Part shown: positions 1 to 64,000 of the stretch, one piece after another
Position numbering within the stretch: the stretch's first letter is position 1
How the letters are laid out: the number at the start of each line of letters is the position of its first letter
Origin: Aliiroseovarius halocynthiae
GTDB lineage: Bacteria; Pseudomonadota; Alphaproteobacteria; Rhodobacterales; Rhodobacteraceae
Reading direction: 5' to 3'
DNA: 64,000 nt
Assembly (NCBI RefSeq): GCF_007004645.1
Contig: NZ_ML660019.1
Span: 1,660,671 to 1,724,670 of the forward strand
Position numbers and translations under genes: made by a program
The notes under the pieces: generated by a model
Database searches by the model: none
The model's input: only the letters and a program-made list of their open reading frames with translations
What the model was told of the DNA's origin: nothing

Positions 1-16
1 GCTGAGCTACAACCGC
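1..16 (-). tRNA. tRNA-Asp, 5' end only (cut by window edge)
   Basis: The first 16 bases, read on the minus strand, are identical to the first 16 bases of the complete tRNA-Asp at 167-243. The rest of the gene lies outside the window. It is most likely a tandem copy of tRNA-Asp(GTC), but the anticodon is not visible. Confidence 0.75.
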
Positions 17-125
17 GCGTGGCGGCTGGAATAGCCCGAGGTCGCCGAGGGGTCAATGGGAAAAACTGTTATTACTGGTGAAAACTTTCAACGCTTTCAG
101 CAGGGGCGTTTCAGCACCTAGGAAC

Positions 126-149
126 GAAAAAACCCCGCCAAAGGCGGGG
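126..149 (-). terminator. Rho-independent terminator of tRNA-Asp
   Basis: On the minus strand a perfect 7-bp GC stem (133-139 with 143-149, 3-base loop) is followed by six T residues at 127-132. It lies 18 bases past the 3' end of the tRNA-Asp at 167-243 and separates it from the partial copy at the window edge. Confidence 0.85.
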
Positions 150-166
150 CTTCTTTCGGGCAGTGG

Positions 167-243
167 TGGCGCGGTTGACGGGGCTCGAACCCGCGACCCC
201 CGGCGTGACAGGCCGGTACTCTAACCAACTGAGCTACAACCGC
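167..243 (-). tRNA. tRNA-Asp (anticodon GTC)
   Basis: 77 nt including an encoded CCA end at 167-169. The minus strand folds as a cloverleaf: a 7-bp acceptor stem beginning GCGGTTG, a D-arm with AGCTCAGTTGG, an anticodon loop CTGTCAC giving GTC, and a T-arm with GGTTCGAGCCC. A terminator follows directly. Confidence 0.97.
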
Positions 244-322
244 TCACTGCCAGTCTTGCGACTGTTTGGGCGTTCTAGGCGTACCCGCCGGGGGCGTCAA
301 GCGGCCTTTTGCAGTTTTCGAA

Positions 323-919
323 TTATTTTTCGATCACACGGTGCCCATGGTCAGGATGAAGATGGAAAATGATCCCCTGCCCGCCTGGCAAATCCATCAT
401 GCCGCCCTCGTCCAGCCCCAACCAACGGGCGCGCAACACGCGCGACAGAACGCCGTGGATAAAGATCACCGCGGGTTCTCTCAGGCTGCTCAGAAAACTG
501 TCCGCACGCGTCTCTATGTCTAACAGCGCCTCACCTTCTGGCGCATTGAAATGCCAACTGACCATGTCCTGTTCAGCAAGTGTCGCCAGTTCCGGCCAGC
601 TTGCGCGAATTTCCCGCATGGTTTTTCCTTCCCATGCCCCGAATGCGATCTCGGCAAGGCGTGCATCCTGTTTGATAGGGGCACCCATCCCTGCGGTCGC
701 AATCCGCGCCGTGTTCAATGACCGCCCTTGTGGAGAGCTGAACGCCGTCACTCCCTCTAAATTCCCGATCTCACGACGCAGCATCCCGGCCATCGCAACG
801 GCCTGACGCTGGCCTTTTGCGGTCAATGGCGAATCCAATCGTCCTTGATGGCGACCAGCCGCGTTCCATACAGTCTGCCCGTGGCGAACAACGAAAATCT
901 CAGGGAATATATGCGTCAT
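323..919 (-). CDS. Histidine phosphatase family protein (phosphoglycerate-mutase-like)
   Basis: 198 residues. The N-terminus carries the branch-1 histidine phosphatase motif RHGQT, with the phospho-accepting His at residue 13. A second conserved His lies in FIHGVLSR near the C-terminus, and an Arg/Glu-rich central part (EIAFGAWEGKT) is typical of the family. A longer reading frame extends upstream to 1108, but the family fold begins just after the ATG at 919, so that start is chosen. The substrate cannot be read from the sequence; members act on phosphosugars, nucleotides or phosphoproteins. It is separated by about 185 bases from the hydrolase gene upstream on the same strand. Confidence 0.85.
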   Translation of the reverse strand: MTHIFPEIFVVRHGQTVWNAAGRHQGRLDSPLTAKGQRQAVAMAGMLRREIGNLEGVTAFSSPQGRSLNTARIATAGMGAPIKQDARLAEIAFGAWEGKTMREIRASWPELATLAEQDMVSWHFNAPEGEALLDIETRADSFLSSLREPAVIFIHGVLSRVLRARWLGLDEGGMMDLPGGQGIIFHLHPDHGHRVIEK

Positions 920-1104
920 GAGCCCACTCAAACTGCCCAAGGATGAACGGCTAGGTCTAACAACTCGTGGTGAGCTAGGCAAGTTGGGCGCTGCTATCTG
1001 ACGAAAGGGGATGTTGTTCAGATTCAGCAGAAAATCCGCTCTTTCAGCTGTTGCACGGAAACACATCTGCCAGCAACTGGACACCACCACTGCATGGGCG
1101 CATC

Positions 1105-1905
1105 TCATCGCTGTTGGCGCTTAGCCAGATATGCCTTGAGATGTGTCTGATAGTCAGAAGAACTGCGCCCAACCAGCCCGTGAACTCCGCGAATTGCTCC
1201 GGCACATAAATCACCCTCGATGAATGCGCGCATGATCTGGTTCGTGATGTTGGTACCGGCAAAATGCTGAACAGCCGTATGCCCCCCAAATGGCAAAGCG
1301 ACAGGCCGCAGATCTGGATGAAGCGCACGGATGCGATCGGCATGCATACGATCTTGCGGGGTAAGTCTTGGATCATACGCGATGACCCCTTGAAGGCGCA
1401 CCCCGCCGTCCATCGCCTCGAGATGATCAAGTGTGGGGTCCAATGTTGAAGCTTCTTTCAGGTATCCGGCCTCAAAAGGAGCCTTGTCTGGCATGATCGA
1501 ATACTGCGGAGAGAAAAGCAAAACACGCCGCAATCGCAACGCATTTGCAAAAAGCAACGCACCATATCCTCCCATGGAAAAACCAATCGCACAGCTTTCC
1601 TTGTCGCGGCAAAACTGAGCTAGAAAAGACCGAAGCTGCTCGGTCTCGCTGTTCAGGAACCAGTCATTCCTACTGCTGCGGATACTAATATGCCCATAAC
1701 CATTCTCGAGTCCCGTTTTTGACGGCTGATACTCGGGGAACGAATTCCGATCTCGTCGCCATCGGTCTAGCGTGACAACAAGCTTGGAACGATCGGTTTC
1801 GCTGCCTACGACCCGCAGCGCTTCTCCGTCAAAAAGAAGTTTAGGCAATCCGCTCTCCAAGCACATTAAGAGTTGTCGCTCGCCACGCGAGGCATGTGAA
1901 CGCAC
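1105..1905 (-). CDS. Alpha/beta-hydrolase fold protein of unknown substrate
   Basis: 266 residues from a GTG at 1905; an ATG at 1866 is an alternative start. The nucleophile elbow GFSMGGYGA (Ser near residue 110) and a late His in PFGGHTAVQH support an alpha/beta-hydrolase fold. No signal peptide or membrane segment is evident. Such proteins occur as esterases or as accessory enzymes of surface-polysaccharide loci, but nothing nearby indicates a pathway. It reads toward the phosphatase gene at 323-919 and away from the GlxA regulator at 2017-3018. Confidence 0.6.
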   Translation of the reverse strand: MRSHASRGERQLLMCLESGLPKLLFDGEALRVVGSETDRSKLVVTLDRWRRDRNSFPEYQPSKTGLENGYGHISIRSSRNDWFLNSETEQLRSFLAQFCRDKESCAIGFSMGGYGALLFANALRLRRVLLFSPQYSIMPDKAPFEAGYLKEASTLDPTLDHLEAMDGGVRLQGVIAYDPRLTPQDRMHADRIRALHPDLRPVALPFGGHTAVQHFAGTNITNQIMRAFIEGDLCAGAIRGVHGLVGRSSSDYQTHLKAYLAKRQQR

Positions 1906-2016
1906 ATCTAAGCCTTTGACCTAGGGGCATTCAAGGTAAAGCTCCCACCAGCCATGCGTCGGATCACATGTATTATCAGCTGCTTTTAATTCCCGACGCT
2001 TTATGCCAGCTTCACG

Positions 2017-3018
2017 CTATCCCCTACCGGCAGAGAAACGGTGCGGGGACATGCCGAAAGCCTCGCGAAACCGTTTCGAGAAATAGGCAGATGAATCATA
2101 CCCACATGCGACGGCAACCTCGACGACGGGCATATCGGTTTCTGCCAGCAAGATCCTAGCACGCTGCAGGCGCAGATCCTGCAAATACTTCTTGGGCGTC
2201 GTACTCAAATGGTGGCGAAACAAGCGCTCAATCTGGCGTCGGGAAATACCCAGTTCTTCAGTGACATCATCCAGATTGATGCTGTCTTCGAGGTGCTCTT
2301 CAAAATAGGTCAGCACACGCACCAGCTTGTCACTCCTCACACCGATTGACGCAGACGTTGAAGTCTGCTGGCGGTCCGTGTCAGATCGCTGGACTGTATG
2401 AAGGCACATGTTCAAAACGGCCTGCGCCAGAACAGGTCCATGTGTATCATAGATCAAGCGCAAGAATAGATCCGTCGCCGCGGCACCGCCACCACAGGTC
2501 AATACACGATTGTCGATCGTGTAAAGCTGCTCGACCGGATCCAGGTTTGGGAAATGCTCGCGAAATGGGGCAATGTTTTCCCAATGTAGTGTAAATTTCT
2601 GCCCGCTCAGAATGCCTGCTTTCGCCAGCGTATACGCCCCGGTGCACAGCGATCCGACTGTGCGCCCAAGGCGCCATTGCAGCCGAATCCAGTCCGAGAC
2701 CTTGGTGGATACTGATTTCTCGGGTTGAACGCCCGAACACACGAAAATACGGCTATTGGCCGGCGTGTCGCCAATGGGCCGATCAATGCCAATTTCAATC
2801 CCGTTTGAGCAACGGGCATTCTCGCCATCCTCCGACATAGTTGTCCAACGATAGAGAAGCTGCCCCGTCAACTGATTTGCAATACGCAGGGGCTCAATCG
2901 CAGAGGTAAATGCCAGCATCGACAAGTTGTCGAGCAACACAAACACTATCGGCTCGGGCTCAGCGTTGGTGTCGATTGCGACATGGGCTACGCCCTTGGG
3001 AACGACAGGTTCTTGCAT
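2017..3018 (-). CDS. GlxA family transcriptional regulator (DJ-1/PfpI-like domain plus AraC HTH)
   Basis: About 333 residues. The N-terminal two thirds is a DJ-1/PfpI-like domain (VFVLLDNLSMLAFTSAIEPL; GSLCTGAYTLAKAG at the nucleophile-elbow position). The last 100 residues form an AraC-type double HTH (ISRRQIERLFRHHL; VAVACGYDSSAYFSKRFREAFG). I chose the ATG at 3018 because AGGA sits 5 bases upstream; an ATG at 3045 and a longer frame to 3168 are possible. Members of this family (for example GbdR, CdhR, ArgR) control catabolism of betaines and amino acids. No target operon adjoins this copy; tRNA-Val lies upstream. Confidence 0.85.
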   Translation of the reverse strand: MQEPVVPKGVAHVAIDTNAEPEPIVFVLLDNLSMLAFTSAIEPLRIANQLTGQLLYRWTTMSEDGENARCSNGIEIGIDRPIGDTPANSRIFVCSGVQPEKSVSTKVSDWIRLQWRLGRTVGSLCTGAYTLAKAGILSGQKFTLHWENIAPFREHFPNLDPVEQLYTIDNRVLTCGGGAAATDLFLRLIYDTHGPVLAQAVLNMCLHTVQRSDTDRQQTSTSASIGVRSDKLVRVLTYFEEHLEDSINLDDVTEELGISRRQIERLFRHHLSTTPKKYLQDLRLQRARILLAETDMPVVEVAVACGYDSSAYFSKRFREAFGMSPHRFSAGRG

Positions 3019-3178
3019 GACAATCCTGATTGATAATGGGTTCATATTAGTGGTCAGCGCGACAAAAACAAATGCCGACTGCGGCCTGTTAAATGCTGTC
3101 AGCGTCAGATTCTGAAAAAAGTGAAATTCACCTCTTGCCAACCCCTGATGAATAGAGATATGTCGCATCCCACGGAAC

Positions 3179-3254
<76 letters not shown>

Positions 3255-3963
3255 TCCGTTCCTCTTAAATATCAAGATGTTAGACAGCTGGGTATCCTTC
3301 ACTCTTTGTTCTACTTGGAGAATTGCAATTTCGCACTTCGCGGGGACAAAGCCGTAGAACGACTATTTTATCACTCTGAACGCTTTTCGGATGCCTGCTT
3401 GAGGCGACTTCAACGCTCCCAGTGGAAGACTGGATTGCCCCCCTCTGTTTCAGCGTCACCATGGCCAACGATGAGCTACATACGTGACTTCCTGATGCAT
3501 ATGTATTCGTGTCGCCAAAACAGTTTTCACCATACTGAGTGACTTTTCTGAAAGGCGCATTGCAGCAGTGAACACACGAGAAATAATTTGACCTGCTGCA
3601 CGCTTCAATCACCACATAAAATTGCGTCTGTGTGCGAGTGGGCGTTTCGCGTTACAGTCAGAGACAAGTCTGGTAAAAAACTCAACGCATCGCGACCCAC
3701 CGGATTTAGGGGCACGGCCCGCTCAGGTCTGATGCCGTTCATAGAAGGCGCAGATATTCTTTTGCACTCGCTTCAGTTTTTAGTTGTTCCGTGCACAATC
3801 AACAGTGCTTTCGTCGACCGGGTCGATCTGCCAGACAGATCAGACAACGCTCGACTTATCGCGAATTGGTTCTACTAGGTCTAAATTGGCCATAAACCTT
3901 GGTAGGTATTGCGGGGGAGCAATTTCTCGCCCCCCCCCCGGCGTCTTTAAGGTCAAATCAGGA
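3255..3963 (+). other. About 700 bp without a supported gene
   Basis: Between tRNA-Val and the end of lon. The base composition is more AT-rich than in neighbouring genes, and the open frames on both strands are short, show no recognisable motif and have codon use unlike the rest of the window. Near 3913-3945, downstream of lon, a G-run and a C-run could form an imperfect hairpin, but no T-tract follows. No integrase, transposase or clear duplication of the tRNA end was seen. Confidence 0.5.
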
Positions 3964-6369
3964 TCAATGTGCAGCCGCACCCGGTCCGCCTGCGCCTTTG
4001 GCCAGTGCTTGCGCGGCGGCCTCTTCGGCGACTTCGTCCCATTCGACAGCTTCCGGTTTGCGCACCAAAGCGTGTTCCAGAACCTCGGACACATGGCTGA
4101 CGGGGATGATGGTCAGCCCCTCTTTCACGTTGTCCGGGATCTCGCGCAGGTCTTTTTCGTTTTCCTGCGGGATCAGAACCGTCTTGATGCCCCCGCGCAG
4201 CGCGGCCAGCAGCTTTTCTTTCAAGCCACCGATGGCCAGCGCATTGCCGCGCAGCGTGACCTCGCCGGTCATGGCGATGTCTTTCTTCACCGGAATGCCC
4301 GTCAGGACAGACACGATCGACGTCACCATGGCCAGACCGGCCGATGGACCATCCTTGGGCGTTGCACCTTCCGGCACATGCACGTGGATGTCCCACTTTT
4401 CGAACTGGGGTGGCTTCACACCAATCTCGGGCGCAATCGAGCGGACATAGGAACTGGCTGCATCAATCGATTCCTTCATGACGTCACCCAGTTTCCCGGT
4501 GGTCTTCATCCGGCCCTTGCCCGGAAGGCGCAGCGCTTCGATCGACAGAAGATCGCCGCCCACGCTGGTCCAGGCTAGTCCGGTGACGACACCCACCTGA
4601 TCGGCCTCTTCCGCCAGACCAAAGCGATGCTTGCGCACGCCCAGATAGTCGTCCAGCAGATCCGGCGTAACCTCGACGGTATCGACCTCTTTCTTCACCA
4701 GCTTGGTCACGGCTTTGCGCGCCAGTTTCGCCAGCTCACGCTTCAAGTTCCGCACACCAGCTTCGCGAGTGTAATAGCGGATGATATCCGTCAGAGTGCT
4801 TTCTGAAACGGAAAACTCACCCTTTTTCAGACCGTGATCCTTGATCGTCTGGGGCAACAGGTGCCGCGAGGCAATCTCGCGTTTCTCATCCTCGGTGTAA
4901 CCGGCCAGCGAGATGATCTCCATCCGGTCCAGAAGCGGGCCCGGCATGTTGTAGGAGTTCGCTGTGGTCAGGAACATCACATTCGACAGGTCGTATTCCA
5001 CTTCAAGATAGTGGTCGACGAAGGTCGAGTTCTGTTCCGGATCAAGCACTTCCAGCATCGCCGAGGCAGGGTCGCCACGGAAATCCTGACCCATCTTGTC
5101 GATCTCATCCAAAAGGATCAGCGGGTTCGTGGTTTTCGCCTTCTTCAGCGCCTGAATGATCTTACCGGGCATCGAACCAATGTAAGTCCGGCGGTGACCG
5201 CGGATCTCAGATTCGTCACGCACACCACCCAGCGAGATGCGAATAAACTCGCGTCCCGTGGCTTTGGCAACCGATTTACCCAAGCTGGTCTTACCCACGC
5301 CCGGAGGGCCAACAAGGCACATGATTGGGCCTTTCAGCTTTTTCGAGCGCTGCTGGACAGCAAGATATTCGACAATGCGTTCCTTGACCTTCTCAAGGCC
5401 ATAGTGATCAGCGTCCAATACCTTCTGGGCATTGTGCAGGTCTTTCTTCACGCGGCTTTTCGTGCCCCAAGGCAGACCCAGCATCCAGTCCAGATAGTTG
5501 CGCACGACCGTGGCTTCCGCCGACATGGGCGACATGTTTTTAAGCTTCTTCAGCTCGGCATCTGCCTTTTCGCGGGCTTCCTTGGAAAGCTTTGTTTCCT
5601 CGATCTTTTCTTCCAACTCGGCCAGTTCGTTCTGACCTTCTTCGCCGTCGCCCAGTTCCTTCTGAATGGCCTTCATCTGCTCATTCAGATAGTATTCACG
5701 CTGGGTGCGCTCCATCTGAGACTTTACGCGAGTCTTGATCTTCTTCTCGACCTTCAAGACGGACATTTCACCCTGCATCAGGCCATAGACCTTCTCAAGC
5801 CGCTCAGACACGACAAAGGTTTCCAAAAGCTCTTGTTTCTGGTCCACTTCGACACCCAGATGACCAGCCACAAGATCGGCCAGCTTATCGGGCGCACGCG
5901 TCTCGGACACGGCAGCAAGCGCTTCTTCGGGGATGTTCTTCTTGATCTTGGCGTAACGCTCGAACTCTTCGCCGACCGAACGCAACAGCGCCTCGATCTC
6001 GTTCGGGTCGCCCGGACGTTCGTCGATCAGCTCGGCAAAAGCTTCGAAGTAATCGGCATTGTCCAAATAGTCGGTGATGCGCACGCGCGACTGACCTTCG
6101 ACCAGCACCTTCACGGTGCCATCCGGCAGTTTCAGCAATTGCAGCACATTGGCCAACACACCAACCTGATAGATGCCGTCCACGTCCGGGTCATCAACCG
6201 ATGGGTCGATTTGACTGGACAGCAGGATCTGCTTGTCATCCGCCATCACCTCTTCCAGCGCACGTACGCTTTTCTCGCGCCCTACGAACAGCGGCACGAT
6301 CATGTGGGGGAAAACCACGATGTCGCGCAGCGGCAGGACGGGGAAGGATTGGCTCAGTTGCTCACTCAT
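3964..6369 (-). CDS. lon: ATP-dependent protease Lon (LonA type)
   Basis: 801 residues, full length. Order: N-terminal substrate-binding domain (residues 1-200), coiled-coil segment (about 210-280), AAA+ module with Walker A GPPGVGKT at 354-361 and Walker B LILLDEID near 417-424, then the protease domain with catalytic Ser676 in DGPSAG and Lys719 in GGLKEKL, at the same 43-residue spacing as in E. coli Lon. It degrades misfolded and regulatory proteins in the cytosol. AAGGAAG lies about 6 bases before the ATG. It is followed by a 700-bp region without genes. Confidence 0.98.
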   Translation of the reverse strand: MSEQLSQSFPVLPLRDIVVFPHMIVPLFVGREKSVRALEEVMADDKQILLSSQIDPSVDDPDVDGIYQVGVLANVLQLLKLPDGTVKVLVEGQSRVRITDYLDNADYFEAFAELIDERPGDPNEIEALLRSVGEEFERYAKIKKNIPEEALAAVSETRAPDKLADLVAGHLGVEVDQKQELLETFVVSERLEKVYGLMQGEMSVLKVEKKIKTRVKSQMERTQREYYLNEQMKAIQKELGDGEEGQNELAELEEKIEETKLSKEAREKADAELKKLKNMSPMSAEATVVRNYLDWMLGLPWGTKSRVKKDLHNAQKVLDADHYGLEKVKERIVEYLAVQQRSKKLKGPIMCLVGPPGVGKTSLGKSVAKATGREFIRISLGGVRDESEIRGHRRTYIGSMPGKIIQALKKAKTTNPLILLDEIDKMGQDFRGDPASAMLEVLDPEQNSTFVDHYLEVEYDLSNVMFLTTANSYNMPGPLLDRMEIISLAGYTEDEKREIASRHLLPQTIKDHGLKKGEFSVSESTLTDIIRYYTREAGVRNLKRELAKLARKAVTKLVKKEVDTVEVTPDLLDDYLGVRKHRFGLAEEADQVGVVTGLAWTSVGGDLLSIEALRLPGKGRMKTTGKLGDVMKESIDAASSYVRSIAPEIGVKPPQFEKWDIHVHVPEGATPKDGPSAGLAMVTSIVSVLTGIPVKKDIAMTGEVTLRGNALAIGGLKEKLLAALRGGIKTVLIPQENEKDLREIPDNVKEGLTIIPVSHVSEVLEHALVRKPEAVEWDEVAEEAAAQALAKGAGGPGAAAH

Positions 6370-6418
6370 TGATCTTCCTTATAGTTGGGCAGTCCGCTTG
6401 TCCCCGAATGTCGGCAGA

Positions 6419-6571
6419 TCACGCGTCCTCCTGAAATACGGTCTTGGGTTTCAGACCGGTCACGCCGAAATGGGGGCGCGAATTGGGGTTTTCAACCGCC
6501 ACCGACCAGAGCCTGACCTTATTGTGGCCAGCAAAATCCCGTTTCACAAGGCGCGCCGGGCACTTATCCAC
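6419..6571 (-). CDS. Possible small protein between the flavodoxin-like gene and lon
   Basis: An open frame on the minus strand fills the gap between the gene at 6591-7076 and lon. Its last 50 codons, from a GTG at 6571, have the G/C-rich third positions of the surrounding genes, whereas a chance frame would not be expected to. It ends LKPKTVFQEDA. No ATG or strong ribosome-binding site was found: the only upstream start (6661) would overlap the flavodoxin-like gene. I recognise no family. It could be a real small gene or fortuitous. Confidence 0.3.
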   Translation of the reverse strand: MDKCPARLVKRDFAGHNKVRLWSVAVENPNSRPHFGVTGLKPKTVFQEDA

Positions 6572-6590
6572 AGGAAAAGAGCGTTTCAGC

Positions 6591-7076
6591 TCAGAAGACG
6601 CCCAGCGCCAGCCCGGCAGACAAGGCCGCGCCAAGTTCGGCACAGGGGGCAAGTTGGGCATCCGTCAGATGTTTGTCGGCCAGAATTTCAGCCTGAGTTT
6701 GCGCCTTGGTACACAGGATTAACGGCGGCTGGACCTCGCGCAGACGCCACCCCGTGGCGATCCGGGCCAGTTGGCGTGCCGCGCCCTGCCCGTCTGAACC
6801 CGCACAGATCATCTGCGCATAGGGTCGCCCTTCGATCTGCCCAAGAACGGGGTAATAGCAGCGATCAAAGAACTCTTTCATCTGGCCCGACAAGCTTGCC
6901 AAGTTTTCCGGGGCGCAGAACAGATAACCCGCAGCGCCCAACAGGTCGTCAGGTCCAGCCTCTTCCGCCATCAAGATCCGCGCCGATCCTTCTTTGCGAG
7001 CCGCGTCATAGGCGGCGTCGGCCATCTGTCGAGAGCCGCCCGTGCGCGAGTGCCATATGATCAGAAGTTCAACCAT
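6591..7076 (-). CDS. Flavodoxin-like / NAD(P)H-dependent oxidoreductase family protein
   Basis: 161 residues. The N-terminal strand-loop LLIIWHSRTGGSRQMA matches the FMN-phosphate-binding loop of flavodoxin-fold reductases. A second loop, FCAPENLASLSGQMKEFFDRCYY, matches the isoalloxazine-contacting segment of NADPH-dependent FMN reductases. It probably binds FMN; the electron partner is unknown. It lies just downstream of tgt (6-base gap, same strand), so the two are probably co-transcribed. Confidence 0.75.
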   Translation of the reverse strand: MVELLIIWHSRTGGSRQMADAAYDAARKEGSARILMAEEAGPDDLLGAAGYLFCAPENLASLSGQMKEFFDRCYYPVLGQIEGRPYAQMICAGSDGQGAARQLARIATGWRLREVQPPLILCTKAQTQAEILADKHLTDAQLAPCAELGAALSAGLALGVF

Positions 7077-7082
7077 AACACT

Positions 7083-8225
7083 TTATAGCGGATCGATATC
7101 CCCTTGCGCACGATTTGCGTGGAAATCGGCCTCCCACGCGTCAAAGCGCCCTTCGGAAATCGCATCGCGCATCCCCTGCATAATCTCTTGGAAGTAATGC
7201 AGGTTGTGCCATGTCAGCAGCATGCCCGAGATCATCTCGTTCGAGCGGAACACGTGATGCAGATAGGCACGCGAGTAATTCTGACAGGCGGGACAGGTAC
7301 AGTTTTCATCAATCGGACGTGGGTCATCTTGGTGACGCGCGTTCTTGATGTTCAGAACACCATGACGTGTCCAGACCTGCCCCGTACGGCCAGACCGTGA
7401 CGGCAACACGCAATCCATCATATCGACGCCACGCTTTACGGCGCCCACGATGTCATCTGGTTTGCCCACGCCCATCAGGTATCGCGGTTTGTCTTCGGGC
7501 AGATATCCGGGGGCATAGTCCAGACAATCGAACATCGCCTCTTGCCCCTCGCCCACGGCAAGACCGCCAATGGCATAGCCGTCAAATTCGATCTCGCGCA
7601 GGGCTTTGGCCGATTCTTCGCGCAGATCCGCCTCGAGCCCGCCTTGCATGATGCCAAATAACGCATGCCCCGGACGATCCCCAAACGCGTCGCGCGAGCG
7701 CTGCGCCCAGCGCATGGACAGGCGCATGCTTTCGGCAATCCGTTTGCGGTCAGCAGGCAGCGCGGGGCATTCGTCAAAGCACATCACAATGTCCGACCCC
7801 AGAAGCTTCTGGATCTCCATCGACCGCTCAGGTGTCAGCTCGTGCTTGGAACCATCGATATGCGATTTGAAGGTCACGCCCTTCTCAGTCAGCTTCCGCA
7901 AGCCAGCCAAAGACATAACCTGAAACCCGCCGCTATCCGTCAGGATGGGCTTATCCCAGTTCATAAACTTGTGCAGCCCGCCCAGACGGTCGATCCGTTC
8001 AGCTGTTGGGCGCAACATCAGGTGATAGGTGTTCCCCAGCAGAATGTCCGCGCCTGTGGCCGCAACGCTTTCAGGCATCATCGCCTTTACTGTGGCCGCG
8101 GTACCCACGGGCATGAATGCGGGCGTGCGAATATCGCCACGCGGCGTGTGAATCACTCCGGTACGCGCGCGTCCATCCGTGGCCTTCAGCGTATACGAAA
8201 ACTTTGTGGTGCTTTGATCAGTCAT
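7083..8225 (-). CDS. tgt: Queuine tRNA-ribosyltransferase (tRNA-guanine transglycosylase)
   Basis: 380 residues. It exchanges G34 for the queuosine precursor preQ1 in tRNAs with GUN anticodons, which include the tRNA-Asp(GTC) seen at 167-243. Motifs: base-recognition DSGGFQV with Asp97, GIMQGG, catalytic nucleophile Asp271 in [11 protein letters not shown], and the zinc site Cys309, Cys311, Cys314 and His340, with the spacing of the E. coli enzyme. A GTG at 8246 could add 7 residues; the ATG at 8225 is preferred because the protein then begins as usual for the family. Confidence 0.97.
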
Positions 8226-8279
8226 GCCCGAGATGTGACCCAACACGGCCCGAATGCCAAGAGCAATTGTCAGATCCGC

Positions 8280-8546
8280 CTACCCCTCGGGCAGCGGGTC
8301 TGGCGTCTCTTCACCTTCATCCAATTGAGCCAAAGCGGCAACCACTTGCGGCTCTTTTGCCAAACGCTGCGCCAAACGCTCCAGCCTGCGGCTGGTCAGC
8401 ATCAACTCGGTTGTGGTGATCGGATCCAGATGCGCTGCCAGATCATAGGTAAAGCCCTGTACCATCTGCGCCGCATCGAACAGTTGATCAATCCTGTTCA
8501 CATCTTCCTCTCCTCGCACCGAGGAGTCCTCAATTTCCGTGGTCAT
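8280..8546 (-). CDS. Small acidic protein of unknown function
   Basis: 88 residues from an ATG at 8546, 54 bases upstream of tgt on the same strand. It is acidic at both ends, with a central helical stretch rich in Leu, Arg and Ala (TTTELMLTSRRLERLAQRLA). There is no signal peptide, membrane segment or cysteine. I do not recognise a family. Codon use resembles the neighbours and the frame is not shadowed by another gene, so it is probably real. Confidence 0.6.
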   Translation of the reverse strand: MTTEIEDSSVRGEEDVNRIDQLFDAAQMVQGFTYDLAAHLDPITTTELMLTSRRLERLAQRLAKEPQVVAALAQLDEGEETPDPLPEG

Positions 8547-8801
8547 GCTGCCACGATCCCCTTATCAATCTTTTGCTCCACGCAGGCTGGTCGCCCGAGA
8601 GGTCATTTTCAGATCACAGTTGAACTGCAACTATGGCGAAATTTGGCCGCCACTTCGTCAATATAAAGCTGTGCGCATTCTAACATATCCAAACACACAA
8701 GTTGAACCTTCAAAGGCATTTTTCTTGCTCTTCCTGCACCCCCTCTGGACCTTGGCAGCCGAGAACCCTATATGTTCGCTCAGGATTAGAGCGAGACCAG
8801 C

Positions 8802-9167
8802 ATGACCGATACAGCCGACACCCGGATCGAAGGGGACCCCCTGATCAAACCGTCCAGCGTAGAGCACCCTCTTTATGACGCGGTGGTCGAAGCTTGCCGC
8901 ACGGTTTATGACCCTGAGATCCCGGTCAACATCTTCGACCTTGGTCTTGTCTATACGATCGAGATCAACGACCAGAACGAGGTTGATCTGATCATGACCC
9001 TGACCGCGCCCGGCTGCCCTGTAGCTGGTGAAATGCCCGGCTGGCTGGTGGAAGCGGTCGAACCGGTCGCGGGCATCAAACAGGTGAATGTCGAACTGAC
9101 ATGGGAGCCACCCTGGGGGATGGAGATGATGTCAGACGAAGCGCGGCTGGAACTGGGCTTCATGTAG
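8802..9167 (+). CDS. sufT: SUF system Fe-S assembly protein, MIP18/DUF59 family
   Basis: 121 residues. The DUF59 domain spans about residues 22-115, with the conserved DPEIPVNIFDLGLVY (38-51) and TAPGCPVAGEMP, which holds the conserved Cys72. SufT-like proteins assist maturation of Fe-S proteins. In many alphaproteobacteria this gene neighbours the A-type carrier gene; here sufA lies 1.5 kb downstream, after two inserted genes. The upstream 255 bases hold the promoter region but no operator I could identify. Confidence 0.88.
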   Translation: MTDTADTRIEGDPLIKPSSVEHPLYDAVVEACRTVYDPEIPVNIFDLGLVYTIEINDQNEVDLIMTLTAPGCPVAGEMPGWLVEAVEPVAGIKQVNVELTWEPPWGMEMMSDEARLELGFM

Positions 9168-9210
9168 GCCCACCCACCGCCGAGTTTATGCCGATTCCAA
9201 TTGGCCCCAT

Positions 9211-9318
9211 GCAACCCAATTGGGTTGCGTTTTGCATTTCGCAACCCTTTTTGGATGCATAGCGCCCAACGCAACCCAAAAAGGTTGCAATTAACCATTC
9301 GCAACCTATTATGGGTGC
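9211..9318 (+). promoter_or_regulatory. Array of four 18-bp palindromic operators at exact 30-bp spacing
   Basis: Four sites begin at 9211, 9241, 9271 and 9301. Each is GCAACC, six bases, then GGNTGC. Site 1 (9211-9228) is a perfect 18-bp palindrome, site 3 has perfect 6-bp arms, and sites 2 and 4 have one mismatch in the right arm. The left arm GCAACC is invariant, and the 12-bp spacers differ in sequence. The centre-to-centre distance of 30 bp is close to three helical turns, so the sites face one side of the DNA. Site 4 ends 3 bases before the ATG of the SatD-like gene. Inferred role: cooperative repression, probably by that protein's own HTH. Confidence 0.85.
9285..9312 (+). promoter_or_regulatory. 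Predicted sigma-70-type promoter inside the operator array
   Basis: TTGCAA (9285-9290) and TATTAT (9307-9312), separated by 16 bases, match the -35 and -10 consensus. The -35 overlaps the right arm of operator 3 and the -10 lies within operator 4, so a bound regulator would block polymerase. Predicted initiation near 9319 would leave about 3 bases before the ATG at 9322, suggesting a leaderless or nearly leaderless mRNA. No Shine-Dalgarno sequence is visible. Predicted by eye only. Confidence 0.45.
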
Positions 9319-9321
9319 ACT

Positions 9322-9972
9322 ATGGATGACACCTTAACGAATATCGCTGTCCTGACCGGAGACATCATCGGTTCGACCCAAATGTCGCCCGAAGATCTGG
9401 AACGCGCGTTCGACGCACTGACCACCTCGGCCGAGGTACAAGCCGAATGGCATGGAGAGAGCCTCCACTTCACCCGCCAGCGGGGGGATGGATGGCAGGT
9501 CCGGCTTGCGCGCCCGGAATTGGCGTTGCGGTCTGCGCTCGCCTTCAGGGCCGCGCTGCGCTGTGAGGGGAAAGAGTTTTCGACCTATATGGGACTGGCC
9601 ACCGGGCACGCAAAACCGCATATTTCTGGAGTTGACCTAAACACTTCCACCGAGCAGGTTTTCGTTGGAAGCGGTCATCAGCTAGATTGTATGAAATTGA
9701 TCTACGCTAATATCGAAATGCTTCACGCTACAAACGGCAGCGTTGGCGCAGCATTCGTTTTGGCCGATCGAATCTCGCAAAGCTGGACCCCTGCCCAAGC
9801 CGCAGCCATGCTCCCAATGTTGGCACCGGGAAACTCGCCAAGCCATTCAGAGGTTGCACGCGCTTTGGGAAAGTCGCGTCAAGCCGTCGCAAAGGCACTT
9901 GAAGGGGCTGGTTACGACGCTGTTTGGATGGCCCTAGGAAACATCGAAAACGAAGAGGCTCAAGATGATTGA
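9322..9972 (+). CDS. SatD-like protein: nucleotidyl-cyclase-like domain plus C-terminal HTH
   Basis: 216 residues. The N-terminal 150 residues carry VLTGDIIGST (Asp14) and RGDGWQ (Asp56), then YMGLATG and VFVGSGHQLD. Order and spacing resemble class III nucleotidyl cyclases, whose two metal-binding Asp are about 44 residues apart (42 here), and also the GDII...GDEFQ pattern of SatD proteins. The C-terminus has a helix-turn-helix (HSEVARALGKSRQAVAKALEGAG, about 175-197). Its ATG lies 3 bases after operator 4, and its end overlaps the DUF3307 gene by 8 bases. I infer an autoregulated regulator of the DUF3307 protein; the ligand is unknown. SatD assignment is by motif memory only. Confidence 0.7.
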   Translation: MDDTLTNIAVLTGDIIGSTQMSPEDLERAFDALTTSAEVQAEWHGESLHFTRQRGDGWQVRLARPELALRSALAFRAALRCEGKEFSTYMGLATGHAKPHISGVDLNTSTEQVFVGSGHQLDCMKLIYANIEMLHATNGSVGAAFVLADRISQSWTPAQAAAMLPMLAPGNSPSHSEVARALGKSRQAVAKALEGAGYDAVWMALGNIENEEAQDD

Positions 9973-10672
9973 AACCTTCACAGCCCTCCTCTTTGCCCAT
10001 GTGCTGGCTGATTTTGTCTTTCAGACCAAATGGATAAATGACAACAAAGCGCGACCTCAGGTGTTGCTGCTTCACGCGGTGATCGTTCTCTTCACTGCGC
10101 AACTTGCGCTGGGCATCTATGACGCACCGCAACTCTTGATGCTGGCGCTGGTTCATCTGATCATCGACGCGTTGAAGCAATGGGGTGATTTTCGCAAACT
10201 GTCAGGGTTTCTTTGGGACCAAGCCGCGCATCTTCTGTCGCTTCTCGCCCTTGCAGCCTATGCCCCTACCCTTTGGGGCGCGTGGCCGGACGTCGCCCTG
10301 CCCCTTATGGCACTGACCACAGGAGCCATCATAGCGACACGCGCAGGGGGCTTTGCCGTCGGGCTGCTCATGCAGCCACACTCCATGCGCATCCGCAACA
10401 ATGGGCTGAAGGGCGGCGGCTGGACCATCGGCATCCTCGAACGCGGACTGGTCTTCGTTCTGATCCTGGCAGATCTGCCGCTTGGGGTCGGCTTTCTGGT
10501 CGCTGCCAAATCCATCCTCCGCTTTGGCACCGCCAGTCGCGATCAACGCACTGCCGAATATGTGATCATTGGCACGCTGGCCAGCTTCGGATGGGCCATC
10601 CTTGCAGGTTTCGCCACCCAAGGTCTTCTTTCCCGACTCCCCACGCTTGAGATTACCGCCCTGCTTCCCTAA
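9965..10672 (+). CDS. DUF3307 family integral membrane protein
   Basis: 235 residues with about six or seven hydrophobic segments. The N-terminal membrane segment carries HVLADFVFQ (His12, Asp16, Gln20), a signature I associate with DUF3307; polar residues recur in LVHLIIDALKQWGD. The start overlaps the SatD-like gene by 8 bases, which implies translational coupling. SatD-like and DUF3307 genes pair in unrelated bacteria, from my recollection of genome neighbourhoods; no biochemical function is known to me. The membrane His/Asp residues could suit metal or proton handling, but that is conjecture. Confidence 0.75.
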   Translation: MIETFTALLFAHVLADFVFQTKWINDNKARPQVLLLHAVIVLFTAQLALGIYDAPQLLMLALVHLIIDALKQWGDFRKLSGFLWDQAAHLLSLLALAAYAPTLWGAWPDVALPLMALTTGAIIATRAGGFAVGLLMQPHSMRIRNNGLKGGGWTIGILERGLVFVLILADLPLGVGFLVAAKSILRFGTASRDQRTAEYVIIGTLASFGWAILAGFATQGLLSRLPTLEITALLP

Positions 10673-10701
10673 ATTAAGGAGAGGCGACAAGGATCACAGA
10701 C

Positions 10702-11094
10702 ATGTTCGGCATTCCCGGCAAATCTCCCATCACCATGACCCCAGCGGCCGAAGCACAAATCGCCCGGCTGATGGAGAAGGACGGCCATAAAGGCCTACGC
10801 ATTGGCGTCAAGAAAGGCGGCTGTGCGGGGATGGAGTACACGATGGACTATGTCGATCAGGTCGACACTCATGACGAAGTTGTCGAGCAGGGCAACGCCC
10901 GTGTGATGATCGCCCCTATGGCGCAGATGTTCCTGTTCGGGACCGAGATCGACTATGAAATCTCGCTTTTGGAAAGTGGATTCAAGTTCAACAACCCCAA
11001 CGTGACCGAAGCCTGCGGCTGTGGTGAATCGATCAAGTTCGACGACACGCTCTCGACTGCGCCAACGGATCTGAGCGCCCCTCCCAAGTTCTAA
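10702..11094 (+). CDS. sufA: A-type Fe-S carrier, HesB/IscA/SufA family
   Basis: 130 residues, with the three conserved carrier cysteines Cys41 (GGCAGMEY), Cys105 and Cys107 (ACGCGES). It accepts an Fe-S cluster from the SUF scaffold and passes it to apo-proteins in the cytosol. AAGGAG lies about 22 bases upstream and AAGGA about 9 bases before the ATG. It follows the DUF3307 gene by 29 bases on the same strand and may be co-transcribed with it. The C-terminal tail of about 18 residues is longer than in ErpA-type homologues (compare 55891-56220). Confidence 0.9.
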   Translation: MFGIPGKSPITMTPAAEAQIARLMEKDGHKGLRIGVKKGGCAGMEYTMDYVDQVDTHDEVVEQGNARVMIAPMAQMFLFGTEIDYEISLLESGFKFNNPNVTEACGCGESIKFDDTLSTAPTDLSAPPKF

Positions 11095-11395
11095 GTAGCG
11101 CCCAATTACGCACCCGCATTTCCTTACTCAGAGTTTCTAACGTGTAGCCCTAGTCACCCCAGCGCCAACACAAGCTTGAAGAATGAGTGTGTCGACGCCA
11201 AACATCGGAACGCTCTTGTTCCATACGACTTCTGCAACGAAGCGTTCGTGTTTGCGCCGCGACATGGAAATACCGCCCGGTGGCTAATATGTAGGCGTCA
11301 CCGTTGAAACGGTGAGCCAAATAAGTCAAGGCAGGCCATGTTGTTCCGTAGATTAAGGCGTGTCGGCAGTGCCGTTCCCCAAAATTACGCTGTGA
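11095..11395 (+). other. Intergenic region with a perfect inverted repeat
   Basis: About 300 bp between the convergent ends of sufA and the DeoR gene, with no supported reading frame. It contains a perfect inverted repeat at 11298-11315: TCACCGTT, GA, then AACGGTGA. It extends by three more pairs (GGC with GCC) around a one-base bulge. No T-run follows on either strand, so it is not a classical terminator. It could be a factor-dependent or bidirectional transcription end, or a protein-binding site. Confidence 0.45.
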
Positions 11396-12178
11396 CTAGT
11401 TGCCATCTTGGGTGTCAGGCTTGATAATTTGGCAGTTAGCCGCTGCGCATTTTCTTATGATGTCGGCGCTCAGATCAGCCCCCGTCACGACAACATCATA
11501 GTCCCAGATTTGATGCATCACACAGGGAAGGTCGCGGTCGAATTTGGCACTGTCGACCACAAGGATTTTCTGCTTTGCGCAGTCTGCAACTGACATACGC
11601 GCGGCGATTTCGTCAGAGTTATAGTCCAGCACCTCGCCACTTGATGAAACGCCACCACAACTGAAGATGGCGTGATCCATTCTGAAGCGGGAAAAGAAAT
11701 CCCGGCTGGTGGGGCCAATGACGTCCAGATCACGTAATCTGACCGTCCCGCCGGCCATTTCGACCACCGCCCCGGGTGCATTCTGCAATGCCATCACTGC
11801 ATGAATGCTGTTTGTCGCCACAAACAGGTTATTCTGGGCCGACAGCGCATGGGCGCAATGCTCGACTGTTGTGCCCGTTCCCAATGCAATTCGCGCACCT
11901 TGCTCAATCAGGGCTGCCACCGCGCTTGCAATTCGTTGCTTTTCTGCGGTCGAGGCATCACGTCTGGGGGCATAGGCGATGTTCTCTAACTGTCGAAGGC
12001 GCACAGCACCGTTTTTGCGCTGCACCATTGCGGCGGCGTCCAAATCGCGAAGATCTGTACGGATTGTCTGCACCGATACGCCAAGTTGATCGGAGAGCTC
12101 GCTGGCCGATAGCTCACCAGCATCTGAAACCAACGCCAAGATTTTATCACGCCGCTGTTCTAAAGTATCGCGCGCCAT
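11396..12178 (-). CDS. DeoR/GlpR family transcriptional regulator
   Basis: 260 residues. An N-terminal winged HTH (residues 1-55: LSASELSDQLGVSVQTIRTDLRDLD) is followed by a DeoR-type sensor domain with phosphosugar-binding-like motifs (RIALGTGTTVEHCA; FSCGGVSSSGEVLDYN; KILVVDSAKFDR). Family effectors are usually phosphorylated sugars or polyols. It is transcribed divergently from the ABC importer operon at 12343-18115, and matching palindromes flank the shared intergenic region, so it very likely controls that operon and itself. Start ATG at 12178. Confidence 0.9.
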   Translation of the reverse strand: MARDTLEQRRDKILALVSDAGELSASELSDQLGVSVQTIRTDLRDLDAAAMVQRKNGAVRLRQLENIAYAPRRDASTAEKQRIASAVAALIEQGARIALGTGTTVEHCAHALSAQNNLFVATNSIHAVMALQNAPGAVVEMAGGTVRLRDLDVIGPTSRDFFSRFRMDHAIFSCGGVSSSGEVLDYNSDEIAARMSVADCAKQKILVVDSAKFDRDLPCVMHQIWDYDVVVTGADLSADIIRKCAAANCQIIKPDTQDGN

Positions 12179-12180
12179 TT

Positions 12181-12194
12181 CTTTCCTTCGAAAG
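12181..12194. promoter_or_regulatory. Predicted DeoR-type operator near the regulator start
   Basis: CTTTCCTTCGAAAG lies 2 bases upstream of the DeoR gene start. It matches the copy at 12307-12320 in 13 of 14 positions and has the TTTCN-NCGAAA shape familiar from DeoR/GlpR operators. Occupancy here would cover the regulator's translation start region and suggests autorepression. Confidence 0.5.
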
Positions 12195-12306
12195 CAATTT
12201 ATCTTTCTTTAAGGTAGAGTTCCCTGTTTTTTGCGGTGTGTAAAGAAAAACAGCGGCTTGTCACAAAAATTTTGCACAAATCCTCAATAAGCACCGCATC
12301 GAATGA

Positions 12307-12320
12307 CTTTCGTTCGAAAG
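12307..12320. promoter_or_regulatory. Predicted DeoR-type operator before the importer operon
   Basis: CTTTCGTTCGAAAG, a perfect 14-bp palindrome, lies 22 bases upstream of the solute-binding-protein ATG and just before its AGGAG ribosome-binding site. Together with the near-identical site at 12181-12194 it brackets the divergent promoter region. Confidence 0.6.
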
Positions 12321-12342
12321 GCCAATCCTCAGGAGAACTGTG

Positions 12343-13311
12343 ATGAAAACCTTTTTGACAGCCGCAGCATTTGCCTGCATCGCCTCTGCAAGCTTTGCAG
12401 ATACACTGACACTCTATACGTCGCAGCCCAACGCGGATGCGCAGAAGACCGTCGATGCCTTCATGGCGGCAAACCCCGGCACCGAAGTTGAATGGGTGCG
12501 TGATGGCACCACGAAACTGATGGCGCGCCTGCGGGCCGAGATCGAAGCGGGCAACCCGCAACCCGATGTCCTGCTGATCGCTGATATGGTCACGCTGGAG
12601 GGTATGGCCCAAGACGGGCTGCTGACGGCGTATCAATCCCCGCAAGCTGCCGACTATGATGCAGCGCTTTATAGTGCCGATGGCTATTACCACTCGACCA
12701 AGCTGATCACGACCGGCATCGTCTATAACACCGGCGCCGCCAAAGCACCTGCGTCCTGGGCCGATCTGAAAGACGCCTCCCTGAAGGGTCAGATCGCGAT
12801 GCCATCACCGCTTTATTCCGGTGCTGCGCTGATCCACTTGGCCACTCTGACCGGCGATGAAACGCTGGGCTGGGATTTCTATAACGACCTTGCTTCAAAC
12901 GAAGCCCGCGCCAAAGGCGGCAATGGCGGCACGTTCAAAGCTGTGGCCGCTGGCGAAAAACCTTACGGCATGGTTGTCGACTTCCTGGCCATCCGCAACA
13001 AAGCCAAAGGCTCTCCTGTTGAGTTTGTCTTCCCGGAAGAAGGTGTATCTTATGTGACGGAACCTGTCGCCATCATGTCATCGGCCAAGAACGTAGAAGG
13101 CGCGCAGAAATTCGTGGATTTCGTTCTGAGCCAAGAAGGTCAGGATCTGGTGCTGGATATGGGTTATATCCCTGCGCGCAATGGTGCAGGCGTCCCGGAA
13201 GGCTTTCCCGCACGTGAAAACATCAAGCTGATGGCGTTTGATCCGGCGGTCGCTTTGCAAAACGCCGAAGCGAACAAAGCAAAATTTGCTGAACTCTTTG
13301 GCGCAAACTAA
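12343..13311 (+). CDS. ABC transporter periplasmic solute-binding protein (AfuA/FbpA-like class)
   Basis: 322 residues. The signal peptide spans about residues 1-20 and ends ASASFA before DTLTLYTSQPN. The body resembles the iron(III)/AfuA-type binding proteins (LMARLRAEIEAGNPQPDVLLIADM; EPVAIMSSAKNVEGAQKFVDFVLS). AfuA itself was shown to bind hexose phosphates rather than iron, so the fold does not imply iron. AGGAG lies 7 bases before the ATG at 12343; a GTG three bases earlier is less likely. First gene of an operon of six. Confidence 0.85.
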   Translation: MKTFLTAAAFACIASASFADTLTLYTSQPNADAQKTVDAFMAANPGTEVEWVRDGTTKLMARLRAEIEAGNPQPDVLLIADMVTLEGMAQDGLLTAYQSPQAADYDAALYSADGYYHSTKLITTGIVYNTGAAKAPASWADLKDASLKGQIAMPSPLYSGAALIHLATLTGDETLGWDFYNDLASNEARAKGGNGGTFKAVAAGEKPYGMVVDFLAIRNKAKGSPVEFVFPEEGVSYVTEPVAIMSSAKNVEGAQKFVDFVLSQEGQDLVLDMGYIPARNGAGVPEGFPARENIKLMAFDPAVALQNAEANKAKFAELFGAN

Positions 13312-15014
13312 TGCTTGCTCGTCATAAACTAGGAGGCAGCCGATCCGAGGATCGGCTGCTTTCTTTGGTCTTACTTGTGGCGATTGCCCTAACGCTGGCA
13401 CCGGTTCTGCGGCTGTTCTCAGAAGGTGTCACGCAGGGCGATCACTTTAGCCTTGCCTTGATGCGCGAGGTTCTGAGCCAAAGCTCGACGCATACCGCCT
13501 TACTACACTCACTGACCACTGCTGGGTTCGGCACGCTGGTCTCGGTTGTGATCGGCAGCACCTTCGCGTTTCTTGTGGCGCTAACTGATCTGCGCGCCAA
13601 GGTCGCATTGGTGTTTTGCCTGATGATCCCCATGATGATCCCACCACAGATCACCGCATTGTCGTGGACACAGGTCATGGGGCCGTCTTCGGTTTTGCTG
13701 AAAACGCTTGGAATCGCCCCGCCGCTTGGTGCGCCGCAGCCTCTTTATTCACCGCTGGGCATCATCTTGTTGCTGGGGGTTCAGCACACGTCGATTGTCT
13801 TCCTGACCCTGCGTGCAGGATTGCGGGCAATCCCGCAAGAAGCGGTTGAAGCCGCCCGGATCAGCGGGGCAAAGGGACTGCGCGTCTGGTGGCAAATCAT
13901 TGTGCCCCTGTGCTTGCCCAGCCTTGCTGCGGGCACGGCAATTACCTTTGTAACAGCGCTTGGCAACTTTGGAATTCCGGCCATGCTGGGTATCCCGGCA
14001 GGCTATGTGACCTTGCCGACATTGATCTATCAAAAGCTTGCTGGACTTGGCATCAGCGTGCTTGCCGAAGTCGCCGTATTGGCCATGCTGATCGGAGCCG
14101 TCGCCATTTGCGGCATCCTGCTTCAGCGTTTCTTTCAGTCCCGCCAACGGGTGCATTTGGTTGGTGCGACAGCGCACCCCTTGGCCATTCCACTGGGACG
14201 GGCGCGATTGCCAATCGAAGCCGCGCTTTGGAGCGTCGTTTGCGTTATTCTTGTTCTGCCCATGCTGGGTCTGTTGGCCACATCGCTTGTCCCAGCCTAT
14301 GGCGTTGCCCTGCGGTTTGACACCATTACTCTTTCATCGTGGTACGAGGCCCTCTTTCGGCAACCTGCGACCAGCCGCGCCTTTGTCAATTCCTTCAGCC
14401 TGTCAATCGGGGCCGCGCTGGTGTTGATCGCCATTTGCCTTCCGCTTGCGTGGTTGATGGAGCGCAATCCAACACGGTTGGGGCATCTTTTCGACAGTTT
14501 GGTCGACTTGCCCTATGCGCTGCCCGGTGTGGTTCTCGCCATTGCGATGATCCTTTTGCTGATCAACCTACCGTTCACAGAGGCAACTCTTTACGGCACG
14601 ATATGGATCATTTTTCTGGCCTATCTGGCGCGCTTCCTGACGGTAATGTTCCGCCCCATTCAGGCCAGTATTCGCCAGCTAGATCCCGCGATGAATGAAG
14701 CTGCGCAATCTGTTGGTGCAAACCTGTTTCAACGTCTGCGGTCGATCATCCTGCCATTGTCTGCGCCCTCAGCAGCAGCCGGTGCGATTCTGGTTTTTCT
14801 GACTGCATTCAACGAGTTGACCGTTTCAGCCCTGCTTTGGTCTTCGGGCACGGAAACACTGGGTGTCATGATCTTTAATCTCGACGACAGCGGCGAAACC
14901 GTCATGGCCTCGGCCCTTGCGATGACCATTGTTTTGGTGGTGATGGCCCTGATGGGTTTGGTCCAGCTGGCTGCACGTCGCCTCCCAAAAGGAGTTGTCC
15001 CTTGGCAGACATAA
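13311..15014 (+). CDS. ABC transporter permease with two fused membrane domains
   Basis: 567 residues with about 12 membrane spans. Two copies of the binding-protein-dependent permease domain are fused in one chain, each with an EAA-type coupling motif (EAVEAARISGAKGLRVWWQ; PAMNEAAQSVGANLFQRLR). This architecture is usual for FbpB/AfuB-class importers. The ATG shares one base with the stop of the solute-binding gene, and the C-terminus overlaps the ATPase start by 13 bases, so the three are translationally linked. It forms the inner-membrane channel. Confidence 0.9.
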   Translation: MLARHKLGGSRSEDRLLSLVLLVAIALTLAPVLRLFSEGVTQGDHFSLALMREVLSQSSTHTALLHSLTTAGFGTLVSVVIGSTFAFLVALTDLRAKVALVFCLMIPMMIPPQITALSWTQVMGPSSVLLKTLGIAPPLGAPQPLYSPLGIILLLGVQHTSIVFLTLRAGLRAIPQEAVEAARISGAKGLRVWWQIIVPLCLPSLAAGTAITFVTALGNFGIPAMLGIPAGYVTLPTLIYQKLAGLGISVLAEVAVLAMLIGAVAICGILLQRFFQSRQRVHLVGATAHPLAIPLGRARLPIEAALWSVVCVILVLPMLGLLATSLVPAYGVALRFDTITLSSWYEALFRQPATSRAFVNSFSLSIGAALVLIAICLPLAWLMERNPTRLGHLFDSLVDLPYALPGVVLAIAMILLLINLPFTEATLYGTIWIIFLAYLARFLTVMFRPIQASIRQLDPAMNEAAQSVGANLFQRLRSIILPLSAPSAAAGAILVFLTAFNELTVSALLWSSGTETLGVMIFNLDDSGETVMASALAMTIVLVVMALMGLVQLAARRLPKGVVPWQT

Positions 15015-16045
15015 ACCTTACTGCCGTTGAAAAGCATTTCGACGGCGTTCCCGCCCTTCAATCCATCACGGCCCATCTAAATGACGGCGAGTTCGTCGCG
15101 CTTCTTGGGCCGTCCGGCTGCGGAAAATCAACGCTCTTGCGGTTGCTTGCGGGTTTTGAAACTCCAACTCAAGGCGCCGTTTCGATTGGTGCAGCAGAGG
15201 TTGCAAATGCGGCAACCGGGCTGGCAGTGCCGCCAGAAGCGCGCAATATCGGGTTTGTGTTCCAGTCCTATGCGCTGTGGCCACATATGAGCGTGCGCCG
15301 CAATGTTGCCTATCCATTGGACGTGCGCGGTATCTCGAAAGCCGACAAGATCCGGCAGACGGATGCCGCCCTCGCGGCGACGGGGCTGCAGCACTATGCT
15401 GACCGCATGCCAGCCGAGCTTTCGGGCGGGCAGCGCCAGCGCGTGGCGCTTGCGCGATGTCTGGTGTCTGCCCCTGACGCTGTGCTGCTGGATGAACCGC
15501 TCGCCAATCTCGATGTGGCCTTGCGCGCTTCGATGCAGGACGTGTTCAGCGATTTTCACGACCGGACAGGCGCAACGATGGTCTATGTCACCCACGATCA
15601 GTCCGAAGCCATGGCCATGGCGGATCGCATCGCGGTGATGTCTGAGGGCAGGATTGTGCAGCTGGATACGCCAGAAATCCTGTACAACCAGCCACGCAGC
15701 AAATTCGTCGCCGGGTTTGTCGGAGAAGGCACAGTGCTGCCGATCGGCGATGTCGACCACAGTGGCAACATGGTTCAAGCGCGGCTTCTGCGCAAAACCA
15801 TCACCATTAAAACCGATACCCAATCCCCCAATCTGATCTGCCTTCGGCCCGAGCATATCAGCATCACAGAAACTGGTGATCTGCGCGCTGAAGTGCAGCG
15901 CTGCACTTATCTGGGTGGCCGCTATCGTCTGACCCTTCACCTACCTGATGGCACTCCGATCCAAGCTGAAAGCCGTGACCGCTATGCGCTGGGCACACAG
16001 CTGGGCGTGTCCATCAAAGCCCCATGGGCATTCACCGAGGTATAA
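15002..16045 (+). CDS. ABC transporter ATP-binding protein
   Basis: 347 residues from a TTG at 15002, chosen because AGGAG lies 7 bases upstream and the sequence beginning MADINL fits the family. Walker A GPSGCGKST is at 36-44, followed by the signature LSGGQRQRVALAR, Walker B VLLDEPLANLD and the H-loop VYVTHDQSEAM. A C-terminal TOBE-like domain (about 240-345) is typical of PotA/FbpC ATPases. It powers the importer encoded by the two preceding genes. Confidence 0.93.
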   Translation: MADINLTAVEKHFDGVPALQSITAHLNDGEFVALLGPSGCGKSTLLRLLAGFETPTQGAVSIGAAEVANAATGLAVPPEARNIGFVFQSYALWPHMSVRRNVAYPLDVRGISKADKIRQTDAALAATGLQHYADRMPAELSGGQRQRVALARCLVSAPDAVLLDEPLANLDVALRASMQDVFSDFHDRTGATMVYVTHDQSEAMAMADRIAVMSEGRIVQLDTPEILYNQPRSKFVAGFVGEGTVLPIGDVDHSGNMVQARLLRKTITIKTDTQSPNLICLRPEHISITETGDLRAEVQRCTYLGGRYRLTLHLPDGTPIQAESRDRYALGTQLGVSIKAPWAFTEV

Positions 16046-17116
16046 ATGAACGACATCGAAATCTTATCAGGCATCGGCGAAAAGGGTCCGGCGTGCATGC
16101 GACTGCGCGTAAATGGGAAAACCTGGTTGCTGGACTGCGGCCACGGACCCGAAGCGAATGCCCATTTCGATCCCAAATGGCTGGACGGTGCTGATGCAGT
16201 CTTTATCACCCATGACCATATCGATCACATTGGCGGGGCTGCATATGCGGTCGAAGCGGGCTTGCCGATCTATACCACGCCGCAAACCGCAAAGGCATTG
16301 CCACCCGCGGCCGAGGTTCGACCATTGCCGGAAAAAGGGACCGTCGACATCAATGGCGTGCGCCTAACGACGGGTCGCAATGGCCATGCGCTTGGTGGGA
16401 TTTGGATGCATTTCGACACTGGCGAAGGGCTTTTCTTTTCGGGCGACTGGTCTGAAGAATCCGGCTGGTTTGCCTTTGACGCGCCACCCCCGGCGGCCAC
16501 GGCGATTTTGGATTGCTCTTACCATCTGGACAACACCAACCAGCAGGATCGTTTCATTGCTTTTGATCAGCTGATTGACAGTTTGCAGGGGCAGATACTT
16601 TTGCCGGTTCCCCCCTCGGGCCGGGCCGGAGAGATGGCTTTGCATCTTGTGAACCGATTTGGATTGGATGCGGTTATTCTGGATCCCGAATGCCGCAGCG
16701 CGCTGCGCGCCGCATTGGCCAGCAACGGGCTGAACCCACGCGCTCAGAACATCGCGCCGCTTCTGGAGCGGGGCGACCTTGAGGATGCACGTTTCCTGAT
16801 CTGCGACACGCCGAATGCGGATGGCGGAGCGGCTTGGGGATATGCCCGCGCCTGGCGCGAAAGTGGCCGTCTTGGACGGGACGCCCATGTGGTTTTTACC
16901 GGTCATATGACGGCACATGCACGCGGGATCTGTTCCGTTCCGGGGGGATATTTTCAACGATGGAACGTGCATCCCCCATTCTGTGACCAAATCAAAATGC
17001 TCGACAGGCTCAATGCCAAACGGTTCGCACCCGCTTTCTGTTCCGCACCCGAGGAATATCTGCTGGAACGCGGGCTGAAAGCCGAAGTTTTCATGCATGA
17101 AAGGATCGTACTGTGA
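16046..17116 (+). CDS. Metallo-beta-lactamase fold hydrolase in the importer operon
   Basis: 356 residues. The metal site HDHIDHIGG (His56, His58, Asp60, His61) is followed by GRNGHALGG and SGDWSEESG, which supply further ligands. A C-terminal half of about 180 residues could be a cap or beta-CASP-like region. MBL phosphodiesterases include cyclic-phosphate hydrolases and nucleases. The ATG follows the ATPase stop directly, and the 3' end overlaps the next gene by four bases. With the two phosphatases downstream I infer hydrolysis of the imported phosphodiester, but the substrate is not known. Confidence 0.8.
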   Translation: MNDIEILSGIGEKGPACMRLRVNGKTWLLDCGHGPEANAHFDPKWLDGADAVFITHDHIDHIGGAAYAVEAGLPIYTTPQTAKALPPAAEVRPLPEKGTVDINGVRLTTGRNGHALGGIWMHFDTGEGLFFSGDWSEESGWFAFDAPPPAATAILDCSYHLDNTNQQDRFIAFDQLIDSLQGQILLPVPPSGRAGEMALHLVNRFGLDAVILDPECRSALRAALASNGLNPRAQNIAPLLERGDLEDARFLICDTPNADGGAAWGYARAWRESGRLGRDAHVVFTGHMTAHARGICSVPGGYFQRWNVHPPFCDQIKMLDRLNAKRFAPAFCSAPEEYLLERGLKAEVFMHERIVL

Positions 17117-17661
17117 CGGACTTCCTTCCCAAAACGACGTTCTGCCTGATCCGACACGGGGAAACGACGGCCAATCGCGATGCAGTCATTGCCGGGCGCA
17201 CAGATGTCGAGCTGACGGATACAGGCCGCGCTCAGGCGCGCGCGCTTGTGGGGGGCGAGTGGCCCAGCTCTCGCATGTTGTTCACCAGTCCCATGCAACG
17301 CGCCCGCGAGACATCGGAACTGGGTTTTCCTTCGGAACAGCCGCAGGTTCATCCCGGTCTGAGAGAGCGGGATTGGGGCGTTTTCGAGGGGCAACCCCTT
17401 TCCGCACTTCCTCCGCGTGAAGGTCGGCCCGAGCAAGGGGAGGACTGGAAAGAGATGATCGATCGTGTATCGGCGGCCATTCACGATTGCTGCGCGTGTG
17501 CACAAGGAAGGCTTCCCATCATGATTTGCCATTCCGGCGTGATCCGCGCAGCCCGCATTTTGGCCGGGGACACGCACACAAGCACCCGCCCTGAAAACGC
17601 ACACCCGATTTACTTTGATTGGACCGGCACCCGCCATCAGGAGAGATCTCATGACGTCTGA
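17113..17661 (+). CDS. Histidine phosphatase family protein in the importer operon
   Basis: 182 residues from a GTG at 17113 that overlaps the MBL gene by four bases (GTGA). The N-terminal motif RHGE (residues 14-17, His15 nucleophile) and the C-terminal CHSGVIRAARIL place it in the branch-1 histidine phosphatases, close to CobC/phosphoglycerate-mutase-like enzymes. It probably removes a phosphate from a small imported metabolite. It differs from the copy at 323-919 and is not a recent duplicate. Confidence 0.83.
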   Translation: MTDFLPKTTFCLIRHGETTANRDAVIAGRTDVELTDTGRAQARALVGGEWPSSRMLFTSPMQRARETSELGFPSEQPQVHPGLRERDWGVFEGQPLSALPPREGRPEQGEDWKEMIDRVSAAIHDCCACAQGRLPIMICHSGVIRAARILAGDTHTSTRPENAHPIYFDWTGTRHQERSHDV

Positions 17662-18115
17662 TACCTTAAAACCCTGCGTTGTATTCGACGTGGACGGGAC
17701 GCTTGCCCATTTTGACGCTGATCGCCTTGGGCATTTGGTCCATGGGGAAGAGAAAAACTGGCAGGAATTTCACGAAGCCATGGCAACTGCGGATGTGATC
17801 TTTCCCGTCGCGCGGCTGTTCAGGTTGTTGAAACAGGCCGGCGAAACCATGGTGATCTGTTCTGGCCGCCCCGAGGCTTGGGTGGAATACACCACAACTT
17901 GGCTGCAAGAGCACAATCTGGCATTCGATGCCATATATTTGCGTCCCACCGGGGCAGACACTGCAAGCGACCCCGATGTCAAACGTGCTTTGTTGGCGCA
18001 GATGAAGGCGGATGGGTTTGATCCATGGATCGTGGTTGACGACCGCAGTAGCGTCGTAGAGGCGTGGCGCAACGAAGGCCTGATCTGCCTGCAATGCGCG
18101 CCGGGGCAGTTCTAG
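17651..18115 (+). CDS. HAD phosphatase resembling the 3'-phosphatase domain of T4 polynucleotide kinase
   Basis: 154 residues. HAD motif I is FDVDGTLA (Asp13, Asp15), motif II CSGRPE (Ser71, Arg73), then YLRPTGAD and motif IV VVDDRSSVVEAWR (Asp130, Asp131). From memory these line up with the C-terminal phosphatase domain of phage T4 PseT, including the final Q-x-A-x-G-x-F pattern. The kinase domain is absent. T4 PseT removes 3'-phosphates from nucleic acids and nucleotides. I chose the ATG at 17651, with GGAGAG upstream, over a frame beginning at 17615; it overlaps the preceding gene by 11 bases. Last gene of the operon. Confidence 0.78.
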   Translation: MTSDTLKPCVVFDVDGTLAHFDADRLGHLVHGEEKNWQEFHEAMATADVIFPVARLFRLLKQAGETMVICSGRPEAWVEYTTTWLQEHNLAFDAIYLRPTGADTASDPDVKRALLAQMKADGFDPWIVVDDRSSVVEAWRNEGLICLQCAPGQF

Positions 18116-18500
18116 CCACAGGCAAGCGCTTTGCGACAGTGGACACTGCTAGCGGCAAACGTTTGGGGTCCGTGCAGGGCTCTGAGGGAGCTAACTAATA
18201 CAGGCGCACCTTCATCACGTGGACGTCCGTTGGCAACTTCAGTTCTTGCTTGGATTGCTGCCATTCGGGCTGAGACATGGCAAAGGTCGGGGTATGGGCA
18301 TTGTTACCAATTGAATATCCCGCGATATCAGAGAGCTCAGTCTCAAGCCTTTTCGACGCAACTATGGACACGCTGCGCATTGTGCCTGCAATTGCCAACC
18401 AATTAAGTCAGTATTAGCCTGCGGGTACCAGCGTGGCACCAATGCTTGAACATCAAGTGAGGTTTGAAGGCAACTGCAACAAGGTAAGCCACCAAAGGCG
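18116..18500 (+). other. About 385 bp without a supported gene
   Basis: Between the convergent ends of the importer operon and the 2OG-oxygenase gene. A minus-strand frame at 18195-18398 (67 codons, TTG start) has mildly coding-like codons toward its end but no ribosome-binding site or recognisable motif. No clear terminator hairpin with a T-run was found. Confidence 0.4.
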
Positions 18501-19418
18501 TCAGCTATCCCTCTGCGCCATCAGGTGCAGATACGTCTCGTCAAACCGCTTCTTCATATGATCCCCTGCCAGAATGACGTGATCCGCGCCTTTCGGGGCC
18601 ACATTCGTGTCGTGGTTGGGGTTGAAGAACATCGGGACCGAAATCCGCTCATCGCCGCTTCCGACAACCCGGTGCAAGGTCGCTTTCACCCGTCCGCCGG
18701 TCCACATCTCAAGCATCTCGCCGAAATTGATGACGAAATCGCCCAGGGGTGCGTTAACCGGCAGCCATGTCTTATCAGCGCCCAGCACCTCAAGCCCGGC
18801 CACCCCGTCCGAGGCCAGCAGCGTCACACACCCGTAATCCGTATGCGCTGCAATCCCGAAATCCTTATCCCCCGCCCAATCCGGGCGCGGCGGATAATAG
18901 TTCCCGCGCAAAAGCGCCATCGGACGGGTGAAGGCCGCATCGAAATAGGTCTCGTCCTCGCCGATCGCGGCTGCAATCCCGCGCAGAACCCCCATCGCAA
19001 CGCCCAGTGCGTTGGCATAATAGGCCTGAATGACCTCGCGAAACCCTACAAGCTCAGGCCATTGATTGTCGCCGTAAACCGACAGGTCCTGCGCCCGAAG
19101 CGGGTCATCCGCAGCCAGCTGAAACCCGCAATCGAAGACCTCTTTGAAATCAGGGTTGGCGTTGAGGTCCACTTGCTCGCTGCCCGCCGCGCCCCAGCCG
19201 CGATTGGCCCCGGTGCGCGCCATATTGACCGCGTCCTTCACATTATCTGGCTGATGAAAGAAACGGCGATATGTGTCCAGAACATGCCCCAGTTCTTCCG
19301 GCGCGATCGCCGTGTTATGTACCGTCAGAAATCCCACATCCTGCACGCCGCGCAAAAGTTCGGCCATCGTGGCTGGGTCACGTGCATCAATCAGGGCCGC
19401 ATCAAGTCTTGGGATCAT
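18501..19418 (-). CDS. 2-oxoglutarate/Fe(II)-dependent dioxygenase, isopenicillin-N-synthase-like
   Basis: 305 residues. The iron ligands His192 and Asp194 (AAHTDYG) and His249 (TLHRVV) are present, with the 2-oxoglutarate-binding Arg258-x-Ser260 in RISVPMFF. An N-terminal DIOX_N domain spans about residues 3-110. Members oxidise diverse small molecules; the substrate cannot be inferred here. The gene stands alone, convergent with the importer operon and divergent from tpiA. Confidence 0.87.
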   Translation of the reverse strand: MIPRLDAALIDARDPATMAELLRGVQDVGFLTVHNTAIAPEELGHVLDTYRRFFHQPDNVKDAVNMARTGANRGWGAAGSEQVDLNANPDFKEVFDCGFQLAADDPLRAQDLSVYGDNQWPELVGFREVIQAYYANALGVAMGVLRGIAAAIGEDETYFDAAFTRPMALLRGNYYPPRPDWAGDKDFGIAAHTDYGCVTLLASDGVAGLEVLGADKTWLPVNAPLGDFVINFGEMLEMWTGGRVKATLHRVVGSGDERISVPMFFNPNHDTNVAPKGADHVILAGDHMKKRFDETYLHLMAQRDS

Positions 19419-19549
19419 CGAAAGCCTCGCAAAACAAAGTTAGTTGCTTCTACAGAAGATACCCCGTGGATCAACGACAAAACCGCCCCGGGGCTTGACG
19501 CCCCCTGCCCCGCGTCGGAAAACGGGCTAACATAACAAGGGAGATCGAC

Positions 19550-20296
19550 ATGCGGCGCAAGATGGCAGCAGGCAATTGGAAAATGAACGGCCTGCAAAGT
19601 AACCTGGCCGAGCTTAAGGCTCTGGCACAGGAATTTGGCAACGCGGACTGCGACATTCTGATTTGCCCCCCCGCCACGTTGATCCACAGCGCAGCGTCAA
19701 CCACCGCAGACGCCGTCGATATCGGTGGGCAAGACTGCCATCAATCCGAGACCGGCGCGCATACGGGCGACATCTCGGCGCAGATGCTGAAAGACGCAGG
19801 CGCGACGCATGTCATTCTTGGCCATTCTGAACGTCGTGAAGATCATGACGAAAGCGATCACGACGTGCGCCACAAGGCAGTTGCAGCGATCCATGCAGGG
19901 CTAAAGACCGTGATTTGCTGCGGCGAGACTTTGGAAGAACGCGAGGCAAACAACACGCTGGACATCATTGGCGGGCAGCTGGCGGGTTCGATCCCAGACA
20001 CGGTGACCGGGGAAAACCTGATTGTTGCCTATGAACCCATCTGGGCGATCGGCACCGGAAAAGTGCCAACGCTGGATCAGATCGGCGAGGTCCACGATTT
20101 TATCCGCGCCCGGCTGGAACGCCGTTTTGGCGAAGGCGTCGGACGTTCGACCCGCATTCTGTATGGTGGTTCGGTCAAGCCGGGAAATGCCGCTGACATT
20201 TTCGGCGTGTCTAATGTTGATGGGGCTTTGGTGGGCGGCGCAAGCCTGAAGGCCGAGGATTTCGGCCAGATCATCACGGCGCTTGCAGCGTCCTGA
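19550..20296 (+). CDS. tpiA: Triose-phosphate isomerase
   Basis: 248 residues, normal length. The catalytic residues are Lys11 (GNWKMNG), His92 (LGHSERR) and Glu162 (AYEPIWAIGTG); the phosphate loop RILYGGSVKPGN is intact. It interconverts dihydroxyacetone phosphate and glyceraldehyde 3-phosphate. The His/Asp-rich stretch after the active-site His (EDHDESDHD) is a little unusual but leaves the catalytic framework intact. A terminator follows at 20322-20348. Confidence 0.96.
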   Translation: MRRKMAAGNWKMNGLQSNLAELKALAQEFGNADCDILICPPATLIHSAASTTADAVDIGGQDCHQSETGAHTGDISAQMLKDAGATHVILGHSERREDHDESDHDVRHKAVAAIHAGLKTVICCGETLEEREANNTLDIIGGQLAGSIPDTVTGENLIVAYEPIWAIGTGKVPTLDQIGEVHDFIRARLERRFGEGVGRSTRILYGGSVKPGNAADIFGVSNVDGALVGGASLKAEDFGQIITALAAS

Positions 20297-20321
20297 TCCC
20301 TCGTTGGCATCAGGTGCTCTT

Positions 20322-20348
20322 AACCCCGGCCATTGCGTCGGGGTTTTT
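20322..20348 (+). terminator. Rho-independent terminator after tpiA
   Basis: A 7-bp stem (AACCCCG at 20322-20328 with CGGGGTT at 20339-20345) and a 10-base loop are followed by a T-run ending at 20348, 26 bases after the tpiA stop codon. Confidence 0.85.
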
Positions 20349-20409
20349 CATGTCTTGACAGAACGCCCCGCTTAATTAACATCGCAATTAAATGTGATGG
20401 GAGCCCGCA

Positions 20410-21807
20410 ATGAACTATGATGATCTGGCCGACTGGCAAAAACGCGCTGCAGACTGGGCACGCGATTATCATGCTGGGCTACGTGATCGTCCCGTGCGCC
20501 CAAACATCGCGCCCGGCGCATTTCTGTCCCTGATCGAAGCACCCGTTCCGGAAGCCCCCGAACCGGTCGAGACGATTTTCGACGATTTCACCCGCCTTGT
20601 GCCGGATGCCATGACCCACTGGCAGCATCCGCGCTTCTTTGCCTATTTCCCAGCCAATGCAGCCCCTGCGTCAATGTTGGCCGAACAACTAGCCAATGCC
20701 ATGTCCGCCCAGGCGATGCTGTGGCAAACAGCCCCGGCCGCCAATGAAATGGAGGATCTGGTGATCCGCTGGCTGCGCGACGGGATGGGCCTGCCAGCCG
20801 ATTTCACCGGCACTATCCATGACAGCGCGACGACCGCCACCTTCTCGGCTGTGACCACGATGCGAGAGCTAGCGCTGGATCACACAGGCATCACCCAGGG
20901 CTTGTCCGGTGCGCCTCAGCTGCGCATCTATGCCAGCGCACAGACCCATTCCAGCGTCGACAAGGCTGTGCGCCTGTCGGGGATCGGGCAGGACAATCTT
21001 GTGAAAGTCCCCACCATTCCCGGCCACCCCACCTGGTCGATGGACCCCGACGCGCTGGATCGTCTGATACGCGAAGACATCGCCGCTGGGCGCAAGCCCG
21101 CGGGCGTTGTGCTCTGCGTGGGCGGCACCTCGATCGGGGCATGCGATGATATTGCGGCCTGTATCAAAGTGGCACATGGCCATGAGCTGACCGTTCATGT
21201 GGACGCCGCTTGGGCCGGGTCTGCGATGATCTGCGAAGAGTTCCGGCATCTATGGGCGGGCATCGAGGCTGCCGACAGCATTATCTTCAACCCGCATAAA
21301 TGGCTGGGCGCGCAGTTTGACTGCGCCGTGCAATTCCTGCGCGATCCCGGCCCACAGATCGGGGCGATGGGCCTACGCCCGGAATATCTGAAGACGCAGG
21401 GCGCGGATGAGATCGTAAACTATAACGAATGGACCCTGCCCCTTGGCCGCCGCTTCCGGGCGCTGAAGATCTGGTTCCTTCTGCGTGCCGAAGGGCTGTC
21501 CGGCCTGCGCTCTCACATCCGCAACCACGTCGCATGGTCGAACGAGGCATGCGACGCCATCGCCGCCCTGCCCGGCTTTGACATCACCACGCCCCCAATC
21601 CTGTCGCTGTTCAGCTTCCGTTATCAGGATGACGCGAAAACCGCCGAGTTGCTTGAGCGCGTGAACCGCGACGGGCGCATCTATTTGACCCAGACGCAAC
21701 ATGATGGGCAATTCGTCATTCGCGTCACTGTAGGACAATTCAACTGCACGCGAGAAGACGTGATGACCATCCCCGCCGTTCTATCCGAACTTGTAAAAGA
21801 TCTGTAA
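20410..21807 (+). CDS. PLP-dependent group II decarboxylase (aromatic-L-amino-acid decarboxylase-like)
   Basis: 465 residues. The PLP lysine is Lys297 in NPHKWLG, and the cofactor-pairing Asp265 lies in HVDAAWAG. The N-terminal segment WQHPRFFAYFPANAAPASML is typical of the AADC branch. It probably decarboxylates an aromatic or related amino acid to an amine. It is a monocistronic-looking gene: tpiA's terminator precedes it and a 146-bp gap follows. The substrate choice (Trp, Tyr, DOPA or other) is not decidable from sequence alone. Confidence 0.88.
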   Translation: MNYDDLADWQKRAADWARDYHAGLRDRPVRPNIAPGAFLSLIEAPVPEAPEPVETIFDDFTRLVPDAMTHWQHPRFFAYFPANAAPASMLAEQLANAMSAQAMLWQTAPAANEMEDLVIRWLRDGMGLPADFTGTIHDSATTATFSAVTTMRELALDHTGITQGLSGAPQLRIYASAQTHSSVDKAVRLSGIGQDNLVKVPTIPGHPTWSMDPDALDRLIREDIAAGRKPAGVVLCVGGTSIGACDDIAACIKVAHGHELTVHVDAAWAGSAMICEEFRHLWAGIEAADSIIFNPHKWLGAQFDCAVQFLRDPGPQIGAMGLRPEYLKTQGADEIVNYNEWTLPLGRRFRALKIWFLLRAEGLSGLRSHIRNHVAWSNEACDAIAALPGFDITTPPILSLFSFRYQDDAKTAELLERVNRDGRIYLTQTQHDGQFVIRVTVGQFNCTREDVMTIPAVLSELVKDL

Positions 21808-21953
21808 CGTCAGGAAATCTTTACATTTTCATGAATATCCTCTATCTTGAAGAGGCTGATGTCACGGGCAACTGACTTTTTATTGACCAAAGCCCGGCAC
21901 ATCAAAGCCTGTATCGCCCCTTATATTAGAGGCAAGCGAGAAAAGGATATTCC

Positions 21954-22688
21954 ATGGAACAGATCCGTGACCACATCCTGGGCCGCCACGCTGAAAACCT
22001 GACGGAAAGCTGTGCCGCCCGCCACGTTCACACCCAACCTGACATACGTCATTTCGGGCAAGATTTCACTTTTCGCGAATATGTGGCCGATGGGGTCGTG
22101 CACGGGCTTGGGGTGATTTCTGCGCTGATTGGCTCGATCACGCTGATCCTGTGGGCATCTGGGGATGCGCCCATGGGGCATCTGCCGCCCCTTCTGGTGT
22201 ATGGGATCGGCATGGTCGCCAGTTTTGCACTGTCAGCTGCCTATAACATGACCCTTCATACCTCTGCCCGTTCTGTCCTTCGCCGCTTTGATCACGCGGC
22301 GATTTTTCTTTTTATTGCAGCCACCTATACGCCCATTGCGCTGATTGGGATTGGTGGAAGCACGGGCGTCGCATGGGCGGCCCTGATCTGGAGCATTGCT
22401 TTATTCGGCATGCTCCTAAAGCTTTTCTTCCTGTGCCGGTTTGAACGTACAGGTTTTATGCTGACCCTGATGTTGGGTTGGATAGGCGTTCTTATGATCG
22501 GCCCTCTGCTGGCGAGTGTCAGTTTATGGGTTCTGGTTCTTCTGGTCGGTGGCGGCTTTCTGTTCACCATTGGTACGTTGTTTCATCTGCGTGACCACTG
22601 GCCCTTCAACCGCGCAATCTGGCATGTGCATGTTCTGCTGGGGGCTGCGGCGCATTATGCTGCTGTCGTGATGGTCGTTTGGTCCTGA
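21954..22688 (+). CDS. Hemolysin III / PAQR family membrane protein
   Basis: 244 residues with a cytosolic N-terminus of about 45 residues and seven predicted membrane spans. The PAQR signatures are present: VADGVVHGLGV, SAAYNMTLHTS, RRFDHAAIFLFIAATYTPI and the late WHVHVLLGAAAHYAAV with its conserved histidines, which in PAQR proteins form a metal site. Bacterial members (YqfA/HlyIII) are envelope proteins linked to membrane lipid homeostasis; haemolytic activity is not implied. Confidence 0.88.
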   Translation: MEQIRDHILGRHAENLTESCAARHVHTQPDIRHFGQDFTFREYVADGVVHGLGVISALIGSITLILWASGDAPMGHLPPLLVYGIGMVASFALSAAYNMTLHTSARSVLRRFDHAAIFLFIAATYTPIALIGIGGSTGVAWAALIWSIALFGMLLKLFFLCRFERTGFMLTLMLGWIGVLMIGPLLASVSLWVLVLLVGGGFLFTIGTLFHLRDHWPFNRAIWHVHVLLGAAAHYAAVVMVVWS

Positions 22689-22722
22689 CCGCGATCCACA
22701 ATCGACCAATAAGATACGGAAA

Positions 22723-22741
22723 GCGTCATGTTAAATGACGC
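22723..22741. repeat. Perfect 7-bp inverted repeat upstream of the MttB-like gene
   Basis: GCGTCAT (22723-22729), five bases, ATGACGC (22735-22741). It lies 35 bases after the PAQR gene and about 57 bases before a possible short reading frame. No T-run follows, so an operator is more likely than a terminator. Confidence 0.45.
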
Positions 22742-22797
22742 AAACGGAATAGAATCCTGCGCGCACGTCTCCAATATTTAACATGTGGAGGAACCAG

Positions 22798-22884
22798 ATG
22801 GACCGGTTAGACTGGAAGATCTCAATCGTTGTACGCACCATTGGTGCCGAACGCGGTCGCGCGGCGCGTGGACGCCCCTGCTAA
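22798..22884 (+). CDS. Possible 28-residue leader peptide upstream of the MttB-like gene
   Basis: A short frame starts at an ATG with an almost ideal GGAGG six bases upstream. It begins MDRLDWKISIVVRT and ends with an Arg/Gly-rich tail finishing RGRPC. It stops 48 bases before the MttB-like gene. The strong ribosome-binding site in an otherwise empty 240-bp gap is the main evidence. It may be a leader peptide controlling the downstream gene, an independent microprotein, or chance. Confidence 0.4.
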   Translation: MDRLDWKISIVVRTIGAERGRAARGRPC

Positions 22885-22931
22885 TGTCATTTCCCTTGAA
22901 TTGACACTACAGCAGGAAGGACATCCCACTT

Positions 22932-24470
22932 ATGACAGCAAGAACTTCACGCCGTGCAGGCGGCCGGCAGGCCCGTCAGGCGCTTCGCGCAGCCCCCTTG
23001 GCAAAGGACAGCCGCCCCGTCCATGCCGGCCTGGAAGGCGGCACCTATAAGCCCCTGACGCCCGAAGGAATGAAACGCATCCACCAAGCGGCATTGGACG
23101 CGCTTGAGCAGGTCGGTCTGGCCGACGCGCCCCCATCCGGCATCGAGATCATGACGCGAGCCGGGGCTATTCTGGGCGATGATGGGCGCCTGCGCTTTCC
23201 CCGTGCTCTGGTGGAAGACATGTTGGCCAAGGCCGCAAAGGATATCACACTTTGTGGCCGCGATCCGCAGAATGATCTGAACCTGTCTGGCAATCGCGTG
23301 CACTATGGCACCGCCGGTGCCGCAGTACATCTGGTGGATGCCGAAGGGCGCGAATACCGCGACAGTACCGTACAGGACCTGCATGACGCGGCCCGCATTG
23401 CCGACCGGCTAGACAACATCCACTTCCTGCAACGCCCTATGGTGTGCCGTGACATCCCCGACAACCGCGAGATGGATCTGAACTCGATCTATGCCTGCGT
23501 TGCGGGCACGACCAAGCACATCGGGACGTCGTTCACCGAACCGGATTTCGTTGATGACGGGATCGAGCTGTTGCACATGATTGCAGGCGGCGAAGACAAA
23601 TGGCGCGCGCGCCCTTTCGTGTCGAATTCGAACTGTTTCGTTGTGCCCCCGATGAAGTTCGCCACAGAAAGTTGCGAGGTGATGGAGAAAGTCATCGCGG
23701 CAGGCATGCCGGTTCTGTTGTTGTCTGCAGGCATGGCCACCGCAACCGCCCCGCCCACGCTGGCAGGCACCATCGTGCAGGCCGTGGCGGAATGTCTGGC
23801 GGGCGTGGTCTATGTGAACGCCATTTCTCCGGGTCATCCGGCAATCTTCGGCACCTGGCCTTTTGTGGTCGACCTGCGTTCGGGCGCGATGTCCGGCGGT
23901 TCGGGCGAACAAGCGCTGCTAACGGCGGGCTGCTCGCAGATGCACCAATTCTATGGCCTTCCGGGCGGCGCGGCGGCTGGATTTTCGGACGCAAAGCTTC
24001 CTGACATGCAGGCCGGGTGGGAGCAGATGTGCTCGAACGTCATGGCCGGCCTTTCGGGGCTGAACATGGTGTACGAGGCCGCAGGCATGCACGCATCCCT
24101 TTTGGGGTTCTGTCATGAAAGCCTGATCCTTGGCGATGACATCATCGGGCAGGCCCTGCGCTGCGTACGCGGGATCGAGGTGACCGAGGATGCGGTCAGT
24201 TTGGACATGATGAAGTCGGTTTGCTTGGGTGGCCCCGGCCATTATCTGGGCGAAGATCAGACGCTAAGCCTGATGCAGACGGAATACGCCTATCCCACGC
24301 TTGGCGACCGCACGTCGCCCAAAGAATGGGCCGAGGTCGGCAAGCCTGATCTGGTTCAGGCCGCCAAGGCGCGTAAAGAGGCCATCTTGGCCGAACCGTC
24401 GCGCGCGCATCTGGACCAAGCGCTGGACCAGGAAATCCGCGCTCGGTTCAACATTCATCTTCCGACATAG
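22932..24470 (+). CDS. Trimethylamine-methyltransferase (MttB) superfamily protein, non-pyrrolysine type
   Basis: 512 residues in one uninterrupted frame: there is no in-frame amber codon, so no pyrrolysine. The TIM-barrel family motifs include VHYGTAGAAVH, TKHIGTSFTEP, AISPGHPAIFGTWPFVVDL and GLSGLNMVYEAAGM. Non-Pyl members such as MtgB transfer a methyl group from glycine betaine or other quaternary amines to a corrinoid protein, but no corrinoid-protein gene lies nearby, so the acceptor may be encoded elsewhere. AGGAAGGA precedes the ATG. The substrate is unknown; the sarcosine-type locus at 45-54 kb may be metabolically related. Confidence 0.85.
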   Translation: MTARTSRRAGGRQARQALRAAPLAKDSRPVHAGLEGGTYKPLTPEGMKRIHQAALDALEQVGLADAPPSGIEIMTRAGAILGDDGRLRFPRALVEDMLAKAAKDITLCGRDPQNDLNLSGNRVHYGTAGAAVHLVDAEGREYRDSTVQDLHDAARIADRLDNIHFLQRPMVCRDIPDNREMDLNSIYACVAGTTKHIGTSFTEPDFVDDGIELLHMIAGGEDKWRARPFVSNSNCFVVPPMKFATESCEVMEKVIAAGMPVLLLSAGMATATAPPTLAGTIVQAVAECLAGVVYVNAISPGHPAIFGTWPFVVDLRSGAMSGGSGEQALLTAGCSQMHQFYGLPGGAAAGFSDAKLPDMQAGWEQMCSNVMAGLSGLNMVYEAAGMHASLLGFCHESLILGDDIIGQALRCVRGIEVTEDAVSLDMMKSVCLGGPGHYLGEDQTLSLMQTEYAYPTLGDRTSPKEWAEVGKPDLVQAAKARKEAILAEPSRAHLDQALDQEIRARFNIHLPT

Positions 24471-24485
24471 GCTGAAGCGGCAGGA

Positions 24486-24506
24486 CCGGGGGTTTTGCAC
24501 CCCCGG
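24486..24506. repeat. GC-rich hairpin between convergent genes (terminator-like)
   Basis: CCGGGGGT and ACCCCCGG form an 8-bp perfect stem with a 5-base loop, followed by a second C-run and then an A/T-rich stretch. It lies between the convergent MttB-like and uup genes. Similar C/G-rich hairpins are common downstream of genes in Rhodobacterales, from general familiarity. It probably serves as a bidirectional transcription end despite lacking a clear T-run. Confidence 0.5.
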
Positions 24507-24540
24507 ACCCCCGCAAGATATTTCAGACAAGAAAAAGAGG

Positions 24541-26373
24541 TTAGCTGGAAGTCTCGGCCTTCTCTTCCAACTCGAGCCATTCTTCTTCGGCGGCAGCAAG
24601 TTTCTGTTGCCGCTCGGCCAGCCCTTCTGAAGCCTTCTTGAACTTCACCGGCTCTTTGGTGAACAGATCAGGGTCCATCAAGAACCCTTCCAGCTTTGCA
24701 ATCTCGGCCATCAGACGGTCGATTTCACCGGGCAAGGCTTCCAGCCGGTGTTTTTCTGTGAAGCTCAGGCCAGATGTGGCCGGGTGGTCCGTTGCCTTGT
24801 CTTTGGCCTTATCTTTCGGTGCAGACCTCGTTTTCCCGGGCTTTTTCGCAGCCGGGACGTCATCCTCTTGGCGTTGCGCGCGATAATCCGACCAGCCACC
24901 AGCATAGGCCGTGGCAACACCATTGCCTTCCATGGCAATCGTCCGCTCGGCCACGCGGTCCAGGAAATCGCGGTCGTGGCTGACAACCAGCACGGTACCA
25001 TCAAAGCCCGAGATCAGTTCCTGCAGCAGATCCAGCGTTTCCACGTCCAGATCGTTGGTGGGTTCATCGAGAACCAAAAGATTCGATTGCCGCGCCATAA
25101 TGCGGGCCAAGATCAGTCGTGCCTTTTCGCCGCCCGACAGCGAGCGTACCGGCGCACGGGCTTGTTCATCCGAGAACAGGAATTCTTTCAGATAGCCCAC
25201 CACGTGCTTCGGGTTTCCGCGCACCATCACCTGATCGGATTTGCCCGAGATGCGCATCTCGGGATCCGAAGTCAGGTTCTCCCACAGGCTGGCGCTTTCA
25301 TCCAAGGTGGACCGGTTCTGATCGAACACCGCCATTTCGATGCCCGCTCCGTGCGAGACGCTTCCCGTGTCCGGCTCTTCCTGCCCGGTCAGAATTTTCA
25401 GAAGCGTGGTTTTGCCTGCCCCGTTCGGGCCAACAAAGGCGACCGTTTCGCCACGCATGACACGCAGATCAAAGGATTTCAGGATCACCTTATCGCCGTA
25501 AGCTTTTGAAATTCCTTTTGCCTCGATCACCTTGCGACCGGATTTTGGCCCCGCCTCAAGCGCCATTTCGGCAGCCCCCTGCCGTTTGATCTGAGAGGCC
25601 CGTTCAGCCTTCAAATCTCCCAAAGCACGCAGGCGGCCCTGGTTGCGTTTACGCCGGGCCGAGATGCCTTCGACGGCCCAGCGGGCCTCGGATTTGATTT
25701 TGCGATTCAGCTTGTGACGGTTTTGGTCTTCTTCTTCCCAAACCTTGTCACGCCATGCCTCAAAGTTCTCAAACCCCTTTTCCTGTCGGCGCACCTGCCC
25801 CCGGTCGACCCAAAGCGTCGCGCGGGTCAATGCCCGCAAGAAGGCGCGGTCGTGGCTGATCAGGACAAATCCCGCGCGGGTTTGTTTCAGCTCGTTTTCC
25901 AGCCATTCGATGGCCTGAATGTCCAGGTGGTTGGTGGGTTCATCGAGCAGCATCAGCTCGGGCGCTTCGGCCAGAAGTTTGGCCAGCGCAGCGCGACGGC
26001 GTTCCCCGCCCGAGGCCGTTGCCACAGGCGTATCAAGCTTCATCTTCAACCCTTCGGCCACCCGTTCGACTAGATAGTCATGGCCCGGTTCAAGTCCCGA
26101 CGCCGCGAATTCGCCCAGCGTTTCAAAGGCGGACAGATCGGGATGCTGGTCCATATAACCCACGGTGACACCTGGCGACAGAACGCGCGTGCCGGTATCA
26201 GGCTCTACCATCCCAGCCATGATCTTCATCAGGGTCGACTTGCCCGACCCATTGCGCCCAACCAGCGCCACGCGGTCACCTGGCTGCACCACAAGGTCCA
26301 GACCATCAAAGACAGGATCGCCGCCAAAGGTCAGCGCGATATCGTTCATCTGCAAAAGGGGTATACGTGCCAT
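24541..26373 (-). CDS. uup: ABC-F family ATPase, Uup-like
   Basis: 610 residues. Two soluble nucleotide-binding domains: Walker A GRNGSGKST with signature SGGERRRAALAKL and Walker B LMLLDEPTNHLD; then GPNGAGKTT with SGGEKARLILARI and LLVLDEPTNDLD. The linker is the basic helical ABC-F arm (about 230-275). The C-terminal 80 residues form a charged coiled coil typical of Uup. There are no membrane segments. ABC-F proteins act on the ribosome; Uup is linked to ribosome assembly and low precise-excision rates of transposons. Confidence 0.93.
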   Translation of the reverse strand: MARIPLLQMNDIALTFGGDPVFDGLDLVVQPGDRVALVGRNGSGKSTLMKIMAGMVEPDTGTRVLSPGVTVGYMDQHPDLSAFETLGEFAASGLEPGHDYLVERVAEGLKMKLDTPVATASGGERRRAALAKLLAEAPELMLLDEPTNHLDIQAIEWLENELKQTRAGFVLISHDRAFLRALTRATLWVDRGQVRRQEKGFENFEAWRDKVWEEEDQNRHKLNRKIKSEARWAVEGISARRKRNQGRLRALGDLKAERASQIKRQGAAEMALEAGPKSGRKVIEAKGISKAYGDKVILKSFDLRVMRGETVAFVGPNGAGKTTLLKILTGQEEPDTGSVSHGAGIEMAVFDQNRSTLDESASLWENLTSDPEMRISGKSDQVMVRGNPKHVVGYLKEFLFSDEQARAPVRSLSGGEKARLILARIMARQSNLLVLDEPTNDLDVETLDLLQELISGFDGTVLVVSHDRDFLDRVAERTIAMEGNGVATAYAGGWSDYRAQRQEDDVPAAKKPGKTRSAPKDKAKDKATDHPATSGLSFTEKHRLEALPGEIDRLMAEIAKLEGFLMDPDLFTKEPVKFKKASEGLAERQQKLAAAEEEWLELEEKAETSS

Positions 26374-26404
26374 AGGGCCGAGTTACGGGCTTGTACCGGT
26401 CTGG

Positions 26405-27145
26405 TCAAGCGGGTGACGACACTGCCCGAAGCAATCGCGCCCGCGCAGGAGGAACGGCGGCGATCTCGACCCCGGTAAATACGTGAAGCGTATCCAAATC
26501 GTGATCCACAACAGCATGGTCCGACACCCAGCCCCCCATCATCAGATAGGTGCGCAAAAGGGGTGGCAGGCCCAACATGGCGCGTTTGGCATCCGGTGCG
26601 CGGCGCAATCGCTGGGCAAAGCGAAACACTTTGGGCGCTTTGACACGCGGCAGCCAGCGTTTAGGGGCAATATGGCGGTCCCTCAGCAGTGCGAATGTGT
26701 CCAAATAGCGTGCCTCGTCCGTGCCCTGAAATGACGAACAGCCAAACATCAGCCCGATCTTTTCCTGATCCACATAGCGCGTCATCGCCCCCCACGCGAC
26801 ACGCAGGATGTCAGCCCCACCTTGCACATCGGGGTCAATACAGAAACGGCCCATCTCGATTAACGGGTCGGAATAGTCTCGTAGCGCCGACAACTCATAA
26901 AACTGGGCCGAGTAGCTGTCACCGATCGCGTCACCATTCGAAAACGGCATGAGGCGAAAACAGGCGACCAAATCGCCGGTTGTTATGTCTTCGACCAAAA
27001 CGTGGCGACAAACTGCATCATAGGCATCCGCATCCAGCCCCTGCCCTCCGCGAAAACACCGATGGCGCAGCTCCTGCGCAGCCAGAACATCTGCCTGCGT
27101 TTCATCAAACCGAGCCTGATAGCGAGGCGGATTCCCTGTCGGCAT
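26405..27145 (-). CDS. olsB: L-ornithine N(alpha)-acyltransferase (GNAT fold)
   Basis: 246 residues. The hemolysin/OlsB-type acyltransferase motifs are visible: LRHRCF, VEDITTGDLVACFRLMPF, EMGRFCIDPD and LMFGCSSFQGTD. OlsB makes lyso-ornithine lipid from ornithine and a 3-hydroxyacyl-ACP; OlsA then completes the phosphorus-free lipid. No olsA adjoins it here. GGAGG lies 6 bases before the ATG at 27145, preferred over an upstream start at 27169. Confidence 0.85.
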   Translation of the reverse strand: MPTGNPPRYQARFDETQADVLAAQELRHRCFRGGQGLDADAYDAVCRHVLVEDITTGDLVACFRLMPFSNGDAIGDSYSAQFYELSALRDYSDPLIEMGRFCIDPDVQGGADILRVAWGAMTRYVDQEKIGLMFGCSSFQGTDEARYLDTFALLRDRHIAPKRWLPRVKAPKVFRFAQRLRRAPDAKRAMLGLPPLLRTYLMMGGWVSDHAVVDHDLDTLHVFTGVEIAAVPPARARLLRAVSSPA

Positions 27146-27309
27146 GTGTAGCCTCCGGTCTTCGTGCAAAGCGCCAGTATTGTCCCACTTGTCTGCCTTC
27201 AGAATATGACAGATCGGTGACTGCGCGAAAGGGGCAATGATATTCAGCCGTGCTCCCGAAACGAAAAAGGCGCTGGAAGCCCGGCGCCCATTTCAAGTTT
27301 CGGCAGAGA

Positions 27310-27783
27310 TCACCCCCCGCGGAACTGCTCAGCAATGTCGATCCGGCCGAAGGAACCAAAGAGCTGTCGCAGGAAGCTGACCCCCTTGATGTTGCTGTCA
27401 GTCACGCGGCGCTCAAGTGTGACGACACGGCCATTCTCCAACCCGAAACGCTCTATGTTCTCGACCCGCCCCCGGCTGTCAAAACTGATGGCCAGAATCT
27501 GGCGGTCAATTTCTTTGGGCGCGTTATACAGGTAATGCTCGAACCGCGAGCGGACATAGTAATACCCGCTTTCTGACAAAAGACCCGCAGTTCCCGGTTT
27601 GCCGATCGCCTCGGCTACGGTTTCGCGTGTGTCTTTGCCCACAACCAAGGCATCCACGTCCTCTTGCACGGGCATATAGCCGTGATTGCGATAGGTCGCA
27701 GAACACGCGGTCAAGGTTACGCCAAGCACAACAATGGCAATCGCCTTGCCTGCGCGTTTCACCCGATCGGTCAGATAAGCCAT
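27310..27783 (-). CDS. bamE: Outer-membrane assembly lipoprotein, SmpA/OmlA (BamE) family
   Basis: 157 residues. A signal peptide with a lipobox (LTAC, lipidated Cys near residue 27) is followed by the BamE fold: VDALVVGKDTRETVAEAIGKPG, then YYYVRSRFEHYLYNAP and SFDSRGRVENIERF. It belongs to the BAM complex that inserts beta-barrel proteins in the outer membrane. GGGGAG lies close before the ATG at 27783. It is divergent from the DUF177 gene. Confidence 0.9.
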   Translation of the reverse strand: MAYLTDRVKRAGKAIAIVVLGVTLTACSATYRNHGYMPVQEDVDALVVGKDTRETVAEAIGKPGTAGLLSESGYYYVRSRFEHYLYNAPKEIDRQILAISFDSRGRVENIERFGLENGRVVTLERRVTDSNIKGVSFLRQLFGSFGRIDIAEQFRGG

Positions 27784-27928
27784 ATGCTCCCCTTGCGTTC
27801 TGCCCTTGCTTCTGGGTATCGGCTTATCGCAGGAATAGCTTTGGTTCAAGAAACGATACCGCTTGTGCTTGCCAGTGGTTAGGATTCCCACCATATCCGG
27901 TTTGCTACGACGATCAGGAGACATCAAC

Positions 27929-28525
27929 ATGAGCTCAGATACATCCCCAGACAACTCGGGCGCCCCCGTGTATCAGCACATTTTGCGGGTGGCGGATCTG
28001 TCGACAAAACTGGACACCACATTCGAGCTGATCCCGACCGAAGCTGAGTGCAAGGCCATTGCCGCGGATCTGGGCCTGCCCGGCCTTCGAAAGCTGCGTT
28101 TCAAGGGGACGCTGGCCGCGCGAGGCAAGACTGATTGGCAGCTTACAGCGCATCTGGGCGCGACCGTCGTGCAGGATTGCGTTGTCACGCTGAACCCCGT
28201 CACCACGCGTATAGAAGAACCAGTGCGCCGCCGCTGGGTGCGCGATCTGCCCGAGCTTGAAGCGGGGGACGAGATCGAAATGCCGGATGACGAGACGCTG
28301 GAACAATTGGGATCCGAGTTCGATTTGGGCACGGTGATGACCGAATCCCTTGCGCTGTCTTTGCCCCTCTTCCCGCGCGTCGATGGGGCCGAATTGGATC
28401 AGGCCAATTTCTCGGCCCCCGGAATCGCCCCGATGAGCGACGATGACGCCAAACCCTTTGCGGGTCTGTCCGCTTTGCGCGATCAAATGACGGGCAAAAG
28501 CGACTCGGAAAATAGCGACAAGTAA
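27929..28525 (+). CDS. yceD: DUF177 (YceD) family protein
   Basis: 198 residues. The C-terminal family motif is [21 protein letters not shown] (about 129-149), after [12 protein letters not shown] with the conserved Cys and an acidic central stretch. YceD homologues are linked to 23S rRNA accumulation and are usually encoded just before rpmF, as here. CAGGAG lies 8 bases before the ATG at 27929. Confidence 0.85.
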
Positions 28526-28769
28526 CCGGCGCAGACGTTACACGACCGGGATTCACGTGAAAAACTTTGGTTTTCCGCGAAATCCGGCCAATCGGCACTT
28601 GCAAGACAGAAGAAACCCAGTATTTTCCCGGCTTCTTCCACAAGATGGGTTGGACAGCGCCCCGCAAACAGCGTATGAGGCGCCAGACTCAGACACGAGG
28701 ATAAGCAGGCTTCGCCGAAGCCTAAAGAAATCACCGGGCCATGCGCCCCCAAAATCGAAGGTTGAGACC

Positions 28770-28979
28770 ATGGCCGTCCAACAGAACAAAGTATCCAAGT
28801 CGCGCCGCAACAATCGCCGCGCACATGACGCTCTGGTTGCTGCGAACCCGAACGAATGCTCGAACTGCGGCGAGCTGAAGCGCCCTCACCACGTGTGCCC
28901 GTCCTGCGGCCACTATGACGACCGTGAAGTTGTTGCCATGGCCGACGAAATCGACCTGGATGACGAGGACGCGGCGTAA
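28770..28979 (+). CDS. rpmF: 50S ribosomal protein L32
   Basis: 69 residues. [19 protein letters not shown] is the typical L32 N-terminus. Two CxxC pairs (CSNC, CPSC) form the zinc ribbon, so it is the zinc-binding form. The acidic C-terminal tail ([11 protein letters not shown]) is usual in alphaproteobacteria. It follows yceD by 244 bases and precedes plsX. Confidence 0.97.
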
Positions 28980-29035
28980 GGCACTTGCCCCGCGCGGGTG
29001 GGCATGTCAGAAAATCCCCGAGCATGGGATAAAGA

Positions 29036-30124
29036 ATGACAATGAACGCCCCCAAACGCACAATCGTATCGGTCGACGCCATGGGCGGAGATCTTGGACC
29101 GGCAGCCGTCGTTGCCGGTCTTGCGCTGTCTGCAGATAAGAACCCAAATATCGGGTTCATTCTGCACGGCAACAAACCCGAACTCGAAAAACTCGTCGCG
29201 CGCACCAAAGGGTTGGATGAGGTTTGCGAGATTCGTCACGCCGACGAAGTCGTAACGATGGACGCAAAACCCAGCTATGTGATGCGCAATGGTCAGAACA
29301 CCTCGATGTGGTCGACCATTGATGCCGTGCGCAATGGCGATGCCGATGTGGCCGTCAGCTGCGGCAATACCGGCGCGCTGATGCTGTTGTCCATGGTGCG
29401 CCTGCGTAAGTTGCCTGGCGTGAATCGCCCTGCGATTGCATGTCTGTGGCCCTCGCGCAATGCGGCGGGCTTTAACGTGATGCTGGATGTGGGCGCTGAC
29501 ATTCGCGCCGATGACACTGATCTTCTGCAATATGCCATGATGGGCGCGTCCTACGCCCGCAACGGGCTTGGTATGGCACGCCCGCGTGTCGGCCTTTTGA
29601 ACGTCGGCACCGAAGAACACAAAGGCCGCCCCGAACTGAAAAGCGCACATGAGCTGATTGGCAACGTCGCTGACGATGCGAATATCGATTATGTGGGTTT
29701 TGTAGAAGGCGGGGACATCCCATCGGACCGCGTAGACGTCATCGTCACCGATGGCTTTACCGGGAACGTGGCGTTGAAAACCGCCGAGGGTACTGCAAGC
29801 CTTGTTTCGGGACTGCTGCGGGATGCATTCAATGCAACGATTCTGTCGAAGATCTCGGCCCTCTTGGCGCTGACCTCTCTGAAGCGTCTCAGCAAACGCG
29901 TGGATCCGCGTCGCAACAATGGCGGCGTGTTTCTTGGATTGAATGGCACCGTGGTGAAAAGTCATGGATCAGCCGATGCGACGGGCATGTCCGCTGCGGT
30001 AAAGCTGGCCTTCCGTCTGGCCGAAAGCGGCTTCAATGAGAAACTCGCAGCCCGGGTTGCGTCCGCAGGCGTGCAGAACCAAGATAATAAGAACAAGAAA
30101 CCGGAAGGTAAGCAGCCAGAATGA
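29036..30124 (+). CDS. plsX: Phosphate acyltransferase PlsX
   Basis: 362 residues. It converts acyl-ACP to acyl-phosphate for phosphatidic acid synthesis. Motifs: [63 protein letters not shown] and [18 protein letters not shown] second ATG at 29042 is a possible start. It overlaps fabH by four bases (ATGA). Confidence 0.96.
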
Positions 30125-31095
30125 CACTTCGCGCCGTGGTCAAAGGCGTCGGGCACTATCTGCCCGAACGCGTGGTTCCAAACTCGTATTTCGAAGAGAT
30201 TGTCGACACGTCCGATGAATGGATTCGCACACGCTCGGGTATTGAGCGCCGCCACTTTGCGGCAGAAGGCGAAACCACCTCGCAAATGGGCGCACATGCT
30301 GCCCGCGCGGCGCTCGCAGATGCAGGGCTTAAACCAGACGACATTGATGCCATTGTTGTGGCCACATCGACGCCGGATCTGACCTTTCCGTCCGTCGCCA
30401 CGATGGTGCAGAATGAACTGGGCATGACGCGCGGATATGGCTTCGATGTCCAAGCGGTTTGCGCCGGGTTCGTTTTTGCCCTGACCAATGCAAACGCGTT
30501 GGTCGTTTCGGGGCAAGCCAAGCGTGTTTTGGTCATCGGCACTGAAACGTTTTCGCGCATTTTGGATATGACCGACCGCGCCACGTGCGTTTTGTTCGGA
30601 GACGGCGCAGGTGCGCTTGTGCTTGAGGCACAGGATGGCACCGGCACCAGCGATGATCGTGGCATCCTGTCTGCGGATCTGAACTCGGACGGCAGCATGC
30701 GCGAGATGCTTTATGTGGACGGCGGGGTGTCAACCACGCAAACCTCGGGCCATTTGCGAATGCAGGGCAATCCCCTGTTCCGTCAAGCCGTTGGAAAGCT
30801 GGCCCAAACCGCGGAAGCGGCCTTGACCAAAGCGGGTCTGACCGATGACGACGTGAACTGGATCGTGCCCCATCAAGCCAATATCCGCATCATTCAGGGC
30901 ACTGCCAAGAAGCTTGGCGTCCCGATGGAGCGCGTGGTCGTGACCGTTCAGGACCATGGCAACACCTCGGCCGCGTCTATCCCTCTGGCAATGTCGGTTG
31001 CGCGAAGCGAAGGCAAGATCAAGGACGGTGATCTTCTGGTTGCTGAAGCCATCGGTGGCGGCTTGGCCTGGGGCGCTGTGGTTCTGCGCTGGTAA
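30121..31095 (+). CDS. fabH: 3-oxoacyl-ACP synthase III (KAS III)
   Basis: 324 residues. The catalytic triad is Cys114 (DVQAVCAGF), His251 (VPHQANIR) and Asn281 (DHGNTSAAS). It condenses acetyl-CoA with malonyl-ACP to start fatty acid synthesis. Its start codon overlaps the plsX stop (ATGA), so the two are translationally coupled. Confidence 0.97.
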
Positions 31096-31269
31096 CACCC
31101 GCCCCCAAATTCAGGAAATTCTTCCATGACTTGCATAAGCGGGCAACTGCTTTTGCAAGCCATTGATATTGACTCGGAATTTCAAACCTTCCATGCTCTG
31201 AAAACTATCTGAACATGCCCAGAGCCTGTATACGGATAAATGGGGCTAAAATATTTGTAGGGGGACAAT

Positions 31270-31572
31270 ATGAGTGAAAAGACTTTGACCCGCATGGACC
31301 TAAGCGAGTCCTTGTTTCATGAGGTCGGCCTGTCGCGCAATGAAAGCGCGCAGCTGGTGGAAAACGTGTTGAACCACATCTCGGACGCATTGGTTTCTGG
31401 CCAAAGCGTTAAGATCTCGTCATTCGGAACCTTTTCGGTGCGCGATAAAGCTGCCCGCGTGGGGCGCAACCCCAAAACAGGGGAAGAAGTGCCGATCCTT
31501 CCGCGCCGTGTTCTGACGTTCCGCCCATCGCATCTGATGAAAGATCGGGTTGCCGCCGGAAACAAGCGCTGA
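31270..31572 (+). CDS. ihfA: Integration host factor subunit alpha
   Basis: 100 residues of the HU/IHF fold. [22 protein letters not shown] is the DNA-bending beta-arm, and [22 protein letters not shown] is the IHF-type core. The N-terminal [12 protein letters not shown] marks the alpha subunit. A 174-bp gap after fabH probably holds its own promoter. Confidence 0.95.
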
Positions 31573-31622
31573 TCCGCATCTGACCGCTCACCACTTTGCA
31601 TTCCTAACGGGCAGACACCATC

Positions 31623-32627
31623 ATGGACAAGAAGTCACCTGACGCCTTTCGCACCATCAGCGAGGTGGCCGATTGGCTGGGCGTGCCAACGCATGTGTTG
31701 CGGTTTTGGGAAAGCCGGTTCACGCAGGTGAAACCGGTCAAGCGCGCGGGCGGACGGCGGTATTATCGCCCAGCCGATATGGAGCTTTTGGGCGGCATTC
31801 GAAAGCTGTTGCACGAAGATGGCATGACTATTCGTGGCGTTCAAAAACTGCTGCGCGAACATGGTATCAAACATGTAGCTGCCATGTCGCCACCGCTGAA
31901 CAGCGACGAGATGCGGGAAGAAGCCGAAACAAATGTTGTGCTTCTTACCTCGCAAGATGCCGAAGAGCAGGAAGAGGCGCCGCCCGCAGAGATTGCCACC
32001 GAGCATGAAACAGCGTTCAGAGACCAAATGGGTGTCAACAACCCTGGGCCGGAAACTCCAGACGAGTTCGTCGAACTCTCAGGCGAAGAAACAGCTGCTA
32101 ACCCCGCCTCACAAGAGGAGCTCTCCCCCCCCGTGAGGCCAGAGGCCTCTGATGCCGCAGAAGAACCGGCAACCGAACCAGACCTGTTCTCGACCTCTTA
32201 TGAGGCAGAGCTGGAAGTTACAGAAGAGACAACTCCGCAACACACGCTTGCGCTTTCTGCGTCTGATCCAGAACCATATGAACAGGAAGCAGATGTTATT
32301 TCCGATGCTCCAAAATCGGAGGCCCACGAACTCGTGGCCACACAGGGCACCAAGCAAACTGAACCTGAACCCACTTCAGAGGAAACGGCCGAGGATCTCA
32401 CAGCCGCCGCCCCTGCCCCAATTGATGTTTCGCACGTCGCGCCAGACGCAGCGGATGACGCTATTTCCGTCGCTTCCAACGCCATGCCAAGCGTACAACT
32501 TCGGTCCTTCCGGGCAAGTGGCGGGACACTGTCTGAAGATGTATTACGCGACCTGGCTGACCGACTGGTTCAGTTGGCCTCACGGATGCCTGCCGCGCCG
32601 GCAGCCAATCAAGTGGACAATGGATAG
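31623..32627 (+). CDS. MerR family transcriptional regulator with a long acidic tail
   Basis: 334 residues. The N-terminal 80 residues form a MerR HTH ([25 protein letters not shown], then [21 protein letters not shown]). About 200 low-complexity residues rich in Glu, Thr, Ala and Pro follow, and a short helical C-terminus ([19 protein letters not shown]). It lacks the metal-binding cysteines of classical MerR. The ihfA-merR order is conserved in alphaproteobacteria; the targets are unknown. It is co-directional with ihfA and 50 bases after it. Confidence 0.87.
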
Positions 32628-32736
32628 GTGGAATGACGCGGTTAACGCCTTCGACAGACGCATTGGAAAGAAAGCGCATTCTCCGCGCTTTTCCCGCTTG
32701 CCCTACCCGCGAAAATCACTATGTAAGGGCCTCAGT

Positions 32737-32813
32737 CGGGCTATGGCGCAGCCTGGTAGCGCGTCCGTCTGGGGGACGGAAGGTCGCAGGTTCGAGTCCT
32801 GCTAGCCCGACCA
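32737..32813 (+). tRNA. tRNA-Pro (anticodon GGG)
   Basis: 77 nt with an encoded CCA end. The acceptor stem CGGGCTA at 32737-32743 pairs with TAGCCCG at 32803-32809. The anticodon loop CTGGGGG gives GGG, and the T-arm contains GGTTCGAGTCC. A terminator follows. Confidence 0.96.
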
Positions 32814-32822
32814 AATCAAAAA

Positions 32823-32853
32823 ACGCCCGCCCGGCATTCGGGCGGGTGTTTTT
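32823..32853 (+). terminator. Rho-independent terminator of tRNA-Pro
   Basis: An 11-bp stem with one G-T pair (32823-32833 with 32839-32849) and a 5-base loop leads into a T-run at 32849-32853. Confidence 0.9.
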
Positions 32854-32898
32854 GTATGGATCAGGCCGCTATTCGGCCTGCGGCGAAGGAGGAACGCC

Positions 32899-33972
32899 AT
32901 GAAATCCGGTGTGCTAGCCGATCACCAGATCCGGCAAATGATCACGGAAGGCGGTATCTCCGCGTCCTCGCCCATTCTGAACGAACAGATCCAACCTGCG
33001 TCACTTGACCTGCGTCTGGGTGAAAAAGCCTATCGCGTACGCGCGTCGTTCTTGCCCGGCAAGGATGCGACGGTGGCCGATCGATTGTCGGAACTGACCA
33101 TGCACGAGTTGTCCCTGACCGGTGGCGCTGTGCTGGAAAAGGGCTGCGTCTATGTGATTCCGCTGATGGAGCGGCTAAACCTGCCCGGGGGCATGACCGC
33201 TGCCGCCAGCGCCAAAAGCTCGATCGGGCGGGTCGACCTGATGACCCGCGTGATTACCGATCAGGGGATCGAATTTGACCGCGTGCCCGAAGGCTATGAC
33301 GGCCCGCTTTATGCCGAGATTTGCCCGCAGAGCTTTTCCGTCGTGGCGCAACCCGGCCAACTTCTGAACCAGATTATCTTCCGGCAAGGCAAAACCATCC
33401 TGTCCGATGACGAGCTGCGCGCCGTGCATACCCGCAATCCGATTGTGTCGGGCGATCCGGTGATCTCGGACGGATTGGGCTTTTCGGTCGACTTGCGCCC
33501 CGAAACAGGTGACCTGGTCGGCTATCGCGCAAAACGCCATTCCGGTGTCGTGGACCTGTCAAAACTGGCGTATTACGACCCTGCCGATTATTGGGAAGAG
33601 GTCCGCACGACCGAAGGCCGCATCATCCTTGACCCCGGCGCATTCTATATCCTTGTTAGCCGCGAAGCCATCGCCATCCCACCCGATTGCGCAGCAGAAA
33701 TGGCCCCCTATCTGGCGATGGTCGGCGAGTTTCGCGTGCACTATGCAGGCTTCTTTGACCCCGGCTTTGGCTATGACGCGGCGGGAGGATCAGGTTCACG
33801 CGGTGTGCTTGAAGTGCGCTGCCACGAGGCCCCCTTTGTCTTGGAGCACGGTCAGGTCGTCGGTCGCCTTGTCTATGAAAAGATGAGCGAAATCCCCGAG
33901 GCGCTCTATGGTGTCGACATCAAGTCGAACTATCAGGGGCAAGGATTGAAATTGTCGAAACACTTCAGGTAG
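32899..33972 (+). CDS. dcd: 2'-deoxycytidine 5'-triphosphate deaminase, two-domain form
   Basis: 357 residues, about twice the length of E. coli Dcd. Two trimeric-dUTPase-like domains are arranged in tandem. The first carries QPASLDLRLG and AKSSIGRVDLMTRV, the second MAPYLAMVGEFRVHYAGFFDPGFGY. It deaminates dCTP to dUTP for dTMP synthesis. The duplicated form is a known alphaproteobacterial variant. Confidence 0.9.
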   Translation: MKSGVLADHQIRQMITEGGISASSPILNEQIQPASLDLRLGEKAYRVRASFLPGKDATVADRLSELTMHELSLTGGAVLEKGCVYVIPLMERLNLPGGMTAAASAKSSIGRVDLMTRVITDQGIEFDRVPEGYDGPLYAEICPQSFSVVAQPGQLLNQIIFRQGKTILSDDELRAVHTRNPIVSGDPVISDGLGFSVDLRPETGDLVGYRAKRHSGVVDLSKLAYYDPADYWEEVRTTEGRIILDPGAFYILVSREAIAIPPDCAAEMAPYLAMVGEFRVHYAGFFDPGFGYDAAGGSGSRGVLEVRCHEAPFVLEHGQVVGRLVYEKMSEIPEALYGVDIKSNYQGQGLKLSKHFR

Positions 33973-33977
33973 CCCGC

Positions 33978-34673
33978 TCAACCGGTTGCCCACTTCAAAG
34001 GCAGAGGCAGGTCAAATCCCGCATAATCAAACCGAAACACCCGGCGGCTGGACTGCGTCACCGCAGGTTTCGACGCATGCAGGGTCAGCATATTCATAAT
34101 CAATACGTCGCCCCGGCGCGCATCGCCCGTGTCGATTGGAAACCCAGCAGTGGCAGCTTCGGCCTGCTCCGACGGGACCACTCCCAGCACGTGAGTGCCC
34201 ACGGCCGTTTGCATCGCGCCGTTCCGTTCGTCGGTATCGTCCAGATGAACGCGCACAAATAACATCTGTTGCAGCAACTCGGCTGGCGGCTCGCAATGCA
34301 CGATGCCAGCCTTCTCGGTCCAATTGGTGAATCCCGGCACATCATGTTTCTGGTCAACACAAATGACCCGATCCTGATGCCACGGAACACCCCAGTTTGC
34401 ATGTTCGGATTTGTTGAAAGAAACAGCGCGAACGGGGCGCGCTTTAGGATCGACCTCGTTGATCAGCGCCTGTAAATGAGCATCGCCTGCAAGGACCCCG
34501 GCAAGCCCCAGGCCGTTAACGGACAAACGTTGCCCCGCACGAGCGTTCTGTTCGGCGACAGCATCAAATGGTGCAAGCTCTTCTTCTGACAAGGCGCCAC
34601 GCAGCCACAGATGGCCGGTTTCCTTGAACTCGGATTTCCTGCTCGGGGGATTTGCAGTCACGCTGCCACCCAC
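33978..34673 (-). CDS. Phytanoyl-CoA dioxygenase (PhyH) family protein
   Basis: 231 residues from a GTG at 34673. The iron-binding WHQD (His99, Asp101) and a late LTLHASKPA with RRVFRFDY match the 2-oxoglutarate-dependent PhyH fold. The 3' end lies 5 bases from the convergent dcd gene. The GTG overlaps the stop of the preceding 68-residue gene by one base. The substrate is unknown; bacterial members hydroxylate diverse small molecules. Confidence 0.8.
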   Translation of the reverse strand: MGGSVTANPPSRKSEFKETGHLWLRGALSEEELAPFDAVAEQNARAGQRLSVNGLGLAGVLAGDAHLQALINEVDPKARPVRAVSFNKSEHANWGVPWHQDRVICVDQKHDVPGFTNWTEKAGIVHCEPPAELLQQMLFVRVHLDDTDERNGAMQTAVGTHVLGVVPSEQAEAATAGFPIDTGDARRGDVLIMNMLTLHASKPAVTQSSRRVFRFDYAGFDLPLPLKWATG

Positions 34674-34879
34674 TATCTTCGGCGCAAAATCCGCATGGTT
34701 TGGCGTGTGCGTTTGGCTGTTTCTTTGGTGTTGCGCGCGGCCTTTCGCTCTTCCGGCGTCATATCTTCAGGCCGTTTCCCCCGACGGGACGCCGCATCAA
34801 GACCTGCATTCACGCCCTTGTTGATCAGGCGGCGCGTTACGATCCGAATAACCATGTTGATCAGCTGATTGGCATTCAT
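34673..34879 (-). CDS. Small basic protein downstream of scpB
   Basis: 68 residues from an ATG at 34879. A helical start (NANQLINMVIRIVTRRLINKG) leads into a strongly basic stretch (ERKAARNTKETAKRTRQTMR), which could bind nucleic acid or a membrane surface. I recognise no named function. It sits 4 bases after scpB and one base from the PhyH-like gene, so it is probably in the scp operon. Confidence 0.65.
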   Translation of the reverse strand: MNANQLINMVIRIVTRRLINKGVNAGLDAASRRGKRPEDMTPEERKAARNTKETAKRTRQTMRILRRR

Positions 34880-34883
34880 ATCT

Positions 34884-35582
34884 TCAATCCTCGAACAGTT
34901 CTGACTGGCCTTCCGGGCTTTCGTCGTCTTCGTCGCTGCTGGGTCCGGGCATCGCACCGGGTGGGGGCCGGCTTTCCAACAGACCGGCCGAGCGCAGCTC
35001 TTTCAGTCCCGGCAGATCGCGTGCGCTTTCAAGTCCGAAATGATCAAGGAACCCAGGCGTGACCACGAAGGTCACGGGACGGCCGGGCGTCATTCGACGG
35101 CGACCAAAGCGGATCCATTCCATTTCGATCAGTTGATCAATGGTGCCACGGCTGACAGAGACGCCGCGAATCTCTTCGATCTCGGCACGGGTAACGGGTT
35201 GATGATAGGCGATAATCGCCAAAGTCTCGATCGCGGCGCGGGACAGCTTTCGCTGCTCGACCGTTTCCTTCTGCATCAGATACCCAAGATCGGGAGCGGT
35301 GCGGATCGCCCATGCGTCGCCGACTTTCACGACAGTCACGCCGCGCCCTTCATAGCGTTTTCGCAGATGGACCAATGCCTCGGCAGCGTCGCATCCATGG
35401 GGCATGCGGTCTTCCAGCTCTTTCACGCTGACGGCCTCGGTCGAGGCAAAGAGGATGGCTTCGACCATCCGCTCTTGTTCGCCCATCGGGGGGGCTTCAA
35501 ACAGGCTTTCCTCGCGGGCATCTGCACCCTGTTCGTCACGGGGCCCTTCACGAGGCGTGTCACTGATTACATCATCCGTCAT
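34884..35582 (-). CDS. scpB: Segregation and condensation protein B
   Basis: 232 residues. The two winged-helix domains carry MVEAILFASTEAVSVKEL and KLSRAAIETLAIIAYHQPVTRAEIEEIRGV. It partners ScpA and Smc in chromosome condensation. I chose the ATG at 35582, overlapping scpA by 11 bases. The C-terminal tail is acidic and low in complexity. Confidence 0.95.
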   Translation of the reverse strand: MTDDVISDTPREGPRDEQGADAREESLFEAPPMGEQERMVEAILFASTEAVSVKELEDRMPHGCDAAEALVHLRKRYEGRGVTVVKVGDAWAIRTAPDLGYLMQKETVEQRKLSRAAIETLAIIAYHQPVTRAEIEEIRGVSVSRGTIDQLIEMEWIRFGRRRMTPGRPVTFVVTPGFLDHFGLESARDLPGLKELRSAGLLESRPPPGAMPGPSSDEDDESPEGQSELFED

Positions 35583-36366
35583 TCGATTTCCTGCGGATTT
35601 GAATGGGCGAGAACGTATCGCCCTGTCTAAGTTCAAGTTCGCCCCGTTTGGCCATTTCCAGCGTTGCGGCGAAATTTGCAGCCATGGCCGAACGGCGCTT
35701 GGCGGGTTCAACCTGCCACCCTTCGGGCAGGTACGAGGTCAGTTCAGTCCAGTCGCCCGCATAGTTGATCAGCCCACGCATCCGTTCCAGTGCCTGCTCC
35801 ATCGTCATCAGCGCGTCGCGGTCCATGACAAAGGGGCGGAATTCATCCTTGGTGCGGATGCGCGCATAGCCTTGCATCAGATCAAGCAGCGTCGCGGTAT
35901 AGGTGACGCGGCGCACGCGGGTCACGTCCTCGGGTACGCCACGGGCAAAGAAGTCGCGCCCCAACTGGTCACGGGCCATCAGCTTGGCGGCGGCATCGCG
36001 CATGCCCTGCAAACGTTCCAGCTGGAAAGCAAGGTGTGCGGCCAGCTCTTCCCCCGATGGGCCTTCTTCGGTGGGATCGGGTGGCAGCAGCAAACGTGAT
36101 TTCAGGAAAGCAAGCCACGCCGCCATCACAAGGTAATCCGCAGCCAGCTCGATCCGCAGGTGACGCGCACGTTCCACGAATGCAAGATATTGCACCGACA
36201 GATCCAGCACCGAGATCTTGCGCAGATCCACCTTTTGCGTCCGTGACAACGTCAAAAGAAGATCGAGCGGGCCTTCAAACCCCTCGACATCGACGATCAG
36301 CGCCTCGGCGGCCAACCGCTCGGACACGGACATCTTGTCTTCCTGAAACGCGTCAGTCTCGCTCAT
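35572..36366 (-). CDS. scpA: Segregation and condensation protein A
   Basis: 264 residues. VEGFEGPLDLLLTLSRTQKVDL is the kleisin N-terminus, followed by LAADYLVMAAWLAFLKSRLLL and a C-terminal winged helix. It bridges the Smc heads with ScpB. The ATG at 36366 overlaps the nagZ stop by 14 bases. Confidence 0.95.
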   Translation of the reverse strand: MSETDAFQEDKMSVSERLAAEALIVDVEGFEGPLDLLLTLSRTQKVDLRKISVLDLSVQYLAFVERARHLRIELAADYLVMAAWLAFLKSRLLLPPDPTEEGPSGEELAAHLAFQLERLQGMRDAAAKLMARDQLGRDFFARGVPEDVTRVRRVTYTATLLDLMQGYARIRTKDEFRPFVMDRDALMTMEQALERMRGLINYAGDWTELTSYLPEGWQVEPAKRRSAMAANFAATLEMAKRGELELRQGDTFSPIQIRRKSNDG

Positions 36367-37384
36367 CACCTGCCTGTGCTGCTGTTTCACCAGTCATCAG
36401 GCTTTGAAATTCAGCGTCTAGGGCGTCAATGTCAATGGAAAGGGGCGGTTTGCGCCAGGAAAGCGCGGCATCGGCGCGTGAAAGCGCTTCGCCTAAAAGA
36501 TCGCCGCAGGCCTCGGCGACCTCTTCCATCTGCTCCAGCACACCATTGCAGTGCAAAACAATGTCACACCCGGCGCGAAGTGCGGCACGGGATCGCACGG
36601 ACAAAGCACCCGACAGCGCCTGCATCGAGATATCATCCGTCATTAACAGCCCACCAAAGCCGATCTTGCCCCGGATCAGGGCGATCATCTCGGGGCTTTG
36701 TGTGGCAGGGTGGTCAGGATCAATGTCGTCAAAAACGATATGTGCGGACATGCCAAGGGGCAGTCCAGCAAGCGGCTCGAACGCCATGAAGTCGGTCCAG
36801 CCCAACTCCTTGGCTTTGGTTTTGACGCGCGGAAGTTCCAGATGGCTGTCCAACGTTGACCGACCATGCCCCGGGATGTGTTTCACCACGGGCAGCACAC
36901 CGCCATCCAACAGCCCCTGCGCCACGCTGGCGGCACGCTCGGCCACTTTGACCACGTCTTCGCCATAACAACGATTTCGCAAAATGGGATGCGTGTCGGC
37001 GCTGGTAATATCAGCCAAGGGTGCGCAATTCCCATCGATGCCAACCGCCAAAAGCTCGTCCGCGATCAGGCGATAGCGGATATACAAACTGCGGACCGAT
37101 CCCTTGGGATTCAGCTTCACCTGATCCAGCGCAGGCAACCATTCGCGCCAGTGAGGGGCCCCCATCCGCGCCACACGCCCGCCTTCTTGGTCAATAAAGA
37201 TTGGGACGTTTCGACCAACAGCACCGCGCAATTCGCTGGTCAGGGCGCGCAACTGCTGGGGCGTGTCCACGTTGCGCGCAAACAGAATAAATCCCCAAGG
37301 CTGCGCACGTTCGAAAAAATCCCGCTCGGCGCGCGAAAGCGCGGTGCCGTCGCAGCCCAGGATATATGCGCCAATGCGGGACAT
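36353..37384 (-). CDS. nagZ: Beta-N-acetylhexosaminidase NagZ (GH3)
   Basis: 343 residues. The motifs are FIDQEGGRVARM, KHIPGHGRSTLDSH (catalytic His of the GHG loop) and MTDDISMQAL (nucleophile Asp). It removes N-acetylglucosamine from muropeptides in cytosolic cell-wall recycling. It precedes scpA by overlap and follows the SPOR gene by 3 bases, an order common in alphaproteobacteria. Confidence 0.95.
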   Translation of the reverse strand: MSRIGAYILGCDGTALSRAERDFFERAQPWGFILFARNVDTPQQLRALTSELRGAVGRNVPIFIDQEGGRVARMGAPHWREWLPALDQVKLNPKGSVRSLYIRYRLIADELLAVGIDGNCAPLADITSADTHPILRNRCYGEDVVKVAERAASVAQGLLDGGVLPVVKHIPGHGRSTLDSHLELPRVKTKAKELGWTDFMAFEPLAGLPLGMSAHIVFDDIDPDHPATQSPEMIALIRGKIGFGGLLMTDDISMQALSGALSVRSRAALRAGCDIVLHCNGVLEQMEEVAEACGDLLGEALSRADAALSWRKPPLSIDIDALDAEFQSLMTGETAAQAGDERD

Positions 37385-37387
37385 GAT

Positions 37388-38548
37388 TTACCGCGTAGCG
37401 ACCGGGATGCAGGCCGCTTTGGCCGCCATCAACACGGAACAGAAGCGACGCGAATCCGCCAGATCAGCAAAGCCCATCGCACGCAAACGATAGAACGTCT
37501 TGCCACCAGTCTGCGCCTTTTCGATCACGCGGGATTTGCCGCCCATATAGTCTTCGAAACGCGCGGCCAGAACACTCCATTGTTGGCGTGCGACCTCGGG
37601 GCTGTCATATGCCCCCAGCTGCACCAAACGGGTGCCTGAAGGCAAAGTAGACGGGTCGACATCCAAAGTGGGCGCTGAGGTGGAAGGCGCTGGGGTGGAC
37701 AGTTTGGTATTCAACCCGGCGGGGCGGTGGGCTGGTCGAAGCGACGTGCTGACTCCGGGCAATGACGCCGGAACAATCTTGATACCTGCCGCATCAGCCG
37801 CAGCGGGAGCAGGGTCGACCGCAGGAGAAAGGGGCGTGGACGCGATGGAAGCAACCCGCTCGCCCGGTTGTTCGGCACCAGTCGCAGCCAAAGGCGCTAC
37901 ATCTGCCGCGATCTGCTCGGCGATGGACAGCGCCGCAGCAACGGGATCAAGTTCTCTACTCGGGTCCTGCACATAGGCTTGAATGGCTACAGCTGGCATT
38001 GTTTGATCTGTATCAGCACGAGCCACGTCAGCGACCAGGGCTTCGTCGCCGGTCAGTGACGCAGGCTCGGGCGCAAGGACCAGACGATCCGCCGGCGCCG
38101 ATGCCTCACCTTCTGCTTGCACAGCGTTGACAGCTAGCCCCTGATGGTCGGCCGATTGTCCACCCGGATTATCTGGCTGCACACGCATCGGGCCTTCCAG
38201 CGCACGCACGACCGGAATGCCAGTTACATCGCGAACCGCCAATTTATAACCCCACACGGCAAGACCAACGATTAGGGTCAAAGACACAGCTGCGCCTGCA
38301 TAGTTCAGAAACCCAGCAGCTCCGCGTCCACTCGGCGCGGTTGGCGTGGCATAGGCGTGGTGACCATGCTCATCCTGATATTCATATGAATGGGTCTGCA
38401 TCGGCGCTGGTTGAGGTGCCGGGCCACCATGCGCGGGATGTACGTAAGCAGACCCGCTTGCAGGTGCCGCCACGGGACGATGCCCATAGTTTGGTTGATT
38501 TTGATACGCCGGATTCGGGGCGCCATGCCCCCAATTTGCTTCTGCCAT
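37388..38548 (-). CDS. SPOR domain membrane protein
   Basis: 386 residues. A Pro/His/Tyr-rich cytosolic N-terminus (1-80) is followed by a single membrane segment (YAGAAVSLTLIVGLAVWGY, near 83-101), a long Ala/Pro/Asp-rich periplasmic linker and a C-terminal SPOR fold (about 310-385: GTRLVQLGAYDSPEVARQQW). SPOR domains bind denuded septal peptidoglycan, so a cell-division role is likely. It is co-directional with argS and nagZ. Confidence 0.88.
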   Translation of the reverse strand: MAEANWGHGAPNPAYQNQPNYGHRPVAAPASGSAYVHPAHGGPAPQPAPMQTHSYEYQDEHGHHAYATPTAPSGRGAAGFLNYAGAAVSLTLIVGLAVWGYKLAVRDVTGIPVVRALEGPMRVQPDNPGGQSADHQGLAVNAVQAEGEASAPADRLVLAPEPASLTGDEALVADVARADTDQTMPAVAIQAYVQDPSRELDPVAAALSIAEQIAADVAPLAATGAEQPGERVASIASTPLSPAVDPAPAAADAAGIKIVPASLPGVSTSLRPAHRPAGLNTKLSTPAPSTSAPTLDVDPSTLPSGTRLVQLGAYDSPEVARQQWSVLAARFEDYMGGKSRVIEKAQTGGKTFYRLRAMGFADLADSRRFCSVLMAAKAACIPVATR

Positions 38549-38648
38549 CTTGCCTCACACCCGGATTTCAGGGGCTTGGCCTTATGGCTCTTTCCACACC
38601 CTGCGCCGGTCAAACTGCTCTACTCGTACTCGACCGGGGCGCATTTTG

Positions 38649-40370
38649 TCAGCGCATTTCCTCGGCCGGAGTTACGCCCAAAATACCCAATCCCGACGAA
38701 ATGACAACGGCCACTGCACGCGGTAGGGCAATTTTTGCCGCCGATGAGTCATTCTTGCCATCCTGAAGGAAGCGCAGCTCGGGCTTGTCGTTGCCGCGGT
38801 TCCACAGCGCATGGAATTCCGAGGCCAGCTCGTACAGATAGAACGCGATCCGGTGCGGTTCGTGGGTCCGTGCGGCGATTTCGACCAAACGCGGCCATTC
38901 GGCCAGTTTCTTGGCGACCGCCAGCTCGGCTTCGTCTTGCAGATTTGGCGTGTCAGTCAGGGTCACGCCCTGCTCGTCCGCCTTCCTCAGAACCGAGCGC
39001 ACACGCGCATGGGCGTATTGCACATAGAAGACCGGGTTGTCCTTGGATTGCTCCAGCACCTTATCGAAATCGAAATCCAGCGGCGCATCGTTCTTCCGTG
39101 TCAGCATCACGAAACGGGTTACGTCTGCCCCCACCTGCTCGACCACATCGCGCAAGGTCACAAAGGTCCCTGCCCGCTTGGACATCTTGAACGGTGCACC
39201 GTTTTTATAGAGCTTCACCAGCTGGGTCAGCTTGATATCCAGCGGCACCTTACCGTCGGAAAGCGCCGACACAGCCGCCTTCATCCGCTTCACATAGCCA
39301 CCGTGATCAGCGCCAAACACGTCGATCAGCGCGTCAAAGCCGCGCTCGACCTTATCGAAGTGATACGCAATATCCGGTGCGAAATAGGTCCAGCTGCCGT
39401 CCGACTTTTTCACCGGGCGGTCGACATCATCCCCATGCTCGGTCGACTTGAACAGGGTCTGCTCGCGCGGCTCCCAATCCTCGGGCTTTTTGCCTTTGGG
39501 CGGCTCAAGCACGCCCTCATAGATCAGGCCTTTGCCCTCAAGCGTTGCGATCGCGCCTTCAATCCGGCCCGTGCCATACAGCGATTTTTCCGAATAGAAG
39601 ACATCCATCTTCACACCCAACATGGCCAGATCTTCCCGGATCAGGTCCATCATGGCTTCGGTGGCGTATTCGCGGATCTCGACCAGCCAATCGGCTTCGG
39701 GTTTACCGACATAGGCGTCGCCCACCTTGGCCTTCAGCGCCTCGCCCAACGGGATCAAATAGTCGCCTGGATAGGTGCCGTCTTCAAATGCGACCTCTTG
39801 GCCATGTGCTTCGAGATACCGCAGGTAAACAGACCGTGCCAACACGTCGACCTGTGCGCCACCATCGTTGATATAGTATTCGCGGGTTACATCGTGACCG
39901 GCATAGTCCAACAGGCTGGCCAGCGCGTCGCCAAAGACAGCGCCCCGCGTGTGACCCACATGCAGGGGCCCCGTCGGGTTGGCCGAAACATATTCCACAT
40001 TCACTTTCTGCCCGGCGCCCATGGTCGAACGACCATAGCTGGGATCGGCCAGAACGCCTTCAACAAGTCCGGTCCAGACAGATGCGTCCAACCGCAGGTT
40101 CAGAAAGCCCGGCCCGGCAACTTCAGCCACGTCAACGCGCGCGTCTTGGGCCAGCTTCGCGGCCAGCACATCCGCGATATCGCGGGGCTTCATCTTGGCA
40201 GGTTTCGCCAAAACCATGGCCGCATTCGTCGCCATATCCCCATGCGCAGCATCGCGCGGAGGTTCGACCGCCACATTGTCAAAGTTCAGCCCCTCGGGCA
40301 AAGCGCCTTCGCTGACCATCGTGGTCAGGGCATCAATCACAAGCGCGCGAATATCGGCAAACAGGTTCAT
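38649..40370 (-). CDS. argS: Arginyl-tRNA synthetase
   Basis: 573 residues. The class I HIGH motif appears as HVGH (137-140, in [10 protein letters not shown]) and KMSKS appears as KMSKR in [13 protein letters not shown]. An N-terminal Arg-tRNA-synthetase additional domain and a C-terminal anticodon-binding DALR domain are present. A pair of 49-bp palindromes lies upstream at 40402-40517. Confidence 0.97.
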
Positions 40371-40401
40371 CGGTCTGGTCCTTTTCTCTCAGGCGCACTC
40401 C

Positions 40402-40450
40402 TAAAGCGTTTCGACACACTATTAAAACACAATAGTATGGCGAAACGCCC
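40402..40450 (+). repeat. 49-bp palindromic element, copy A (plus orientation)
   Basis: It starts TAAAGCGTTTCG and ends GCGAAACGCCC. The centre forms a hairpin (ACTATT with AATAGT). It lies in the 316-bp gap between argS and the Ldh_2 gene, and nothing else was recognised in that gap. Copy B lies 18 bases further on in opposite orientation, so A and B make a 116-bp unit. Confidence 0.75.
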
Positions 40451-40468
40451 GGAACTCACCAATCTCGA

Positions 40469-40517
40469 GGGCGTTTCGAAATCAAGCTGCGGCCCAACTT
40501 GATCTCGAAACGCTTTA
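40469..40517 (-). repeat. 49-bp palindromic element, copy B (minus orientation)
   Basis: Read on the minus strand it starts TAAAGCGTTTCGAGATCAAG and ends CGAAACGCCC, with arms of 16 bp and one mismatch. The termini match copies A and C, and the total length is the same 49 bp. Confidence 0.8.
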
Positions 40518-40686
40518 TCAGCCCCGCCCCAAAGGTCAAGCGATGCGGGGTCGGAACCGGGTTACGGCACGCGTTCTTATCGAGAATTACAGGGAAGTGA
40601 TGCGCGCGGGCGCAAATGGGACGACATCCGGCCCCAAAGCCAGAACCGAGCGGGACTGCCCGCTCGGCCCGCTGTTCGGACGCGGA

Positions 40687-41694
40687 TCAGAGAATTGCGC
40701 GGATCTTTTCAAGCGTCGCAGCATTCACCGCAACACCGTCCTGTGCGGCCTGTACGCGCTTCGTACCGCGCCCGTCGCCGGGGACACGCACCCCATCCTC
40801 AGCCCGCACAGCCTCGGTCAGTGCGGCCAGTTGCTGGGCGAATGCCCCGCCCGAGGTCGCATCCGGGTCAATCGCGATGAAGAACTGGCCGGTCTTGGGC
40901 GGCCCGCCCTTGGTGCCGGAAAACGGGCTGGCATCCTTGCCAAGCGTTGCGCCGGACATGGCTGCGGCCATCATCTCGACCATCAGCGCAATCCCTACAC
41001 CCTTGTACCCGCCCGACGGCACCATCGAGCCTTTCAGGCCTGCCTCGGGATCGGTTGTCGGGTTGCCGTCAGCATCCAGAACCCAACCCTCAGGAACCGG
41101 CTTGCCCTCGCGCGCGTGTTTCATCACTTCGCTTTTGGCGATGGTCGACGCGGATTGGTCGATCAGAACCTCCGCACGCCCATCCGGGCCCGGTGCTGCG
41201 ACCGAGAACGGGTTGGTGCCTACCACAGGCTTAGCCCCGCCCGTCGGCGCAATGGACGCAGGCGCGTTGGTGAAGCCAATGGCCATCAGCCCTGCCTGCG
41301 CAAGGCGCTGCGTATGCACGCCCAGAACACCGCAGTTATACGAGTTGTTGATTGCCAGAACCGCAACGCCCTGCTCTTTCGCTGCCGGGATCAGTTTCTC
41401 AAAGCCCATATCGATGGCCGCATGCGCAAAACCCGTCGCCGCATCCACCGTCACCACCGAGGGTTTGGGCTGCGACAGAACCGGCTTTGCATTGCCATCG
41501 ACTTTGCCGCATTGCACGTGCTCGGCATAGATCGGGATATAGGCCAGACCATGCGAGGCGACGCCGTCGGCCTCGGTCATTGCGGTGGCTTTCGCCAGTG
41601 GCGCTGCGTTCTCGGGCGAGGTCCCCGCCGCAACCAGCGCGTCCTGGGCCAGCGTTTCAATCTCGGCCAATGTAAGGGTTTCAGTGGCAGTCAT
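40687..41694 (-). CDS. Ldh_2 family NAD(P)-dependent oxidoreductase (malate/L-lactate dehydrogenase-like)
   Basis: 335 residues. VASHGLAYIPIYAEHV holds the family's active-site His region, GFAHAAIDMGFE and NNSYNCGVLGVHTQRLAQAGL form the nucleotide-binding part, and GGYKGVGIALMVEMM is near the end. Members include sulfolactate, ureidoglycolate and delta-1-pyrroline-2-carboxylate enzymes; which one this is cannot be told by eye. It is flanked on both sides by paired palindromic elements (40402-40517 and 41722-41836). Confidence 0.85.
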   Translation of the reverse strand: MTATETLTLAEIETLAQDALVAAGTSPENAAPLAKATAMTEADGVASHGLAYIPIYAEHVQCGKVDGNAKPVLSQPKPSVVTVDAATGFAHAAIDMGFEKLIPAAKEQGVAVLAINNSYNCGVLGVHTQRLAQAGLMAIGFTNAPASIAPTGGAKPVVGTNPFSVAAPGPDGRAEVLIDQSASTIAKSEVMKHAREGKPVPEGWVLDADGNPTTDPEAGLKGSMVPSGGYKGVGIALMVEMMAAAMSGATLGKDASPFSGTKGGPPKTGQFFIAIDPDATSGGAFAQQLAALTEAVRAEDGVRVPGDGRGTKRVQAAQDGVAVNAATLEKIRAIL

Positions 41695-41721
41695 TTGCGA
41701 TCCCGTCTCTGTTATTTTGAT

Positions 41722-41768
41722 TAATGCGTTTCGGCTTCAACCTGAAGCAGGGAAAAGCCGCAACGCAG
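41722..41768 (+). repeat. Degenerate palindromic element, copy D (plus orientation)
   Basis: It begins TAATGCGTTTCG and contains GCGTTTCGGCTT (41726-41737) pairing with AAGCCGCAACGC (41755-41766) with one mismatch. It is about two bases shorter than the other copies. It lies 28 bases upstream of the Ldh_2 start and pairs with copy C in inverted orientation. Confidence 0.55.
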
Positions 41769-41787
41769 TGCAAGAAATCTAAGTTGC

Positions 41788-41836
41788 GGGCGTTTCACGA
41801 CAAACTTGTGTACCAAGTTTATCCCGAAACGCTTTA
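41788..41836 (-). repeat. 49-bp palindromic element, copy C (minus orientation)
   Basis: Read on the minus strand it starts TAAAGCGTTTCGGGATAAAC and ends GAAACGCCC. The inner stem is AAACTTG with CAAGTTT. Its first three bases are the TAA stop codon of the DUF3726 gene. Confidence 0.8.
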
Positions 41837-42481
41837 ATCGTTGTCGTTCAGGCCAGCCCCGGCCCCAAGCAGGCGTGACGCTTCCGTGGCGGGCGCATAG
41901 GTACGATGCGCAAACGCGCCCAGACGGTCCCAACAGGCGTCGGTGACATTCGCCCGCATGACCGGTTTCGTCGGTGCCATCATCTGCGCCGGTGCAGAAC
42001 AGCGCACCTCGGATGTATGTGTGGTCAGAACGCCCTCTTTCGCGCCTTGAACGCAAAGCTGCTTGCCGTCCGTGGTCAGACACACATCATTCCATTCGAC
42101 CGCAACGGGCTGGCCCAAACGAAGCGCCGCGCCCGAAGCGAAGGGGACTATCAGCAACGGCTGACTGACCTCGGCAATGGTGATGGCCTGACCGTCCAGC
42201 ATGCGCACGGCGCAATCCGACATGGCAGCGCCGGCGATCAGTGGGCTCATCCGTCCGGCAGGCGCACGCCACAGGCCGTCCAGAGAGGTGGGCGAGAAAT
42301 CGATGGCTGGCAGCCGGTCATTCAACTCTAGAAGATCCGCCAGCAGATCCGGTCCCGGATAGCCATAGCCTGCCAACCAACGGGTGCCCTTCGCGGCTTC
42401 CTCGGCCAGCCCCCATGACAGGCCCGCCCCACGCGCGGCCCGTTTGCTCATGGCTTCGATTTCGTTCAGCGAGTGGCTCAT
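41834..42481 (-). CDS. DUF3726 family protein
   Basis: 215 residues. I recall this sequence type (SLNEIEAMSKRAARGAGLSWGLAEEAAKG near the N-terminus) as DUF3726, found in roseobacter catabolic clusters beside Ldh_2 and M19 genes. There is no known catalytic motif, signal or membrane segment. The stop codon is the first triplet of palindromic copy C. The start lies 3 bases after the 568-residue gene. Confidence 0.65.
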   Translation of the reverse strand: MSHSLNEIEAMSKRAARGAGLSWGLAEEAAKGTRWLAGYGYPGPDLLADLLELNDRLPAIDFSPTSLDGLWRAPAGRMSPLIAGAAMSDCAVRMLDGQAITIAEVSQPLLIVPFASGAALRLGQPVAVEWNDVCLTTDGKQLCVQGAKEGVLTTHTSEVRCSAPAQMMAPTKPVMRANVTDACWDRLGAFAHRTYAPATEASRLLGAGAGLNDND

Positions 42482-42484
42482 GAA

Positions 42485-44191
42485 TTAGACCTCTTTGCCG
42501 TCAGGATAGACCCAGAGATCCGCATCGCGCGATTGGATCTCTTCCGGGAATGGCGCGTTTCCATACATGCAAATTCGAACCCAGCGATCCGAGCGCGGGT
42601 CGAAATGGACAGCGCCAAAGAAGGCCAGCTTGCAGCGCAGCATGTCGATAGGCAGCACATCTTTCGAGATCGTGTTGTCGCGGATTTCCGCATAAGGCGC
42701 ACGTCCAACAATCTGGGCGCGGCGCACAATGTGGCGATACTCGGGATGACGCAGCAGGAACTCGGCGACCGAAGTCTCTTTCGGCCAATGGGCAAGCGCC
42801 TGATTCAGGGTTGCCGCGTCCAATCCGGGCGCAAGCGGCTGTTCGTAATCCTCGATCGGCTCCTCAAAACGCTCGCCAAGACGCGGCTCAAGCTTCTCTT
42901 CCGAAACATACCACGCGCGCGCTTTGTTATCGGGCTGCTTCCAGTCGGTCGTGACCGCCCACCCATAGGCATCTTGCAGGATCTCGCTGAGCTTGCCCAA
43001 AGTCATCGCACCGGCGATGCGGAATGTCGGAGTGTTATCCGCCGCCATGTGATCCGCCAGATCATCCACCAGCGCGCCGTAAGGTTCAAGGATCAGCGAG
43101 GCGAGGCATTCCTGCGCATCAACGCCCAGATGTGTCTCGGCCCATGTATACAGGCGGTTCCACGGATAGTCCGCTGAAAGGTCGGCGGTCGTGATGTGGT
43201 TTTCCAGCGCATCAAGATCAGCTTTCAACGCGGCAAGCTTCTTTACCTGAATGGGATGTTCGGAATGCCAATGCCCGACCGAGTGCAGGCTGCGATCGAA
43301 AACATCCCGGAAAACGGCGACCTCGTCCGCGCTGGCGGTTTCGACACTGCGCACACGGGCAATCGCGGTTTCGCGCGCGGCAACCCAGTTGTTGAACAGC
43401 ACCGGATGGTTCAGCAGGAAAGGCGCCATACCCAGCCCCGTCGAATTCCCGATCCCCATCGAGCGGGCGATCTCGGGATCCAGCTTGGCTGCCGTTTTGC
43501 CATCGCCCGCCGCACGCTGGTTGGCCATATGCTGAACAAGATCGCGCACAAAGGCACGGGTCAGGAAGACGGACAGCATCTCGACCTGGAACGGGGTTGC
43601 GAATTCGGCGCGATCCGCGATCATCTCGCGATCCGCAGCACCCAATTTGCCCGATCCGTAGACGGCGGTTGTGCGCATAAGATAGCCAACCGCATCGATT
43701 TTTTCAGGATCCGGTTGCTGGCCCTTTGCCAGAGACGAGACCACATGCTCCCACAGACGAACAGACCGGTTCGCACGTGACACCGACAGCTCGGACCCTG
43801 TGACGCGGCCTGCCTCTTGAAGGGGAATATTCTTAGAAAGGCGCGCGATATCATCGGGCGTGGGCACTCCGTCAAACAGGGTGAATGTGCAGTCCCACGC
43901 TTCGGCAATCACGCGGTCAGAGCGCATGTCAGCCGGCAGGTCATGGGCAAAGGCGACAAGCGAATAAGTGCGATCTGGGGTGTGAGTAGACAACACCGCA
44001 TGCCCGACACCCTTCGCATCAATGTCGAACACCGGACGGTCAAATGTCCAGCCTTCGCGCGCTATCCGGCGCGTCAGAATGCGCATGAAAGACAGGCGAG
44101 ACTGATGCAATGATCCAAGGCGCGCAAGGCGCATCACTTGCGCGGGATCGCGCAGAGGGACCGTTGTGGAGTGCGTTGCCGCTGTGTTCAT
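42485..44191 (-). CDS. Conserved 568-residue protein of the dipeptidase/betaine-type cluster
   Basis: 568 residues from an ATG at 44191 with GGAGGA upstream; a longer frame begins at 44302. It is largely helical, has no signal peptide or membrane segment and shows no motif I recognise. I associate it by context with the uncharacterised partner of the M19 dipeptidase-like gene in Pseudomonas (PA5397 beside PA5396 in the dimethylglycine/sarcosine region), but I have not verified homology. A short 3-base gap to DUF3726 implies one transcript. Confidence 0.6.
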   Translation of the reverse strand: MNTAATHSTTVPLRDPAQVMRLARLGSLHQSRLSFMRILTRRIAREGWTFDRPVFDIDAKGVGHAVLSTHTPDRTYSLVAFAHDLPADMRSDRVIAEAWDCTFTLFDGVPTPDDIARLSKNIPLQEAGRVTGSELSVSRANRSVRLWEHVVSSLAKGQQPDPEKIDAVGYLMRTTAVYGSGKLGAADREMIADRAEFATPFQVEMLSVFLTRAFVRDLVQHMANQRAAGDGKTAAKLDPEIARSMGIGNSTGLGMAPFLLNHPVLFNNWVAARETAIARVRSVETASADEVAVFRDVFDRSLHSVGHWHSEHPIQVKKLAALKADLDALENHITTADLSADYPWNRLYTWAETHLGVDAQECLASLILEPYGALVDDLADHMAADNTPTFRIAGAMTLGKLSEILQDAYGWAVTTDWKQPDNKARAWYVSEEKLEPRLGERFEEPIEDYEQPLAPGLDAATLNQALAHWPKETSVAEFLLRHPEYRHIVRRAQIVGRAPYAEIRDNTISKDVLPIDMLRCKLAFFGAVHFDPRSDRWVRICMYGNAPFPEEIQSRDADLWVYPDGKEV

Positions 44192-44463
44192 CCTGTCCTC
44201 CTCAGAATTAGTGGCCAAGCGGATACTTCCCGGCCGATCATATTGTTCCTTGCAGCCGTTCGTCGGTGTGATGCACAGCGCGTCCCATAAGGATAACCAC
44301 ACGGTCAGCGATGCCTAGGCAACAGTAGTCGCGATAAAGCCTTTCAACTTGGGCACGCCGCTGGGTTTCTCGTCTGCTACTCCCGTAGATGCGTCTGACA
44401 TCTACCTCTCCCTAGATTTCGCCCCTCTGTTCGCTCAGGGCCAAGTCTCCGTTCTCAGGCTCT

Positions 44464-45444
44464 TTAACGTCCCGTCTGAGAACCAAAATTATCTGCGAAA
44501 AAACGATACCAATTACGTCCCATGATGTCGGCAACTTCGCCGTCATTCATGCCCACAGCCTTCAGGCCGTTTTCGATGTTGCCGAAATGACGGTTATCTT
44601 CAAACCAGCAGGGCATTCGGGGGAAACCGGGTGCGGATTTGGATCCTTCGCCATAGTCGGTTTCCTTGGTCCAACGGCCCACGCGCATCCATTCCACTAC
44701 GCTGTCGGGCTGATCCTGACATAGGTCTGTGCCGATCCCCAAATGCTCCATCCCGTACCTGTCCGCCGTGCGCGCGATCATCCCGCAGAAGCTTTCCAGC
44801 GTGCAATCTGACTTGTCTTTCAGGTGGTGCGGATAAATCGAGAAACCGAACATGCCGCCGTTTTCAGTAACAGCGCGGATCACCGCATCTTTCTTGTTAC
44901 GCAGGGCGGGCGACCAGTCATACGGGTTTGCGTGCGTAATGGCGATGGGACGCTCGGACAGCTCGGCGGCCTCGATGGTCGAGCGATCCGCCGAGTGGCT
45001 CATGTCCACCACAAGGCCCACGCGGTTCATCTCTTTGATGACCTGTTTGCCCATGCGGGTGATGCCCATGTCTTCGGCTTCGTAACAGCCGGTCGCCAGA
45101 AGCGACTGGTTGTTATAGGTCAGCTGCATGAAACGGGCGCCAAGGGTGTGGGCGATCTCGACCAGACCGATGTCATCTTCAATGGGCGACGGATTCTGGA
45201 AGCCAAAGAACACAGCCGTGCGTCCAGTTTCGCAGGCCACGTCAATATCACTGGCCCACAGCCCCTTCATGATTAGGTCCGGATATTGTTCGAACCAGCG
45301 GTTCCACCTTTCAAAGTTCAGAACCGTTTCGCGGAAATTCTCGTGGTACGAGATGGTGACGTGGATCGCGTCCACGCCCCCTTCACGAAGCTGGTGGAAG
45401 ATCTTCTCGGACCAGTTGGCGTATTGAAGACCGTCGATCCGCAT
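44464..45444 (-). CDS. Peptidase M19 (renal dipeptidase) family protein with altered N-terminal metal motif
   Basis: 326 residues. The later M19 histidines are present (DMSHSADRS; AITHANPYD), as is HLGIGTDLCQDQP. The N-terminal metal ligands HxD of true dipeptidases are missing: the chain begins MRIDGLQYANW where DGHND would be expected. It may be a non-peptidase hydrolase of this subgroup. The start overlaps the aldehyde dehydrogenase stop by one base. A 272-bp gap follows before the 568-residue gene. Confidence 0.8.
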   Translation of the reverse strand: MRIDGLQYANWSEKIFHQLREGGVDAIHVTISYHENFRETVLNFERWNRWFEQYPDLIMKGLWASDIDVACETGRTAVFFGFQNPSPIEDDIGLVEIAHTLGARFMQLTYNNQSLLATGCYEAEDMGITRMGKQVIKEMNRVGLVVDMSHSADRSTIEAAELSERPIAITHANPYDWSPALRNKKDAVIRAVTENGGMFGFSIYPHHLKDKSDCTLESFCGMIARTADRYGMEHLGIGTDLCQDQPDSVVEWMRVGRWTKETDYGEGSKSAPGFPRMPCWFEDNRHFGNIENGLKAVGMNDGEVADIMGRNWYRFFADNFGSQTGR

Positions 45445-46892
45445 CAGACAGGGCCTGCGCTGATGTAAGCGGTCTTGACCGTGGTGTAGAACTCAGCGGC
45501 TGCCTTGCCCTGTTCACGCGGACCGTACGAGCTGTCGCCACGCCCACCGAACGGCACGTGATAATCCGTGCCTGCGGTCGGCAGGTTCACAGTGACGACA
45601 CCGGTCTGAGCGTTGCGGCGGAAATGCGTGGCGCGGGCCAGCGATTTCGTCACGATACCCGAGGTCAGGCCGAAGTCAGTGTCGTTGACGGTGGCCAGAG
45701 CTTCTTCATAGCTGCCTACCTTGATCACGGCGGTCAGCGGCGCGAACATTTCTTCGCGGTTGATGCGCATGTCATTGGTGGTGTTCAGGAACACGCCGGG
45801 CGACATGTAGAACCCTTGATGCGGCATCTCAAGACGCGCACCACCGCAGGCCAGTTCAGCACCTTCCGACTTGCCCAGATCCACATAGGCCAGATTTTCC
45901 GAAAGCTGCTGTTCGCTGACGACGGGGCCCATCTGCGTGCCCTCTTCCAGTGCGTGGCCAACCCTCATTGCCTGCGCCCCCGCTACCAGCTTTTCTGCAA
46001 AGGCATCATGGATGGCTTCATGCACAACCAAACGCGAGGACGCGGTACATTTCTGACCGGTGCCACCAAAGGCACCGCCCAACGCCAGCGTCACGGCCAG
46101 ATCCAAATCGGCGTCATCCATCACAGCCAGAGCGTTCTTCGATCCCATCTCCATCTGGACTTTGGTCAGGTTCTGAATGGCCGCAGTCGCGATACCCTTG
46201 CCCACAGGAACCGAGCCCGTGAAGGAAATGGCGTTTACTTTCGGGCTTTCCACCAGACGCTGGCCGATTTCGCGACCTGCGCCCATCACCAGGCTAAACA
46301 AACCCCTGGGGATGTCCTGCCGGTTGATGATTTCCGCCAATGCAACCGCCGAAGCAGGTGTCACGTTGGCTGGCTTCCACACCACGGCGTTGCCATAGCA
46401 AAGCGCCGGAGCAATCTTCCATGATGCGGTTGCAGTCGGGAAGTTCCAAGGTGAGATGATAGCGACAGTGCCGATAGCTTCGCGACGGACGTCCACTTCG
46501 ATATCTGGGCGAACCGAGTCGGCATTCTCGCCGATCTGCCGCAGCGTTTCTGCTGCATAATAGGTGAAAAACTGACCTGCGCGGTAAACTTCGCCCTTGC
46601 CTTCCGCCAGAGGCTTACCCTCCTCCCGCGACAGCAAAGCGCCAAGTTCCTCAGCACGCGCCATCAGCTCGTTGCCAATAGACATCAGCACCGAATACTT
46701 GCGTTCGATCCCATAAGAGGCCCATTCAGTCTGTGCGATCTTCGCTTGATCAAGCGCAGCTTCCAACTGATCCGACGATGCCTGTGCAAACATTCCGACC
46801 AGATCAGAAAGATCGGATGGGTTTCGGTTCTCGACCTCGCTGACACCTGCTGTCCAAGTGCCCGCGATAAGGTTCAGTTTGGTATCGGTCAT
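45444..46892 (-). CDS. NAD(P)-dependent aldehyde dehydrogenase (ketoglutarate-semialdehyde-dehydrogenase-like)
   Basis: 482 residues. The catalytic Cys lies in GGTGQKCTASSR, with the upstream EMGSKNALAVMDDADLD holding the general-base Glu. The C-terminal YGPREQGKAAAEFYTTVKTAY resembles 2-oxoglutarate semialdehyde dehydrogenases. I chose the ATG at 46892; a TTG at 46910 is an alternative. It is divergent from the LysR gene. Confidence 0.88.
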   Translation of the reverse strand: MTDTKLNLIAGTWTAGVSEVENRNPSDLSDLVGMFAQASSDQLEAALDQAKIAQTEWASYGIERKYSVLMSIGNELMARAEELGALLSREEGKPLAEGKGEVYRAGQFFTYYAAETLRQIGENADSVRPDIEVDVRREAIGTVAIISPWNFPTATASWKIAPALCYGNAVVWKPANVTPASAVALAEIINRQDIPRGLFSLVMGAGREIGQRLVESPKVNAISFTGSVPVGKGIATAAIQNLTKVQMEMGSKNALAVMDDADLDLAVTLALGGAFGGTGQKCTASSRLVVHEAIHDAFAEKLVAGAQAMRVGHALEEGTQMGPVVSEQQLSENLAYVDLGKSEGAELACGGARLEMPHQGFYMSPGVFLNTTNDMRINREEMFAPLTAVIKVGSYEEALATVNDTDFGLTSGIVTKSLARATHFRRNAQTGVVTVNLPTAGTDYHVPFGGRGDSSYGPREQGKAAAEFYTTVKTAYISAGPV

Positions 46893-46997
46893 CCGAGAGT
46901 CTCCGCTCAATTCTGCGCAATTTCTGGACCAGTATGGACAAATCAGAATATTTCAGTCAAACTAAAATAAGTGAACTAAATTTCAGAAAACTTGAAG

Positions 46998-47894
46998 ATG
47001 GCACTAAAGATCGAAATGCTCCGCTGTTTTGCCGCCGTCGCCAGGACCGGGAAACTGTCCGAAGCCGCGCTCCAACTCAACCGCACGCCATCGGCGGTCT
47101 CAATGATGCTCAAACAGCTTGAGGAGCATCTGGGAGAACCCCTATTTAAGACGGATCGCAAAAACCGGCTGACCGCCTTGGGCAGTTTTGCTTTGGAACA
47201 GGCCGAGCGCGAGCTGTATCAGTTCGACAGCACGGTGCACGCAATCGAAAGCTTCGCGAATGCACAGCACGGGCACGTCCGTGTCGCGGCGGTCCCATCT
47301 GTCGCCGCAACGGTGCTTCCGCGCGCAATTACTGAATTTCTAAACAGATTTCCGGGAGTCCAGATAGAATTGCGCGACATGGACTCGACCACGATCCTGC
47401 ATGAACTATCGCGCGGCAGGGTAGATATCGGCATCGCGACTGCTGGTCTCAGCGCAAGCACTCTGCATTGCGAAGATCTTCTGTCGGACCAATTTGGATT
47501 GATCTGCTCGGCGCATCACCCCTTGGCAAATCTGGACCAAGATTTGACTTGGGAGATGATCTCGCAGCACCCATTCATCGCCAACAATCTGTCCCGTGTC
47601 ATCACCGCACCTGCATTCCAACGCCTGCATTCAGGGGCAACTCTGAGCGTGCACAACATCACGTCGCTTCTCGCCATGGTGCGCGCTGAACTGGGAGTGA
47701 CAATCCTGCCTGAAATGGCACTGAAAACCGTTTCAAGCGAAGATTTTGTATTCACCCCCCTGCCAGAGTCCCCGCCCGAGCGCCAAATTCACTTGTTACG
47801 AAACGCTGATTCTCCTGCATCCCCCGCCGCACGAGAGTTGGAAAGCCAGATATTTGCTACGGTTTCGGAGTTCGAGATGGAGAAAGCCTTATGA
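46998..47894 (+). CDS. LysR family transcriptional regulator
   Basis: 298 residues. The N-terminal HTH (CFAAVARTGKLSEAALQLNRTPSAVSMMLKQLEEHLG) is followed by a substrate-binding domain. It is divergent from the aldehyde dehydrogenase with about 105 bases between, the classical LysR arrangement. The stop overlaps the GlxA start by four bases, so the two regulators are translationally coupled. I chose the ATG at 46998 over a TTG at 46992. Confidence 0.9.
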   Translation: MALKIEMLRCFAAVARTGKLSEAALQLNRTPSAVSMMLKQLEEHLGEPLFKTDRKNRLTALGSFALEQAERELYQFDSTVHAIESFANAQHGHVRVAAVPSVAATVLPRAITEFLNRFPGVQIELRDMDSTTILHELSRGRVDIGIATAGLSASTLHCEDLLSDQFGLICSAHHPLANLDQDLTWEMISQHPFIANNLSRVITAPAFQRLHSGATLSVHNITSLLAMVRAELGVTILPEMALKTVSSEDFVFTPLPESPPERQIHLLRNADSPASPAARELESQIFATVSEFEMEKAL

Positions 47895-48889
47895 CTCGCA
47901 TTGTCACCTTGGGTTTCGTCATCTTTCCTAGTTTCCCGATGGCCTGCCTAACCTCGGCGATTGAACCGCTGCGAGCTGCGAACGAAATCTCTGGGACCGA
48001 GAGCTTTCGCTGGCAAGTATTGGGTGAAACCGGGCAGCCTGTCACCTCATCCGCCGGTGTGGTATTCGCCCCTGATCACATAATGACGGATGTCGGAACT
48101 CTGGACTACCTCTTCCTGTCGTCAAGCCCCGACGGCATATTCAAGCAACGTGCAAAAGCACAAGCTTGGCTGCAACGTCATCTCCGCAAGGGGGGGACAA
48201 TTGGCGCGTTCAGCGGTGGCGTGTTTCCACTGGCCCGGACAGGATTGATGAAGGGACATCCAGCCTCGGTCCACTGGTGTTACGATTCAGCCTTCGCAGC
48301 CGAATTCCCCGATGTCGACGTCGTGAAAACAGTAATTTGCGAAGGTCACCAACGCCTTACAGTAGCAGGCGCAGCGGCAGTCTTTGATCTGATGCTCAGC
48401 CTGATCGAGAACACCTGCGGCGCAGAGGTCATGACCGAGGTCGCCTGTTGGTTCCAGCATCCCTTTGTCCGCACCGGCGAAGTCTCGCAAAAAACACCCT
48501 CGCTGACGACGGAAGCAACAATCGACACCCTGCCGAAGCAAATCAGCAAAGCAATTCAAATGTTTGTCGAGCATATTGAAGACCCGGTCCAAATCAAAGA
48601 CGTGGCCGAAGCCGTGAATATGTCAACGCGCAGTCTTGAGCGCAGCTTTCGTCGTGCAACCGGGGAAAGCCCGCTAAAATACTATCGCCTTCTGCGTTTG
48701 AAGCAAGCGCGGCAGCTGGTTCTGTATTCAAGCGACACCCTGACCGAGATCGCCTATTCGGTGGGCTATGCGTCAACCGCGCCGATGATGAAACACTACA
48801 AAGCCGTCTACGGCGTGACGCCCCATGAGGACCGTAAGAACAGCAACAGTTTCCGCGTCACTGATGGCAGCTGCCTGCCATCAGTCTAA
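47891..48889 (+). CDS. GlxA family transcriptional regulator beside the sox operon
   Basis: 332 residues. DJ-1/PfpI-like domain (LGFVIFPSFPMACLTSAIEPLRAANE; IGAFSGGVFPLARTG) plus AraC-type HTH (VNMSTRSLERSFRRATGESPLKYY; AYSVGYASTAPMMKHYKAVYG). Similar regulators (GbdR, SouR, DhcR) activate betaine and sarcosine catabolism in Pseudomonas. It is coupled to the LysR gene and converges on soxG with a 9-base overlap of the two 3' ends. It probably controls the sox-like operon. Confidence 0.88.
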   Translation: MTRIVTLGFVIFPSFPMACLTSAIEPLRAANEISGTESFRWQVLGETGQPVTSSAGVVFAPDHIMTDVGTLDYLFLSSSPDGIFKQRAKAQAWLQRHLRKGGTIGAFSGGVFPLARTGLMKGHPASVHWCYDSAFAAEFPDVDVVKTVICEGHQRLTVAGAAAVFDLMLSLIENTCGAEVMTEVACWFQHPFVRTGEVSQKTPSLTTEATIDTLPKQISKAIQMFVEHIEDPVQIKDVAEAVNMSTRSLERSFRRATGESPLKYYRLLRLKQARQLVLYSSDTLTEIAYSVGYASTAPMMKHYKAVYGVTPHEDRKNSNSFRVTDGSCLPSV

Positions 48890-49447
48890 GCCGCAAACGG
48901 ATTGGGCGGTCTGCATCAAAGCGTGATGCAGCGACCCGGCGGACGAACGCGGTCCGATCACAGTGAACACGCCGTCCTGCCGCCACATGAAACACCCAAG
49001 ATGATGGATCTGCGTCCGTGTCACTGCGCCGACGGCCATCTGCTGGCAATCGGCGTTACACAGACGCTCCAGCACCGCGATTGTGGCCTCGCCGCTCAGG
49101 TCAAATCGGCACCAGCCATCGGTCTGCTCGACCACGGATGCGCTGCCTTCCACTGCAGCTTTCACCTGCCGCGCCAAATCCTCGTTTCCGCCATAGGGCG
49201 CGTCCACCATCCAGCTTTCTGGGCCAATCCAGAACGCCGCATAGGCACTTCCCGCAGCCGACTGCCCCACGGAAGGCAATTCAAAGCCAAGGAAAGCACT
49301 GGCCTTTTCCCTGAATTCTTTGCACCCTTCACGCGCTGTCAAAGACGCCAGAGCCCGATCAGGGACTTCCGCAATTGTAAGGGCCGAGAACTGATCCACA
49401 CGCGCGGTTTCGGCGCCCAGCGGAGTGATTGGTTTCAAATTATGCAC
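48881..49447 (-). CDS. soxG: Sarcosine oxidase gamma-subunit-like protein
   Basis: 188 residues. SoxG-type features are visible: KPITPLGAETARVDQFSALTIAEV near the start, WIGPESWMVDAPY and WCRFDLSGEATIAVLERLCNAD. It completes the heterotetrameric SoxBDAG-type complex. It overlaps soxA by 8 bases and is the last gene of the operon. Its 3' end overlaps the convergent GlxA gene. Confidence 0.85.
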   Translation of the reverse strand: MHNLKPITPLGAETARVDQFSALTIAEVPDRALASLTAREGCKEFREKASAFLGFELPSVGQSAAGSAYAAFWIGPESWMVDAPYGGNEDLARQVKAAVEGSASVVEQTDGWCRFDLSGEATIAVLERLCNADCQQMAVGAVTRTQIHHLGCFMWRQDGVFTVIGPRSSAGSLHHALMQTAQSVCGLD

Positions 49448-52397
49448 GCAAACGCTCCCCGTCTGGATCTACAAAATGGGCGCTAACGACTTCCGCGCGG
49501 ATGTCTTGCCCCTCCAACGGGTTCACCACCCGAAGGATTTCGCCCATGCGATCCGCCCCCCCCTTCAGGAAAGCCAGCCCGATCGAGCTTTCAAGGATCG
49601 GAGAATAGGCCGCCGAGGTGACATAGCCCTGATCGGTCTTCGCACTGACATCCCCGTCAGCGTTCATCAAATGCGCCCCCGCCGGGATTGCATCACGCGC
49701 ATCTACGGGGCGCAAGCCAACCAAACGAAGCGCATTGTCTTCGTTCAGCCCCTCACGCTCGCTTAAGACGTTGCCGATGCAGTCTTTCTTCTTGCTGACC
49801 ATCCGACCAAGCCCAAGGTTCAGCGCCGTCGTCGTCCCGTTCAGTTCGTTTCCTGCCGCATGTCCCTTTTCGATCCGCATAACGCCCAGCGCCTCGGTTC
49901 CATAGGGGGTGACGTCGAACTCTTCGCCCGCTTCCATCAAGGCACGGATCATCGCGTCACCATAACGTGTCGGCACAGCGATTTCATAGGCCAACTCGCC
50001 CGAGAACGAGATCCGGAACAGCCGCGCGCGCAGCCCGCCGCACACTGTGACCTCGCCACAGGCCATGAACGGAAACGCGTCATTGGAAATGTCGAACTCG
50101 GGATCGACGATCTTTTGTAGCAGATTGCGCGCATTCGGACCCGCCACGGCATATTGCGCCCAAGCTTCAGTGGTCGAGATCAACTGTACATCCAGATCCG
50201 GCCACAGACACTGACGGGCAAACTCCATGTTGCGATAAACCAGAACCGCATTCGCCGTTGTCGTGGTTACCACAAAATGATCCTCGGCCAGACGGGCGGC
50301 TGTGCCGTCATCGTAAGCGATCCCATCCTCGCGCAGCATCACACCATAGCGCACCTTGCCTATGGCAAGTTTTGCAAAACCATTGGCATAGATCTTGTTC
50401 AGGAAGGTCGCTGCATCCGCGCCCTGCACGTCGATTTTACCCAGCGTTGTGACATCACACACGCCCACGGAATTCCGTGTCTGCCTCACCTCGCGTTCGA
50501 CGGACTGCCGCCAATGGGTCTCGCCCGGTTTGGGGAACCATTGCGCACGCATCCAGTTGCCAACCTCGACAAAGACTGCGCCCTGTTCGGTCGCCCATTT
50601 GTGGCTTGGCGTTTCGCGGGTGGGGTGGAAGTCCTTCCCGACCGAGCGTCCGGCCAGCGCACCCATGGTGACAGGCGTGTAAGGCGGTCTGAAAATCGTG
50701 GTTCCGGTTTCGGGAATGGACTTTCCGGTCAGCTCGGCCATGACGGCCAGACCGCCCATATTCGAGGTCTTGCCCTGATCGGTTGCCATCCCCAGCGTGG
50801 TATAGCGCTTCAGATGCTCGACCGAACGGAAGTTTTCCTGATGCGCCAGCTTGATGTCCTTCACGGTCACATCGTTTTGCTGGTCAATCCACGCCCGGCC
50901 TTTGCTCGCTTTCACATACCAAAACGGCGTCAGCGAAATTTTGGCATCCTCGGCCTTGGGCAAATCAGGCAATTGGGCTCTTATGCCCAGATCATCCAGC
51001 GCATCCTTGGCGGCCTGCGCGCCCGTCTTCAGCGCGCCCATCGTGGACAGATCACCATTGGCGGCACCTGCGACACGCATTCCAAAGGGCAGCTCTCCGC
51101 CCGGAATGAAAGCCGCAATGGCGTCGTTCCACACCGGCTTGCCGCGCTGATGGCAGGTCAGATGCACATTCGGGTTCCACCCGCCCGATACGGCCAGCGC
51201 GCCGCAGTTCAAATCGCGCAGCTCGCCCGAGGCGAGACGCAGCTTGACCGAGCGAAGGCCCAGACGGCCCGTACTGTCGACAACCTGTGCGCCAGCAAAG
51301 ACCTCGGCTCCAGACAGCGATGGGGCATCGGGACGGATGTCGATCACGCCGGTGACAGTCACGCCTTTGGCCATCAGATCCGCAGCCGTTCGGTGTCCGT
51401 CATCGTTATTGGTAAAGATCGCCACCTGTTTATGCGGCGTGACAGCCCAACGGTTGGCGTAGGCGCGAACGGCCCCCGCCAGCATAACGCCGGGACGGTC
51501 GTTGTTTTCGAACGCAATCGGGCGTTCCGTAGCACCTGCCGCCAGAACCGCACGTTTCGAATAGATCCGCCACAGCACCTGACGCGGCTTGCCGCTTTCC
51601 GGCACCGCCAGATGGTCCGAGACACGTTCGACCGCGCCATAGATCCCGTGATCAAACGCTCCAATCACTGTGGTCCGAGTCAGAATACGAACATTCGGTA
51701 GCGCCACCAGTTCGGCCACAACAGACGCAGCCCAGTCAGACCCAGCCATATCCCCGATCTGGTGGGTTTCTGCGTTCAGACGTCCGCCAGTGACGAAATC
51801 TTCCTCGGCCAAGATCACGCGTGCGCCCGCGCGTCCAGCCGTCAGCGCCGCCATCAATCCAGCGGGCCCCGAGCCGATCACCAGCAGGTCGCAATGCCGG
51901 AACCCCTTGTCATAGCAATCCGGGTCGTCTTGAAAAGATACCGACCCCAGCCCCGCAGCCTTACGGATCACGGGTTCATAGAGCTTCTCCCAGAACGCTT
52001 TAGGCCACATGAAGGTTTTGTAGTAAAACCCGGCTGTCAGGAAATTGCTGAACCGATCATTGATCCCCATGAAATCGTATTTCAACGAAGGGAACCGGTT
52101 TTGTGATCGCGCATCCAAACCGTCATACAGCTCGGCCACAGTGGCGCGAGTATTCGGCTCCTGACGCGCGCCGCTCCGCAGTTCGACCAAGGCGTTGGGT
52201 TCCTCGGATCCGGCGGTCATCACGCCGCGCGGGCGGTGATATTTGAACGACCGGCCCATAAGGCGCACACCATTGGCCAGCAGCGCCGAGGCAAGCGTGT
52301 CGCCTTGGTGCCCCTGATACTCGGCACCATCAAATGAGAATGACAGGCGCGTGGACTGATCGACCAGACCGCCGCCAAGGCGATTGCTGTGTGTCAT
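49440..52397 (-). CDS. soxA: Sarcosine oxidase alpha-subunit-like protein
   Basis: 985 residues from an ATG at 52397 that overlaps soxD by four bases; a longer frame reaches 52514. An N-terminal Fer2_4-like region (1-110) is followed by an NAD-binding oxidoreductase part (DLLVIGSGPAGLMAALTAGRAGARV) and a C-terminal GcvT-like folate-binding domain (about 600-985, with RISFSGELAYEIAVP). In the true enzyme this subunit binds NAD+ and passes the methylene group to tetrahydrofolate. It is full length. Confidence 0.92.
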   Translation of the reverse strand: MTHSNRLGGGLVDQSTRLSFSFDGAEYQGHQGDTLASALLANGVRLMGRSFKYHRPRGVMTAGSEEPNALVELRSGARQEPNTRATVAELYDGLDARSQNRFPSLKYDFMGINDRFSNFLTAGFYYKTFMWPKAFWEKLYEPVIRKAAGLGSVSFQDDPDCYDKGFRHCDLLVIGSGPAGLMAALTAGRAGARVILAEEDFVTGGRLNAETHQIGDMAGSDWAASVVAELVALPNVRILTRTTVIGAFDHGIYGAVERVSDHLAVPESGKPRQVLWRIYSKRAVLAAGATERPIAFENNDRPGVMLAGAVRAYANRWAVTPHKQVAIFTNNDDGHRTAADLMAKGVTVTGVIDIRPDAPSLSGAEVFAGAQVVDSTGRLGLRSVKLRLASGELRDLNCGALAVSGGWNPNVHLTCHQRGKPVWNDAIAAFIPGGELPFGMRVAGAANGDLSTMGALKTGAQAAKDALDDLGIRAQLPDLPKAEDAKISLTPFWYVKASKGRAWIDQQNDVTVKDIKLAHQENFRSVEHLKRYTTLGMATDQGKTSNMGGLAVMAELTGKSIPETGTTIFRPPYTPVTMGALAGRSVGKDFHPTRETPSHKWATEQGAVFVEVGNWMRAQWFPKPGETHWRQSVEREVRQTRNSVGVCDVTTLGKIDVQGADAATFLNKIYANGFAKLAIGKVRYGVMLREDGIAYDDGTAARLAEDHFVVTTTTANAVLVYRNMEFARQCLWPDLDVQLISTTEAWAQYAVAGPNARNLLQKIVDPEFDISNDAFPFMACGEVTVCGGLRARLFRISFSGELAYEIAVPTRYGDAMIRALMEAGEEFDVTPYGTEALGVMRIEKGHAAGNELNGTTTALNLGLGRMVSKKKDCIGNVLSEREGLNEDNALRLVGLRPVDARDAIPAGAHLMNADGDVSAKTDQGYVTSAAYSPILESSIGLAFLKGGADRMGEILRVVNPLEGQDIRAEVVSAHFVDPDGERLRA

Positions 52398-52681
52398 GTG
52401 CTGCGTCCCTCGTTCCGGGCCACGTCGCGGGCCAGTTGGACATCCGTTATTTCGTGCGTGACGGTGTTGCGGGTCACAACCAGCCAAGAACGATCCCCTG
52501 CCTCGTGAAACCAAAGCTCACGATGCAGGCCAGCCGGATTGTCGCGCAGATAGAGATACTCGTGAAACTGATCGGCTGCGTCATCTGCCTGCCAATCCGG
52601 CCGCTGGATCAGTGCCGCATCGCCCAGATAGGTAAACTCTTGCGCGTCACGCGGACCTAGAAGCGGGTGATTAATCAGCAT
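52394..52681 (-). CDS. soxD: Sarcosine oxidase delta-subunit-like protein without the zinc cysteines
   Basis: 95 residues. The fold is recognisable from GPRDAQEFTYLGDA, YLYLRDNPAGLHRELWFHEAG and SWLVVTRNTVTHEI. In known SoxD a zinc ion is held by two N-terminal Cys, His59 and Cys63. Here the N-terminal CPxCG is HPLLG and position 63 is Asp; only His59 is kept. This suggests a subfamily without the zinc and possibly with another substrate. It overlaps the neighbouring genes on both sides. Confidence 0.85.
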   Translation of the reverse strand: MLINHPLLGPRDAQEFTYLGDAALIQRPDWQADDAADQFHEYLYLRDNPAGLHRELWFHEAGDRSWLVVTRNTVTHEITDVQLARDVARNEGRST

Positions 52682-53159
52682 GTGTCACCTCGGCGGATTT
52701 GTGTTGAATGTTGATGTTGTTGATCTGCCGCATCCATTGGGCACGCAGCTCGTCGCTTTCGGCGCCGACATCATAGGCTGGGCTGCATGTCGGGCGACAG
52801 CTCGTGACCGAGATGACCACGATGGCCGTCGCGTGCAGGGTCAAGTCGGGCCACAGCTTGCGATAGGGGCGCGACAGAGCGGGGAAGTCCGATGCATCCT
52901 GCGTGACAATCCGCGCCTGCCCTTTAAGCAGCACAGAGCGTCGCGTCAGGATGTCCACGAAGCTGACCTCGACCTCGGGCCGCACGGCGATGTTTGCCAA
53001 CGTATCGGGCGAGCGGATGGCCGCAAAACCGATCGTCGCATCGTCATGCACGACAAACGTCCCTTTCGGGGACAGGTTTGGTCGCCCCTCCTGATCTGCG
53101 GTGGCAATATGCCCAAGCCGCCAGTTGGCAATCATGTCTTTTGCAAAATCTGGGATCAT
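52671..53159 (-). CDS. Pyridoxamine-5'-phosphate-oxidase-like flavin-nucleotide-binding protein
   Basis: 162 residues from an ATG at 53159. The split-barrel motif GHIATADQEGRPNLSPKGTF is followed by FAAIRSPDTLANI and VSFVDILTRRSVLLKGQARIV. A C-terminal SCRPTCSPAYD and a tail rich in Asn and Gln complete it. It sits between soxB and soxD, overlapping soxD by 11 bases, so it is a member of the operon although it is not a subunit of characterised sarcosine oxidases. It may bind FMN or another cofactor and help assemble the complex; the role is unknown. Confidence 0.8.
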   Translation of the reverse strand: MIPDFAKDMIANWRLGHIATADQEGRPNLSPKGTFVVHDDATIGFAAIRSPDTLANIAVRPEVEVSFVDILTRRSVLLKGQARIVTQDASDFPALSRPYRKLWPDLTLHATAIVVISVTSCRPTCSPAYDVGAESDELRAQWMRQINNINIQHKSAEVTHAD

Positions 53160-53169
53160 CGATACGCCC

Positions 53170-54420
53170 TTAATGCAGGTTGGGCTGTGCGCCCTGCCCT
53201 TTTTCATCAATCATGTAGCCGCGACGGAAGCGGTCAAAGCGATAGGCCGTTGCCGTTTCATGTGGCTGATCGGTTTTCAGAAGATGCGCAAAGCACCACC
53301 CGGCTGCCGGGGTCGCTTTGAAGCCGCCGTAACACCAACCACCGTTGAAATAGAGGCCGTCGATATCGGTCTTGTCGATGATGGGCGAGCCGTCCATCGA
53401 CATATCCATAATGCCGCCCCAGCCACGCAGAAGGCGCACACGCCCCAGCGCCGGGATCAACGAGACGCCGCCTTCGACGACATCCTCGACCACGGGAAGG
53501 TTTCCGCGCTGTGCATAGGAATTGTAGCCGTCGATATCGCCACCAAACACCAGCCCGCCCTTGTCGGACTGGCTGCAATAGAAATGGCCCGCGCCATAGG
53601 TAATCACGCCGGGCAGGACGGGTTTCAAACCCTCGGACACGAAAGCTTGCAGCACATGACTTTCGATCGGCAGACGCACCCCGGCTTTCTCCATGACGCG
53701 CCCGGATGACCCAGCGACCGAGACCCCCACCTTGCCCGCACCGATGAAACCACGGTTTGTTTCCACCCCAAGGCATTTGCCGTTTTCGGTCCGGAAGCCT
53801 GTGACCTCGCAATTCTGGATGATGTCCACGCCGCGTATATCTGCCCCGCGCGCATAGCCCCACGCCACCGCATCATGGCGCACGGTGCCACCCCGACGGT
53901 GCAGCAAGCCGCCTTTGATCGGGAAGCGTGCGTTGTCGAAATTCAGGAACGGATACAGCTTGCGCACACCGTCTTGATCCAAAAGCTCGGCATCGGAGCC
54001 ATTCAGGATCATCGCATTGCCCCGCCGCCGCGCCGCATCCCTTTGCGCATCCGTATGGACAAGGTTCAGAATCCCACGCTGGCTGACCATAGCGTTGTAG
54101 TTGAAATCCTGTTCAAGATTTTCCCAAAGCTTGAGCGAGAACTCATAGAAAGGCTCGTTCCCGTCCAGCAGATAGTTCGAGCGGATAATCGTGGTGTTGC
54201 GCCCGACATTGCCGCCGCCAATCCAGCCTTTCTCCAGAACCGCAATCTTGCTGGCACCGAATTCTTTCGCCAGATAATAGGCCGTCGCCAGACCATGCCC
54301 GCCTCCGCCAATGATGACAAAGTCATAATGGGATTTCGGTTCGGGATCGCGCCAATGCGGCGTCCACCCTTTATGGCCGCTCAGGGCCTCTTTGATCACT
54401 CTAAAGCCAGAAAAGCGCAT
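53170..54420 (-). CDS. soxB: Sarcosine oxidase beta-subunit-like FAD/FMN oxidoreductase
   Basis: 416 residues. The FAD-binding DAO fold begins DFVIIGGGGHGLATAYYLA (33-51), followed by GGGNVGRNTTIIRSNYL. RGGTVRHDAVAWGYARG holds His182, at the position where SoxB links FMN covalently. GAGHFYCSQSDKGGLVFGG and NGGWCYGGFKATPAAGW complete the family. First gene of the operon. AGGA precedes the ATG. Confidence 0.92.
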   Translation of the reverse strand: MRFSGFRVIKEALSGHKGWTPHWRDPEPKSHYDFVIIGGGGHGLATAYYLAKEFGASKIAVLEKGWIGGGNVGRNTTIIRSNYLLDGNEPFYEFSLKLWENLEQDFNYNAMVSQRGILNLVHTDAQRDAARRRGNAMILNGSDAELLDQDGVRKLYPFLNFDNARFPIKGGLLHRRGGTVRHDAVAWGYARGADIRGVDIIQNCEVTGFRTENGKCLGVETNRGFIGAGKVGVSVAGSSGRVMEKAGVRLPIESHVLQAFVSEGLKPVLPGVITYGAGHFYCSQSDKGGLVFGGDIDGYNSYAQRGNLPVVEDVVEGGVSLIPALGRVRLLRGWGGIMDMSMDGSPIIDKTDIDGLYFNGGWCYGGFKATPAAGWCFAHLLKTDQPHETATAYRFDRFRRGYMIDEKGQGAQPNLH

Positions 54421-54539
54421 CTCTCATCCTCTGCAATCAAGGTATTGAAACCCGCAAAGACGTCAGAGAAACAGATTTCGTTCGGACAGAAAGTCGATCA
54501 AATGCGACAATAGCTCGTCATTCCATGCGTGAAATGACA

Positions 54540-54557
54540 TCACGACAAGTGTTGTGA
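54540..54557. promoter_or_regulatory. Imperfect 18-bp palindrome upstream of soxB
   Basis: TCACGACA, AG, TGTTGTGA: seven of eight arm positions pair. It lies about 120 bases upstream of the soxB start, in the gap between soxB and dgt. A second small repeat, GTGAT-CAG-ATCAC, covers 54603-54615. Either could be a binding site for the nearby GlxA or LysR regulators; this is by position only. Confidence 0.35.
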
Positions 54558-54611
54558 CGGCTTGGCACAAAACCCAGCCATAGCACCGCATTAGTGTTAC
54601 TTGTGATCAGA

Positions 54612-55757
54612 TCACGAGGCAGACAGGCCCAGACGTGCATGTTCTTGCAGTGCGAAACGGTCGGTCATCCCAGCAATATAATCCGACACCAGACGCGCCA
54701 ATGCGGTTTCATCCGCGGCTTCGTCAACTTCGCGACACCAATCCTCGGGCAGTTCCATCGGATGGGATAGAAAGTGCCCGAACAAATCGTCCACAACCGC
54801 CGTTACGCGATTACGCATTTCGACGACCGATGGTGCGCGATACATGCGGGTGAACAGGAAGCTGCGGATGACCTTCAGATCGGCCCACAAGTCGGGCGAG
54901 AAACGTATGACCGCGTGATCCAGCGCGCGGATGTCTTCGACCGACTGCGGATCAGCGGCGCTTAGCAAGCCGCGCGATGTCTCTAGCACGTCCTCGACCA
55001 TCACGCCAAAGACGCGGCGCAGCGCCTCGTGCCGGCGGCGGCCCGCGTCCAAACCGGGATAGAGCCCGTCCACCTCGGAAATCGCAGCACCGACGATTGG
55101 CAGCTCGGCGATTTCTTCCATCAAGAAAAGGCCTGCCCGCAGTCCGTCGTGCAGATCGTGGTTGTTATAGGCGATGTCATCTGCCAGCGCCGCCACTTGC
55201 GCCTCGGCCCCCGCATGGGTCGACAGCTCCAGATCGTGCAGTGCGTTATACTCGGCCAGTGCGTAGGGCAGATCGCCGGTCACCGGGCCATTGTGCTTTG
55301 CAATCCCTTCCAGCGTCTCCCATGTCAGGTTCAGCCCGTCCCAATTGGCATAGTGCCTCTCCAAGGACGTCACGATCTTCAGCGCCTGCGCGTTATGATC
55401 GAACCCGCCAAAGGGGGTCATCAGCTCGTCCAGCTTATCCTCGCCCGTATGGCCAAACGGCGTGTGACCCAGATCATGGGCCAGAGCCACGGCCTCGGTC
55501 AGGTGCGAATTCAGCCCCAACGCGCCCGCAATCGTACGCGCAACCTGCGCAACTTCGATGGAATGCGTCAGGCGGGTACGGAAATAATCGCCCTCATGTT
55601 CGACAAAAACCTGCGTCTTATGCTTCAACCGCCGAAAGCCCGACGAATGGATGATCCGATCACGATCCCGTTGATAGGGTTCGCGAAATTCGCTTTCGCC
55701 TTCATCGTAAAGCCGTCCGCGGCTGGCGCCGGGATGGGTTGCAAAACTGGCCAGCAT
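54612..55757 (-). CDS. dgt: Deoxyguanosinetriphosphate triphosphohydrolase-like (HD-domain dNTPase)
   Basis: 381 residues from an ATG at 55757; a TTG at 55823 is an alternative. HD-domain metal motifs: HSIEVAQVARTIA, then ALAHDLGHTPFGHTGE and ALADDIAYNNHDLHDG. It hydrolyses dNTPs to nucleosides and triphosphate. This is the shorter dgt-like form found in many bacteria, often next to an A-type carrier gene in alphaproteobacteria, as here with erpA divergent. Confidence 0.92.
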   Translation of the reverse strand: MLASFATHPGASRGRLYDEGESEFREPYQRDRDRIIHSSGFRRLKHKTQVFVEHEGDYFRTRLTHSIEVAQVARTIAGALGLNSHLTEAVALAHDLGHTPFGHTGEDKLDELMTPFGGFDHNAQALKIVTSLERHYANWDGLNLTWETLEGIAKHNGPVTGDLPYALAEYNALHDLELSTHAGAEAQVAALADDIAYNNHDLHDGLRAGLFLMEEIAELPIVGAAISEVDGLYPGLDAGRRRHEALRRVFGVMVEDVLETSRGLLSAADPQSVEDIRALDHAVIRFSPDLWADLKVIRSFLFTRMYRAPSVVEMRNRVTAVVDDLFGHFLSHPMELPEDWCREVDEAADETALARLVSDYIAGMTDRFALQEHARLGLSAS

Positions 55758-55890
55758 CTCTGCCCCTTTCCGCCTGTCATCTTCGGCGCGTCCCGGATGT
55801 CCCGTCCGCACGCGCTCGTTCAAGGCGTCTTGTCGCGCCCGTCAGGCCAACCTATATTCCCTTTGGCGTGAACATGAAACGGATTTCCCG

Positions 55891-56220
55891 ATGGACCTGA
55901 CCCTGCCCCCCAAAGTCACTGACCGAGCTTTCGCCCGCCTGTCTGAGATCGGCGCGAATGCGCAGGGCAAGGCGTTGCGCGTCGCTGTCGAAGGCGGCGG
56001 CTGTTCAGGGTTTCAATACGAAATCTCGCTGGATGACCCCGCCGAGGGTGACTTGGTCCTGAACGGGGGCGGCGAACAGGTTGTGGTGGATGAAGTGTCC
56101 CTGCCGTTCCTGGCAGATGCAGTCATCGACTTCACCGAGGAACTGATCGGCGCGCGGTTCGTGATCGACAATCCGAATGCCACAGCATCTTGCGGCTGTG
56201 GCACTTCGTTCTCGATGTAG
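55891..56220 (+). CDS. erpA: A-type Fe-S carrier, ErpA-like
   Basis: 109 residues. The three carrier cysteines are Cys38 (GGGCSGFQY), Cys101 and Cys103 (SCGCGTSFS). It delivers Fe-S clusters to apo-proteins. It is a second paralogue in the window beside sufA at 10702-11094, but shorter and without the C-terminal extension. It is divergent from dgt and converges on the globin-like gene with a 3-base gap. Confidence 0.88.
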   Translation: MDLTLPPKVTDRAFARLSEIGANAQGKALRVAVEGGGCSGFQYEISLDDPAEGDLVLNGGGEQVVVDEVSLPFLADAVIDFTEELIGARFVIDNPNATASCGCGTSFSM

Positions 56221-56223
56221 AAC

Positions 56224-56640
56224 TTACGCCGCCATCAGCTCGGCTCCCAACGCCATCGCATCCATGGCATCTTCCTTGGCGATCCGCCACGCATAGGCGA
56301 AATCCGCTTGCCATGAATTGCCAAGCTGACGCTTTAGCGTGCCGATCAACGTGTTGGCCAACAGCTCGGCATGGTCAGACCGCATACCGCGCATCGCCAT
56401 TCGGAACCCAATCAAGCGCATCCCGGCGGTCAGCGTGACGTCGTTCCCGGCAAAGGCCATCATCATGCGATACAGCACCTGAACCTGTTGGGCAGGATCG
56501 TCGATATTGTCGCCAAACAGCACCTTCAGCTCGGGTGCGCGACTGAACAGCAGGGGAAAAAATGCCTGAGCAAACACATCTTCGCGTCCGACCAGAAGGT
56601 CCAGGCTGTGCAAACATTGTGCGCGGGTCAGATGGTCCAT
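56224..56640 (-). CDS. Globin-like protein with an altered proximal-ligand position
   Basis: 138 residues. The pattern VFAQAFFPLLFSRAPELKVLFG followed by GMRLIGFRMAMRGMRSDHAELLANTLIGTLKRQLGNSW and AYAWRIAKEDAMDAM resembles the helical core of bacterial globins. In my alignment by eye the proximal His (as in RHVxYGV) is replaced by Met. It may therefore bind haem atypically or not at all. The family assignment is moderately uncertain. Confidence 0.6.
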   Translation of the reverse strand: MDHLTRAQCLHSLDLLVGREDVFAQAFFPLLFSRAPELKVLFGDNIDDPAQQVQVLYRMMMAFAGNDVTLTAGMRLIGFRMAMRGMRSDHAELLANTLIGTLKRQLGNSWQADFAYAWRIAKEDAMDAMALGAELMAA

Positions 56641-56781
56641 GGCAGTGTTCCTTCCAGTAATACCTCAGATTTGCCTCAAACTTGACGGGTCAGAGTTAAC
56701 AAACCCTGACCATCACTCCAGAAAATCGCACCTACGCGCATTTTTCTTCCCCCCGCCTCGGGAACACGCTAGGACCCGCGC

Positions 56782-57972
56782 ATGAAAACGGATTGGCATA
56801 CGATCATCATCGGCGCGGGTGCCGCAGGGCTGTTTGCCGCACCCTATGCCGCAAAGGCAGGCGCAACGCTGGTGATCGACCACGCCAAGAAACCGGGCGA
56901 AAAGATCCGCATTTCAGGCGGTGGGCGCTGCAATTTCACCAACATGTATGCCGAGCCGAAGAATTTTCTGGGCCAGAACCCGCATTTCCACAAATCCGCG
57001 TTGGCGCGGTTTGGGCAGTGGGATTTCGTCGAACTGGTCGATCAGGCGGGCATCGCGTGGCACGAGAAGACGCTGGGACAGTTGTTTTGCGACGGGAAAT
57101 CCACGCAGATCGTCGAGATGCTATCCACGCGCCTGACGCAGGCCGGGGCTGAACTGTCGCTGGAAACCTCGGTCGACACGATTGACCGAACCCAAACGGG
57201 GTTTCGTCTTGCGACCACACAAGGCGTGCTGACGTGCCAAAACCTTGTTCTTTCTACGGGCGGAAAATCGATCCCCAAGATGGGCGCAACGGGATTTGCC
57301 TATGATATTGCGCGACAATTTGGACATCAGATCGTCGAGACCAGCGCAGGTTTGGTGCCCTTCACCTTCCCGGATGGACGCTTTGCGGCGATATCTGGCG
57401 TGTCTCTGCCGGTGCGCGTCTGGAACGACCGCGCCAGCTTTGAAGAGTCGCTGTTGTTCACCCATCGCGGCCTCTCTGGCCCTGCGATCCTGCAGATCTC
57501 GTCCTATTGGCAGCCGGGCGAGGCGGTGCATATCGACCTGACCCACGGGCTGGAGTTGCGCGAGATCCTGCGTGCACAGCGCCAGACCGAAGGGCGGCGG
57601 CAGCTATCGACCGAGTTGTCCCGCCACCTGCCCGCGCGTCTGATCGAGCACCTCACCACCGAATGGGCGGGCCGTTTTGACCTGACGGAACGGCTGGCGG
57701 ATCAATCCGACAAGGCACTGGACGCATTGCTGGGCCAGCTATCCAACTGGCGACTCACCCCATCCGGCACCGAAGGCTATCGCACTGCCGAGGTCACCCT
57801 TGGCGGCGTGTCCACCGACGGGCTGGACAGCAAATCCATGATGTCGAAAACCGTGCCCGGTCTCTACTTCATCGGCGAATGCGTCGACGTCACCGGCTGG
57901 CTGGGCGGGTTCAATTTCCAATGGGCTTGGGCCAGCGCCCACGCCGCCGGGCGGCATATCGCCGAAGCTTGA
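56782..57972 (+). CDS. BaiN/HI0933-like NAD(P)/FAD-dependent oxidoreductase
   Basis: 396 residues. The N-terminal FAD-binding IIIGAGAAGLFAAPYAAKAGA is followed by KIRISGGGRCNFTN, GKSIPKMGATGFAYDIARQFGH and VTLGGVSTDGLDSKSMMSKTVPGLYFIGE, the standard order of this flavoprotein family. The substrate is unknown. It is followed after 62 bases by xthA on the same strand. Confidence 0.9.
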   Translation: MKTDWHTIIIGAGAAGLFAAPYAAKAGATLVIDHAKKPGEKIRISGGGRCNFTNMYAEPKNFLGQNPHFHKSALARFGQWDFVELVDQAGIAWHEKTLGQLFCDGKSTQIVEMLSTRLTQAGAELSLETSVDTIDRTQTGFRLATTQGVLTCQNLVLSTGGKSIPKMGATGFAYDIARQFGHQIVETSAGLVPFTFPDGRFAAISGVSLPVRVWNDRASFEESLLFTHRGLSGPAILQISSYWQPGEAVHIDLTHGLELREILRAQRQTEGRRQLSTELSRHLPARLIEHLTTEWAGRFDLTERLADQSDKALDALLGQLSNWRLTPSGTEGYRTAEVTLGGVSTDGLDSKSMMSKTVPGLYFIGECVDVTGWLGGFNFQWAWASAHAAGRHIAEA

Positions 57973-58034
57973 CTCGCGCCGCTTGCGCCCACCCGCATTT
58001 GCCCCCACAGTACCGCCAACGACAGGAGAGCCCC

Positions 58035-58814
58035 ATGAAAATTGCCAGCTTCAACATCAATGGCATCAAGGCCCGTTTGCCCGCTTTGATGGACTGGCTG
58101 GGCGAGGCACAGCCAGACGTGGCGATCTTGCAGGAAATCAAATCAATTGACGAGAACTTCCCCCGCGAAGCCTTTGAGGACAAAGGGTATAATGTCGAAA
58201 CCCACGGGCAGAAAAGCTTCAATGGCGTGGCGCTTCTGTCCAAGCTGCCGCTTGAGGATGTGACCCGCGGCCTGCCCGGCGACGACAGCGACGAACAGGC
58301 CCGTTACATTGAAGCGACCGTGGTTGGTGATCAGGCAGTTCGGATCTGCGGGCTGTATCTGCCCAATGGCAATCCCGTGCCGGGTCCGAAATACGATTAC
58401 AAGCTTGCATGGATGGAGCGTCTGCGCGCCCGTGCGGAAGAGTTGCTGGCCGAGGAAATCCCCTTCCTGATGGCGGGTGATTACAACATCATCCCCCAGC
58501 CCGAAGATGCCGCCCGCCCGCAGGACTGGACCGAAGATGCGCTTTACCGCCCCGAAAGCCGCGAGGCATGGCGCAAGATCCTGAACCTTGGCCTGACCGA
58601 GGCATTTCGCGCACGCAACCAAGCGGCTGAACAATATTCGTTCTGGGATTTCCAGCGTGGGTCGTGGCAGCGCAATGATGGTATTCGGATCGACCATTTT
58701 CTGCTGTCACCGGAATGCGCCGATATGCTGGAAGACTGCCAGATTGATAAAGAGGTGCGCGGACGCGAGAAGCCCTCGGACCACGTGCCGATCTGGGTCA
58801 AACTGGCCGCATAA
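58035..58814 (+). CDS. xthA: Exodeoxyribonuclease III (AP endonuclease)
   Basis: 259 residues. The motifs are SFNINGIKARLP, LQEIKS, GLYLPNGNP, GDYNIIPQPEDA, RIDHFLLS and SDHVPI. It repairs abasic sites and 3' blocking groups. AGGAG lies 8 bases before the ATG. It starts the run xthA, nucleoside hydrolase, GNAT and EEP protein. Confidence 0.94.
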   Translation: MKIASFNINGIKARLPALMDWLGEAQPDVAILQEIKSIDENFPREAFEDKGYNVETHGQKSFNGVALLSKLPLEDVTRGLPGDDSDEQARYIEATVVGDQAVRICGLYLPNGNPVPGPKYDYKLAWMERLRARAEELLAEEIPFLMAGDYNIIPQPEDAARPQDWTEDALYRPESREAWRKILNLGLTEAFRARNQAAEQYSFWDFQRGSWQRNDGIRIDHFLLSPECADMLEDCQIDKEVRGREKPSDHVPIWVKLAA

Positions 58815-58823
58815 GGGTTTACC

Positions 58824-59762
58824 ATGACAAGAAAAATCATCATCGACACCGACCCTGGTCAGGACGACGCCGTCGCCATTCTTCTGGCGCTGGCCAGTCC
58901 CGAGGATGTCGACGTTCTGGGCATCACATCGGTCGCGGGCAACGTGCCTTTGGCCCTAACAACCAAGAACGCACGCATCATCTGCGAACTCGCGGGTAAA
59001 CCCGACACCAAGATTTTCGCAGGCTGCGATCGCCCCCTGCGGCGTGATTTGGTGACCGCCGAATATGTGCATGGCAAGACTGGGTTGGATGGCCCTGACT
59101 GGAGCGAACCAACAATGCCTGTACAAGATCAGCACGGCGTCGATTTCATCATCGACACGTTGCGATCCGAGGCCCCCGGCACGGTGACGCTGTGCCCACT
59201 TGGGCCGCTGACCAACATCGCCACAGCCTTCGAACGTGCACCCGATATCGTGGATCGCGTTCAGGAAATCGTCTTGATGGGCGGCGCTTATTTCGAGGTT
59301 GGAAATGTGACCCCAGCGGCGGAATTCAACATTTACGTTGACCCGCAAGCTGCTGATATCGTGTTTAGGTCCGGGGTTCCGCTTGTGGTCATGCCGCTGG
59401 ATGTGACCCACAAGGCGCTGGTCACCAAACCACGCAATGACGCCTTCCGTGCGTTGCCCGGTGCAGTGGGCCACGCCGTGGCCGAGATGACCGATTTCTT
59501 CGAGCGTTTCGACAAGGAGAAATATGGATCCGAGGGCGCACCTCTGCATGATCCGACCGTCATCGCCTATCTGATCCGCCCTGACCTGTTCACAGGTCGC
59601 AATATCAATGTGCAGATCGAAACCCAATCCGAGCTGACCATGGGCATGACCGTTGCCGATTGGTGGGGCGTCACCGACCATCCCCCCAATGCCACCTTTA
59701 TCGGGGATCTGGATGCGGACGGCTTTTTTGACCTTCTGACCGAAAGGATCGCCCGCCTATGA
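58824..59762 (+). CDS. Inosine-uridine-preferring-type nucleoside hydrolase
   Basis: 312 residues. The calcium-binding signature DTDPGQDDA lies at residues 8-16, followed by GNVPLALTTKN and a late VNVQIETQSELTMGM region. It hydrolyses a ribonucleoside N-glycosidic bond; the base preference is not clear. Its stop overlaps the GNAT start by four bases. Confidence 0.9.
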   Translation: MTRKIIIDTDPGQDDAVAILLALASPEDVDVLGITSVAGNVPLALTTKNARIICELAGKPDTKIFAGCDRPLRRDLVTAEYVHGKTGLDGPDWSEPTMPVQDQHGVDFIIDTLRSEAPGTVTLCPLGPLTNIATAFERAPDIVDRVQEIVLMGGAYFEVGNVTPAAEFNIYVDPQAADIVFRSGVPLVVMPLDVTHKALVTKPRNDAFRALPGAVGHAVAEMTDFFERFDKEKYGSEGAPLHDPTVIAYLIRPDLFTGRNINVQIETQSELTMGMTVADWWGVTDHPPNATFIGDLDADGFFDLLTERIARL

Positions 59763-60205
59763 GCAGCCTGCGCCTTGCCACTTTGGAAGACCTTGATCGG
59801 CTTTTACCCCTTGTGGCCGGGTTTCATGCCGAAGGTGGCATTGAGCAGGATGACGACACACGTCGCGGTGCTTTGACCCCACTTCTCGAGGGCTCGCCCC
59901 ACGGAGCGATCTGGATGATTGGCCCGCGCGTGGCACCGGTTGGATACATCGCGGTCAGCTTTGGCTGGTCGATCGAGTTCGGCGGCATCGACGCCTATCT
60001 GGACGAGCTTTATGTGCGTGAACGTGTACGTGGCCGCGGCATGGGATCCGAGGCGCTGGCCGCATTGGTTCGCGCCCTGTCCGGGCAAGGTATCACCGCG
60101 ATGAGCCTTGAGGTCGACACCGATAATGACCGCGTCCGTGCGCTCTATGAACGCATGGGCTTTCAGTCCCGCAACCGCTATCATTTAATGACACATCGTT
60201 TCTAA
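59759..60205 (+). CDS. GNAT family N-acetyltransferase
   Basis: 148 residues. The acetyl-CoA-binding segment is YVRERVRGRGMGSEAL, followed by SLEVDTDNDRVRALYERMGF. The substrate is unknown. The start overlaps the nucleoside hydrolase by four bases (ATGA). Confidence 0.88.
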   Translation: MSSLRLATLEDLDRLLPLVAGFHAEGGIEQDDDTRRGALTPLLEGSPHGAIWMIGPRVAPVGYIAVSFGWSIEFGGIDAYLDELYVRERVRGRGMGSEALAALVRALSGQGITAMSLEVDTDNDRVRALYERMGFQSRNRYHLMTHRF

Positions 60206-60226
60206 GACGCGCCCGGGCGCTTGGCT

Positions 60227-60910
60227 ATGGATCTGAAAATCGCCACCTATAACATGCGCAAAGCCATCGGGCTGGACCGCAGACGTGACCCGCACCGCAT
60301 TCTGAACGTGCTGAACGACCTGAATGCCGATGTGCTGGTCCTGCAAGAGGCTGACCGCCGTCTAGGCCCCCGTCCCACGGCCCTGCCCTTCAAAATGATC
60401 GAGGGCGAGACCGATTTTATCCCTGTCCCCTTTGCCACCAATGGGCTGTCCCTTGGCAGCCATGGAAACGCGGTTCTGGTACGCAAAGGGCTGACCTTTC
60501 ACGACGCACACACAGTTGAATTGCCCGGGTTGGAGCCGCGTGGCGCGGTGTCTGTTGGGATCGAAGGTAAGATGCAGGTCATCGGCACCCATCTGGGCCT
60601 GCTTCGCCCCTATCGCCATCAACAGATGCGCGCATTGGCCAAGCATTTCGATCATGTCGACCTTCCCACGGTGATCCTTGGGGATTTCAATGAATGGTCC
60701 CCAAAACGCGGCTTCGAGCCGCTAGAAGTGCATTTCGACGTCCATTCGCCCGGTCGGTCCTATCATGCCTCGCGCCCCATGGCAGCACTGGACAGGATAG
60801 CGACATCCGAAGGCGTCGAACTGCGCGACGCCGGTGTGGACCAGTCCAAGCTTGCACGCATCGCCTCGGACCATCTGCCGGTCTGGGCCAAGCTGCGCAT
60901 CACAGACTGA
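60227..60910 (+). CDS. Endonuclease/exonuclease/phosphatase (EEP) family protein
   Basis: 227 residues. EEP motifs: ATYNMRKAIG, VLQEADRRLG, GDFNEWSP and SDHLPVWAKL. It is a single-domain member like small DNase-I-type phosphodiesterases. The ATG at 60227 is preferred over a TTG six bases earlier. The nuclease or phosphoesterase substrate is unknown. Confidence 0.85.
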   Translation: MDLKIATYNMRKAIGLDRRRDPHRILNVLNDLNADVLVLQEADRRLGPRPTALPFKMIEGETDFIPVPFATNGLSLGSHGNAVLVRKGLTFHDAHTVELPGLEPRGAVSVGIEGKMQVIGTHLGLLRPYRHQQMRALAKHFDHVDLPTVILGDFNEWSPKRGFEPLEVHFDVHSPGRSYHASRPMAALDRIATSEGVELRDAGVDQSKLARIASDHLPVWAKLRITD

Positions 60911-61001
60911 GTAAATCCGTCGCAATTTCTGATGTTTGTCGAAGCTGCCTCTCGTGTTAAGAGGCGCGCACACGCGGCGTATGGATCACACGGGGCCAAC
61001 A

Positions 61002-62264
61002 ATGACTTTTCTGCAAATTGCATCACTTTTGATCGTTTTGGCCGGCCTTTTTGGGGCCATTAACTATCTTTTCCTGAAACTGCCGTCGGCCATTGGGATC
61101 CTTGTGGTTTCGCTGTTTGCATCCGTTGCGATCCTTCTGCTGGATCTTGCCGCACCCGGTCTGGGTGTCGCGGATCAGGTGCGCACGCAAGTGACCAGCA
61201 TCGATTTCTCGGACGCTCTGTTGGAGGGTATGCTTGGGCTATTGCTGTTTGCCGGTGCGCTGCATGTAAAGATCTCGGACCTGCGGGAACAGTGGCGGCT
61301 GGTCTTTCTTATGGCCACGATGGGCGTGGCCCTGTCGACGGTCGTCGTTGGCGTTGGGTTCAGCTGGATTACCGGCATGCCGATCCTGATTGCGCTGGTC
61401 TTTGGGTCGCTGATTACCCCCACCGATCCGGTTGCCGTTCTGGGTGTCTTGCGCGAAGCCAATCTGCAAAAATCGTTGGAAACCAAGATCGCGGGCGAAA
61501 GTCTGTTTAACGACGGCGTTGGTTATGTTGTCTTCCTTGTGCTGGTCGGGTTGGCCTTCCCACATCATGGCAGCCACGGCGGCGGGCATGAAGAAAGTGC
61601 GGCCATGGGCGCAATCGTGTTGTTCCTTCAGGAAGCAGTGGGTGGCGCAGTTCTGGGTGTCGTTCTGGGCTGGCTAACGTTCCGCATTATGCGTCGGATC
61701 GACGACTACTCGCTTGAGGTTTTGCTGACCCTTGGGCTTGCGTTCGGCGGGTATGAACTGGCTGTCGCCCTGCATTTCTCGGCCCCAATCATGGCCGTCT
61801 GCGCGGGGCTGCTGATCGGCGACGTGGGCGCAAAACATGGGATGAGCGAGGAGACCCGCAAATATGTAGACGCGTTCTGGAAGCTGATTGACGAGATCCT
61901 GAACGCCGTCCTGTTCCTGATGATCGGGTTCGAGGTCTTCGCCGTCGCCTTCACCATGGACGCGGTTGTCGCCGGAACCATGGCCATTGCGCTGGCGCTG
62001 GTGGCCCGCCTGACCGCTGTGGCTGTTCCTGTGATGCTGCTGAAACCTTTCCGCAGCTTCTCGCGCGGGGTGATCCCGATCATGACCTGGGGCGGGTTGA
62101 AAGGCGGGATCTCCGTTGCTTTGGCCCTGTCCCTGCCGGACAATGAATGGAAACCGCTGATCCTGACCGCGACCTATATCGTCGTGATCTTCTCGATCAT
62201 CGTGCAAGGACTGACCGTCGCCCCTATGGCAAAACGCGTTGGTCGCGAACCGGAGCTGGTATGA
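61002..62264 (+). CDS. CPA1-family sodium/proton antiporter
   Basis: 420 residues with about 12 membrane spans. The antiporter core motif FGSLITPTDPVAVLGVL is followed by AGESLFNDGVGYV, whose acidic residues are the ion-binding site. A His-rich loop (HHGSHGGGHEE) follows. MTWGGLKGGISVALALS is near the C-terminus. The ATG at 61002 is preferred; 60981 is possible. It overlaps the PhzF gene by four bases. Confidence 0.9.
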   Translation: MTFLQIASLLIVLAGLFGAINYLFLKLPSAIGILVVSLFASVAILLLDLAAPGLGVADQVRTQVTSIDFSDALLEGMLGLLLFAGALHVKISDLREQWRLVFLMATMGVALSTVVVGVGFSWITGMPILIALVFGSLITPTDPVAVLGVLREANLQKSLETKIAGESLFNDGVGYVVFLVLVGLAFPHHGSHGGGHEESAAMGAIVLFLQEAVGGAVLGVVLGWLTFRIMRRIDDYSLEVLLTLGLAFGGYELAVALHFSAPIMAVCAGLLIGDVGAKHGMSEETRKYVDAFWKLIDEILNAVLFLMIGFEVFAVAFTMDAVVAGTMAIALALVARLTAVAVPVMLLKPFRSFSRGVIPIMTWGGLKGGISVALALSLPDNEWKPLILTATYIVVIFSIIVQGLTVAPMAKRVGREPELV

Positions 62265-63100
62265 TGCGCGACTATGCCGTCTATGATGTGTTTACGGACA
62301 CGCCGTTTGGCGGCAACCAGCTGGCTGTGATCCCGGATGGCGAGGGAATGTCGGACACGCAGATGCAGACCATCGCGCGTGAGTTCAACTTTTCGGAAAC
62401 CACATTCGTTCTGCCGCCCGAGGATCCGGCCCATACGGCCCGCATCCGAATCTTCACCCCAATGCGCGAGCTGCCCTTTGCAGGGCATCCCACCATCGGC
62501 ACCGCAGTGATGCTGGCCGAAATGGGGTACGGCCCTGACATGGTTCTGGAATTGGGCGTCGGTCCCCTGCCTGCACACGCCGAAGCCGGTCAGGCCCGTT
62601 TCGTGACCGAGGTGCCGTTGGAGCGCAAAGGTAAACCCGAAATCGACCTAGTCGCCCGTGCCATTGGCTGCACGCAAGATCAGATCGTGGCCCAGCCCGA
62701 GATTGCCTCGCTGGGTGGGGATTTCGTCTATGCGCAGCTGGATAGCCGCGAGACGCTTTCGGCGTTGTCGCCCAATGTGGACGCCATGCGCGAAGGCACA
62801 CAGCTTTTTCCCGGCAATCACGACTTTGCAGTCTATGCATGGGTCGAGGATGCAGACGGCACAGTTCATGCCCGGATGTTTGCCCCGTTGGACGGCATCC
62901 CCGAGGACCCAGCCACCGGGTCAGCTGCGGCCCCGCTGGCCGCGCTTCTCTGCGCGGATCGCGGACAAAACCAAAGCCTGACCATCCATCAGGGCTATGA
63001 CATGGGCCGCCCATCGCAAATCCATCTGCAAGCAGGGCCGGGAAAAGTGACGGTCGCGGGATCGGCCGTGCGCATGATGTCAGGCAAGCTGATCCTTTAA
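62261..63100 (+). CDS. PhzF family isomerase/epimerase-like protein
   Basis: 279 residues. The N-terminal [16 protein letters not shown] and [40 protein letters not shown] match PhzF (diaminopimelate-epimerase fold). [15 protein letters not shown] is near the C-terminus. The substrate is unknown. The start overlaps the antiporter gene (ATGA); the stop overlaps the TetR stop by four bases. Confidence 0.88.
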
Positions 63101-63759
63101 CCTTGCCGACGCGGCGACATCACTGCCTCAAGGATCAAACGCGCCGAGGGTTCGAAACTGGGCGCGAAAGCATGGCTGGCAAAGGCCTCGCGCATGTCGT
63201 CTGGCAGGCCTTGGGGGTCGCGCTGTGCTGAGATGTCGAACTGTGCCGCCCCCAGCATGGTCATCGTAATGGTACGGGCCAAAGGCTCGGCCTGATCAGG
63301 ACCGACACCGGTAACGACCGCCAGATGTGCACCCCATTCGTGCCCCAGCGCAATCAGTCGGCGTTTGGCAGCAAACAGCGGCTCATCCGCCACGTTCGCC
63401 TCGATCACCGCGATCAGGCGCGCATATAGCGGCAGGAACAAAGGTGTGGTTTGCGCATTCAACGTCATAAGATGCGCCAATTGCGCGGCGCTGTCGCCGG
63501 GTCGAGCGCGATGCTTGAACTGCGTCACAACGGCGTCCATCGCTTCGATGAATAACAGCAGATACAACTCTTCCTTCGACCGCACATAAAGATACAGCGT
63601 TCCCTTGGCCAAGCCCGCCCGCTTCGCCAACGCGCCCATTGTTACACCGTCAAGGCCGACCTCATCGATCATGTCGCGGGCCGCTGACAGAATCATGGCC
63701 TGCCGCTCGGCTTTTTGGTCTTTGGACCGGGCGCGTTTCATACCGTGATCAACAGTCAC
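63097..63759 (-). CDS. TetR family transcriptional regulator
   Basis: 220 residues from a GTG at 63759 with AAGGAAG about 9 bases upstream; an ATG at 63741 and a GTG at 63768 are alternatives. The HTH is VTMGALAKRAGLAKGTLYLYVRSKEEL (about residues 42-65). A C-terminal TetR ligand domain follows. Convergent with PhzF; its target is unknown. Confidence 0.85.
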   Translation of the reverse strand: MTVDHGMKRARSKDQKAERQAMILSAARDMIDEVGLDGVTMGALAKRAGLAKGTLYLYVRSKEELYLLLFIEAMDAVVTQFKHRARPGDSAAQLAHLMTLNAQTTPLFLPLYARLIAVIEANVADEPLFAAKRRLIALGHEWGAHLAVVTGVGPDQAEPLARTITMTMLGAAQFDISAQRDPQGLPDDMREAFASHAFAPSFEPSARLILEAVMSPRRQG

Positions 63760-63923
63760 CTTAGACACCTTCCTTCAGGTACTGACCGCCGGTCACTTGG
63801 CGATCCTGTGTATACTTAGAAAATACCGCGCGATAAGTCACCCCATTGCGCGGTGTCATCACCCCTTTGCCTGCCCGAATTTTCGCGGCATAAGGGGGCG
63901 GGCAATTCAGAACCGGGGGGCAT

Positions 63924-64000
63924 ATGTCAGGCGCATCCATTTTAAAACGTTGTGAAGATATGGGGCTGCGCATGACCGAGCAGCGCCGCGTAATTGCGCG
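63924..64000 (+). CDS. Fur/Irr-family regulator, N-terminus only (cut by window edge)
   Basis: 25 codons are visible, starting MSGASILKRCEDMGLRMTEQ and then RRVIA. The MGLRMTEQRRVI segment is the N-terminal helix of Fur-family (Fur, Mur or Irr) DNA-binding domains. A G-run lies upstream of the ATG as a probable ribosome-binding site. Which branch cannot be decided from this fragment. Confidence 0.8.
   Translation, partial: MSGASILKRCEDMGLRMTEQRRVIA

Follow-up and report, generated by a model that had tools for sequence, protein, structure and literature searches.

The described system closest in architecture to the locus analysed here is the hipBA promoter, in which, according to the review PMC3920265, the small HTH autorepressor HipB binds four operators (TATCC-N8-GGATA) cooperatively in front of its own two-gene operon. 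The YefM-YoeB system, as outlined in the same review, is likewise controlled by an autorepressor at adjacent palindromes that overlap the promoter and whose spacing affects cooperative binding, but it has two palindromes 12 bp apart and its regulator carries no canonical DNA-binding motif (PMC3920265). In streptococci, the sat genes are located with ffh and ylxM in the sat operon, and S. pyogenes satD, present in 178 of 249 genomes, is reported to be essential in the tested strains and the only accessory gene to reach the top quarter of the essentiality range (PMC12077213 for the operon, PMC11323703 for both). In the open-access literature, with subscription journals mostly outside it, "SatD" and "DUF3307" occurred together in no paper, "DUF3307" appeared in one paper, as a table entry, and searches for cyclase-HTH repressors and operator arrays returned no paper.

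The window, that is, the whole 64-kb stretch of Aliiroseovarius halocynthiae DNA analysed, carries four palindromic sites in front of a gene pair encoding a SatD-like protein and a DUF3307 membrane protein. Four operators in the promoter of the regulator's own two-gene operon are what it shares with hipBA, as that system is described in PMC3920265. This likeness is functional only, since HipB is Cro-like and HipA is a kinase, whereas the pair here combines a cyclase-fold regulator with a membrane partner. What appears to be new, judged at the sequence level, is a putative autoregulator with a cyclase fold, an operator array with a fixed spacing of 28-30 bp in two bacterial classes and a readable code between residues and bases. 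The most probable explanation (about 0.86) is that the SatD-like protein binds the four palindromes as its own operators and thereby represses the cassette that it forms with DUF3307.

The four-site array and its predicted promoter

The sites and the surrounding features are as follows.

8802..9167, + strand: FeS_assembly_P gene (PF01883, 8.7e-18), constant neighbour flanking the cassette and outside it
9211..9228, no strand: candidate operator site 1, perfect palindrome GCAACC-N6-GGTTGC
9241..9258, no strand: candidate operator site 2, one mismatch in the right arm
9271..9288, no strand: candidate operator site 3, perfect palindrome, right arm overlapping the predicted -35
9285..9290, + strand: predicted -35 hexamer TTGCAA, 4/6 to consensus, 16 bp before the -10; prediction only
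9301..9318, no strand: candidate operator site 4, one right-arm mismatch, 6-bp centre being the predicted -10
9307..9312, + strand: predicted -10 hexamer TATTAT, 5/6 to consensus, ending 9 nt before the ATG
9322..9972, + strand: SatD-like protein of 216 aa and presumed autorepressor, with an N-domain of class III-cyclase fold and an HTH at the C-terminus
9877..9906, + strand: recognition helix, residues 186-195 (from the model helix 186-195 and covariation), holding R186, Q187 and K191
9965..10672, + strand: DUF3307 membrane protein, 235 aa (PF11750, 7e-15), 8-bp ORF overlap with the SatD-like ORF
10702..11094, + strand: SufA/HesB-like gene (PF01521, 1.5e-21), constant neighbour flanking the cassette and outside it

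The 18-bp sites start at 9211, 9241, 9271 and 9301, with a period of exactly 30 bp. All four match GCAACC-N6-GGNTGC, the 12-bp spacers between them are unlike each other, and site 4 ends three bases before the ATG at 9322. The first-pass annotation had described the array, its period, its common pattern, its differing spacers and its distance from the start codon in these terms, and the observation of a four-site array in front of the SatD-like gene is confirmed; its term "palindromes" fits sites 1 and 3 exactly and sites 2 and 4 with one right-arm mismatch each. No other exact forward-strand match occurs in the window, and the genome (3.39 Mb, 29 contigs) adds two, both single. When one mismatch to GCAACC-N6-GGTTGC was allowed, the genome gave nine forward matches, four of them the array sites, against 14 for a reversed control pattern, so that single sites elsewhere are at chance level; the genome contains only this one array. 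The palindrome-chain score of the array is 13, whereas the top score among 1500 dinucleotide shuffles was 8 and no other tile of the window exceeded 7.

The annotation had also placed the sites on one face of the DNA, which did not hold. A period of 30 bp corresponds to 2.86 turns at 10.5 bp per turn, and the spacing in orthologous loci is 28-30 bp, mostly 29 or 28, not 31.5. Since 28-30 bp spans 2.7-2.9 turns, successive sites should be turned around the helix instead of lying on one face, and with 28-29 bp dominating among orthologues the same-face phasing was dropped. Its exclusion of a CRISPR array was right: the repeats are 18-bp palindromes with varying centres, 12-bp spacers and a predicted promoter inside, not near-identical repeats separated by long unique spacers.

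The overlap of sites 3 and 4 with the predicted promoter points to repression. Across 69 family arrays (see below), the last site matched a -10 hexamer better than the other sites did (mean best match 3.86 vs 3.14 of 6, p ~1e-6). With 9 nt between the predicted -10 and the ATG, the mRNA should have almost no leader, and RNA leader hairpins were rejected on the same distance. Alternatively, the SatD-like protein might bind the array as an activator or dual regulator, its upstream sites recruiting RNA polymerase, as the position of sites 1 and 2 upstream of the predicted -35 would allow, together with orthologous arrays some of which end 30-50 bp before the start codon. This is unlikely, as a dimer bound at sites 3 and 4 of the window, on the predicted -35 and -10, should block the polymerase.

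Arrays, arm letters and the recognition helix across loci

A sample of 394 genomes of the window's family, window genome included, was searched with a profile of the SatD-like protein, and 92 genomes matched at E <= 0.001. The 84 best matches that were full-length or nearly so (E <= 3.3e-47) were kept, and eight weak and partial ones were dropped. A second set consisted of 32 loci outside the class, taken to be from Gammaproteobacteria, comprising 30 of 33 strong matches in one order and two other loci. DUF3307 follows the SatD-like gene in 81 of the 84 family loci by tblastn and, by profile, in 113 of 116 loci of both sets; the window's own partner matches PF11750 with 55.6 bits, above the curated cut-off of 23 bits. 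The two ORFs overlap in 45/82 family loci and 15/31 others, starts being chosen automatically. In the DNA of the 84 family loci, some of them cut by contig ends, SufA was found in 78 and FeS_P in 76.

The chain search was blind to the protein, took its register from an A at position 7 from the dyad and accepted links of 28-30 bp, with the threshold for an array set above the 99th percentile of shuffles. Arrays of two to four palindromes 28-30 bp apart were found in 69 of the 84 family loci and 28 of the 32 loci outside the class. By the same score, only 45/3575 and 2/1108 control tiles away from the array passed in the same family and outside-class loci, respectively. When links of any length from 22 to 41 bp were allowed, 112 of 121 family intervals still fell at 28, 29 or 30 bp (19, 74 and 19), as did 47 of 56 outside the class (37, 9 and 1). 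The arm words vary across loci and include GCAACC, GCAAGC, TCAAGC, GAAAGC, GTAAC, TATACG and TTTAGCC. The search upstream of SatD-like genes that the first-pass annotation proposed thus bore out conserved arrays (69/84), but neither one arm word nor a fixed 30-bp spacing. Rows with K191 mostly have 30-bp spacing (9/12) and rows without it mostly 29 bp (49/55).

No array above threshold was detected in 15 of the 84 family loci. Eight of these (L011, L019, L020, L063, L074, L078, L092, L103) have QQ at residues 186-187, a pair seen in only one row with an array, and four others below the threshold (L015, L051, L058, L082) show a weak site pair 29 bp apart. In 22 family loci without the SatD-like gene, no 28-30-bp array follows FeS_P; three of them lay above the 95th percentile of an earlier score. 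In one same-genus genome, ~70 bp separate the two Fe-S genes, and both cassette and array are missing. Judging by these co-occurrence counts and by the same-genus genome that lacks all three, array, SatD-like gene and DUF3307 are present or absent together as one cassette, apart from some exceptions.

Among the exceptions, five of the 394 genomes (L277, L278, L279, L280, L281) carry a long divergent DUF3307 (>100 bits) without a SatD-like match; in four of the five it comes after FeS_P, once with an intervening gene, and no array was seen there by eye. L105 keeps the SatD-like gene without DUF3307, has SufA next and shows one weak site only. In L282 (1812-3073), a divergent 275-aa SatD-like ORF precedes an ORF whose match to DUF3307 is limited to the C-terminal half. 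Short DUF3307-like ORFs are also present in many family genomes; their match is confined to roughly the first 100 profile positions, and some are read with stops.

The arm letters follow the residues of the SatD-like recognition helix, as seen in the alignment of 67 family rows (the 69 with arrays, excluding L106 and L108, in which the HTH frame appears broken). Position 9, counted from the dyad, is G in 55/55 rows with R186, whereas it is T where this residue is P, T, A or K (11/11) and A where it is Q (1/1). C at position 5 is found in 12/12 rows with K191 and in 1/55 without, and C at position 8 in 61/64 rows with Q187 and 0/3 without. In a scan of 1205 residue-position pairs, R186 with position 9 ranked first (z 17.5) and explained all of the base entropy, and K191 with position 5 came fifth by z (11.8) and second by the fraction of entropy explained (84%). 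Several residues beyond the helix correlate with the words too, residue 89 with position 5 being second by z, which shared descent would lead one to expect. In a tree from which the HTH was left out, R186 changes five times and K191 arises twice, both times with C at position 5; the second K191 (L071) lies in the other of two tree halves of support 100 and also has GCAACC. Well-supported branches yield only 2, 2 and 1 independent pairs, none opposite, too few for a sign test.

The rules, fixed beforehand, also applied to held-out loci, which are relatives of the first set. A named-genome scan gave 80 loci, of which 17 were removed because a DNA criterion marked them as copies from the first set, and 55 of the remaining 63 had arrays. 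Position 9 was predicted correctly in 52/55 (R to G 46/46, others to T 6/9) against 49/55 for always guessing G, and position 5 in 52/55 (K to C 35/35, others to G 17/20) against 37/55 for always guessing C; Fisher tests, which ignore kinship, gave 2.9e-6 and 1.3e-12, respectively. L220, one of the misses, combines Arg at 191 with C. Among the 28 outside-class loci as scored, position 9 gave R-G in 12/15, Q-A in 5/8 and T/I-T in 5/5, and position 5 gave K/R191-C in 16/19 and E-G in 4/7. Six loci (L159, L165, L166, L167, L173, L179) break the rules, probably through another dyad of the same repeat being taken.

These results bear on whether the sites belong to another host regulator, for example one of Fe-S assembly, which the location of the cassette between FeS_assembly_P and SufA-like genes in most family loci might suggest. 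This reading was rejected as very unlikely: arrays are absent where the SatD-like gene is absent, the arm words change with the SatD-like helix, arrays are present outside the class beside different neighbours, and the whole genome of A. halocynthiae has a single array. That the repeats are no operators at all, being instead tandem duplications, RNA leader hairpins, a CRISPR-like array or mobile-element ends, is scarcely credible despite their regular period and inverted repeats, as the arms are kept while the spacers differ, the 28-30-bp spacing stays constant while the words change, the words track a protein helix, and the array lies upstream of the presumed transcript, with the ATG 9 nt after the predicted -10.

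In six loci examined outside the class, the neighbours differ from the Fe-S genes and are mostly housekeeping genes (judged by eye from the first residues); one of the six also has recombinase- and ParB-like ORFs. A SatD-like and DUF3307 pair is also present on a Sphingomonas insulae plasmid (L266, NZ_CP048421.1, 2483-3996), adjoining genes annotated as TIR domain, Pycsar effector and adenylate/guanylate cyclase; the upstream stretches tested on this plasmid contained no array. Apart from this copy beside a Pycsar system, a plain defence-island reading found no support, the family site being mostly between Fe-S genes and the six outside-class loci having mostly housekeeping neighbours. PADLOC returned one weak match for the SatD-like protein (DpdC, E 0.014), which was discounted, and none for DUF3307, and the 101 pattern matches in viral contigs included no relative.

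Predicted folds and the proposed mechanism

The AlphaFold2 model of the SatD-like protein (pLDDT 96.3) supports a class III nucleotidyl cyclase fold for its N-domain. At E <= 0.001 the PDB fold search gave 34 matches, every one described as an adenylyl or guanylyl cyclase, with TM-scores on the query of 0.36-0.44 because the HTH is not covered by the cyclase structures. By sequence profile, the cyclase Ma1120 matched at 3.6e-4 (profile positions 6-94), and zinc-transport repressors with an HTH matched the C-terminus (E 0.0014). The predicted N-domain is like the class III cyclases Cya2 (2w01) and Ma1120 (4wpa) in fold and in both metal-site Asp motifs, D14 and D56 each being kept in 81/82 family and 32/32 outside-class rows. 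It differs from them in being joined directly to an HTH; the transition-state Asn/Arg pair, located by motif, is not evident (position 115 varies, and 119 is Arg in 51/82).

The name "SatD" fits the window protein only loosely, through distant relatives. The protein itself has no match to Pfam SatD (PF16264) at E <= 1, the curated cut-off being 29 bits, and an NCBIfam search gave no match, whereas its distant outside-class relatives L124 (33.8 bits) and L169 (32.8 bits) exceed the PF16264 cut-off and provide the link to SatD; 6 of 86 aligned members match PF16264 at E <= 0.1. The DUF3307 model consists of nine helices (pLDDT 94.6) with conserved polar residues, and a PDB fold search with it gave no match at E <= 0.001.

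In the proposed mechanism, the C-terminal HTH would read the arms on both sides of each dyad, with R186 pairing with G at position 9, Q187 with C at 8 and K191 with C at 5. The predicted promoter of the SatD-like and DUF3307 cassette would be covered by two to four dimers 28-30 bp apart, so the usual effect should be autorepression. The constant spacing would serve contact between adjacent dimers, and the N-terminal cyclase-fold domain is likely a dimerization or sensor module, possibly for a ligand. The first-pass annotation had regarded the SatD-like protein as the repressor at a cooperative array. Its multi-site operator does track the protein's own helix, and we infer repression and cooperativity from the promoter overlap and the fixed spacing, respectively.

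A possible toxin-antitoxin role and the meaning of the pairing

The cassette may, more tentatively, be a toxin-antitoxin-like module, in which a former class III cyclase acting as autorepressor and antitoxin would occupy a phased array evolving together with its recognition helix and would restrain a toxic DUF3307 membrane protein until a nucleotide signal arrives. Such a self-contained module would be of a new kind. We consider this possible but doubtful. The layout is that of such modules, with a two-gene operon, the regulator first and the ORFs close or overlapping. Against it, a toxin should never be kept without its antitoxin, and 5 of 394 genomes have a long DUF3307 without a SatD-like gene; L105, which keeps the SatD-like gene without DUF3307, is a further count against it. 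The streptococcal gene, reported as essential yet accessory (PMC11323703), behaves as expected of a gene guarding against a toxic partner, and the toxin-antitoxin reading, if true, would explain why.

In summary, the analysis offers a testable role for two protein families that co-occur in at least two bacterial classes. The 152 putative repressor-operator pairs (69 + 28 + 55) form a natural series linking individual helix residues to individual operator bases, which makes the code open to swap experiments. An autoregulator that binds DNA and is built around a cyclase fold would raise the question of which nucleotide is sensed. The satD phenotype described in PMC11323703 becomes testable as that of a repressor or antitoxin.
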